Origin: Bacillota bacterium | Lineage (GTDB): Bacteria > Bacillota > Dethiobacteria > Dethiobacterales > Dethiobacteraceae | Direction: 5' to 3' | DNA length: 40,933 nt | Assembly: GCA_012522075.1 (NCBI GenBank) | Contig: JAAYLG010000140.1 | Coordinates: 1 to 40,933 of the forward strand | Shown: positions 1-40,933 of the stretch, piece by piece | Layout of the letters: the number at the start of each line of letters is the position of its first letter | Position numbering within the stretch: position 1 is the stretch's first letter | The notes under the pieces: model-generated | The model's input: the letters and a program-made list of their open reading frames with translations, nothing else | Database searches by the model: none | Told to the model about the DNA's origin: nothing | Made by a program: the position numbers and the translations under genes

Positions 1-231
1 GCAGCAGGAAATTTTTTGTCCATAAAGGCGCAGTCCGGTTCTGCACTAATCCTTCCTCCGTTTGCAAGTAATAGCGAAAATCATTTTATCACTGCCGGGG
101 GGTGATTGCAAGTTTTCGGCAGGCGGGCGTATTTTGCTGCCGCCGCTTTTGGGTAAGGCGGCAGGAGATGCAAGGCGGCGTATGGAATAGTAGGAAAGTG
201 TATGCATAATCTGTAAAAAAGGAGAAGACCA

Positions 232-1014
232 GTGAATTCAACCGGGCGTTTTCCCGCATTTAAGCAGGGAATACACTTGCTTTTCCTGTTTCTTGTGCTG
301 CAAATAGGCCTGATGATCGTTTCTTTTACCCTGGAATTCTTTCTACCCGGGCCGTTTCTGCCTTTTGCCAGAAACTTGATTCCCTTTATAGCCATAGCCA
401 TCATCCTGGTCCACGGTTGCAGACAAAACGGCGAATCTTTCCGGCAGGCCTATCCCATCCGCCCTTTTCCCGCCGCCCTGCTGCCGCCCATGTGCTTGGC
501 TTTGCTTGGCCTCAACATTATTGTCTCGGAGCTTGACAACCTGGTGCAGCAGTTTTTGCCTGTTCCTGAATGGTTTGCGGATTATTTTGCCGAGGGAGGT
601 CCCGAGCTCCTGTTTATGCTGGTGATCCTGGCTCCCGTACTGGAAGAATTATTTTTCCGGGGGCTCATGCTGCGCGGCTTTTTGTCCCATTACGGTGCGG
701 CGAAAGCCATTTTAGGCTCGGCCTTGCTTTTTGCCGCGGCGCATTTTAACCCGTGGCAGTTTTCAGCCGCTTTTTGTGCCGGCTTGCTTTTTGGCTGGTG
801 GTTTTTGCGTACCGGGTCGCTGCTGCCTTGCATCATCGGGCACGCCGTACATAATGGGCTGCCCTTTTTGCTGTTGTTGTTTCAGCTGCGAATTCCCGGG
901 TATACGGAGCCCGGCTCTTTCCAGCCGTACTGGTTTGATTTGCTTGGCGTGCTGCTGCTGGCAGCCGGCATCCTGCTGTTGCACAGAAAATTTGTTGAAG
1001 CTTATAACGAGTAA
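232..1014 (+). CDS. CPBP family intramembrane metalloprotease
   Basis: Hydrophobic ORF with EELFFRG, AAHFNPWQF and GHAVHNG motifs typical of CPBP (Abi/CAAX) proteases; RBS aaggag upstream of GTG. Confidence 0.88.
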   Translation: MNSTGRFPAFKQGIHLLFLFLVLQIGLMIVSFTLEFFLPGPFLPFARNLIPFIAIAIILVHGCRQNGESFRQAYPIRPFPAALLPPMCLALLGLNIIVSELDNLVQQFLPVPEWFADYFAEGGPELLFMLVILAPVLEELFFRGLMLRGFLSHYGAAKAILGSALLFAAAHFNPWQFSAAFCAGLLFGWWFLRTGSLLPCIIGHAVHNGLPFLLLLFQLRIPGYTEPGSFQPYWFDLLGVLLLAAGILLLHRKFVEAYNE

Positions 1015-1047
1015 AAAGCCGGTTCCGGCAAACGGAACCGGCTTTTT
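1013..1047. terminator. bidirectional intrinsic terminator between convergent genes
   Basis: Perfect 15-bp inverted repeat AAAAAGCCGGTTCCG-gcaaa-CGGAACCGGCTTTTT. Confidence 0.93.
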
Positions 1048-1063
1048 ACAGGAAACAGCCGTC

Positions 1064-2008
1064 TCAGCCGCGCAGGATGCGATCCAGAAAAGCGAGATTT
1101 TTTTCCAGGTTCTCCCTGGAGAAAAAGCACGGGTCCGCATGTGCCGCCCCTTCCAGGATTTCAAGGAACACTTTATCCCTGCCGACTGCTTTTTCCAGTT
1201 TGGCCGCAAAAGCAACCGACTGTTCGCAGGGGACCACCATGTCATTCCCCCCATGCTGAATGAAAAAAGGCGGTGCTTCCGGAGTAATATAAGTTTCAGG
1301 ATTGGCCGCCCGTACCAGCTCCGGCGCGTCCGACAGAGCGGCGCCGAGAAAGAGTTCTTCCAGGCTGCAGAGGCCGGACTCGGGCGGCATCACACCCAAA
1401 TCCATAAGCTGCCCTCTCATAGCCAGGAAATCGCAGGGGCCGTACCAGTTCACCACAGCCTGAACTGCCGCAGAATAGCCGGGGGAACCCAGGGATTCAT
1501 CATTCAATTGCCCTGCGGCTGCCGAGGTGGCCGCCAGGGCGGCCAAATGGCCGCCTGCCGAATCTCCCCAGAGGGCGACACGCTCCGGCAGCAGGCGATA
1601 CTGCTTTGCCTGCCGGCGCAGCCAGCGGACAGCTGTTTTAACTTCGTAAACCTGCAAGGGGAATTCGGCTTTGTCGCTTAATGTGTAGTCGACGGATACA
1701 AGGGCATACCCTCGCTCCAGTACATAAAACAACGGTTCCATGGTAATTGCCCGTTTATGTCCCATAAACCAGCCGCCGCCATGAATGTAAACAATGACAG
1801 GGTACGGGCCGTCACCTGTATCCGGCAGGTAAATGTCCAGCGTCTGACCATCCGCTTTGTCAGTGTAAGGCACATCAAGCCATTTGCGTTTTAACCTGTC
1901 AATTTTCACCTCGGGGGGTGCGACAAAATCGCCCAGCTGTTTCCGCCATTGCTCCACATGCTGCGCTTTTGGCACTCCCCCGATCAGGATTTCCTGCTGT
2001 TTGCCCAT
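1064..2008 (-). CDS. alpha/beta hydrolase (carboxylesterase/lipase-like)
   Basis: HGGGWFMGHK oxyanion-hole motif, GDSAGGH nucleophile elbow, C-terminal GAAHAD. Confidence 0.88.
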   Translation of the reverse strand: MGKQQEILIGGVPKAQHVEQWRKQLGDFVAPPEVKIDRLKRKWLDVPYTDKADGQTLDIYLPDTGDGPYPVIVYIHGGGWFMGHKRAITMEPLFYVLERGYALVSVDYTLSDKAEFPLQVYEVKTAVRWLRRQAKQYRLLPERVALWGDSAGGHLAALAATSAAAGQLNDESLGSPGYSAAVQAVVNWYGPCDFLAMRGQLMDLGVMPPESGLCSLEELFLGAALSDAPELVRAANPETYITPEAPPFFIQHGGNDMVVPCEQSVAFAAKLEKAVGRDKVFLEILEGAAHADPCFFSRENLEKNLAFLDRILRG

Positions 2009-2228
2009 CAGATCCCCCCTGGTGCACAGTTTTCCTCTTCTGGTTAATTATACCGTAGCGGCGGGTGGAAAAACAATATGAACAAAATGATAAACAAAAC
2101 GGTGAAGATCGGTGTCAGCTTCCACCGTGCATATTGACCGGGAACGGAAAGGACCATAAAATGAAAACAGAAAAAGCAGCCCGCGCTCCAAAAGGCGGCT
2201 GCAATCTGCGTTGGTCTGGAGGAGTATT

Positions 2229-3134
2229 ATGTATCACGTAATAAGTTGCGATCAGTTCAGCAGGGACGACCTGGAAAGCATTTTCCGGTTGACGGACGCT
2301 GTTCGCTCACAGCCGGAGGCTTTTCGGACGGCCCTGGCCGGAAAAATTGTTGCCACTGTTTTTTATGAGCCCAGTACCAGGACAAGGCTTTCCTTTGAAG
2401 CGGCTGTCCTGCGCCTGGGCGGCAATGTTATTAGCACGGAAAATGCCAAGGAAATGTCTTCGGCCATTAAGGGGGAGAGCCTGCCGGATACAATCCGTGT
2501 TATTGCCGGCTATTGTGATGCCATTGTCCTGCGGCATCCCGACATCAGGTCGGCGGAAGTTGCGGCCCAAGTATCCCGGGTGCCCATTATCAATGCGGGC
2601 AGCGGCAGCGGGGAACATCCTACACAGGCAGTTTTAGATGTCTATACTATTTACCAGTACAAGAAAAAGATTGACGGGCTGACGATTGCCGTTTTAGGCG
2701 ATCTCCTTTTCGGCCGTACAGTCCACTCATTGGTAAAGCTGCTTGCTTTATACAGGGACATCACCATTTATGGCCTAAGCCGTGATGTTTTGAGTCTGCC
2801 GGAAGATTATATTGCTTACCTGGCGACAAAAGGCGTTCGCTACATACCCTGCCGTTCACTCCGTGAAATTCCGCCGGAAGTTGATGTTCTCTACCATACG
2901 CGCACGCAGACGGAACGTTTTGCCAACACTGACCTGCAAATAGAGGAGTTTATTATTGACAAAGAATCATTGGATTATTTTTCGCCCCATACCATCCTGA
3001 TGCATCCCCTGCCCCGCAGAAATGAAATCGCGCCGGATGTGGACGGGGACAAGCGGGCAGTATTCTTTGCCCAGTCGCATTACGGCATGTATGTGCGCAT
3101 GAGCCTGTTGCACAGCATTCTGGCAGGACGGTGA
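2229..3134 (+). CDS. pyrB: aspartate carbamoyltransferase catalytic subunit
   Basis: FYEPSTRTRLSFE, GEHPTQAVLDVYTI, HPLPRRNEI motifs; ggaggag RBS before ATG at 2229. Confidence 0.9.
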   Translation: MYHVISCDQFSRDDLESIFRLTDAVRSQPEAFRTALAGKIVATVFYEPSTRTRLSFEAAVLRLGGNVISTENAKEMSSAIKGESLPDTIRVIAGYCDAIVLRHPDIRSAEVAAQVSRVPIINAGSGSGEHPTQAVLDVYTIYQYKKKIDGLTIAVLGDLLFGRTVHSLVKLLALYRDITIYGLSRDVLSLPEDYIAYLATKGVRYIPCRSLREIPPEVDVLYHTRTQTERFANTDLQIEEFIIDKESLDYFSPHTILMHPLPRRNEIAPDVDGDKRAVFFAQSHYGMYVRMSLLHSILAGR

Positions 3135-3137
3135 GGG

Positions 3138-3893
3138 TTGAATATGAAGGTGCTGCAGATAAGGGGTTGTACAATCGGCGGCGGCAGGTCTAAAATTTGT
3201 GTTCCTCTCACCGGTGGGACAATGCCTGCTTTGCTGGCGGAAGCCCGTGAAGTGGCGGCTCTAAAACCTGACCTGGCCGAATGGCGGGCCGATTTTTTTC
3301 AAGACATTCATGATCCGCAGCAAGCGCTGGCGGCGCTCCGGCAGGTCCGTGCAGCAGTAGGGAACCTGCCCCTCATTTTTACCTGCCGTGATCAGCGGGA
3401 GGGCGGTTTCCGGGAAATGGCAACGGCGGCCAGGGTGGAGCTGCTGCAGGCTGCCGCCGCCGCCGGCGCCACTGATCTGGTGGATATTGAACTGCAATCC
3501 GGCCGGGATAATATTTGCGCCGTCACAAAACTTGCCCGGAAACACGGTGTTTTCGTCATTGTCTCCTACCATGATTTTGCCAAAACGCCGCCGGTGGCGG
3601 AAATGATCGGTATCCTCCGCCGTGAGCAGGAGATGGGGGCGGATCTTGTCAAGCTTGCTGTCATGCCCAAGACTCCCCGGGATGTGCTGCACCTGCTGGA
3701 GGCTGCGCTCCTTTTTAAGGAAAAATATGCACAGGTGCCTGTCATCACTATGGCTATGTCCGGCTTGGGGTTGATTAGCCGCCTGGCCGGCACCGCTTTT
3801 GGTTCGGATCTTACTTTTGCTTCTTACCGCAAGCAATCCGCCCCCGGCCAGATTCCCCTGGAACTGTTGCGGGCGCTCCAACAGTTAACATAA
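3138..3893 (+). CDS. aroD: type I 3-dehydroquinate dehydratase
   Basis: EWRADFF, IFTCRDQREGG, VSYHDFAKTP, KLAVMPKT and TMAMSGLGLISRL motifs. Confidence 0.93.
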   Translation: MNMKVLQIRGCTIGGGRSKICVPLTGGTMPALLAEAREVAALKPDLAEWRADFFQDIHDPQQALAALRQVRAAVGNLPLIFTCRDQREGGFREMATAARVELLQAAAAAGATDLVDIELQSGRDNICAVTKLARKHGVFVIVSYHDFAKTPPVAEMIGILRREQEMGADLVKLAVMPKTPRDVLHLLEAALLFKEKYAQVPVITMAMSGLGLISRLAGTAFGSDLTFASYRKQSAPGQIPLELLRALQQLT

Positions 3894-3899
3894 CTCGCA

Positions 3900-4500
3900 T
3901 TATGATGCCTCCATTTGCTGCTTGCGCATCAGCCTGGTAAACAGGGTTACGGCAAGGAGAATGGAGAGCATTGATTCCAACCCTTTGCCCAAGGCCTGAA
4001 AAACGGCCTGTGGCGCCAGGGTAAGGCCGATTGCGGCAAAAAGGGCGGACAGCACCGTCCCGATCGTAATGGTGACTTTAAAACCTTCTTTCAGGCGCCC
4101 GAAAAGTTTCGCGCCATAGCAGTAGCCAGCCAGCGGCTGGTAGCCGAGGGCAAGGCCATGTACCAGCATAAAAGCCAGGGAACCGATGCGCATAACGATC
4201 CCCATGGCGGCGATGACAACATCACCGTAGGTAGCTGCTACGGCATTGGAGAGCCCTGGAAATATAAGATGCGCCGCCTGTAGCAAACAGGTTGCCAAAT
4301 GCCTGCATTGTCATAAAAAGGGGGAAGACAAGAGTAACGGTCGCCACGGCATTGGCATCATTCAACTGGCCGATGAAAAATGTGTCGGCCAGATTATAAA
4401 GCGCCTGGACAATCATACCCAGCATTGTCGGTAATGCCAGTGTTACTATTGCCTTCCTGATCGGCATATATTCCAGAATGCGGAGAGGGCCTGTCTGCAT
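3900..4500 (-). pseudogene. MATE family efflux transporter, degenerate (frameshift and internal deletions)
   Basis: N-terminal MATE segment (IRKAIVTLALPTMLGMIVQALYNLADTFFIGQL...GNLFATGGASYISR) in one frame; later MATE segments (ATYGDVVIAAMGIVMRI, GLALGYQPLAGYCYGAK, FQALGKGLESMLSI) in another frame; about 200 codons instead of about 450. Confidence 0.85.
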
Positions 4501-4529
4501 TTATCCTGTCCTCTCTGTAATTTTTATTG

Positions 4530-4973
4530 TTAATACAGAATTTTTCCCATCAAGCTGATAATGGTATTGCAGGCATGGAAAAATTGTTCCCGCTCTGCAG
4601 CTGAAAGCACACTAAATTTGTCGCTATAGTATTTTCTAATGGCAGCATCAAGCTCCTTGACGTAAGCTTTTCCTTTTGCCGTTAACTTCAGGATGGTTTT
4701 CCGTTTATCCGCAACATCCGGTTTGCGCCAAAGATAGTCCATTTTTTCCAGCGTGTCTACGATATGTGTAAATGAACCCTTTTCGACGCCGGTAAATTTG
4801 CTTAATTCCGTCATGCATTTATCGCCGTGCATTTTCACCGCGAGCAGTGTTCGTTCTTGTGATTTGTTAAGCAATCGGGCGGATTCCTGCTTCCAGAAGC
4901 CGTCCAGAAGTTCAAATTTCAGCCTGGGAATGGCCCATAACAGCTTTAACAACTGAGCTTCCGATATTTCCAC
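4530..4973 (-). CDS. MarR family transcriptional regulator
   Basis: winged-helix segment LTKFTGVEKGSFTHIVDTLEKMDYLWRKPDVADKRKTILKLTAKG typical of MarR. Confidence 0.88.
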   Translation of the reverse strand: MEISEAQLLKLLWAIPRLKFELLDGFWKQESARLLNKSQERTLLAVKMHGDKCMTELSKFTGVEKGSFTHIVDTLEKMDYLWRKPDVADKRKTILKLTAKGKAYVKELDAAIRKYYSDKFSVLSAAEREQFFHACNTIISLMGKILY

Positions 4974-4994
4974 GTGCGCACCTCATTTCCCATA

Positions 4995-5014
4995 ATGGTT
5001 TGAATAATAACCAT
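4995..5014. promoter_or_regulatory. candidate autoregulatory MarR operator
   Basis: Inverted repeat ATGGTT-N8-AACCAT just upstream of the MarR start codon. Confidence 0.5.
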
Positions 5015-5129
5015 GCTTCCCTATTATAGCTGAAATCACGCGCAGGGAACAAGCTTTTTGCCAAATTCCCGCCGGCAGCCGGCAGAAAACTGGCCGGGGA
5101 CAAAAATTGCACCACGTCCGCGGAGTGAC

Positions 5130-5152
5130 AAAAAAATACCCCCTGCGGGGTA
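5130..5152 (-). terminator. intrinsic terminator of the polysaccharide deacetylase
   Basis: On the minus strand TACCCC-gcag-GGGGTA followed by T7. Confidence 0.82.
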
Positions 5153-5197
5153 TATGGTGAGCTATCCTGCTCCTGTTGTCAAGGATGAATAAAATTT

Positions 5198-6286
5198 TTA
5201 GAGGTTGTTTGCACTGATAATCTGCTCAATGCTTACACCGTAACGCTTGGCCAGGGAGTAGAGAGTGTCGCCGGCCTCCACCGTTATGGTGAGGCTGCCT
5301 GCCGAAGGCGGCGGCAGCATTTCGTTGACTGTAATGAGAGTGTAACCTTTTTCCCGCAGGCCGGTGATGATGGCAGGCAGTGCTTCTACCGTGTGGTAAC
5401 CGCCGATATGCAGCAGGATGATGCCTTTGTGTGAAGCGTTTTCCAGCACCCTGTCAATCAGGTATTGTGTTGTTACTTCCTTGCCGCCGATTTCTTCCGC
5501 CCAGTCGTGGCTGTCTACAGTCCACAAAACAGTGTAGGGATAACCTTCATTGGTCAAAACGTTCAGGAGAGTTTCGTTATATTCGCCGTACGGGGGGCGG
5601 AAGAGGTAAGGCTTTCTGCCCGTGGCCTGGGCAATGATGCGGGTGGATTCACGCATTTCAGTGACAATTTCTTCTTCGCTCATGTTGATCAGGTGCCCGT
5701 GGGTCAGGGAGTGATTCTCTATCAGATGGCCGTGCCGGACAATTTCCTCCACCAGGTGGGGATGAGCCTCCACCCAGCGGGCACGCGCAAAGAAGGTGCA
5801 TTTTACATCGTATTCAGACAGAACGGCAAGCAGGTCTTCCGTCTGTTCATACAACCAGCCGGCATCAAAGGTGAGGGCTATTTGTTTTTCCGCCACTTCC
5901 GTTATGCCTTCCCTGACGATCTGTGAATTGCCCCGTGTGACGCCGGTTGCTTGCGGGATAATTAATTTTTGCCCGGCATAAATAGTGGGAACCTGTTCTT
6001 TTGGTTCAGGCTTCGGTTGTTTTTCATCCCCCGGACCAGGCGTCTCTTCCTCACCCGGCAGCGTTTCATCTCCCGGTTCTGCCTCCCCGGGATCAGGCTG
6101 CGGCTCTTCCGCCGGTTCAGGCACTTCCGGCTTTGCCGGCGGTTCCGCTTCCGGCCTGTCTGACCAGGCTGCCATAATTTTTTCCGGCAATGATGTGGCA
6201 AAAATAATAATACCGGCAAAAAGCAGCACACAGGCTGCGGAGAGTACCAGCCATTTTTTTCTGTCAATTTTTTTTGCCCGTAACAT
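5198..6286 (-). CDS. polysaccharide deacetylase with C-terminal LysM domain
   Basis: N-terminal TM helix, Pro/Glu-rich linker, ALTFDAGW...IENHSLTHGH...FRPPYGEYN (NodB motifs), C-terminal VEAGDTLYSLAKRYGVSIEQIISANNL (LysM). Confidence 0.92.
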   Translation of the reverse strand: MLRAKKIDRKKWLVLSAACVLLFAGIIIFATSLPEKIMAAWSDRPEAEPPAKPEVPEPAEEPQPDPGEAEPGDETLPGEEETPGPGDEKQPKPEPKEQVPTIYAGQKLIIPQATGVTRGNSQIVREGITEVAEKQIALTFDAGWLYEQTEDLLAVLSEYDVKCTFFARARWVEAHPHLVEEIVRHGHLIENHSLTHGHLINMSEEEIVTEMRESTRIIAQATGRKPYLFRPPYGEYNETLLNVLTNEGYPYTVLWTVDSHDWAEEIGGKEVTTQYLIDRVLENASHKGIILLHIGGYHTVEALPAIITGLREKGYTLITVNEMLPPPSAGSLTITVEAGDTLYSLAKRYGVSIEQIISANNL

Positions 6287-6583
6287 GGCGCTTCCTCCTG
6301 TTGCTTGTAAATTATGCAAGGGGAGCCGTTACTGCCATTGTAGCGGGCAAAAAAGAAGGGTGGCTTAATTATTCATGTATTTTTCTTTATATCATTTAAA
6401 TTTTACTAAGATAAAAGTCATTTTATGCTGCCGAAGGAACTTGCTGCCAGCAAGGAGGAAGCAGCTTGCCGGCAGCGAAATATTCTGCATACCGGTCTGC
6501 TCTGCCTTGCCTGGCAGGCACACCGCCTGATGGTTGCCTTGAGATCGCAGCAGGCAAGCAACGACGGTTATGATGAACAAAAC

Positions 6584-6617
6584 AATGTCAAACATTAGAA
6601 GAAACAACGTTGACATT
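6584..6617. promoter_or_regulatory. candidate BirA operator of bioY
   Basis: AATGTCAA-N18-TTGACATT perfect inverted repeat; as 9-mers ATGTCAAAC-N14-CGTTGACAT, resembling the biotin box TTGTTAACC-N14/15-GGTTAACAA. Confidence 0.6.
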
Positions 6618-6639
6618 AAAAATGCAGCCGTGTTATAAT
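6610..6639 (+). promoter_or_regulatory. SigA-type promoter of bioY
   Basis: TTGACA (6610-6615) - 18 bp - TATAAT (6634-6639). Confidence 0.85.
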
Positions 6640-6670
6640 CCTGCCAGTTTTTCGTGCGGGAGGACGCGGC

Positions 6671-7216
6671 ATGCGGAATATTGCTCTGCGAGAATATGTG
6701 GCCGGCGCTTTTTTTGCCGCATTGACGGCGCTTTTGGCTTATGTGACCATTCCCCTGCCGGGGGGGCTGCCGCCTGTAACCGGTCAGTCTTTGGCCGTCA
6801 TGCTGTCCGGCCTGTTTTTGGGCGCCCGCGGCGGCGCCGTAAGCCAGGTGGTTTATCTCCTGCTTGGCATCAGCGGGCTGTCTGTTTTTGCGGGCGGCAA
6901 AAGCGGCTTGAATGCCCTTGTGGGACCGACGGGCGGTTTTATCTGGGGTTTTGTCCTGGGAGCTTACCTGACCGGCAAACTGACGGAAAAGCGCGAACAG
7001 CCGTCAACGCTGCACCTCTTGGGGGCTGCCTTTGCGGGCGGTATCTGCGCCGTCTATCTACCGGGTATAATACAGTTGGCTTATCTTCTGAGACTGTCAC
7101 CAGGTAAAGCTTTGTCGGCCATGCTGCCTTATCTGCCGGGCGACCTGCTGAAAGTGGCCGTTTCCGTCTTTCTGGCGACTAAGACCGGCCCGGCCATCCG
7201 CCAGGGCAGGTACTGA
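6671..7216 (+). CDS. bioY: biotin transporter BioY (ECF S component)
   Basis: ALLAYVTIPLPGGLPPVTGQSLAVMLSGLFLGARGGAVSQVVYLLLG and GPTGGFIWGF motifs. Confidence 0.93.
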   Translation: MRNIALREYVAGAFFAALTALLAYVTIPLPGGLPPVTGQSLAVMLSGLFLGARGGAVSQVVYLLLGISGLSVFAGGKSGLNALVGPTGGFIWGFVLGAYLTGKLTEKREQPSTLHLLGAAFAGGICAVYLPGIIQLAYLLRLSPGKALSAMLPYLPGDLLKVAVSVFLATKTGPAIRQGRY

Positions 7217-7258
7217 TTTTTGATGCCAGTTGCCCAAAAGAAAGGGTGATGAAAAGCG

Positions 7259-7897
7259 GTGCGTTCACTGCCGCAGACCGATATTTACGGTATTACCTGT
7301 GAGGCTTTGTCCCGGGGCAGGGACAACCTGACCGTCGTCAGGGAGTTGCTTGCCGCCGGTGTAAAGATTATTCAGTACAGGGAAAAAGCGAAAACAATAA
7401 AAGAAAAATATGCCGAATGCCTGGCTATCAGTAAAATGTGCCGGGAAGCAGGCGCCTTGTTTGTGGTAAACGATGATGAGGACCTGGCCCTCCTGACCGG
7501 GGCCGGCGCCGTGCACGTCGGCCAGGACGACCTGCCGGCAGATGCGGTGAGGAAGCTGGTGGGGCCGGAAGTAATTGTGGGTGTTTCCGCCGGCAGCATG
7601 GAGGAAGCGAGGGACGCCGTGGCCCGCGGCGCCGATTACCTGGGGGTCGGTCCTATTTATCGGACGGCGACCAAGGAAGATGCGGGGGAAGCGGTTGGGC
7701 TTGCTTTACTGCAAACCATGTCTCGTACTTTTACGCTGCCGCTGGTGGCGATCGGCGGCATTACACCGTCCAATATTAAGGAAGTAATGCGGCTCGGCGC
7801 CGCCTGTGCCGCTATGATTTCCGCCCTGGTGGGTGCTGAAGATATCGCGGCCGCCGTCCGGGCGGCACGGCGGAGCTTGCATGAAGGCGGCCGCTAA
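7259..7897 (+). CDS. thiE: thiamine phosphate synthase
   Basis: VKIIQYREK, FVVNDDEDLALLTGAGAVHVGQDDLP, GVGPIYRTATK, PLVAIGGITPSNI motifs. Confidence 0.93.
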   Translation: MRSLPQTDIYGITCEALSRGRDNLTVVRELLAAGVKIIQYREKAKTIKEKYAECLAISKMCREAGALFVVNDDEDLALLTGAGAVHVGQDDLPADAVRKLVGPEVIVGVSAGSMEEARDAVARGADYLGVGPIYRTATKEDAGEAVGLALLQTMSRTFTLPLVAIGGITPSNIKEVMRLGAACAAMISALVGAEDIAAAVRAARRSLHEGGR

Positions 7898-7968
7898 AGC
7901 GGGAGCGCCGGCCTGTGCTGCGGGCGTAAACTGCCGCAGGGGACAATCTCTACTGAAAAAGGGATGAA

Positions 7969-8580
7969 ATGATGCTGGTTGTAGGTTTGACGGGAGGTAT
8001 TGCCACGGGAAAATCTACAGTAGGAAAGATGTTTGCCCGCCTCGGTGCCAGGCGGATAGATACTGACAGGCTGGCACGGGAGGTTGTGGAGCCGGGGCAG
8101 CCGGGATTGGCGGCAGTGGTTGCCCGCTTTGGCGGGGAAGTCCTGACTGCCGACGGCCGCCTGGACAGGAAGGCCCTGGGGAAGATTGTTTTCCATGATG
8201 CGGGCTTGCGCAAAGAACTGGAAGCAATCCTCCATCCCCTGATCGGGGAATTGATGAGGGAGGAATTGCGAGCCGCGGAGGCGGCAGGTGACTGTATTGT
8301 TTTGGTGGAAGTTCCACTGCTTTATGAAACCGGTTTCCAGCGGGAGACGGACAGGGTAATTGTGGTGACAGCAGACCGGGAAACACAGCTGGCGCGGCTC
8401 AAAGAGCGTGACGGGTTGGATGAAGCGGAAGCAATGCGGCGCATCGCGGCCCAGATGCCGCTGAGCGAGAAAGCTGCCCGGGCCGATTATGTCATCGATA
8501 ACAGCGGCTCCCTGGCCGAGACGGAAAAGCAGGTGGAAGCGGTGTGGCAAATTTTACAACGGGAGTGTGACAATGGCTGA
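7969..8580 (+). CDS. coaE: dephospho-CoA kinase
   Basis: VGLTGGIATGKSTV P-loop, IDTDRLAREVVEPG, VEVPLLYETG, VIDNSGS. Confidence 0.95.
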   Translation: MMLVVGLTGGIATGKSTVGKMFARLGARRIDTDRLAREVVEPGQPGLAAVVARFGGEVLTADGRLDRKALGKIVFHDAGLRKELEAILHPLIGELMREELRAAEAAGDCIVLVEVPLLYETGFQRETDRVIVVTADRETQLARLKERDGLDEAEAMRRIAAQMPLSEKAARADYVIDNSGSLAETEKQVEAVWQILQRECDNG

Positions 8581-9145
8581 TTGGGTCAGGCGGCTGTGGC
8601 TGCCGCGGCTGCTGCTTGTCTTGGCACTGGCAGTTTTGCTGCTTTTTGCCGTGATGCGGACACCACGTTACCTGCGGCGCATTTACCCGTATCATCACCG
8701 GCAGCTGATTGAACTGTACGCCTTCCAGTACGGGGTGGACCCACTGCTTGTTGTTGCCGTCATGCATGCAGAAAGCAATTTCCGGGTGGATGCCGTTTCC
8801 TGGAAGGGAGCGCTTGGCCTGATGCAGGTGATTCCGGAGACGGCACAGTGGATTGCTCGCCGGCTGGGTATGGAAACACTGGAAATTGAAGACATCCTGG
8901 ACCCGGAAGTTAACATCAGGCTGGGGACCTGGTATCTGGCCTATCTGCTGGAGAAATTTGCCGGGCGGGTTGATGTGGTTATTGCCGCCTATAATGCCGG
9001 GCCCGGGCAGGTCTCCGCCTGGCTGGACGACAAAACCTGGTCCGGCCGCTATGCCGACCGGCATAAGATCCCCTTTGCTGAAACGCGCCAATTTTTGGTT
9101 AAAGTCAGGAAAGCTTATACAAAATACCAGCAACTCTATCGTTAA
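8573..9145 (+). CDS. lytic transglycosylase (SLT domain), membrane anchored
   Basis: HAESNFRVDAVSWKGALGLMQVIPETA and YLAYLLEKFAGRVDVVIAAYNAGPG; overlaps the coaE stop by 8 bp. Confidence 0.92.
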   Translation: MADWVRRLWLPRLLLVLALAVLLLFAVMRTPRYLRRIYPYHHRQLIELYAFQYGVDPLLVVAVMHAESNFRVDAVSWKGALGLMQVIPETAQWIARRLGMETLEIEDILDPEVNIRLGTWYLAYLLEKFAGRVDVVIAAYNAGPGQVSAWLDDKTWSGRYADRHKIPFAETRQFLVKVRKAYTKYQQLYR

Positions 9146-9341
9146 ATACCATTGCAGCGGGGAGAGTTCGCAGCAGTGCTTGAACAATACGCGTTTGCCG
9201 CCGCCTGTGCAAAGCTGCGGCACTTTTCCCTGGTACCTGAACAATGCAATATTGTCGCCTGCCGCAATTAGTGATACAATAAGGGCGGTAAAATTTAAAG
9301 GCGCAACCAGATGTCTGTGGTATTCTTGCGGGAGGGATACG

Positions 9342-10097
9342 ATGGCAGGACATTCAAAATGGGCTAATATAAAGCGCAGAAAAGCACGTGTGGATGCGCT
9401 GAGAGGAAAAATCTTTACAAAAATATCAAGAGAAATTATGGCTGCAGTACGTGCGGGGGGGCCTGATCCAAGCGGCAATTTCCGTCTCCGGTTGGCCCTG
9501 CAAAAGGCACGTGCCGTCAATATGCCAAACGATAACATCGCCCGCGCTCTGCAGAAAGGCAGCGGCGACACTGACGGCGTTAATTACGAAGAAATTGTTT
9601 ATGAAGGTTACGGGCCTGCCGGGACGGCGGTGATGCTGGAAATTCTTACTGACAACCGTAACCGGACAGCCGCTGAAATCCGTCACATTTTTTCCCGGCG
9701 CGGCGGCAGCCTGGGGGAAGCGGGCTGTGTAGCCTGGATGTTCAGCCGCAAAGGCTACCTGACAGTAAACAAAAATGAGTGGGATGAAGATGAACTGATG
9801 CTTTTGGCACTGGAAGCGGGTGCTGCAGATTTCGAAGCCGATGATGATCTTTATACAATCTATGCCGAACCGGGTGATTTCGAACAGGTAAAGGAAAAAC
9901 TGGAGGCGACAGGTGTCAAATTAGTAGATGCCTCCATTACCATGGTGCCGGAAAGTACAGTGGAGATTACCGACCTGGAAGAAGCAAAAAAAGCGGTGGA
10001 GCTCATCGATCTTTTGGAAGACCATGACGATGTGCAGAATGTATACACAAATCTCGATCTCCCCCCGGAGATAGCAGCGGCTCTGGAGAACGAATAG
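9342..10097 (+). CDS. yebC: YebC/PmpR family transcriptional/translational regulator
   Basis: MAGHSKWANIKRRKARVDALRGKIFTKISREI signature; start at internal ATG 9342, not the upstream ORF start. Confidence 0.96.
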   Translation: MAGHSKWANIKRRKARVDALRGKIFTKISREIMAAVRAGGPDPSGNFRLRLALQKARAVNMPNDNIARALQKGSGDTDGVNYEEIVYEGYGPAGTAVMLEILTDNRNRTAAEIRHIFSRRGGSLGEAGCVAWMFSRKGYLTVNKNEWDEDELMLLALEAGAADFEADDDLYTIYAEPGDFEQVKEKLEATGVKLVDASITMVPESTVEITDLEEAKKAVELIDLLEDHDDVQNVYTNLDLPPEIAAALENE

Positions 10098-10166
10098 CAG
10101 CACGGGTATAAACCCTCCGTTCACGGGGAATTAATTAGTATAAACCGTGAAAGGTGGGATTTTTTT

Positions 10167-10541
10167 ATGTTTCCGCACAAACGCCTTACTCCCGTAAGTA
10201 TTTTCCTGATTGGCCTGGTGCTTGGCCTGGCTGCGGGGGGAGGGGCGACAGCCTTATTTTTCAGAGGCTTGTCTCCCGTATCCGGCGTAGCTGAAGGCGC
10301 TGCCCTCACGGCAGAAAAAACGGGGCCTGTCCCGGAAGCGGACGGGAGGGTTTACCAGGGGTATCTGGGGGTTTATGACAACCATCTTGCCATTTATGAT
10401 GCAGTACCTCCGGGCGGAATGCTGCAGTATGTTTTGACCGACTATGAAGTCAGGGAAGACTTGCGGCCGCAACTGGAAAAAGGCATTCCTTTTACCGATA
10501 TGTATGATATGCTGCGCCTGCTGGAAAACTACACAAGTTGA
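10167..10541 (+). CDS. BofC C-terminal-domain-like protein
   Basis: N-terminal TM helix, then GYLGVYDNHLAIYDAVPPGGMLQYVLTDYEVREDLRPQLEKGIPF resembling the BofC C-terminal domain; position after yebC. Confidence 0.6.
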   Translation: MFPHKRLTPVSIFLIGLVLGLAAGGGATALFFRGLSPVSGVAEGAALTAEKTGPVPEADGRVYQGYLGVYDNHLAIYDAVPPGGMLQYVLTDYEVREDLRPQLEKGIPFTDMYDMLRLLENYTS

Positions 10542-10593
10542 ATAAGGCAGCCTCCCGGCGGGTATACTATCCTGCATCTTTGGAGGTGTCACC

Positions 10594-11070
10594 GTGAAGT
10601 TTTCCCGGGAAATGATCGGTTTTGCAGTAATACATGCGCCCAGCGGCCGGGAAGTGGGGAAAGTGAGGGAATGGCTGCTGGATGAACGTTGTGAAACAGT
10701 TGCGGGCCTGCTGGTGGAAGGCGGCGGCTGGCTTCCCCAGCGGCGTGTTATCCCTTTTGCCGAAATTGTGAAGATTGGCAGTGACGCAGTACTGGTCGCC
10801 GGAACAGGGTTGTATGCAACGGGGGATCCACCCCTGGTGGATGGGCGGCTTACCTGCCGTGCGCTGGGGAAACGCATGCTTTCCGACGGTGGCGACGAAC
10901 TGGGGATAGTGGAAGATTTTTTGTTTGAAGAAGAAACAGGGAGGGTTGCCGGCTGGCGCCTTTCGTCAGGCCTGATTGATGACTTGCTGCAGGGCAGGCC
11001 GGTTCTGGAGGACCCGCCACAGATGATTGTGGGAGAAGACGCACTTATTGTCTGCTACGAAGAGGGGTGA
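10594..11070 (+). CDS. PRC-barrel domain protein (two barrels)
   Basis: Two GxxVGxVxxWLxDxxxxxVxGLLV-like units. Confidence 0.75.
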   Translation: MKFSREMIGFAVIHAPSGREVGKVREWLLDERCETVAGLLVEGGGWLPQRRVIPFAEIVKIGSDAVLVAGTGLYATGDPPLVDGRLTCRALGKRMLSDGGDELGIVEDFLFEEETGRVAGWRLSSGLIDDLLQGRPVLEDPPQMIVGEDALIVCYEEG

Positions 11071-11074
11071 GACG

Positions 11075-11275
11075 ATGAATTGTCCGCTTTGTAACAGTAA
11101 TGATACGGGCAAAGTGGGAACAAACCAGTATTATTGCTGGAACTGCCTGGTTGAATTTTCCGTGCAGGGAGCCGGTGCCTACACGGCTTATTATGTTGAT
11201 GAAGAAGGAACACTGATTGCTCTCAGTGATCTGGTGCAGAAAAGCGGTACGCTGGCGGAAAACTTCCTGGGGTAG
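11075..11275 (+). CDS. small zinc-ribbon protein of unknown function
   Basis: MNCPLCNSNDTGKVGTNQYYCWNCLVEF: CxxC...CxxC; clear start after gggg-type RBS. Confidence 0.65.
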   Translation: MNCPLCNSNDTGKVGTNQYYCWNCLVEFSVQGAGAYTAYYVDEEGTLIALSDLVQKSGTLAENFLG

Positions 11276-11335
11276 CAGCGTATGGAGCCCCTTGTACCTG
11301 CATATAGATAAACAGACGGACAGGGGGGTGACTTG

Positions 11336-12403
11336 ATGCTGAAACATGACCGGCAGTTGCTGCGGCGTTATGGCATGCTTGGTACCATTTTGGCTGTGAC
11401 TGTAGCCATGCTCTTCTGGCTGTTATTCGTCGGCCGCCGTTTATTTTCTATTTTTATTCCTTTCTTGTTGGCAATCATTCTTGCTTATATTTTAAACCCG
11501 CTGGTAGAATTCCTGGAAGAACGCCGTGTGCCGCGGTCTCTGGGGATTTTGCTTATTTATGCCGTTTTTTTTTCCCTTGCCTTTTTGTTTTGCGTAACCG
11601 CCATTCCCGCCCTTATTAATGAACTGCAAAAACTGGGAGAAATGCTGCCGCAGTATACAAACCAGTTTCAGCATTTTTTGTTCAGCCTGCAGTCGGACTA
11701 CCGGCGCATCAATATGCCGGAGAGCATCAGGATGGCGCTCGACCAGAATATTCTTAACTTGCAGGCTGCAATACAGGCTTTGCTGGAGCGGGTGACAGGC
11801 AGTGTTTTAAATTTGTTCTCCAATCTGCTGGCCATGCTTGTTATCCCGTTGATGGTGTATTATTTTCTACGTGATATGGATGCTCTCAAACGGTCTGTGG
11901 TATTGCTTTTCCCGAAAAAATACCGTTCCTGGTTTGTCGCCATGGGCAGTGAAATGGACAGGACAATGGGCGCTTATTTCCGCGGCATCCTGGTTATCAG
12001 CTTTCTTGTCGGTGTGCTGACGTATGTGGGCCTTGCCCTTGTGGGGCTGGATTATGCGTTGATTCTGGGCATCCTGGCAGGGTTGACCAATGTCATCCCT
12101 TACTTTGGACCCATTATCGGCGCCATACCGGCAGTGCTCCTGGCCCTGCTCACTTCCCCGGCGCTTGCCTTGAAAGCAGGGCTTGTTTATGTCATCGTCC
12201 AGCAACTGGAAAGTCACGTAATTGCCCCGCAGGTCCTGGGCCGCAGCCTGGGACTCCATCCTTTAGTTGTCATTTTTGTGTTGGTTCTGGGAGGGAAGCT
12301 TTACGGTTTGCCCGGCCTGATTTTTGCCGTCCCCTTTACCGCCGTTGCCCGCATTTTTCTTAAACATGTCATTGATTTTGCCGCCAACCGGAACGGCAGG
12401 TAA
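11336..12403 (+). CDS. AI-2E family transporter
   Basis: About eight TM segments, GLTNVIPYFGPIIGAIPA and HVIAPQVLGRSLGLHPLVVIFVLVLGGKLYGLPGLIFAVPFTAV motifs. Confidence 0.92.
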   Translation: MLKHDRQLLRRYGMLGTILAVTVAMLFWLLFVGRRLFSIFIPFLLAIILAYILNPLVEFLEERRVPRSLGILLIYAVFFSLAFLFCVTAIPALINELQKLGEMLPQYTNQFQHFLFSLQSDYRRINMPESIRMALDQNILNLQAAIQALLERVTGSVLNLFSNLLAMLVIPLMVYYFLRDMDALKRSVVLLFPKKYRSWFVAMGSEMDRTMGAYFRGILVISFLVGVLTYVGLALVGLDYALILGILAGLTNVIPYFGPIIGAIPAVLLALLTSPALALKAGLVYVIVQQLESHVIAPQVLGRSLGLHPLVVIFVLVLGGKLYGLPGLIFAVPFTAVARIFLKHVIDFAANRNGR

Positions 12404-12423
12404 ATGCGTCCATGCTCCTTTTA

Positions 12424-12453
12424 TTGACACCTTTCCTCTCCTTCTTATATAAT
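12424..12453 (+). promoter_or_regulatory. SigA-type promoter of alaS
   Basis: TTGACA (12424-12429) - 18 bp - TATAAT (12448-12453). Confidence 0.8.
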
Positions 12454-12484
12454 GAACTGTGATACAATTCAGGGAGGGTTTGGC

Positions 12485-15103
12485 ATGCTGTCCAAGGATA
12501 TCCGTTCCACTTTTTTAGAATTTTTCCGGGAAAAAGACCATCTTGTCCTTCCCAGTTTTTCTTTAATTCCGCAAAATGATCCTACGTTGCTTTTAATAGG
12601 TGCCGGCATGGCACCGTTAAAACCTTTTTTTACCGGAGAAAAAAAACCGCCCCATCCCCGGGTGGCAACATGCCAGAAATGCTTGCGCACACCGGATATT
12701 GACCGTGTGGGGCGCACCTCTCGCCATGCCACATTTTTTGAAATGCTGGGTAATTTCTCTTTTGGCGACTATTTCAAGGAGGAAGCCATTGAGTGGGCCT
12801 GGGAACTGGTGACCACAGGGTTCAAACTGCCGGAGGACAAGCTCTACGTCAGCATTTACCTGGATGACGACGAAGCTTTTGAGATCTGGCATAAAAAAAT
12901 CGGTCTCCCGGCCGGACGCATTTACCGGCTGGGCAAGGAAGACAACTTCTGGGAGATTGGCACCGGGCCGTGCGGACCATGTTCAGAGATCTATTACGAT
13001 CTGGGTCCCGAGAAGGGCTGCGGCCGGCCAAATTGCGAAGTAGGCTGTGATTGCGACCGTTACCTGGAAATCTGGAACCTGGTGTTCACCCAGTTTAATT
13101 GCTGCGAAGACGGCACATACCAGCCGCTGGCCCAGCGCAACATTGACACCGGGGCAGGGCTGGAGCGCCTGGCACTCGTTTTACAGGGGGTGAACAACCT
13201 CTTTGAAATTGACACGGTACGGCCGCTTTTACAGCATTTTTGCAGCGCCACCGGCCGGGAATACGGCAAAGACACGCAGGACGACATCTCGCTGAGGATT
13301 TTGACGGAACATGTGCGCGGTATTTGTTTTTTAATCGGTGACGGTGTTCTGCCGGGCAATGAAGGGCGCGGCTATGTCCTGCGCAGACTGCTCCGGCGTG
13401 CCGTCCGTCACGGCAAACTGCTGGGCAGGGATGAGCCTTTTCTTCACCAGGCTGTGGACTTGGTGGTGGACGAGTACGGCGCTTTTTATCCCGAGCTGCA
13501 AAAAGGGCGTGAATATATAGGCAAGGTAATCCGCCTGGAAGAAGAGCGCTTTCATGAGACCCTGGAACAGGGGATGAAGATACTTGCGGAAATGATGGCC
13601 GCCACAGGCGGGAACGGCGTTTTTTCCGGGACGGATGCTTTTAAACTGTATGATACGTACGGCTTTCCCATAGATTTAACGAGAGAGATTGTGGAAGAAA
13701 ACGGGCTTACACTGGACGAGGCAGGTTTTCAGGCGGCGCTGGAGGAACAGCGCCTGCGTGCCCGCAGTGCCCGCAGCACCGGTACATTCGGCACCGCTGA
13801 CGCTGCCTATGAGGAAATTAAAGGCTTGGAAACGGTTTTTACCGGGTATGAAGAATTGCAGGCAAAAACGGAAGTGCTGGCCATCCTGCAGGATGGCAGG
13901 CGCGTGGCGCAGGCTGGTGCGGGCGAAGAGGTAGAAGTGGTGCTTGCCGCCACTCCGTTTTACGGCGAGCGCGGCGGTCAGGTTGGTGACAAGGGGTTGC
14001 TTGTCTCCGAAACTGTCAAGGCGGAAATAAGCGATACAAAAGTGACACCCGACGGCCAGACCATACACCAGGCCCGCATCACAGAGGGTGTACTAAAGGC
14101 GGGCGACATGGTACAGGCTGTTGTGGAGGATGGAAGGCGGCGTGCCGTTTGCCGGAATCATACGGCCACTCATCTTTTGCATAAGGCGCTGAGAGAGGTG
14201 CTGGGCGAGCATGTGCAACAGGCCGGTTCCTTGGTTGCTCCGGACAGGCTGCGCTTTGACTTTACCTATTTACATGCACTCACAGCCGACCAGCTGCAGG
14301 CTGTTGAGGAACGTGTCAATACAATCATCTGGCAGAATCCTTCTGTCAGTGTTACCCTGGCCACACTGGATGAAGCCAGGGACATGGGTGCCACCGCCCT
14401 TTTTGAGGAAAAATACGGCGATAAAGTGCGGGTAGTCAGCGTTGACAATTATAGCATGGAACTGTGCGGCGGCACGCATGTCCGGAGTGCAGGAGAGATC
14501 GGTCTTTTTAAAATTGTGTCCGAATCCGGCATCGGCGCCGGCCTGCGGCGAATTGAAGCGCTGACTGGCGCCGCCGCTTATGAGTGGTTTGCCGAACGCA
14601 ACAGGCTGCTGGAAGAGGCGGCCGCCCGGCTGAAAAGCGAGCCGCAGCAGGTGCCGGAAAAAATCGCCGGCCTGCAGCAGGAATTAAAAGAGGTGCAGCG
14701 TGAAAACCAGAAGCTGCAATTAAAACTGGCCGGCATGGAAGTTGACGACCTGCTTGACCTGGTTCAGGAGACAAGCGGCGTGCCTGTTTTAAGCGCCAGG
14801 GTAAATGCGGGCAAGATGGAAACTTTGCGCGAAATGGCCGACCGTCTGAAACAGAAAATAGGCTCCGGAATTATTGTGCTTGGCACCGTGGCCGAAGGCA
14901 GGGTGCTGTTGGTGGGCGCCGTCACGCCCGATCTGGTGAAGGCGGGTTTTCATGCCGGCAGGCTGGTTGGTGAAGTGGCCAAGTTAACGGGCGGCGGCGG
15001 CGGCGGACGGCCGGATATGGCACAGGCCGGCGGTAAAGACCCCGGTCGGCTGGATGAGGCTCTGCAGAGCGTAAATGATTTAGTACAAAAGCAGAAACAG
15101 TGA
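12485..15103 (+). CDS. alaS: alanine--tRNA ligase
   Basis: RSTFLEFFREKDHLVLPSFSLIPQNDPTLLLIGAGMAPLKPFF; HTATHLLHKALREVLG; C-terminal GGGGGGRPDMAQAGG. Confidence 0.97.
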   Translation: MLSKDIRSTFLEFFREKDHLVLPSFSLIPQNDPTLLLIGAGMAPLKPFFTGEKKPPHPRVATCQKCLRTPDIDRVGRTSRHATFFEMLGNFSFGDYFKEEAIEWAWELVTTGFKLPEDKLYVSIYLDDDEAFEIWHKKIGLPAGRIYRLGKEDNFWEIGTGPCGPCSEIYYDLGPEKGCGRPNCEVGCDCDRYLEIWNLVFTQFNCCEDGTYQPLAQRNIDTGAGLERLALVLQGVNNLFEIDTVRPLLQHFCSATGREYGKDTQDDISLRILTEHVRGICFLIGDGVLPGNEGRGYVLRRLLRRAVRHGKLLGRDEPFLHQAVDLVVDEYGAFYPELQKGREYIGKVIRLEEERFHETLEQGMKILAEMMAATGGNGVFSGTDAFKLYDTYGFPIDLTREIVEENGLTLDEAGFQAALEEQRLRARSARSTGTFGTADAAYEEIKGLETVFTGYEELQAKTEVLAILQDGRRVAQAGAGEEVEVVLAATPFYGERGGQVGDKGLLVSETVKAEISDTKVTPDGQTIHQARITEGVLKAGDMVQAVVEDGRRRAVCRNHTATHLLHKALREVLGEHVQQAGSLVAPDRLRFDFTYLHALTADQLQAVEERVNTIIWQNPSVSVTLATLDEARDMGATALFEEKYGDKVRVVSVDNYSMELCGGTHVRSAGEIGLFKIVSESGIGAGLRRIEALTGAAAYEWFAERNRLLEEAAARLKSEPQQVPEKIAGLQQELKEVQRENQKLQLKLAGMEVDDLLDLVQETSGVPVLSARVNAGKMETLREMADRLKQKIGSGIIVLGTVAEGRVLLVGAVTPDLVKAGFHAGRLVGEVAKLTGGGGGGRPDMAQAGGKDPGRLDEALQSVNDLVQKQKQ

Positions 15104-15166
15104 CAGGAAAATATGGGAAATGGGCGAATAGTATAGTAAGATCCTGCCTTGTGGGGGGTGAGGGGT

Positions 15167-15436
15167 GTGGAGAATTTTGACCAGACAATGAAGTTCAAAC
15201 GGACAACAGACGAAGAAACATACCAGGTAAAAGATGTTTTCCGTATTGTTTACGGAGCGCTGAAGGAAAAAGGGTATAATCCCATAAATCAGATTGTCGG
15301 CTATCTGCTGTCAGGCGATCCCGCGTATATTACCAGCCACCGGAACGCCAGGGTGCTGATCCGTAAGCTGGAGCGGGATGAGCTTTTGGAAGAACTGGTG
15401 GGATCGTATTTGTCAAAGCTGGATAATCAGGTGTAA
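15167..15436 (+). CDS. IreB family regulatory phosphoprotein (UPF0297)
   Basis: [59 protein letters not shown]. Confidence 0.95.
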
Positions 15437-15438
15437 AA

Positions 15439-16386
15439 ATGGAGTATCGTACCCTGGGAAAGACGGGAATCCGTGTTTCCCGTCTTTGTTTTGGCACACT
15501 GACACTGGGTCCCCTGCAAAGCAACCTCCCTCTGGAACAGGGGGCGGACTTGCTTGTCCGCGCCATGGACCGGGGAGTTACTTTTTTTGATACGGCTGAC
15601 TTGTACGGGACCTACCCGTATCTCCGTGAGGCCATGCACAAAAGCGGCAAGAGGCCTGTCATTGCTTCCAAATCGTATGATTACACGCGCGAGGGCATGA
15701 AAAAAAGCCTGCGGCGGGCGCTGGCGGAGCTGGACATTCAAAGTATTGACATTTTCCTGTTGCATGAACAGGAATCGGCCCTGACGCTGGCAGGCCACCG
15801 TCCCGCCCTGGAGTATTTGCTGGAAGCAAAGGAGCAGGGTCTGGTGCGAGCCGTCGGTTTTTCTACGCATCACATCGCTGCGGTGCGTGCCGCCCTGACT
15901 ATGCCGGAAATTGATGTTGTTCACCCCTTGATTAATATGGAAGGCGTCGGCATTGTGGACGGGACGGCGGCGGAAATGCTGGCTGTCTTAGGTGAGCTCC
16001 ATGCACAGGGTGTGGGTATCTTTGCCATGAAGCCGCTGGGTGGCGGCCACCTGATTGGCAAAAGCGAGGAAGCTTTCCGTTTCGTTCTTGCGCAGACATG
16101 CCTGGATGCCATAGCGGTAGGTATGCAAACCGAGGCGGAAATTGATTATAACTCCGCGCTTTTTTCCGGCGAGCAGCCGTCGCAGGCCCAAGGAGAGGCG
16201 CTGCGCAAAAGCAAAAGACGCCTGCACGTCCAGTACTGGTGCCGTGGCTGCGGCAACTGCACCGGCCACTGCCCGCAACGGGCGCTGAAAGTTTTAGCGG
16301 GGAAGGCAACGGTTGACGAGGATGCTTGCATCCTCTGCGGTTACTGCGGGGCGTACTGCCCGGATTTTTACCTGAAAATCTATTAA
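15439..16386 (+). CDS. aldo/keto reductase with C-terminal 4Fe-4S domain
   Basis: [39 protein letters not shown]-terminal [16 protein letters not shown]...[17 protein letters not shown]. Confidence 0.93.
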
Positions 16387-16400
16387 TGCCGAGGTTAATG

Positions 16401-16835
16401 ATGCGTATTATGGGCTTGGATGTAGGAGACCGCACCATCGGTGTGGCTGTAAGTGATGAACTGGGCTGGACCGCCCAAGGTATAGAGGTAATCCGCCGCA
16501 CAGACTGGCAGACCAACCTGCAGCGGCTAAGACAGCTCTGCGAGCAGTACCAGGTTTCCCTCATTGTGGTGGGGCACCCGCTGAACATGAACGGTACCGC
16601 CGGCCCGCGGGCGGAAATGGCGGCGGAGTTTGCCGGCCGGTTGCAAGAAGAACTGGGAGTGCCTGTCCGTTTATGGGACGAGCGCCTGACTACACTGGAG
16701 GCGGAACGCATACTGATTGCCGCCGATGTCAGCAGGGCAAAGCGACGTAAAGTGGTTGATAAAATGGCGGCCGTTCTAATCCTGCAAAACTATCTTCAGG
16801 CCCACTCCGGCGCCGGTCCGGATAGAAACCGGTAA
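16401..16835 (+). CDS. ruvX: Holliday junction resolvase RuvX (YqgF)
   Basis: [61 protein letters not shown]. Confidence 0.94.
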
Positions 16836-16888
16836 GATTGTAAAGAATATGGGCGTTTACGTAAAGAAAAAAAGAGGTGTATAATTAA

Positions 16889-17188
16889 ATGACAGAACTG
16901 CAAAATGATGTTGTTACGTTGGTGGATGAAGAAGGAGCGGAACATGATTTTATTCTCCTGGATATCATCATGGTAAATGACAAGGAGTATGCCATTATGA
17001 TTCCCTCTGAAGCGATGGAAGAGAAAAATTCAGCGGGAGACGAGGAGCAGGAAGCCGTCATTTTCCGGATTGACGCGGACGAAGACGGCAATGAGACCTT
17101 GGTGGTAGTTGAAGACGATGCCGAATGGGAAGCTGTGGCTCAAGCATGGGAAGAACTGGTCATGGCGGAGGAAGATGAAGCAGAGTAA
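16889..17188 (+). CDS. DUF1292 domain-containing protein
   Basis: Acidic 99-aa protein, VTLVDEEGAEHDFILLDII...YAIMIPSE; canonical position between ruvX and mltG. Confidence 0.88.
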   Translation: MTELQNDVVTLVDEEGAEHDFILLDIIMVNDKEYAIMIPSEAMEEKNSAGDEEQEAVIFRIDADEDGNETLVVVEDDAEWEAVAQAWEELVMAEEDEAE

Positions 17189-17206
17189 GTTGACGGGGGA
17201 GAGAGC

Positions 17207-18241
17207 ATGAGAATGGGGAAACTGCTGCGGCTGCTTGCTGCTTTTGTCATTGTGGCGGCCGTGGTACTGATAGGGGTTGCCGTCCAGATTAATATCTGGT
17301 TGCAGCCCGTGCTGGTCCTGGCACAGGAGCCTGTGCTTGTTTCCATTCCACCCGGCGCATCGCTCATCCGTATTGCCGGTATTCTTGCCGAGCACGGGCT
17401 GGTGCGCAATGCTACTGTCTTTCGTTATTATGCCAAGTACCGCAATCTGGACCAGCGCCTGCAGGCCGGCGATTACATCCTGCATTACGGCATGACCATG
17501 GATGAAATCCTGCAGCGCCTTGTACGGGGAGATGTCTACAGGAATACTGTGACCGTGACCATCCCGGAAGGTTACACCCTTGAGCAGATTGCCGCCGCCA
17601 TGGAAGCGGCCGGCCTGGTTCCGGCAGGGGATTTTTTGGCAGCGGCGGCAGCAGTGGTTCCTGCTTTGGGCCGGGTTGCGGAGGGGCAGCGCTATACCCT
17701 GGAAGGCTACCTCTTCCCGGACACCTATGAATTTGAACGGGGCGTGTCGGTGGAACAGATTATTGCCCGCATGCAGAACCGCCTGGAGGAGATTTTGACG
17801 GCCGAGCTGCGCGAACGGGCGGCGGAACTGGGCCTGGACCTGCATACTGTTTTAACCATGGCATCCCTGGTAGAAAGGGAAGGCCGGGTGGCGGGCGAGT
17901 TCCCGCTGATAGCTTCCGTCATTCACAACAGGCTGGCAAAAGACATGCTCCTGCAGGTTGATGCCACTGTCATCTATGCCCTGGGAGAGCACCGGACTGT
18001 TGTCCTGCTGGAAGACCTGGAAGTAGATTCTCCCTATAATACCTACAAGTATAAGGGCCTGCCGCCGGGTCCTATCGCTTCTCCGGGGAAAGCCGCCATT
18101 ATGGCTGTGCTGTATCCGGCGGAGAGTGATTACCTGTATTATGTGGCCAAAAATGACGGTAGCGGGGAACATTATTTCGGCCGGACATTGGCGGAGCATG
18201 AGGCAAATAAGCGCAAGGCACGGGAAAATAAAAAGAATTAG
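17207..18241 (+). CDS. mltG: endolytic transglycosylase MltG
   Basis: ASLVEREGRVAGEFPLIASVIHNRLAKDMLLQVDATVIYALG; SPYNTYKYKGLPPGPIASPG; LYYVAKNDGSGEHYF. Confidence 0.95.
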   Translation: MRMGKLLRLLAAFVIVAAVVLIGVAVQINIWLQPVLVLAQEPVLVSIPPGASLIRIAGILAEHGLVRNATVFRYYAKYRNLDQRLQAGDYILHYGMTMDEILQRLVRGDVYRNTVTVTIPEGYTLEQIAAAMEAAGLVPAGDFLAAAAAVVPALGRVAEGQRYTLEGYLFPDTYEFERGVSVEQIIARMQNRLEEILTAELRERAAELGLDLHTVLTMASLVEREGRVAGEFPLIASVIHNRLAKDMLLQVDATVIYALGEHRTVVLLEDLEVDSPYNTYKYKGLPPGPIASPGKAAIMAVLYPAESDYLYYVAKNDGSGEHYFGRTLAEHEANKRKARENKKN

Positions 18242-18252
18242 GTTGAGTAAGC

Positions 18253-19476
18253 ATGAAAAAACCGGAACTTTTGGCACCGGCCGGTAACCTGGAAAAATTG
18301 AAAATGGCTGTCGTCTACGGCGCCGATGCCGTTTACCTGGGAGGTAAAAACTTTGGCCTGCGGGCGGCCGCCGGCAATTTCAGCACGGCGGAGCTGGCGG
18401 AAGGCATAGCTTTTGCCCACCGGCACGGAGCAAAAGTATATGTTACTGTCAATATTTTCGCCAACAACAAAGACCTGCAAGAGTTGCCCTCCTACCTAAA
18501 ATCTCTGCAGGAGCTGGGAGCTGATGCCATTATTGTCTCCGACCCCGGTGTTTTCGCGGTGGCCAGGGAAACAGTTCCCGGAATGCCCTGTCATTTAAGT
18601 ACGCAAGCCAATACTACCAACTGGAGGAGTGCACTATTTTGGCAGGAAGCGGGCATAGCCCGCATTATCCTGGCACGGGAACTTTCACTGGCGGAGATTG
18701 CAGAAATCCGTCGCCATGTCAAGGTTGAACTTGAGGTTTTTGTCCATGGCGCCATGTGCTGGGCATATTCGGGGCGCTGCTACTTAAGCCTGCACCTGGC
18801 GGGACGCAGCGGCAACAGGGGCGAATGCGCCCAGGCTTGCCGCTGGAAATATTACTTGCTGGAGGAGAAGACGCCGGGCGTCTACATGCCGGTGCAAGAA
18901 GACAGCCGCGGTATTTATATCCTGAATGCCCGCGACCTGTGCCTCATTGATTACCTGGGCAGGCTGGCTGCGGCCGGAGTCAACAGTTTCAAAATTGAAG
19001 GGCGTATGAAAAGCGCCTATTATGTGGCGACAGTGACGCGTGCCTACCGCCGGGCACTGGATGCTTACCTGCACGACCCGAATTATACTACGGACCCTGC
19101 CCTGCATGCCGAGCTTCAGGCAATCAGTCACCGTCCCTATTCCACCGGCTTTCTGGAGGGAAACCCGGGGCTTTCCGGGCAGGTCTTTGACAGCGCCCAG
19201 CTGGTAGCAAGCCATGAATTTATCGGTGTGGTGCGCAGTTACGATCCGCTGACCAAACGCGCCGTGGTGGAAATGCGCAACCGTTTTGCCGCCGGTGAAA
19301 GGCTGGAAATGTTTGGCCCCAAGACAGAGTGTCGAGAATTTGTTGTCACGGATCTGCGTAATGCGGACGGCGAACCCATCAGGGAGGCTGTGCGTGTCCA
19401 GGAGCATGTCTCCCTGGCCATGCAGGACCATGTAGAGGAATATGCCATTGTCAGGCGGCGGCTGGCGCAGTTATAG
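18253..19476 (+). CDS. peptidase U32 family protein
   Basis: PELLAPAGNLEKLKMAVVYGADAVYLGGKNFGLRA; FVHGAMCWAYSGRCYLSLHLAGRSGNRGECAQACRW; FKIEGRMKSAYYV. Confidence 0.94.
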   Translation: MKKPELLAPAGNLEKLKMAVVYGADAVYLGGKNFGLRAAAGNFSTAELAEGIAFAHRHGAKVYVTVNIFANNKDLQELPSYLKSLQELGADAIIVSDPGVFAVARETVPGMPCHLSTQANTTNWRSALFWQEAGIARIILARELSLAEIAEIRRHVKVELEVFVHGAMCWAYSGRCYLSLHLAGRSGNRGECAQACRWKYYLLEEKTPGVYMPVQEDSRGIYILNARDLCLIDYLGRLAAAGVNSFKIEGRMKSAYYVATVTRAYRRALDAYLHDPNYTTDPALHAELQAISHRPYSTGFLEGNPGLSGQVFDSAQLVASHEFIGVVRSYDPLTKRAVVEMRNRFAAGERLEMFGPKTECREFVVTDLRNADGEPIREAVRVQEHVSLAMQDHVEEYAIVRRRLAQL

Positions 19477-19512
19477 CGTAGCTTGCCGCTGCATCAAAAG
19501 TATAAAATTATG

Positions 19513-19560
19513 CCCCGCCGGGAAGACTAAGACCTTAAGTCTGACTGCGGGGTGTTTTTT
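19513..19560 (+). terminator. terminator-like hairpin overlapping the start region of the PBP gene
   Basis: CCCCGC (19513-19518) ... GCGGGG (19547-19552) with inner AGACT/AGTCT pairing, followed by tgTTTTTT. Confidence 0.65.
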
Positions 19561-21114
19561 ATGCGCAGGGCAAGACGGCAGGCGCGAATAGTGCTTCTCA
19601 TCTCCATTTTTCTCCTGCTTTTTGGGTTGCTGCTGGTACGCCTTTTTTCTCTGCAACTGCTGCAGGGCTGGCGGCTGGCGCGGCAGGCGGCAGCCCAAAG
19701 AACGGATACATATGTATATGCTTCAGGCCGCGGACAAATCCTTGACCGTCACGGCTTGTCCCTGCATGCGTTTTTGCAGGAAGTGCGCCGGGGAGAGGCG
19801 GCGGATCATACAAGCTCGGATCTTGCTCCCGTCTACCTGCAAAACCTGGCGCTCGTGGAGGAGGTCCGCTATTCGAGCGCCTCCCTTGCGGCCCATGTCA
19901 CCGGTTACATCAGGAGGCCGGTCAACCCACTGCAACCAAGCGAAGGGATTTCCGGCCTGGAACGTACCTTTAACCGGGAATTGTGGGGGACGCCGGCAGC
20001 GGTTGGCGTCATTGTTGACGCCAAGGGACGAATGGTTCCCGGCTACGGTATCAGTGAGTGGAAATATGAGCACCTGCGGCGACCGTATAGCGTAGTTACG
20101 ACCATTGACAGAAAGTTGCAGGCGGCGGCGGAAGCGGTAGGAAAAGACGCTATTAAAAAGGGTGCCTTTATTCTGCTGGACCCGCAGAACGGTGACATCC
20201 TGGTGCTGGCTTCTTTCCCGCGGCTGCCTGTGGAAGATCTTTACCGCGGCACCACCGGGGAGAAACTGAAACAGATGGAGCGGGACCAGGTTTACCTGAA
20301 CCGGGCTTTGATGCCGTACGCCGTCGGCTCTGTTTTTAAAGTGATTGTAGCGGCGGCGGCACTGGAAGAAAAGCTGCCTGCATCTCGCGATGTTTTTCTT
20401 TGCGACGGTTTTTATGAACTGGGCGACAGGCAGATTTCCTGTTTTGCCGGCACCAGTCACGGTAAAATTGGTTTGCAGCAGGCATTGATCACATCCTGCA
20501 ACGGCTACTTTATTGACCTTGCCCTGGGCCTGGGCAAGGAGAAAGTGATTGAGATGGCAAAACGCTTTAAACTGGGGCAGGCTACAGGCATACCCCTGGG
20601 CGGGGAAGCGGCGGGGATCATTCCGGATGCAGCAGATTTGCTTTACGGCGGCGATGTAGCCAACCTGGCCATCGGCCAGGGAGCGATAACGGCCACACCT
20701 TTGCAACTGGCCCGCGTCATGTCCATTTTGGCCAACAGCGGGCGCGATGTGTACCCGCGCCTGGTGTCTAAGGTGATTGACAAAAACGGCAATACTGTCC
20801 GGAATTACCCCGTCCAGTACGGTTCCCTGGTCATTGCTCCGGCACTTGCCCAAAAATTGCGGGAAATGCTTGTCCCTGTGGTGGAAGTGGGGACAGCCTC
20901 ACCGGCCAAGAGCGACAAATACGGGGCGGCAGGCAAATCTGGCACCGCCCAGCTTGCCGGCAAGGATTACAGCCGTTCCTGGTTTGCCGGGATGGTGGAG
21001 ACGGGGAAAGAAACTTGGGTTGCCGTTTTGCTGCTGGAGGAGCATTATGCCGGAGAGCCCACTGCTTCCGCCGTTTTCCGCAGGGTGATGGAAGCCGTGC
21101 TTGACGCACGCTAA
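19561..21114 (+). CDS. FtsI/PBP2-type D,D-transpeptidase
   Basis: RGQILDRHG, SVFK (SxxK), SCN, KSGTAQ motifs; start ATG 19561 (GTG 19552 also possible). Confidence 0.9.
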   Translation: MRRARRQARIVLLISIFLLLFGLLLVRLFSLQLLQGWRLARQAAAQRTDTYVYASGRGQILDRHGLSLHAFLQEVRRGEAADHTSSDLAPVYLQNLALVEEVRYSSASLAAHVTGYIRRPVNPLQPSEGISGLERTFNRELWGTPAAVGVIVDAKGRMVPGYGISEWKYEHLRRPYSVVTTIDRKLQAAAEAVGKDAIKKGAFILLDPQNGDILVLASFPRLPVEDLYRGTTGEKLKQMERDQVYLNRALMPYAVGSVFKVIVAAAALEEKLPASRDVFLCDGFYELGDRQISCFAGTSHGKIGLQQALITSCNGYFIDLALGLGKEKVIEMAKRFKLGQATGIPLGGEAAGIIPDAADLLYGGDVANLAIGQGAITATPLQLARVMSILANSGRDVYPRLVSKVIDKNGNTVRNYPVQYGSLVIAPALAQKLREMLVPVVEVGTASPAKSDKYGAAGKSGTAQLAGKDYSRSWFAGMVETGKETWVAVLLLEEHYAGEPTASAVFRRVMEAVLDAR

Positions 21115-21209
21115 AGGACGGCCCGAAAAGTGTTGCACACTACCGGGCGGCCGGGAATATAATGGTGGAGAAGACAATGGTTTTTGTCAAAGAAGAAGCG
21201 CAAAACTGC

Positions 21210-21239
21210 GCACATTGGCACCCGGGCGGGCATACAATG
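21210..21239 (+). promoter_or_regulatory. candidate SigE (and overlapping SigK) promoter of sigK
   Basis: GCACATT-14 bp-CATACAAT (SigE KMATATT-14-CATACAMT); also CACA-16 bp-CATACAATG (SigK mACm-16-CATAnnnTA). Confidence 0.7.
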
Positions 21240-21269
21240 TAGAGATGACATCCCGCGGGAGGTGCTTTT

Positions 21270-22007
21270 TTGTTTGCTCTGGTAACACTGATTGCTGCTG
21301 TCGTTCGGGGAATTACATTGCTTGTCTCATATCTGAACAATAATTCTTTTCCTCAGCCGCTCTCACCCCAAGAAGAACAAATATATCTCCAGCGGCTGGC
21401 TCAGGGCGATCAGGAGGCGCGCAGCGTTTTAATCGAACGTAATCTCCGCCTTGTAGCCCATGTGATTAAAAAATTTGAAAATACGGGAGAGGATCAGGAA
21501 GATCTGATTTCTATCGGTACAGTAGGTCTGATTAAGGCTATAGATTCTTATAAGGGGAACAAGGGGACGCGGCTGGCTACTTATGCAGCCCGCTGTATTG
21601 AAAATGAAATTCTGATGCACCTGCGTGTGGTAACCAAGCGCAGAGCGGAAGTATTACTGCATGACCCGATCGGGACCGACAAAGAGGGCAATGAAATTAC
21701 TCTCCATGATATATTAGGTACAGATGCGGAAGAGATTCTGGACGTGGTGGACAAAAAGATCATTGAAGCCAAACTATACCAGATTATTAAACGCCTGAAA
21801 AACAGGGAACGTATTGTTCTGGCCCTGCGTTTCGGGCTGCCCCTGGGGCGCAGGCAGACACAGAAAGAAATTGCCAAAAGCCTGGGAATTTCCCGTTCTT
21901 ATGTTTCACGGATTGAAAAGAAAGTTATTGCCAAAATTGCAGAAGAGTTCCGGCAGGAACGTCTTGCTTGTGATTCCCGGGAAAGTACGCCTCTTTTAAA
22001 AAAGTAA
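21270..22007 (+). CDS. sigK: RNA polymerase sporulation sigma factor SigK, with pro-sequence
   Basis: [102 protein letters not shown], highly SigK-like; TTG start with GGGAGGTG RBS. Confidence 0.95.
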
Positions 22008-22022
22008 GCCCGGAAACATAAT

Positions 22023-22049
22023 AAAAAGGCGGCAGCAGCCACCTTTTTT
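22023..22049. terminator. bidirectional terminator between convergent sigK and PRC-barrel gene
   Basis: AAAAAGGCGGC-agca-GCCACCTTTTTT (one mismatch). Confidence 0.8.
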
Positions 22050-23064
22050 ATAGTTCTTTTTTACTGAAAATCTCCCGTAGCTGCTTTTTTACAGGGTCAA
22101 GGGCCGCCTGCACATCTGCCGCGACGGCGGCCAGAAAAAGCTGGGAAAGCCGTCCCGCCGCTTCCGCCCGCTCCCGCATGTTTTCCGTGACAATATCGCC
22201 GCGCGCCCCAAGCAGTGTCCCGTCCGGTGCATGTACTGCCTGGGCCAGTTTTTTGCCTAAAACATAGGCTCGCATTTTTTCCCGTGTAGCCTGCTCCAGC
22301 ACTTGTCCCCCGGCATTTACTTTGTCCTGCAAGTGCGTCAAGATGTCTTTAACATCCAGCATGCTTTCCCAGATTTCGCCTGCGCCGGCGGCCAGCAGCA
22401 ACTGGGCCAGTTTTCCCCGCCGGCGTGCCATTTCCACATGCTCCCGGGTAACTGTCTGCCCTTTTCTGATAATAATTGCTCCTTCATCATCGGTCACAGT
22501 GCTGCCGGCAGGACGGCCAAGGGCAAACTCAACCGCCCTGGTTTCCAAGGTGCGGACAAGCCTGCGGGGCGTGTGTTCCCCGGCCGTGTTAAGCGGGCGT
22601 ACCTGCGTTTGGTAGTCATTGCGCAGAATGATAAAATCACGGCCAAAGTTTTCCACCACGGCAACCGGCACGGCAAAGCTTTTCCGCTGTTTTTCCGAAA
22701 TTACATAAAGCTCCGCCAGTTGGCCGTCCGCAGGCTGAAAAGCATAGTCTGTCACACTGCCGGCCAGGGTGCCGTCTGCCGTGATCAATTGTTTGCCTGT
22801 TACCCCGTGTTCACGCATGGTTTCAAAGCGCGGATCCTCCGCCGCTTCGCCGCCGGCGATCATCATGGCATCATGACCGATGGTGCGCACGTCGGTATAG
22901 GGGATTATTTCTGTCCTGGCCTTCAGGAAAGCACGTTCGCCAACAACAACGGCGGCAACTTTACGGGTCCGGTGGTCAATAATAAGCTCCTGCACATTGC
23001 CGAGCAGGCTGCCCGTAGTTATATCTATGACGGGCAAACCGGCTACTTCTTTTGCTTTTTTCAT
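22048..23064 (-). CDS. PRC-barrel domain protein with C-terminal repeated region
   Basis: Two PRC-barrel units (LPVIDITTGSLLGNVQELIID..., KQLITADGTLAGSVTDYAF...) followed by two similar alpha/beta segments; start at internal Met (MKKAKEVAGL). Confidence 0.8.
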   Translation of the reverse strand: MKKAKEVAGLPVIDITTGSLLGNVQELIIDHRTRKVAAVVVGERAFLKARTEIIPYTDVRTIGHDAMMIAGGEAAEDPRFETMREHGVTGKQLITADGTLAGSVTDYAFQPADGQLAELYVISEKQRKSFAVPVAVVENFGRDFIILRNDYQTQVRPLNTAGEHTPRRLVRTLETRAVEFALGRPAGSTVTDDEGAIIIRKGQTVTREHVEMARRRGKLAQLLLAAGAGEIWESMLDVKDILTHLQDKVNAGGQVLEQATREKMRAYVLGKKLAQAVHAPDGTLLGARGDIVTENMRERAEAAGRLSQLFLAAVAADVQAALDPVKKQLREIFSKKEL

Positions 23065-23198
23065 CAGCAAAAACACCTCTTGGGACTGATTTGTTTTCAG
23101 TATAGCAAAAAGCGGCTTCAGCATTAACTTGCCCGGCTGCAAAAAGATTATGTGGCGGCGGTAAACAATTTGCCTGCAGGAAACAGGGGCGGGCGGTG

Positions 23199-23227
23199 TT
23201 GTTTTTTGCGTTAAATAACGGTATAAT
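23199..23227 (+). promoter_or_regulatory. SigA-like promoter of thiL
   Basis: TTGTTT - 17 bp - TATAAT. Confidence 0.6.
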
Positions 23228-23247
23228 CAGGAAACAGGTGGTAAATA

Positions 23248-24249
23248 ATGAAAATAAACGAAATAGGGGAACAAGCCCTGATAAAAGAGATTGCGGCGCT
23301 TACGGCAAGTACTGCAGACCGGGAAGGGGTGGGTATCGGGGATGATGCCGCCCTGACCCGGGTTGCCGACGGCACTTTTGTGGCAACCAGCAAAGACATG
23401 CTGGTGGAAGGCGTCCACTTTCTGCTGCCGGGGATTACAGCACAAGACCTGGGATTTAAGGCGCTGGCCGTCAATCTCAGCGACCTTGCCGCCATGGGGG
23501 CCAAGCCGCGCCATGCTTTTGTCGCCTTGGCCCTGCCGGCGGGGACGGAGTGTGAATTTGTGCTGGATTTTTTCCGGGGCATGATGGAACTGGCGAAAAG
23601 CTACGGGATCGCCATTAGCGGCGGCGACCTTGTTGCTTCCCCGGGACCGCTGGTTGTCAGTGTGACCGTCCAGGGAGAGGTAAGGCGCGAGCAGGCACTC
23701 CTGCGCCGCGGGGCGCGGCCAGGGGAACTGGTCTGCACTACAGGCAGTCTGGGGGCCTCGGCGGCAGGTCTGGCGCTGCTTTTGCAGGACATACCTTGCA
23801 GCGACAAGGTCCGTGCCGCCGCGCTGCAGGCTCATTTTCGCCCCCGGCCGCGAGTGCGGGAAGGGCTTTGGCTGGCAGCCGGCGGGGTCGTCACCACCGC
23901 CATAGACATTTCCGACGGACTGCTGAAAGATATTAGGGAGATCATGGAGATTAACGGCTGCGGAGCTTTGCTTTATGAGGAGAATATCCCGGTGCATCCT
24001 GCGGCCCGGGCAGTGGCAGCCGCGGCAGGCCGCTCGCCGCTGGATTTTGCTTTACATGGCGGTGAGGATTACGAGTTATTGTTTACAGTGCCGGAAAACG
24101 CTTTTGACAATTTGGCCAGGGCATACACAGAGCAATTCGGTCGGCCGCTTTATACCTTGGGACGACTGACAGGGGAAAACCGCTTGCAGATGGTTACGAA
24201 AAGCGGTAAATGGGAAGAATTAGTGTTTGCAGGTTATCGTCATTTTTAA
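23248..24249 (+). CDS. thiL: thiamine-monophosphate kinase
   Basis: GIGDDAAL, KALAVNLSDLAAMGAKPRHAFVALALP, ISGGDLV, DISDGLLKDI, GGEDYELLFTV. Confidence 0.94.
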   Translation: MKINEIGEQALIKEIAALTASTADREGVGIGDDAALTRVADGTFVATSKDMLVEGVHFLLPGITAQDLGFKALAVNLSDLAAMGAKPRHAFVALALPAGTECEFVLDFFRGMMELAKSYGIAISGGDLVASPGPLVVSVTVQGEVRREQALLRRGARPGELVCTTGSLGASAAGLALLLQDIPCSDKVRAAALQAHFRPRPRVREGLWLAAGGVVTTAIDISDGLLKDIREIMEINGCGALLYEENIPVHPAARAVAAAAGRSPLDFALHGGEDYELLFTVPENAFDNLARAYTEQFGRPLYTLGRLTGENRLQMVTKSGKWEELVFAGYRHF

Positions 24250-24262
24250 AGGTGGTTGCAGC

Positions 24263-24727
24263 GTGAAAAGAGTAATTGTCACCCGTGGGGAAAAAGAAAC
24301 AGAAAAGCTGGGCAAATTCTGGGGAGAGCAGCTTTTTCCCGGTGCCGTTGTTCTCCTCTCCGGCGAGTTGGGAACGGGAAAAACCGTTTTTGCCCGGGGC
24401 GTGGGCTTGGGGCTTGGTGTCGGCACGCCCATCACCAGTCCTACATTTACATTGCTCAATGTGCACCAAGGGCGCCTGCCCTTTTATCATTTTGATTTAT
24501 ACCGCCTTGCCGCTGAAGAAGAACTGTTGGATCTGGGGGCGGAGGAGTATCTTTATGGTGAGGGCGTCAGCCTGGTGGAGTGGGCCGATAAATTTCCCGC
24601 TTTTTTTGACATGCCGGCAGTAACCGTGTCCCTCAAGCAGGAAGGTCCTTTTGTCAGGAGAATTACTTTCAGCAGCGATGACGTCAGTTATCAGGAAATA
24701 ATCAGGGCATTAAACCCGGGGAGCTGA
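24263..24727 (+). CDS. tsaE: tRNA t6A biosynthesis ATPase TsaE
   Basis: VVLLSGELGTGKTVFARG, SPTFTLLNVH, FYHFDLYRL, GVSLVEWADKFP. Confidence 0.95.
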   Translation: MKRVIVTRGEKETEKLGKFWGEQLFPGAVVLLSGELGTGKTVFARGVGLGLGVGTPITSPTFTLLNVHQGRLPFYHFDLYRLAAEEELLDLGAEEYLYGEGVSLVEWADKFPAFFDMPAVTVSLKQEGPFVRRITFSSDDVSYQEIIRALNPGS

Positions 24728-24731
24728 AAAA

Positions 24732-25448
24732 ATGTTTGTACTTGGTATTGACACGACGACATTGGTCTGCAGCGTGGCGGTGGTGTCAGAGAATATGGTA
24801 GTGGCGGAATACACGCTGCAGGTGAAAAAAACACATTCCCAGCGGTTGTTGCCGCTGATAGCGACTATGCTGGCAGATTCCGGCTTGACCCCCGCCGAGC
24901 TGGACGGGGTAGCCGTTGTTGCAGGCCCGGGCTCTTTTACGGGGGTGCGCATCGGTATAGTTACAGCAAAAGCGTTGGGGCAGGCGCTGGGAATCCCTCT
25001 GTGCGGTATTTCTACCTTGGAAGCACTGGCAGCCCAGCACCCGTGGTTTGACGGCCTGGTCTGCCCTATACTTGATGCCAGGCGCCGGCAGGTTTATACA
25101 GCTCTTTTCCGCGGTTACGGTTCCCTGCAGCGTCTCGCGGGGGACAAAGCGGCGTCTTTGCCTGCAGTCCTGGAAAAAGTGGAAGCTTGCGGGGAAAAAG
25201 TTCTTTTTGTCGGTGATGCCGTCCCTGTTTACCGGGAGTTCATCAGCGGAAAACTTGGTGAGAAAGCATGTTTAATGCCGCCGGAATCCGTCATCTGTCG
25301 TGCCGCTACAGCGGCACGACTGGGGCTTGAAATGCTTGCCCGTGGCCAGGCTGTTTCCTGGCGCGAGCTGGCTCCCCGTTATTTGCGCCAGTCGGAAGCG
25401 GAAGTGAAATACAGGGAGACACATGGCGGGGGAGGTACTTGCCTGTGA
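24732..25448 (+). CDS. tsaB: tRNA t6A biosynthesis protein TsaB
   Basis: LGIDTTTLVCSVAVV, GPGSFTGVRIGIVTAKALGQALGIPLCGISTLEALA, LDARRRQVYTALF. Confidence 0.95.
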   Translation: MFVLGIDTTTLVCSVAVVSENMVVAEYTLQVKKTHSQRLLPLIATMLADSGLTPAELDGVAVVAGPGSFTGVRIGIVTAKALGQALGIPLCGISTLEALAAQHPWFDGLVCPILDARRRQVYTALFRGYGSLQRLAGDKAASLPAVLEKVEACGEKVLFVGDAVPVYREFISGKLGEKACLMPPESVICRAATAARLGLEMLARGQAVSWRELAPRYLRQSEAEVKYRETHGGGGTCL

Positions 25449-25894
25449 CTGTATCCATTGAACAAATGAAGTTTTGCCATGTGGATGCGGTTGCGGAAAT
25501 AGAAAAAAAAGTTTATCAAAATCCTTGGACAAAACATGCTTTTATCAATGAAATACTTGACAACGGCTTCGCTTATTACTATGTGGCTCTGGCGGAAGGC
25601 AAAGTGGTTGGCTACGGCGGTATCTGGGTAATCCTGGATGAAGCCCATGTGACCAACCTGGCGGTCAGCCCCGCCTGGCAGGGGAAGGGAATCGGCAAAG
25701 CCCTGCTGGCCCATTTAATCAAAGAAGCCGCCGGCAAAGGAGCCAGCCGCATGACCCTGGAGGTGCGTGTTTCCAATCTGAGGGCTCAAGCGCTTTATCA
25801 AAAGTTTGGTTTTGTTCCCTGCGGCATCCGGCCTAAATATTACCATGATGAAGATGCACTGGTCATGTGGCTGACAGAGCTAAGATATTACTAG
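25445..25894 (+). CDS. rimI: ribosomal protein S18-alanine N-acetyltransferase RimI-like GNAT
   Basis: NLAVSPAWQGKGIGKALL, LEVRVSNLRAQALYQKFGFVPCGIRPKYYHDEDALVM; between tsaB and tsaD. Confidence 0.93.
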   Translation: MTVSIEQMKFCHVDAVAEIEKKVYQNPWTKHAFINEILDNGFAYYYVALAEGKVVGYGGIWVILDEAHVTNLAVSPAWQGKGIGKALLAHLIKEAAGKGASRMTLEVRVSNLRAQALYQKFGFVPCGIRPKYYHDEDALVMWLTELRYY

Positions 25895-25946
25895 CGGTCT
25901 GGGGCGGGTATTCTTGCCCCGGAGCGAGCGGTGCGGGGGTGACGGA

Positions 25947-26984
25947 GTGAAGGAAGAGTTAATTTTAGGCATAGAAACATCATGCGATGAAACGGCGGCA
26001 GCCGTGGTGGCCGGCGGGCGGCAGGTCAAAAGCAATATTATAGCTTCACAGGTGGATATCCACCGCAAATTTGGCGGTGTGGTACCGGAAATTGCTTCAC
26101 GGAAACATCTTGAGCTGATCAACCTGGTGATTGAGGAAGCGCTGCTGGCGGCAGGCTGCACTTTGGCTGATCTTGCCTGTATTGCCGTGACACAGGGCCC
26201 CGGTCTGGTGGGTGCCCTGCTGGTGGGGGTGAACACGGCCAAGACTTTGGCTTACGCTGCAGAAAAACCGCTGGTAGCCGTCAATCATGTGCTGGCACAT
26301 GTGGCCGCCAATTATCTGGTGCACGAAGTGGAATTCCCTGCTGTTTGCCTGGTTGTCTCGGGAGGCCATACCAGTTTGCTCTACATTGAGGCACGGGATA
26401 AGGTGGAATTGCTGGCGTCCACCCGCGATGATGCTGCAGGGGAGGCATTTGATAAAATAGCCCGGGTGCTGGGTCTGGGCTATCCCGGGGGACCGGCCAT
26501 TGAGCTTGCCGCCCGGGAAGGTGATATACATGCTTTTACCTTCCCCAAGGCTTTCAGCGGCCAGGATGATGTCTTGGCATTTTCTTTTTCCGGTTTAAAG
26601 TCTGCGGTGATCAACACTGTGCATAATATAATACAAAAAGGGCAGAAACTGCCTGTTGCCGACGTGGCTGCCGGTTTTCAGCAGGCTGTGATTGATATCC
26701 TGGTGGAAAAAACCTGCCTGGCGGCAAAGATTAAAGGGACAAAAACTGTACTTTTGGCAGGCGGTGTTGCCGCCAACCAAATGCTGCGGGCGCGGCTGGC
26801 TGCAGCGCTGGCGGCGGAGGGCCGCAACCTCCTCTTCCCGCCACTTTCGCTTTGTACCGACAATGCGGCCATGGTGGCGGCAGCCGGCTGGGACAGTTAC
26901 CGCAAGCAACAATTCGCAGGACTCGACTTAAACGCAGATCCTGTTTTAGACATGATGCGCCACTTAACGCAACTGCCCGGATGA
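25947..26984 (+). CDS. tsaD: tRNA threonylcarbamoyladenosine biosynthesis protein TsaD
   Basis: LGIETSCDETAAAVV, HRKFGGVVPEIASRKHLE, NHVLAHVAA, SGGHTSLLYI, LAGGVAANQMLR. Confidence 0.96.
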   Translation: MKEELILGIETSCDETAAAVVAGGRQVKSNIIASQVDIHRKFGGVVPEIASRKHLELINLVIEEALLAAGCTLADLACIAVTQGPGLVGALLVGVNTAKTLAYAAEKPLVAVNHVLAHVAANYLVHEVEFPAVCLVVSGGHTSLLYIEARDKVELLASTRDDAAGEAFDKIARVLGLGYPGGPAIELAAREGDIHAFTFPKAFSGQDDVLAFSFSGLKSAVINTVHNIIQKGQKLPVADVAAGFQQAVIDILVEKTCLAAKIKGTKTVLLAGGVAANQMLRARLAAALAAEGRNLLFPPLSLCTDNAAMVAAAGWDSYRKQQFAGLDLNADPVLDMMRHLTQLPG

Positions 26985-27015
26985 ACAAAAAGAGTTACTA
27001 GTTATGGTAACAACC

Positions 27016-27096
27016 TGTGGATAATGTGGATACTTTGTTAAAATACATTGATAATGGGGTTATTTCTGTGGATAACTATGTGGATACTGTGGATTA
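27016..27096 (+). promoter_or_regulatory. cluster of five DnaA-box-like 9-mers
   Basis: TGTGGATAA 27016-27024, TGTGGATAC 27025-27033, TGTGGATAA 27067-27075, TGTGGATAC 27079-27087, TGTGGATTA 27088-27096; TGTGGATAA is the complement of consensus TTATCCACA. Confidence 0.85.
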
Positions 27097-27172
27097 GTGC
27101 CACTGCCGGCTGCTAAAAATATGAACAAAATGTTGCAAATTCAGGAGTAGCCGGCTTTGTGGAACTTAACAT

Positions 27173-27205
27173 AAAAAAAGACCGGCTGAAAAATAGTCTT
27201 TTTTT
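27173..27205. terminator. bidirectional terminator-like hairpin
   Basis: AAAAAAAGAC (27173-27182) ... GTCTTTTTTT (27196-27205), perfect 10-bp arms. Confidence 0.6.
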
Positions 27206-27376
27206 CGACGGCGTAAAAAACCACAATTGTAACAGAAAACGACAGGATACTTTGACGAACTAAACTCCTCCGCCAGCTTTTCAGCGGGAAAACCTCTGAT
27301 GCTGCAGCTCCGGCGCAGATGCCTGCTTGTCGCCTGTCAAGCGGGGCTGACAGAAAAAAGAAAAGAGGGATGTTTT

Positions 27377-28759
27377 TTGCTTAACCGGATCAAACATCTT
27401 CACTTTATAGGTATTGGCGGCTACGGGATGAGCGCGCTGGCTCAGGTGCTCCTTGACATGGGATACATAGTGACCGGTTCTGACATCAAGCAAAGCGCCA
27501 TTACGGAAAAATTAAAAAAACTGGGGGCAACTGTATTTACCGGTCATGATGCGGCACATATTGCCGGGGCGGAACTTGTAGTTTACTCAACTGCCATCCC
27601 GCCTGATAATGTTGAATTGCAGGCCGCCAAAAAAAGCGGCATACCTGTATGGCACCGCTCGGAACTTTTGGCCCGTTTTATTAACGATCGTTTTGGCATT
27701 GCCGTGGCGGGAGCGCACGGCAAGACAACAACCACTTCCATGATTGCCACGGTGCTGACGGCGGGGGGGCTGGACCCCACCGCTTTCATTGGCGGTGTGC
27801 TGGCTGAATTCGGCGGTAATGCCCGCATCGGCAAATCGGATATTGTCATTGCCGAAGCGGATGAAAGCGACAACACTTTTCTCCGCTACCGCCCCCGGAT
27901 GGCCGTTATTACCAATGTAGAGGCGGATCACCTGGAGCATTATAAGGGTAATTTCCAGCTGCTTTTGGCTGCGTACAGAGAATTTTTAGGCAATACTGCT
28001 CCCGACGGTATTGCTGTCCTGAATGCGGAGGACCGGTATTTGCAGAATATGCATCCCTCGCATTTAAAAAAAATTGTTACCTTCGGGCTCACAAAAGGCG
28101 ACTGGCGTGCCGCCAATATAGAGTATGCAGGCTGGGGCAGCCGTTTTCAAGTTATAGGGCCGAAAGGTCCTGTGGGGCAGATTACGCTGTCAGTCCCAGG
28201 GCTGCATAATGTCCTTAATGCTTTGGCGGCGGTGGCGGTAGCCGGAGAGTTTGGGGTGGCTTTTCCCCGGATCCAGACAAGCCTGGCAAACTTTCGCGGT
28301 GCGGAGCGTCGCTTCCAGTTCTTATACAAAGGCAACGGTATTGCCGTGGTAGACGATTATGCCCATCACCCCACAGAAATACGTGCAACCTTGCAGGCTG
28401 CCCGTACCGACGGGATAGAAAGGGTGCTGGTTGTTTTTCAGCCGCACCGCTTCAGCCGAACAAAGTGGTTCCTGGAAGAATTCGCCCGGTCTTTGTATGA
28501 TGCAGATCAGGTTATTTTACATCGGATATATGCCGCCAGTGAACTGCCGCTGGCAGGGGTGTCGTCCCGTGAACTGGCGGAAAAGATGCGCGCCCACGGA
28601 GTTAATGTCACCCAGCTGGATGAAGCGGAAGAGATTGTTGCCTATGTGTTGTCAATTGCCCGTCCAGGGGACCTGATTATTACCATGGGTGCCGGGGATA
28701 TTACGGAAATCGGCCACCGCCTGGCGGTAAAATTGCGGGAGAAAGAGCATGTCCATTGA
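27377..28759 (+). CDS. murC: UDP-N-acetylmuramate--L-alanine ligase
   Basis: LHFIGIGGYGMSALAQVLLDMGYIVTGSDI, VAGAHGKTTTTSMIA, VVDDYAHHPTEI, QPHRFSRT; TTG start after gaggga. Confidence 0.96.
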   Translation: MLNRIKHLHFIGIGGYGMSALAQVLLDMGYIVTGSDIKQSAITEKLKKLGATVFTGHDAAHIAGAELVVYSTAIPPDNVELQAAKKSGIPVWHRSELLARFINDRFGIAVAGAHGKTTTTSMIATVLTAGGLDPTAFIGGVLAEFGGNARIGKSDIVIAEADESDNTFLRYRPRMAVITNVEADHLEHYKGNFQLLLAAYREFLGNTAPDGIAVLNAEDRYLQNMHPSHLKKIVTFGLTKGDWRAANIEYAGWGSRFQVIGPKGPVGQITLSVPGLHNVLNALAAVAVAGEFGVAFPRIQTSLANFRGAERRFQFLYKGNGIAVVDDYAHHPTEIRATLQAARTDGIERVLVVFQPHRFSRTKWFLEEFARSLYDADQVILHRIYAASELPLAGVSSRELAEKMRAHGVNVTQLDEAEEIVAYVLSIARPGDLIITMGAGDITEIGHRLAVKLREKEHVH

Positions 28760-30080
28760 TTACTACACTTACCTGGTGGAAGCCGCACGGAAAAACATCC
28801 TGCCGCTTACTTCCTACTGCAATGTCAGGTGCGTTTTTTGCAGCCATAAGCAAAACCCGGATGGGGTACTGATCCACAGGCTGCCTTCGCTTCCCGTGGC
28901 CAAAGTTGAAGAATTGGTGCAGCTTTTGGATCCGCGGGAAAAAGTTGTTATAGGCGAGTCGGCCACACGCCTGGTTGAAGGGGAACCCTTTACCCACCCG
29001 GAAATTATGCCAATTTTAAAGCTTATCCGCACCAAGATGCCGCAAACAACTATTGCCATCACCACCAATGCCATCTTATTGACGCCAAGGCTGGCGGCGC
29101 AATTGGCACAGCTTTTGCCGCTGGAAATAACAGTCTCCCTCAACAGCGTCACGGCGGCCGGGCGGCGTCTGCTGATGCAGGACACCGAAGAAAGTCGTGC
29201 ACCCCGGGCGGTGGCAGCCCTTGCTCGCAGCGGTATTCCTTTTCACGGCAGCCTGGTGGCCATGCCCCACCTTGCAGGCTGGCGGGACATGGAGGAAACA
29301 GTCCGATTTCTCGCCGAGCACGGCGCCCTGACAATCCGCCTTTTTCTGCCCGGCTATACGGCAAAAACACCGCCCGAAATAAAGTTTCCGCTGTCTTTAT
29401 GGACGGAAGTCGTTGCTTTTGCCCGGGAAGGGACAAAAAGGTACGGCTTGCCTGTTATTCCTGAACCCTGCGTGCCGCAAGACCTGACGCCAAAGATCTG
29501 GGGTGTAATGGCCAAAACGCCGGCACAGGAGGCCGGCCTGCAGCCGGGGGATGTAATTACGGAAGTGGACGGCAAAACAGTGTCCACACGCGTAGAAGCC
29601 TTTTGGGCCGCCAAGAGGGCGAAAAAACCCACCATTGCTTATGCCCGCCAGGGGCGACTCTATCACACCAGACTAAAAAAAGCGGCCCTGGAGCCGCCGG
29701 GTTTTGTTATGCTTTATGATTTTCACCCGCGGCGGGTGGCCGCTATCGAGAGGGCAATCAGGCTGCGGCAGGCGGAGAGGCCGCTGGTTTTGGCTTCAGC
29801 TTTTGGCGCACAACTTGTCAGGCAGGTAGCGAACAAGTTTGCCCTTCCTGCATTGACTGTTTGTAAGGTGGATAATAACTTTTTTGGCGGTTCAATTCAG
29901 GCCGCCGGGCTGCTGACTGTGCAGGATTTTCTGACTGCGGCACGGAAGGCATTGGCAGGGCGTCGCCATGACTTGCTGCTTGTACCGCAGGATGCTTTTG
30001 ACGGGCACGGTTTAGACCTGACGGGGCGGCGTGCGGACGTGCTGACGCAGGAACTGTCAGTGGCCTGTGAAGTTGTCTGA
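28749..30080 (+). CDS. radical SAM protein with internal PDZ domain and DUF512-like C-terminus
   Basis: CNVRCVFC (CX3CX2C), SPLTITTNA-like core (TTIAITTNAILLT), PDZ segment (VMAKTPAQEAGLQPGDVITEVDGKTV), C-terminal VDNNFFGGSIQAAGLLTVQDFL. Confidence 0.8.
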   Translation: MSIDYYTYLVEAARKNILPLTSYCNVRCVFCSHKQNPDGVLIHRLPSLPVAKVEELVQLLDPREKVVIGESATRLVEGEPFTHPEIMPILKLIRTKMPQTTIAITTNAILLTPRLAAQLAQLLPLEITVSLNSVTAAGRRLLMQDTEESRAPRAVAALARSGIPFHGSLVAMPHLAGWRDMEETVRFLAEHGALTIRLFLPGYTAKTPPEIKFPLSLWTEVVAFAREGTKRYGLPVIPEPCVPQDLTPKIWGVMAKTPAQEAGLQPGDVITEVDGKTVSTRVEAFWAAKRAKKPTIAYARQGRLYHTRLKKAALEPPGFVMLYDFHPRRVAAIERAIRLRQAERPLVLASAFGAQLVRQVANKFALPALTVCKVDNNFFGGSIQAAGLLTVQDFLTAARKALAGRRHDLLLVPQDAFDGHGLDLTGRRADVLTQELSVACEVV

Positions 30081-30094
30081 CTAAAGGGCACGCC

Positions 30095-30586
30095 CTAGAG
30101 GTAGATGTGCCGGGCCTCAATTGTTTTGCCCAGGGTAAGCAAACCGCAGGAGGTGCGGGGCTCGCGGCGGCTGTCCGTAGGTGAGCCGGGGTTAAAAAGC
30201 AGGACACCGTTTTTCCATTGCAGGAAAGGCCGGTGAATGTGGCCGAAAACAACGGCATCCACATGGTCGTCCGCAAAGGCCTGCAGGGCAAGCTCGGGGG
30301 TTTTGCTGCGGTCTATGCCAAGGTCGCCGTGAACAAGACCGATGCGGAAGCCGGCCAAAGTAAGCGTTTTTTTTCTGCCAAAACGCTCCACAAGCTCCAG
30401 GGGGTCCATGTTGCCTGCCACCGCTTCTACCGGAGCGATTGTTTCCAGTTCCTTTACAACGCTCATGGTGACTAAATCTCCCGCATGCAGGATCAGCTCC
30501 ACACCGGCAAAAATGTCAAACAGGGCGGCGGGCAGGTATTTTGCCCTGGTAGGAATATGAGTGTCACTTAAAACTCCGATGCGCAT
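30095..30586 (-). CDS. YfcE/MJ0936-type metallophosphoesterase
   Basis: MRIGVLSDTHIPTRA, ILHAGDLV, AVAGNMDP, LVHGD, VVFGHIHRP, NPGSPTDSR. Confidence 0.93.
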   Translation of the reverse strand: MRIGVLSDTHIPTRAKYLPAALFDIFAGVELILHAGDLVTMSVVKELETIAPVEAVAGNMDPLELVERFGRKKTLTLAGFRIGLVHGDLGIDRSKTPELALQAFADDHVDAVVFGHIHRPFLQWKNGVLLFNPGSPTDSRREPRTSCGLLTLGKTIEARHIYL

Positions 30587-30809
30587 TTTGTCTCCCTCCT
30601 GTTATCTTGTTAAAGAGTTCTTGCCGACAGGAAACAATTCCTGCCGGGTATTTACCACCTTGTGGGCTGCTCCGCCATTGAAGATTAAGCTTGTGCATTT
30701 CTTAATAATTTATTATACTTGACAGGGCCGGTGCAAACGGCAGGATTCTATAGAATAAAAGAGAAGTGAATGGGGTAAAAAAGCCTTGCTGCGGCAAGGA
30801 GGATGGATA

Positions 30810-32213
30810 ATGGGCAACAAGAATCCGCTGTACGAGTATTTTCATTTTTCTTTGCGGGCGCTAAAAGAATCAGGTGGTACCGGAGAGAACCAGGTACTGC
30901 TGAAACAGCTGCTGCTAACAGTGGAATCGTTAATTATGATGCTGGATAACAGGGGAAGGATTACCGAATTTAATCCCGCCTGTGAACATGCATCCGGATA
31001 CAGCCGCAGGGAAGTGCTGGGCAAAACGCCGGATTTTCTTGTTCCCCCGGAGGAACAGGCGGATGTGCGAGCCGCAATGGCAAAACTGCTGCAGGGAGAA
31101 CACGGAGATTCCCAGCCGCTGACATATGAGAATCACTGGCGGACCAAGGACGGCCGCAAGCGGCTTTTGGTCTGGACAAACAGCAGCATTAAAGATGCAC
31201 ACGGCGAGGTAAGCTCAATTATTTGCACAGGACAGGATGTGACGGAAGTGCGTGCAGAGGAAAGGCGCCGAGCCATTATGCTGGACATCCTGCAAGTTTT
31301 GGCCAGCACGTACGACCAGGATACCGTCCTTTCTTACATTCTGAAAACAGTTTGCAGGCATTTGCAATGTGATGCCGCCGGAATCCGCCTGCGCCGGGGT
31401 GATGATTACCCATATGTGCAGACCATTGGTTTCAATGATGATTTTATCAGGGCGGAATCGCTGCTTGGCTGTTACCGGGGGGGCATCCCCGGGAAGGAAG
31501 CAAAAAAACAGGGGGAACTGGAATGTATCTGCGGCAGTGTGATCCGCGGCGATCTTAGCCCCGAACTTACCACTGAAAAAGGTACTTTTTATACGGGTAA
31601 CATTAATGAATTAGCTGCCAGACTTGCCAAAATGGATGTTTCGTTTCGCATTCGCAACCATTGCGGCCAAGCAGGTTATAAATCCATTGCCTTGGTACCG
31701 CTGCGCTTTCAGGAGGAGACAGTAGGGATCCTGCAGCTTAATGCCACGGTGGAGAACCACTTCAGCGAAGATGACATTGAATTTTTAACCTTAATCGGAC
31801 GAAGTATCGGTGCGGCACTAGTTAGATTCCAGGCGGAACAGGAAAGAAGGAAAACGCAGCTGATACTCGACAAGGTAATCCAAAACGCCAGGGACGGCTT
31901 TTCCCTGGCGACGCAGGACGGGGAATTTTTGATTTACAATGCGGCCATGGAACGTATTACCGGTTATACCATGGAGGAAGTAAACAAACACGGCTGGTTT
32001 TATCTGGCCTACCCCGATGAAGAAGAGAGACGCCAAGCTGTCCATAAGGCGCGGCAGGCCGCCGCCGGAAGGATAGATTTTATAGATACTGTCATCACCT
32101 GCAAAGACGGTACACGCAAGCCTGTGGCGATTTCGATAACACCGCTGGAAGTAGACGATAAAACTTATAATTTCAGTACAATGATTGATTTGACACCCAT
32201 TTATCGCAGCTAA
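30810..32213 (+). CDS. PAS-GAF-PAS domain protein without recognisable output domain
   Basis: Two PAS segments (MMLDNRGRITEFNPACEHASGYSRREVLGK; LATQDGEFLIYNAAMERITGYTMEEV), central GAF with ECICGSVIRGD...RIRNHCGQAGYKSIALVPLR; ORF ends shortly after the second PAS. Confidence 0.85.
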   Translation: MGNKNPLYEYFHFSLRALKESGGTGENQVLLKQLLLTVESLIMMLDNRGRITEFNPACEHASGYSRREVLGKTPDFLVPPEEQADVRAAMAKLLQGEHGDSQPLTYENHWRTKDGRKRLLVWTNSSIKDAHGEVSSIICTGQDVTEVRAEERRRAIMLDILQVLASTYDQDTVLSYILKTVCRHLQCDAAGIRLRRGDDYPYVQTIGFNDDFIRAESLLGCYRGGIPGKEAKKQGELECICGSVIRGDLSPELTTEKGTFYTGNINELAARLAKMDVSFRIRNHCGQAGYKSIALVPLRFQEETVGILQLNATVENHFSEDDIEFLTLIGRSIGAALVRFQAEQERRKTQLILDKVIQNARDGFSLATQDGEFLIYNAAMERITGYTMEEVNKHGWFYLAYPDEEERRQAVHKARQAAAGRIDFIDTVITCKDGTRKPVAISITPLEVDDKTYNFSTMIDLTPIYRS

Positions 32214-32224
32214 ACCCTTCCGGT

Positions 32225-32246
32225 CCGGCTGAGCCGGTTTTTTTTT
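32225..32246 (+). terminator. intrinsic terminator after the PAS-GAF-PAS gene
   Basis: CCGGC-tga-GCCGG followed by T9. Confidence 0.85.
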
Positions 32247-32288
32247 GTCAACCGGGTCAGATGACAGGACTTTTTAGGGAAGTAGGTA

Positions 32289-32317
32289 TTGACAGTTCAG
32301 CGAAAAAGGTTTAAAAT
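32289..32317 (+). promoter_or_regulatory. SigA-type promoter of the MATE gene
   Basis: TTGACA (32289-32294) - 17 bp - TAAAAT (32312-32317). Confidence 0.8.
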
Positions 32318-32323
32318 CAAATT

Positions 32324-32337
32324 GTTAGTTTTCTAAC
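32324..32337. promoter_or_regulatory. candidate repressor operator at the MATE transcription start
   Basis: GTTAG-tttt-CTAAC palindrome starting 6 bp downstream of the -10 box. Confidence 0.5.
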
Positions 32338-32381
32338 CAACAATAGGGTTCAAAATGACTCGGTTTCTAGGAGGGTTATTT

Positions 32382-33788
32382 GTGGTATCCACAAAACAGC
32401 TTGGTGAAGGCAAGATTACCACACTCATTATAAAATATTCCCTTCCCTCCATTGTAGGGATGGTTGTCACTTCAATTTACAATGTTGTCGACCGTATTTA
32501 TGTAGCCCAGGGTGTAGGCTCCCTGGGGCTGGCCGGTGTAACTGTCGGCTTCCCCGACATGATGCTTGTTATGGCATTAACCGGCCTCGTTAGCATCGGG
32601 GCCACCGCAATAATATCTATCCGGCTTGGTGAAAAAGATCAGGATGAGGCGGAGAAAGTACTTGGCAATGCTCTTGTACTGCTTTTAATCCTGTCTGTTT
32701 TCATTACGCTTGGCGGCTTACTATTTCTTGATTCTTTACTTACCGCTTTCGGTGCCAGCGAAGAAATTTTACCGTATGCCAGGGATTATATGCGCATCAT
32801 CTTTGGCGGAATTGTCTTTCAGGTATTTAGTCTCGGGTTGCATAACTATGCCCGCGCTGAAGGGGACCCAAAAACGGCAATGCTTTCTATGCTAATCGGT
32901 GCGTTGATTAATATTGTCTTTGACCCAATTCTGATTATTGGCTTCAAAATGGGCGTCGCCGGTGCGGCTGTTGCCACAGTCTTTTCGCAAGTTGTTTCCG
33001 TCTGCTGGTTATTTTCCCGCTACCTGCGCGGCAAAAGCATGTTAAAAATCCGCCCGCAGTATTTCAGGCTGTCCTGGTCGCGTGTGCTGCACATTTTAAC
33101 TGTGGGAACACCCGCTTTTTTTAAACAGACTTCCACCAGCCTGACTGCCATGCTTTTAAACCGTTCCCTGCAGACCTTTGGAGGGGACCTGGCTATCTCC
33201 ACATTCGGTGTAGTTCACAGTGTCAACACTTTGATTATGATGCCTCTCTTTGGTATCAGCCAGGGGATACAGCCCATTGTAGGTTATAATTATGGCGCAC
33301 GCCAGTTTAATCGGGTTAAAAAAACGCTCTTCGGAGGTATTTTCCTGGCATCCTGTCTTAGTGTTGCCGGCTTTTTGCTGATTGTCTTGGTGCCGGAACA
33401 TTTTGTACTGCTTTTCAGCGACAATGACAGCGCCTTGATGACAATGGCTGTAAACGCCATGCGCATTAATACTATCATGCTGCCCGTGCTCGGTTTTACC
33501 GTCATATCAGCCAACTACTTTCAGGCGGTGGGCAAACCGATGCAAGCTGTTATCCTGAACCTGATCCGCCAAGTTTTCCTGATTGTTCCGCTTTTATATT
33601 TTCTGCCCCGTTATGTTGTGCCCGGTCTTAACGGCGTCTGGATGGCTGCTCCCACAGCTGACTGTATCTCCACCTTGCTGACGGTAGGTGCTGTTTTCCT
33701 GGAGGTGCGATTCCTGAACAAAATGGAAAACGATTACCGGACCGGGAAGGATAAACTGGAGCAGGCGGCCGTTCTGGCCGGCAAATAA
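32382..33788 (+). CDS. MATE family efflux transporter
   Basis: Full-length MATE: IIKYSLPSIVGMVVTSIYNVVDRIYVAQGVG; GISQGIQPIVGYNYGARQFNRVKKT; GTG start after aggaggg RBS. Confidence 0.93.
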   Translation: MVSTKQLGEGKITTLIIKYSLPSIVGMVVTSIYNVVDRIYVAQGVGSLGLAGVTVGFPDMMLVMALTGLVSIGATAIISIRLGEKDQDEAEKVLGNALVLLLILSVFITLGGLLFLDSLLTAFGASEEILPYARDYMRIIFGGIVFQVFSLGLHNYARAEGDPKTAMLSMLIGALINIVFDPILIIGFKMGVAGAAVATVFSQVVSVCWLFSRYLRGKSMLKIRPQYFRLSWSRVLHILTVGTPAFFKQTSTSLTAMLLNRSLQTFGGDLAISTFGVVHSVNTLIMMPLFGISQGIQPIVGYNYGARQFNRVKKTLFGGIFLASCLSVAGFLLIVLVPEHFVLLFSDNDSALMTMAVNAMRINTIMLPVLGFTVISANYFQAVGKPMQAVILNLIRQVFLIVPLLYFLPRYVVPGLNGVWMAAPTADCISTLLTVGAVFLEVRFLNKMENDYRTGKDKLEQAAVLAGK

Positions 33789-33806
33789 GGAAAGGCGTCA
33801 AACTTG

Positions 33807-33840
33807 ACACCAATCATACCAATGTATGGTTGGTGTTTTA
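33807..33840 (+). terminator. intrinsic terminator after the MATE gene
   Basis: ACACCAATCATAC-caat-GTATGGTTGGTGT then TTT. Confidence 0.8.
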
Positions 33841-33992
33841 TTCTGCTCGGCAATTGTTTTTACCAAAGCAGGGCAAATGGTTAAAAAGGTTTTTCACAAT
33901 CTTGACTGCAGCATAGTATCGTGTACAAGGTAAAAGCCGAAAAGAAAACAGCAAAGTGCTTATGAGGAGCGCTTTGCTGTTCATATAGACTG

Positions 33993-34244
33993 TTATTTGT
34001 CCATCTTGCGGGCAATTTCTTCTGCACATTCACGGCAGATCATTTTCCCGTTAAAATCTATGATATCCACCGCGTTTTGGCAAAAGATGCAGGCCGGCTC
34101 GTATTTACGCAGTATTATCTTTTCGCCGTCAATAAAAATTTCCAGTCCGTCTTTAATTTCGATTCCCAGGGTGCGCCGTAGCTCTATCGGAATTACTACC
34201 CGCCCCAGTTCGTCTACTTTGCGGACTATACCCGTCGCTTTCAT
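33993..34244 (-). CDS. AbrB/SpoVT-type transition-state regulator with C-terminal zinc-finger-like motif
   Basis: MKATGIVRKVDELGRVVIPIELRRTLGIEIKDGLEIFIDGEKIILRKYEP plus CIFC...CREC. Confidence 0.94.
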   Translation of the reverse strand: MKATGIVRKVDELGRVVIPIELRRTLGIEIKDGLEIFIDGEKIILRKYEPACIFCQNAVDIIDFNGKMICRECAEEIARKMDK

Positions 34245-34442
34245 TTATGCACCTCCCCCAAACCTGTTAGCACTAGCATAACACCTGCAACTGTAAAATA
34301 CAAGACGCAATGGGTATAATTTGCTATTTATTCATCAAATGTTAACAAAACGGCTGTGGCGCTTGAGGTAAATGCTTGTCGTGCAGGCGGCGGCTTTTTA
34401 TTTTATAATAATGGAAAAAGAAACACATTATGGAGGTCAAAC

Positions 34443-35330
34443 ATGGCGGATTATATTGTCAGGGCACACGCGGCAGACAAGCAGGTCCGGGCATTTGCCG
34501 CTACCACAGCCGGGCTTGTGGAGGAAGCCAGAATCATTCACCGGACAACACCGGTGGCAACGGCAGCCTTGGGGCGCCTGCTGACAGCAGGTGCCATGAT
34601 GGGCCGTATGCTGAAAGGCGACAACAACTTGCTGACACTGCAGGTAACTGGTGACGGCCCCCTGGGTATGTTGCTGGCAACTGCCGACGCAAAGGGAAAT
34701 GTGAAAGGTTATGTCAGTCACCCGGAGGTTTCCGTCCCGCCCAAAGCCCCGGGCAAGCTGGATGTGGGAGGGGCCGTTGGCAAGGGTATGCTGCGTGTCA
34801 TTAAAGATCTTGGACTAAAGGAACCTTATACCGGGCAAGTGGAGTTGAGATCCGGGGAAATAGCCGAGGATTTAGCTTATTATTTTGCCGTTTCTGAACA
34901 GGTTCCCTCGGCTGTTGCCCTCGGTTTCCTGACAGATACTGATTGCAGCGTCCGTCAAGCGGGCGGTTTTATTATCCAGCCCCTGCCGGGCTGTGATGAG
35001 CATGTTATCAGTACATTGGAGGAGAAAATTGCCAAGCTGGAAGGGATTACAGGACTTCTGGTTGCCGGATTGTCCCCGGAGCAAATCCTTGAGCATGTTC
35101 TTGACGGTTTTGAACTGGAAATCCTGGAGCAGATTACCGCCCGTTACCATTGCAACTGTAGCAGAGAAAAGATTGAGCAGGTGGTCCTCAGTCTCGGAAG
35201 CAAGGAAGTGGAGTCCATGATTGCCAATAATGAGCCGGTGGAAATACATTGCCATTTCTGTAATACGCGTTATGTATTGTCTGTAGCGGAACTTGAGCGT
35301 TTGTTGTCCGAGGCCGGACAGCAAGGCTAA
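34443..35330 (+). CDS. hslO: redox-regulated chaperone Hsp33
   Basis: MADYIVRAHAADKQVRAFAATT; C-terminal CNCSREKIEQ ... CHFCNTRY redox zinc site. Confidence 0.96.
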   Translation: MADYIVRAHAADKQVRAFAATTAGLVEEARIIHRTTPVATAALGRLLTAGAMMGRMLKGDNNLLTLQVTGDGPLGMLLATADAKGNVKGYVSHPEVSVPPKAPGKLDVGGAVGKGMLRVIKDLGLKEPYTGQVELRSGEIAEDLAYYFAVSEQVPSAVALGFLTDTDCSVRQAGGFIIQPLPGCDEHVISTLEEKIAKLEGITGLLVAGLSPEQILEHVLDGFELEILEQITARYHCNCSREKIEQVVLSLGSKEVESMIANNEPVEIHCHFCNTRYVLSVAELERLLSEAGQQG

Positions 35331-35450
35331 AGGTGCCGCCGCCGCCCGGCGGCTTAGACTGGAGGTTTTCTTTACCTGTAAGGGGTACAAAAAGAAGTCT
35401 TTATACTCTATAATAAGCTTACAGAATTATTTGTAAATGGAGGCAGACAA

Positions 35451-35800
35451 ATGGGCATTGTGGTACTGACAGACAGTGCGGCAGACCTGCCGCAACCTCT
35501 GTATGACGACTATAATGTTGATATGGTTTCGCTGCATGTTTATTCCGGCGAAGAAGAGTATCTGGACGGCAGGACACTGCAGCCGCAAAAGCTTTTTGCC
35601 GAGATGCGCCAGGGGAAAATATTTAAGACCGCGCAGGCAGAGCCGGCCGTTTTTAAGGAGCATTTTGAGCGTTATGCAGAGCGCGGGGACAGCTGCCTTT
35701 ATGTCGGTTTCAGTTCCGGGCTTTCTTCCACGTATCAGTCTGCCGTTCTGGCCAGATCAGATGTCCTGCAAGCCTATCCGGATTGGCACCGCAGGATACC
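35451..35800 (+). pseudogene. 5' fragment of a DegV family gene, truncated at a junction near 35780-35830
   Basis: MGIVVLTDSAADLPQPLYDDYNVDMVSLHVYSGEEEYLDG...TAQAEPAVFKEHFERY...YVGFSSGLSSTYQSAVLARSDVLQAYPD is the DegV N-terminus; homology stops at about codon 115 and the frame reads into unrelated sequence to 35888. Confidence 0.85.
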
Positions 35801-36160
35801 ATGCTTAAGGATATCCTCCGGCGGACAGCCTGGCTTGACGACGAGGTCATCAAAGGAGCGCCATATTTTGACGCCGCCTGGATTGTGAAGGATATTCCGA
35901 GGCGCCCTGAAATAAACCTGCGCCGGCATGATTTTGACGAATATCTCGGTTTTATGGGCGGAGACCCCGACAACCCCATGGATTTGGGCTGTGAAGTGGA
36001 AGTACAGGTCGATGACGACATTATGATTTTGCGGAAAACCTGCCTGCTTTACATTCCGGCCGGTGTAAAGCACGGTATCGGCGCGGTGACAAATCTCACG
36101 CGGCCGGTCTTGTGCTATTCCGGCGGACCCAATGTGGCCTACTCTACGACGGAAGTATAA
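35801..36160 (+). CDS. cupin domain protein (HDFDE-x-x-GF type)
   Basis: LRRHDFDEYLGFMGGDPDNPMDLGCEVEVQVDDDIMILRKTCLLYIPAGVKHG resembles cupins with H-DFDE..GF.G..P.NP.DLG.E.E; out of frame relative to the degV fragment. Confidence 0.7.
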   Translation: MLKDILRRTAWLDDEVIKGAPYFDAAWIVKDIPRRPEINLRRHDFDEYLGFMGGDPDNPMDLGCEVEVQVDDDIMILRKTCLLYIPAGVKHGIGAVTNLTRPVLCYSGGPNVAYSTTEV

Positions 36161-36354
36161 AAATAAACAAACCCTTTTAGAACCGGGTACTTTGTCAATT
36201 GTTAGGGTGGCAGTAATTCAGCCGAATACTTGCCCCCTTTTTTACTTGTTCTCAAATTTTTGTGGAGAACGGTTCAACCATGCCATGGCAAGGCAGTGTC
36301 TGTCTATTTATTGTCACATGCCCGATCTGGACAATTCTCTGAATTTTGCTTAAT

Positions 36355-36382
36355 TTGCAAATTTACTTGTTACAATTATATT
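36355..36382 (+). promoter_or_regulatory. candidate promoter of the FAD/UroD/AcnX cluster
   Basis: TTGCAA - 16 bp - TATATT; the -35 lies inside the 12-bp palindrome AATTTGCAAATT (36352-36363). Confidence 0.45.
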
Positions 36383-36433
36383 AGTTTGTGTGACGTATTT
36401 TAGGAAGCAACATTAAACAGTTGGAGGAAAAAA

Positions 36434-37636
36434 ATGACAACATATCTGAATGAAGAAAACCTTGTGCCTGTTGTGGGGAAATATGATGTAATTGTCATCG
36501 GCGGCGGTGTAGCCGGTGTGGGAGCCGCGCTGGCGGCAAAGCGCAATGGTTGTTCAACTCTCCTGATAGAAAAAAGTATTATGCTGGGCGGCTTGGCTAC
36601 TCTGGGGCTCATTGCAGTTTACCTGCCGCTTTGTGATGGCAAAGGCAGGAAAATGGTGGGTGGGATTGCCGAGGAACTGTTGCACGTAGCCATTAAATAC
36701 GGATATGACAATCTTCCCGCCGGCTGGACAATGGGCTGCAGCCGGTCTGATGCCAAAGGAAGGTATATGACAGTATTTTCGCCGGCGGAATTTGTCATTG
36801 CACTGGACGAACTGCTCTGTGCAGAAGGGGTGGACCTGCTTTTTGACACTGTTTTCAGCCTGCCTGTGATGGAAGACGGTGTGTGCCGCGGTGTTATTAT
36901 GGAAAACAAAACGGGCCGAGTCGCTTATCAGGGCAAAGTGATTGTGGATACAACGGGAGATGCGGACGTAATGTACCGTGCCGGTGCGGAATGTATTGAA
37001 GCAGACAACTGGCTCTCCTTCTGGTGTTACAACACCAGCTTGGAACGGATGCAAAAAGCTGTGCAGGAGGGTAAAGTTTTTTCCGGCTTACACCTGCAGT
37101 GGTTTGGAGCTGATGCCTTTGGCAAGAATGCTGTTGGCAGTGCCAGGAAATATTACGGTACTGATGCCAATGAGATAACGGCTTTTGTGTTGGCAGGCAG
37201 AAACCTTGTCAGACAAGGGCTGGATAAGGCCAAGGCAGACAGCCGGGCATATATCACATTACCGGGTATGGCTCAATTCCGTACCACGCGCAGAATCAAA
37301 GGTTTTTATGAATTACAGGAAGATGACATTAACAAACATTTCGCAGACTCTATCGGTACAACCGGGGACTGGCGCAAGGCCGGACCGGTGATGGAAATCC
37401 CTTACCGTACACTAATTGTCCCCGGAATCCACAATATCATTACTGCCGGCCGCACCATTGCTTCCGCCGGTGACGCCTGGGAGATTACCAGGGTGATCCC
37501 ACCGGCCGCCATGACAGGCCAGGCAGCAGGAACGGCTGCCGCCTTGGCTGCGAAAAGAGGGTGCAGCGTCAGCGAAGTTGATGTTGCCGAACTGCAGCAG
37601 CTCTTGGAGCAGTCGGGCGTGATTCTTCATTTTTAA
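36434..37636 (+). CDS. FAD-dependent oxidoreductase (FAD_oxidored family-like)
   Basis: YDVIVIGGGVAGVGAALAAKRNGCSTLLIEK Rossmann motif; VIVDTTGDADVMYRAGAE; C-terminal ITAGRTIASAGDAWEITRVIPPAAMTGQAAGTAAALA. Confidence 0.88.
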   Translation: MTTYLNEENLVPVVGKYDVIVIGGGVAGVGAALAAKRNGCSTLLIEKSIMLGGLATLGLIAVYLPLCDGKGRKMVGGIAEELLHVAIKYGYDNLPAGWTMGCSRSDAKGRYMTVFSPAEFVIALDELLCAEGVDLLFDTVFSLPVMEDGVCRGVIMENKTGRVAYQGKVIVDTTGDADVMYRAGAECIEADNWLSFWCYNTSLERMQKAVQEGKVFSGLHLQWFGADAFGKNAVGSARKYYGTDANEITAFVLAGRNLVRQGLDKAKADSRAYITLPGMAQFRTTRRIKGFYELQEDDINKHFADSIGTTGDWRKAGPVMEIPYRTLIVPGIHNIITAGRTIASAGDAWEITRVIPPAAMTGQAAGTAAALAAKRGCSVSEVDVAELQQLLEQSGVILHF

Positions 37637-37657
37637 CCGGGATTGGGGGTGCACCCG

Positions 37658-39037
37658 TTGCAAGCAGAGGCAAAAAAGGTTTACCGGACAAAATTGTTTC
37701 GTGATTTATATACCGGCATTATACCGGAACGGTTTCCTGTGCACGACTGTCTTGCGCTGGAATATATGATTCAATATGCAGGCAAAGACTTGATTCCCTT
37801 TGTTTTTCAGTATGATACAGACGAGCTTACGGAAGTTTTTGAGCGGGCGATGGAGGTGCATTTTGGCGATACATTCAATGCTGCGGCCAGAAACCCGGCT
37901 GCTTTGCTGTTTAAACAGTCAAAAGTAAATGTCATGAGCAGGACAGGGATGATACAGCATCCTGAAACATCCGGGTTTGATGCGGATGAGTATGATGAGT
38001 TTATTGCTCACCCGTACGATTTCACTTTCGAAAAAATACTCCCCCGTTTAAACCCCGGTTTTGACAAGGATCCGATTAACCGCAGCGTCAATTTTGCCAA
38101 ATATACCCTTGCCCAACTGGATTTTCTGCAAAACCTGCATACCGCCCTGAAAAGAATCAGAAACCGCTATGGCCTGTATGCGCCGCCTGAAGGTTCTACT
38201 GCCATCCAGTTGGTGCCTTTTGACTTTTTAGCTGATTTCTGCCGCGGTTTTACCAAAATAACTGTAGATATACGCCGATGTCCGGAAAAGGTTGAAGCCG
38301 CCTGCGAAGCGCTCGTGCCATATTTGTTGTGGCGTTCTGTTACACCTGTTATTTCCCCCGAGGGCGCCAATATGATTATGACACATATGGCTCCCTTTTT
38401 GCGCCAGAAAGATTTCGAAAGGTTTTACTGGCCGACCTTCTATAAAATGGTGCATATGATTGCCGAAAGGGGGCAGGCAACATACATCTTCTGTGAATCG
38501 GACTGGACAAGGTTTATTGATTACCTGCAGGATCTGCCCGGCGGGACGCGTTTGCACATGGAATACGGAGACCCGAAACTTTTCAAGGAACGATTGGGCA
38601 AAAAAATGATTTTAAGCGGTTTTTATCCGGTAGTCTTGTTGAAAACCGGAACCAAGCAACAGTGCATTGACAAGGCAAAAGAATTAATTGATATTCTTGC
38701 TCCCGGTGGAAATTTTGAATGGAGGTTTGACAAAAACGCACTCCATTTGGGCGATATTAATCCCGACAGCTACCGTGCCTTAATGGAGTTTGTTTTGGAA
38801 AACAGCAAATATGAAAATGCGGGGGAAGTCGCCACTACAGTAAGAAGAGAGGATACCGTCAAGAAGTTTTCACATGAATACCCTGAATTTACTTCCAAAT
38901 ATATAGTTACTTATGATGAGTGGAAAAAGGAATATCCGCCTATCAATGAAAAAGCGGACCAGGCCATGCGTATAGCTTATAAAAAATATTCCGATTTGGT
39001 ACAGCCGTTTAATGATATTTATTCCTTATACGGGTAA
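37658..39037 (+). CDS. uroporphyrinogen decarboxylase (UroD/MtaA)-fold protein
   Basis: GFDADEYDEFIAHP; GDPKLFKERLGKKMILSGFYPVVLLKTGTKQQCIDKAKELIDILAPGGNFEWRFD matches the UroD-family C-terminal layout; start TTG 37658 after ggggtg, alternative 37643. Confidence 0.78.
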   Translation: MQAEAKKVYRTKLFRDLYTGIIPERFPVHDCLALEYMIQYAGKDLIPFVFQYDTDELTEVFERAMEVHFGDTFNAAARNPAALLFKQSKVNVMSRTGMIQHPETSGFDADEYDEFIAHPYDFTFEKILPRLNPGFDKDPINRSVNFAKYTLAQLDFLQNLHTALKRIRNRYGLYAPPEGSTAIQLVPFDFLADFCRGFTKITVDIRRCPEKVEAACEALVPYLLWRSVTPVISPEGANMIMTHMAPFLRQKDFERFYWPTFYKMVHMIAERGQATYIFCESDWTRFIDYLQDLPGGTRLHMEYGDPKLFKERLGKKMILSGFYPVVLLKTGTKQQCIDKAKELIDILAPGGNFEWRFDKNALHLGDINPDSYRALMEFVLENSKYENAGEVATTVRREDTVKKFSHEYPEFTSKYIVTYDEWKKEYPPINEKADQAMRIAYKKYSDLVQPFNDIYSLYG

Positions 39038-39079
39038 AAGCATTTACGGCAAAGAAAAAATAAAGGAGTGGATGCAAGT

Positions 39080-40336
39080 ATGTATCTGACGGACGAGGAG
39101 AAGCGCATTCTCGACGGGGAACAGGGTGAAATAGCCAGGCGCTGCATGGAGTTTCTTGTTGCCTACGGTGAAGCTGCAGGAGCGGAAAGATTGGTTGATA
39201 TTGACGGCACCGTTGACGTTCATCCAGGTGCCGACTGGGTACCGCAGTATGCTGTCACACTGGATGAAGTGCGGGAACTGGCGGCCAAGGGAGAAAAATT
39301 TAAAGTTCCCACTTTTTCCAATAAGCCGGTGGCACCCGGTTTTATTGTCGACGGCTGGGAAGCTTGCGGCCTGCCGCGCAACAGCGACCCGGAATTTCAC
39401 AGAAAAAACTTGGAGGCCTTAAAACCGTATATGGATATGGGTATGGTGCCGATCTTTTCCTGCAACGATTACCTGGTCAGTTCTTTTTTACCGGCTGTGG
39501 GCCAGCATTGTGCCTGGGTGGAAAGTTCGGCCATTCCCTGGGCCAATGCTATCTTAGGAGCCCGCAGCAACTTTGACGGCTGCTTCCATACCGCCTATTT
39601 GGGAAAAGTACCTGCGTACGATATGCACCTTGATGAAAACCGCCGGGCTACGGTATTGGTGCGCTGTGAAACGGAACTGAAAACAGATATGGATTATGAT
39701 TTGTTTGGCTGGGCTGTGGGAGAAGCAGTGGGGATAGAAGTTCCCGCCTTGGTCGGTATAGGCAAACCCAATTACAGCCAACTTGTCAAAATGAATTCTT
39801 CTCTTAATACCGGCGGTCAGGTCAGGATGTATCATATACCCGGCATGACTCCGGAAGCCCCCACTGTTGAGGCTGCTTTTGGCGGCAACAGGCCCCGGGA
39901 AATCTCTATTTCTCGTGCTGACATGCGCAAGGTTTATGATAAGCTGAATTATGCCGATAAAAACAGTGTGGATTTTGTCTACCTTGGCTGCCCTCATTAT
40001 AACATCCAGGATGTTTACAGAGCAGCCACACTGCTGAACGGTAAAAAAGTAAAAACAAGACTCTGGATTATGACCAACCCTTCCAGTTACCAGGTTGCGG
40101 TGCGTATGGGGCTGCGCGACATCATTGAAAAAGCCGGCGGCATTCTGATGTCCGGCACCTGCCCCGGTGCACTGCTGGAAATGCCGGAGATGCAGGTTAT
40201 GGCTACCGATTCGGCCAAACAGAATTATTACCTGACGGGGCTGTTTTACCCCAAGAAACTTGACGTTTGGTATGGCAGTATGGAAGATTGCATCAATGCC
40301 GCCATCACAGGCAAATGGTCAGGAGAATGGAGGTAG
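39080..40336 (+). CDS. aconitase X catalytic (large) subunit, COG1679-like
   Basis: MYLTDEEKRILDGEQGEIARRCMEFLVAYGEAAGAERLVDIDGTVDVH; GQHCAWVESSAIPWANAILGARSNFDG; MHLDENRRATVLV; YLGCPHYNIQDV; SGTCPG. Confidence 0.9.
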   Translation: MYLTDEEKRILDGEQGEIARRCMEFLVAYGEAAGAERLVDIDGTVDVHPGADWVPQYAVTLDEVRELAAKGEKFKVPTFSNKPVAPGFIVDGWEACGLPRNSDPEFHRKNLEALKPYMDMGMVPIFSCNDYLVSSFLPAVGQHCAWVESSAIPWANAILGARSNFDGCFHTAYLGKVPAYDMHLDENRRATVLVRCETELKTDMDYDLFGWAVGEAVGIEVPALVGIGKPNYSQLVKMNSSLNTGGQVRMYHIPGMTPEAPTVEAAFGGNRPREISISRADMRKVYDKLNYADKNSVDFVYLGCPHYNIQDVYRAATLLNGKKVKTRLWIMTNPSSYQVAVRMGLRDIIEKAGGILMSGTCPGALLEMPEMQVMATDSAKQNYYLTGLFYPKKLDVWYGSMEDCINAAITGKWSGEWR

Positions 40337-40340
40337 AGTA

Positions 40341-40772
40341 ATGTCTGTGGAAGAAAAGAAAATTGTCCTTCGTGGCAGGAAAGTAGTGGGCGGAATTGCC
40401 GCAGGTGAAGCACTGGTATCTAAAGAACCGTTAATGGGCTGGCTGAACGTTAATGCGGCGAAAGGTTACACCACAGAACGCAATCACCCTCTGTGCGGTG
40501 TTCCTTTTAAAGGCAAAGTTCTCGTCTTCCCCACACCGCGCGGGTCCGGCGGGTTTGTCAGCTATGGCAGAACGGCTGAATTTGGCACCAACCCTGCCGC
40601 CTTTGTCTATACAAAGGGCAACAACCTGACTATTTTTGCCGCTATGAATGCCAATGTTCCCACAGTGACAGACTTTGATCAGGATCCGGTGCAGGTAATT
40701 GAAACAGGGGACTATGTGATTGTAAACGGTGATGAAGGCATAGTGGAGGTTATAAAAAAGGAGCACAACTAA
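40341..40772 (+). CDS. aconitase X swiveling (small) subunit, DUF126-like
   Basis: LRGRKVVGGIAAGEALVSKEPLMGWLNVNA...HPLCGVPFKGKVLVFPTPRGSGGFVSYG; immediately follows the large subunit with GGAGGT RBS. Confidence 0.92.
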   Translation: MSVEEKKIVLRGRKVVGGIAAGEALVSKEPLMGWLNVNAAKGYTTERNHPLCGVPFKGKVLVFPTPRGSGGFVSYGRTAEFGTNPAAFVYTKGNNLTIFAAMNANVPTVTDFDQDPVQVIETGDYVIVNGDEGIVEVIKKEHN

Positions 40773-40789
40773 ATGGAAAGAAATAACAG

Positions 40790-40812
40790 GAGACGGGCTT
40801 GCCGCCCGTCTC
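40790..40812. repeat. perfect hairpin downstream of the AcnX operon
   Basis: GAGACGGGC-ttgcc-GCCCGTCTC. Confidence 0.7.
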
Positions 40813-40834
40813 AGACTGTAGACAAAGTCTTATG

Positions 40835-40869
40835 AAATGCAAACCTTGGACGATCCTTGGTTTGCATTT
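40835..40869 (+). terminator. terminator-like hairpin
   Basis: AAATGCAAACC ... GGTTTGCATTT followed by T-rich sequence. Confidence 0.6.
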
Positions 40870-40933
40870 TCATTTATAATTCATAATTGCCGTGGGCAAA
40901 AAATCTTTGGCAAAAGTGTAAAAAAGCCAGCAA

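Follow-up and report, generated by a model that had tools for sequence, protein, structure and literature searches.

The locus described here raises the question of why a row of DnaA boxes stands directly behind tsaD, away from dnaA, and whether it is an accident, an interchangeable sink for the initiator or a dedicated site of replication control. The window (the whole stretch of DNA that was analysed, 40,933 nucleotides from a bacterium of the Dethiobacteraceae) has the following features around the cluster:

25914..26984, plus strand: tsaD (gcp/ygjD), the anchor gene of the cluster; TIGR03723 match at 418.5 bits, above the curated cut-off
27002..27011, plus strand: flank motif TTATGGTAAC (TTATG[TG]TAAC-like), conserved in the window's class
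27016..27024, minus strand: DnaA box 1, plus strand TGTGGATAA, minus strand TTATCCACA; perfect consensus
27025..27033, minus strand: DnaA box 2, plus strand TGTGGATAC, minus strand GTATCCACA; one mismatch, abuts box 1
27034..27066, no strand: spacer of 33 bp, 24% GC, setting a distance of 42 bp between boxes 2 and 3
27067..27075, minus strand: DnaA box 3, plus strand TGTGGATAA, minus strand TTATCCACA; perfect consensus
27079..27087, minus strand: DnaA box 4, plus strand TGTGGATAC, minus strand GTATCCACA; one mismatch
27088..27096, minus strand: DnaA box 5, plus strand TGTGGATTA, minus strand TAATCCACA; one mismatch, abuts box 4
27105..27155, plus strand: hairpin after the cluster, folding z = -3.5, found at same-genus loci only
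27299..28759, plus strand: murC, the downstream gene in the window lineage; Mur_ligase N, M and C Pfam matches

All five boxes are TGTGGAT-type on the plus strand, that is, DnaA boxes on the minus strand, with starts at 0, 9, 51, 63 and 72 relative to box 1 (spacing 9-42-12-9), and together they occupy 81 bp of intergenic DNA, 32-112 bp past the tsaD stop codon. On re-reading, the positions that the first-pass annotation had given for the five same-strand 9-mers were all correct, as were the two pairs without a gap (27016/27025 and 27079/27088) and the AT-rich 33-bp gap between the groups; its count of two perfect boxes also stands, but the other three carry exactly one mismatch each, not one or two. 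The DnaA of the window organism itself has the canonical GGRDHTTV recognition motif. Being clustered, intergenic and away from oriC, these boxes belong to a known kind, the oriC-external cluster (DBC) of the Bacillus subtilis type.

A chance origin of the cluster was ruled out by simulation and by a genome-wide scan for box pairs. First-order Markov simulation of 6 Mb produced zero cases of three same-strand boxes within 72 bp, with the same outcome for whole-window and for local AT-rich composition. Moreover, when the organism's own 2.07-Mb genome was scanned with sequence patterns, same-strand TGTGGAT pairs no more than 32 bp apart were found three times in this cluster, once beside dnaA and nowhere else. 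The earlier view that the locus is not a classical oriC is supported, since a chromosomal origin is expected at dnaA/dnaN, with an unwinding element, and dnaA lies outside the window: it is on contig C106, flanked by boxes to its left and right in a bipartite oriC. Across 23 complete or near-complete genomes, tsaD lies at 0.09-0.36 of the chromosome from dnaA and never near the terminus, a range that could simply mirror the usual location of conserved genes.

Comparison of the tsaD 3' region among relatives confirmed that the boxes are kept. In 27 of 30 class-level loci (29 relatives and the window's own), with TsaD identity down to about 55%, the cluster directly follows tsaD with its order preserved and its spacing nearly invariant; the remaining three loci are L017, whose contig runs out ~100 bp past the stop codon of tsaD, L028, in which the cluster was not recovered, and L030, which has it in reduced form. 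Between relatives the boxes persist while spacer and flanking sequence diverge, and the length of the spacer is nearly fixed.

Two neighbouring features have a narrower distribution. The flank motif stands shortly before box 1 in most class-level relatives (profile TTATGgtA.C) and is sometimes repeated after box 5 in the window's class, and it was not seen in phylum-wide or Bacillales profiles; it is possibly a weak inverted DnaA site or the site of another protein. The hairpin that had been noted 3' of the boxes has its arms where described (27105-27114 / 27146-27155; 9/10 complementary plus one G-U) and folds well. As part of the conserved element it was rejected, being absent from most class-level relatives, and it probably marks the 3' end of the tsaD transcript. 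A scan for intrinsic terminators returned none under the rules it applied.

The suggestion of a positionally conserved locus holds across the phylum, in the relatives, in a gene-blind scan, in a sample of 145 genomes and in Bacillales. The gene-blind scan used the 3' half of the element as a DNA pattern on one genome per GTDB species and returned 115 stretches, of which the 80 readable ones were then searched with the window's TsaD. In 58 of these 80, tsaD lay 54-641 bp upstream, and the element was on the tsaD strand in all 58; one further readable match (L090) had only murC, on a cut-off contig. The gene that follows the element varies among these matches (murC, a radical-SAM/DUF512 gene and others), and the cluster therefore keeps its place and polarity independently of its downstream neighbour. 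Five Lachnospiraceae loci (L046, L065, L072, L086 and L088) have the 3' half of the element behind a long gene (about 500-890 aa) in place of tsaD; the gene downstream is usually a conserved one of ~440-500 aa. Besides, in the window a protein with Radical SAM, PDZ and DUF512 domains (28749-30077) adjoins murC, and genes related to it follow tsaD and the cluster in other lineages where murC was not detected at that place.

For the phylum sample, 145 genomes were drawn evenly and the stretch from -40 to +700 around the tsaD stop was scored. It held 458 boxes on the tsaD strand and 45 on the opposite strand (about 9% of boxes), against 26 in the reversed control, the counts not being independent because the sampled genomes are related. 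At least one tsaD-strand box was present in 107 of the 145 genomes, at least two in 96, at least three in 89 and at least five in 50, whereas 49 genomes (about a third) had fewer than two and thus no recognisable cluster right after tsaD. The enrichment is local: among 137 genomes with enough sequence, the proximal 740 bp held 437 boxes on the tsaD strand and 39 opposite, and the next 740 bp held 32 and 14. Genome-wide, 170 genomes yielded 149 abutting pairs, 60 of which (40%) lay no more than 1 kb after tsaD, an interval estimated at ~0.04% of the scanned sequence; all 60 were on the tsaD strand, and only two of the 149 were near dnaA. In the single complete genome with tsaD on the lagging strand (G095), the polarity follows tsaD rather than the fork.

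Abutting pairs were also seen elsewhere. In G080, G183 and G065 the pair is found 2-3 kb downstream of tsaD, as would result from insertion of a gene in the interval. A second recurrent box locus, in or near the region of the comF operon and hpf (S30AE), accounted for about half of 20 sampled non-tsaD abutting pairs (L328-L347), with fliS/fliT close by in some genomes; at hpf in the window's own genome there was no DnaA-box cluster.

The part of the element that persists most widely is a core of two abutting boxes with a third 42-44 bp further on, found in Dethiobacteria, Clostridia and Bacillales whichever gene comes next. With up to 2 mismatches allowed in its 21 core bases, the third box stood at 42 bp in 23 of the 145 phylum loci, at 43 bp in 27 and at 44 bp in 20, whereas distances of 36-41 or 46-49 bp each occurred in only 0-2 loci. 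Since 42 bp corresponds to four turns of B-DNA, the two box groups would lie on one face of the helix. Among Bacillales, 22 of 29 loci had 4-10 tsaD-strand boxes; a convergent ABC-F (ydiF-like) neighbour was present at 16, and at 15 of these the cluster lay between both 3' ends; these loci share the tsaD-strand polarity of the window, and several have the same 9-42-12 run. They differ in that Bacillales often carry an extra box 22 bp upstream, whereas the window's class shows the TTATG motif and, 9 bp past the core, one more box.

The first-pass suggestion of a B. subtilis cluster at gcp proved right. Binding region 4 of that organism, described as "downstream of gcp; downstream of ydiF", contains 10 sites (Table 1, PMC4447404) and is among its strongest DnaA-binding regions; the apparent Kd in vitro is 0.15 uM for ATP-DnaA versus 0.33 for ADP-DnaA, and at 55 nM the ATP form is preferred 16-fold (PMC4447404). 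The two loci share many DnaA boxes at the 3' end of gcp, which is tsaD, and the window's position is thus orthologous to that of a known DBC, a link that rests on the published position and on the Bacillales with the same ydiF-like neighbour. The window differs in having a co-directional murC next instead of a convergent ydiF, and five boxes instead of about ten. Deletion of all six external clusters leads to early initiation in B. subtilis (PMC5295017, PMC13220808).

Taken together, these observations make it probable that the window's boxes are a copy of an ancestral, phylum-wide cluster at the tsaD 3' end, positionally orthologous to that of gcp/ydiF, where an ordered ATP-DnaA complex restrains initiation by sequestration. 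DnaA would most likely occupy the abutting high-affinity pair first and then fill the boxes four helical turns away, all in one direction; the resulting ordered complex would prefer ATP-DnaA and withdraw it from oriC, and duplication of the cluster as the fork passes would restrain premature initiation. Position, polarity, spacing, conservation and independence of the downstream gene are observed directly in the genomes; DnaA binding, cooperativity across the 33-bp gap and an effect on initiation are what we infer for the window organism. Withdrawal of ATP-DnaA accounts for the B. subtilis phenotype; that geometry and polarity are conserved points, in addition, to an ordered assembly of DnaA.

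The alternative that survives best is simple titration, in which any high-affinity boxes would suffice and the fixed order would be inherited but not required. It agrees with the position of the other B. subtilis clusters at different genes (PMC4447404) and with the redundancy of the six, one of which alone partly restores timing (PMC5295017). Against it, the spacings of 9 and 42-44 bp and the polarity persist between classes in which spacer sequence and box number have diverged. Pure titration needs neither fixed geometry nor polarity, so their conservation suggests something beyond sequestration; this weighs against the preferred reading too, as do the sampled genomes, about a third, that lack a recognisable cluster right after tsaD. 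We regard titration alone as a serious but rather unlikely account.

The same geometry bears on a switch of nucleotide state, as at the E. coli sites datA, which promotes ATP-DnaA hydrolysis and needs IHF, and DARS, which promotes ADP release. DARS1 and DARS2 resemble the window in having oriC-external boxes in a defined arrangement, but the DARS core has boxes in both orientations and all five of the window's point one way; in this the cluster departs from the DARS type. Likewise, datA is oriC-external with five boxes (PMC5295017), although it has another gene context, in another phylum, and works with IHF. That an ordered DnaA complex at the tsaD 3' end acts as such a switch would fit its rigid geometry and the strong ATP-form preference at gcp/ydiF, and a 2026 review leaves open whether any regulators interconvert the nucleotide forms of DnaA in B. 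subtilis (PMC13220808); on the other hand, neither sequence nor position relates the cluster to datA or DARS, and B. subtilis has neither datA nor the IHF that datA requires (PMC13220808). We consider this reading doubtful. Only slightly firmer, and offered tentatively, is the broader proposal that in Bacillota the tsaD-3' cluster, its position inherited from the phylum ancestor, serves as a dedicated DnaA-ATP control element dependent on geometry, a functional counterpart of datA or DARS and not one interchangeable sink among several.

DnaA-dependent control of murC or tsaD transcription, which the first-pass annotation had also raised, is improbable and finds no support as the conserved role. 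DnaA does regulate transcription in certain parts of the chromosome (PMC4447404), and two promoter-like matches were found against 0.7 +/- 0.9 expected, one of them weak and overlapping box 2 (27027-27055). However, the cluster follows tsaD instead of preceding it, and it accompanies tsaD whichever gene comes next; in many Bacillales that neighbour is a convergent ABC-F gene, which puts the cluster between the two 3' ends, a position that calls for no promoter. An RNA element in the tsaD 3' UTR would account for the strand bias, which tracks tsaD even in G095, but it is very improbable given that what is conserved matches the DnaA consensus exactly, that the orthologous B. subtilis region binds DnaA (PMC4447404), that about one box in eleven is opposite and that an Rfam search of the region gave no match. 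A secondary or former replication origin is scarcely credible, for although several boxes adjoin the AT-rich spacer, this is short and not conserved in sequence, origin genes are absent nearby and oriC is at dnaA.

Returning to the ordered, sequestering ATP-DnaA complex as the preferred reading, the cluster is probably an old control site for the timing of chromosome copying, because most sampled Bacillota have this row at the corresponding place, often with identical spacing. What is new here is the depth of positional and geometric conservation across the phylum; no published description of a phylum-wide tsaD cluster was found in the open-licence papers, which give partial coverage. The six external clusters of B. 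subtilis are usually regarded as redundant sinks, and the return of the gcp/tsaD one behind a single gene in most sampled Bacillota, with a common polarity and core spacing, points to strong selection for location as well as geometry. Whether these bacteria have a DnaA switch like datA or DARS thereby becomes a testable question, and in uncultured Bacillota the 3' end of tsaD offers a simple guide to one of the main external sites for DnaA.
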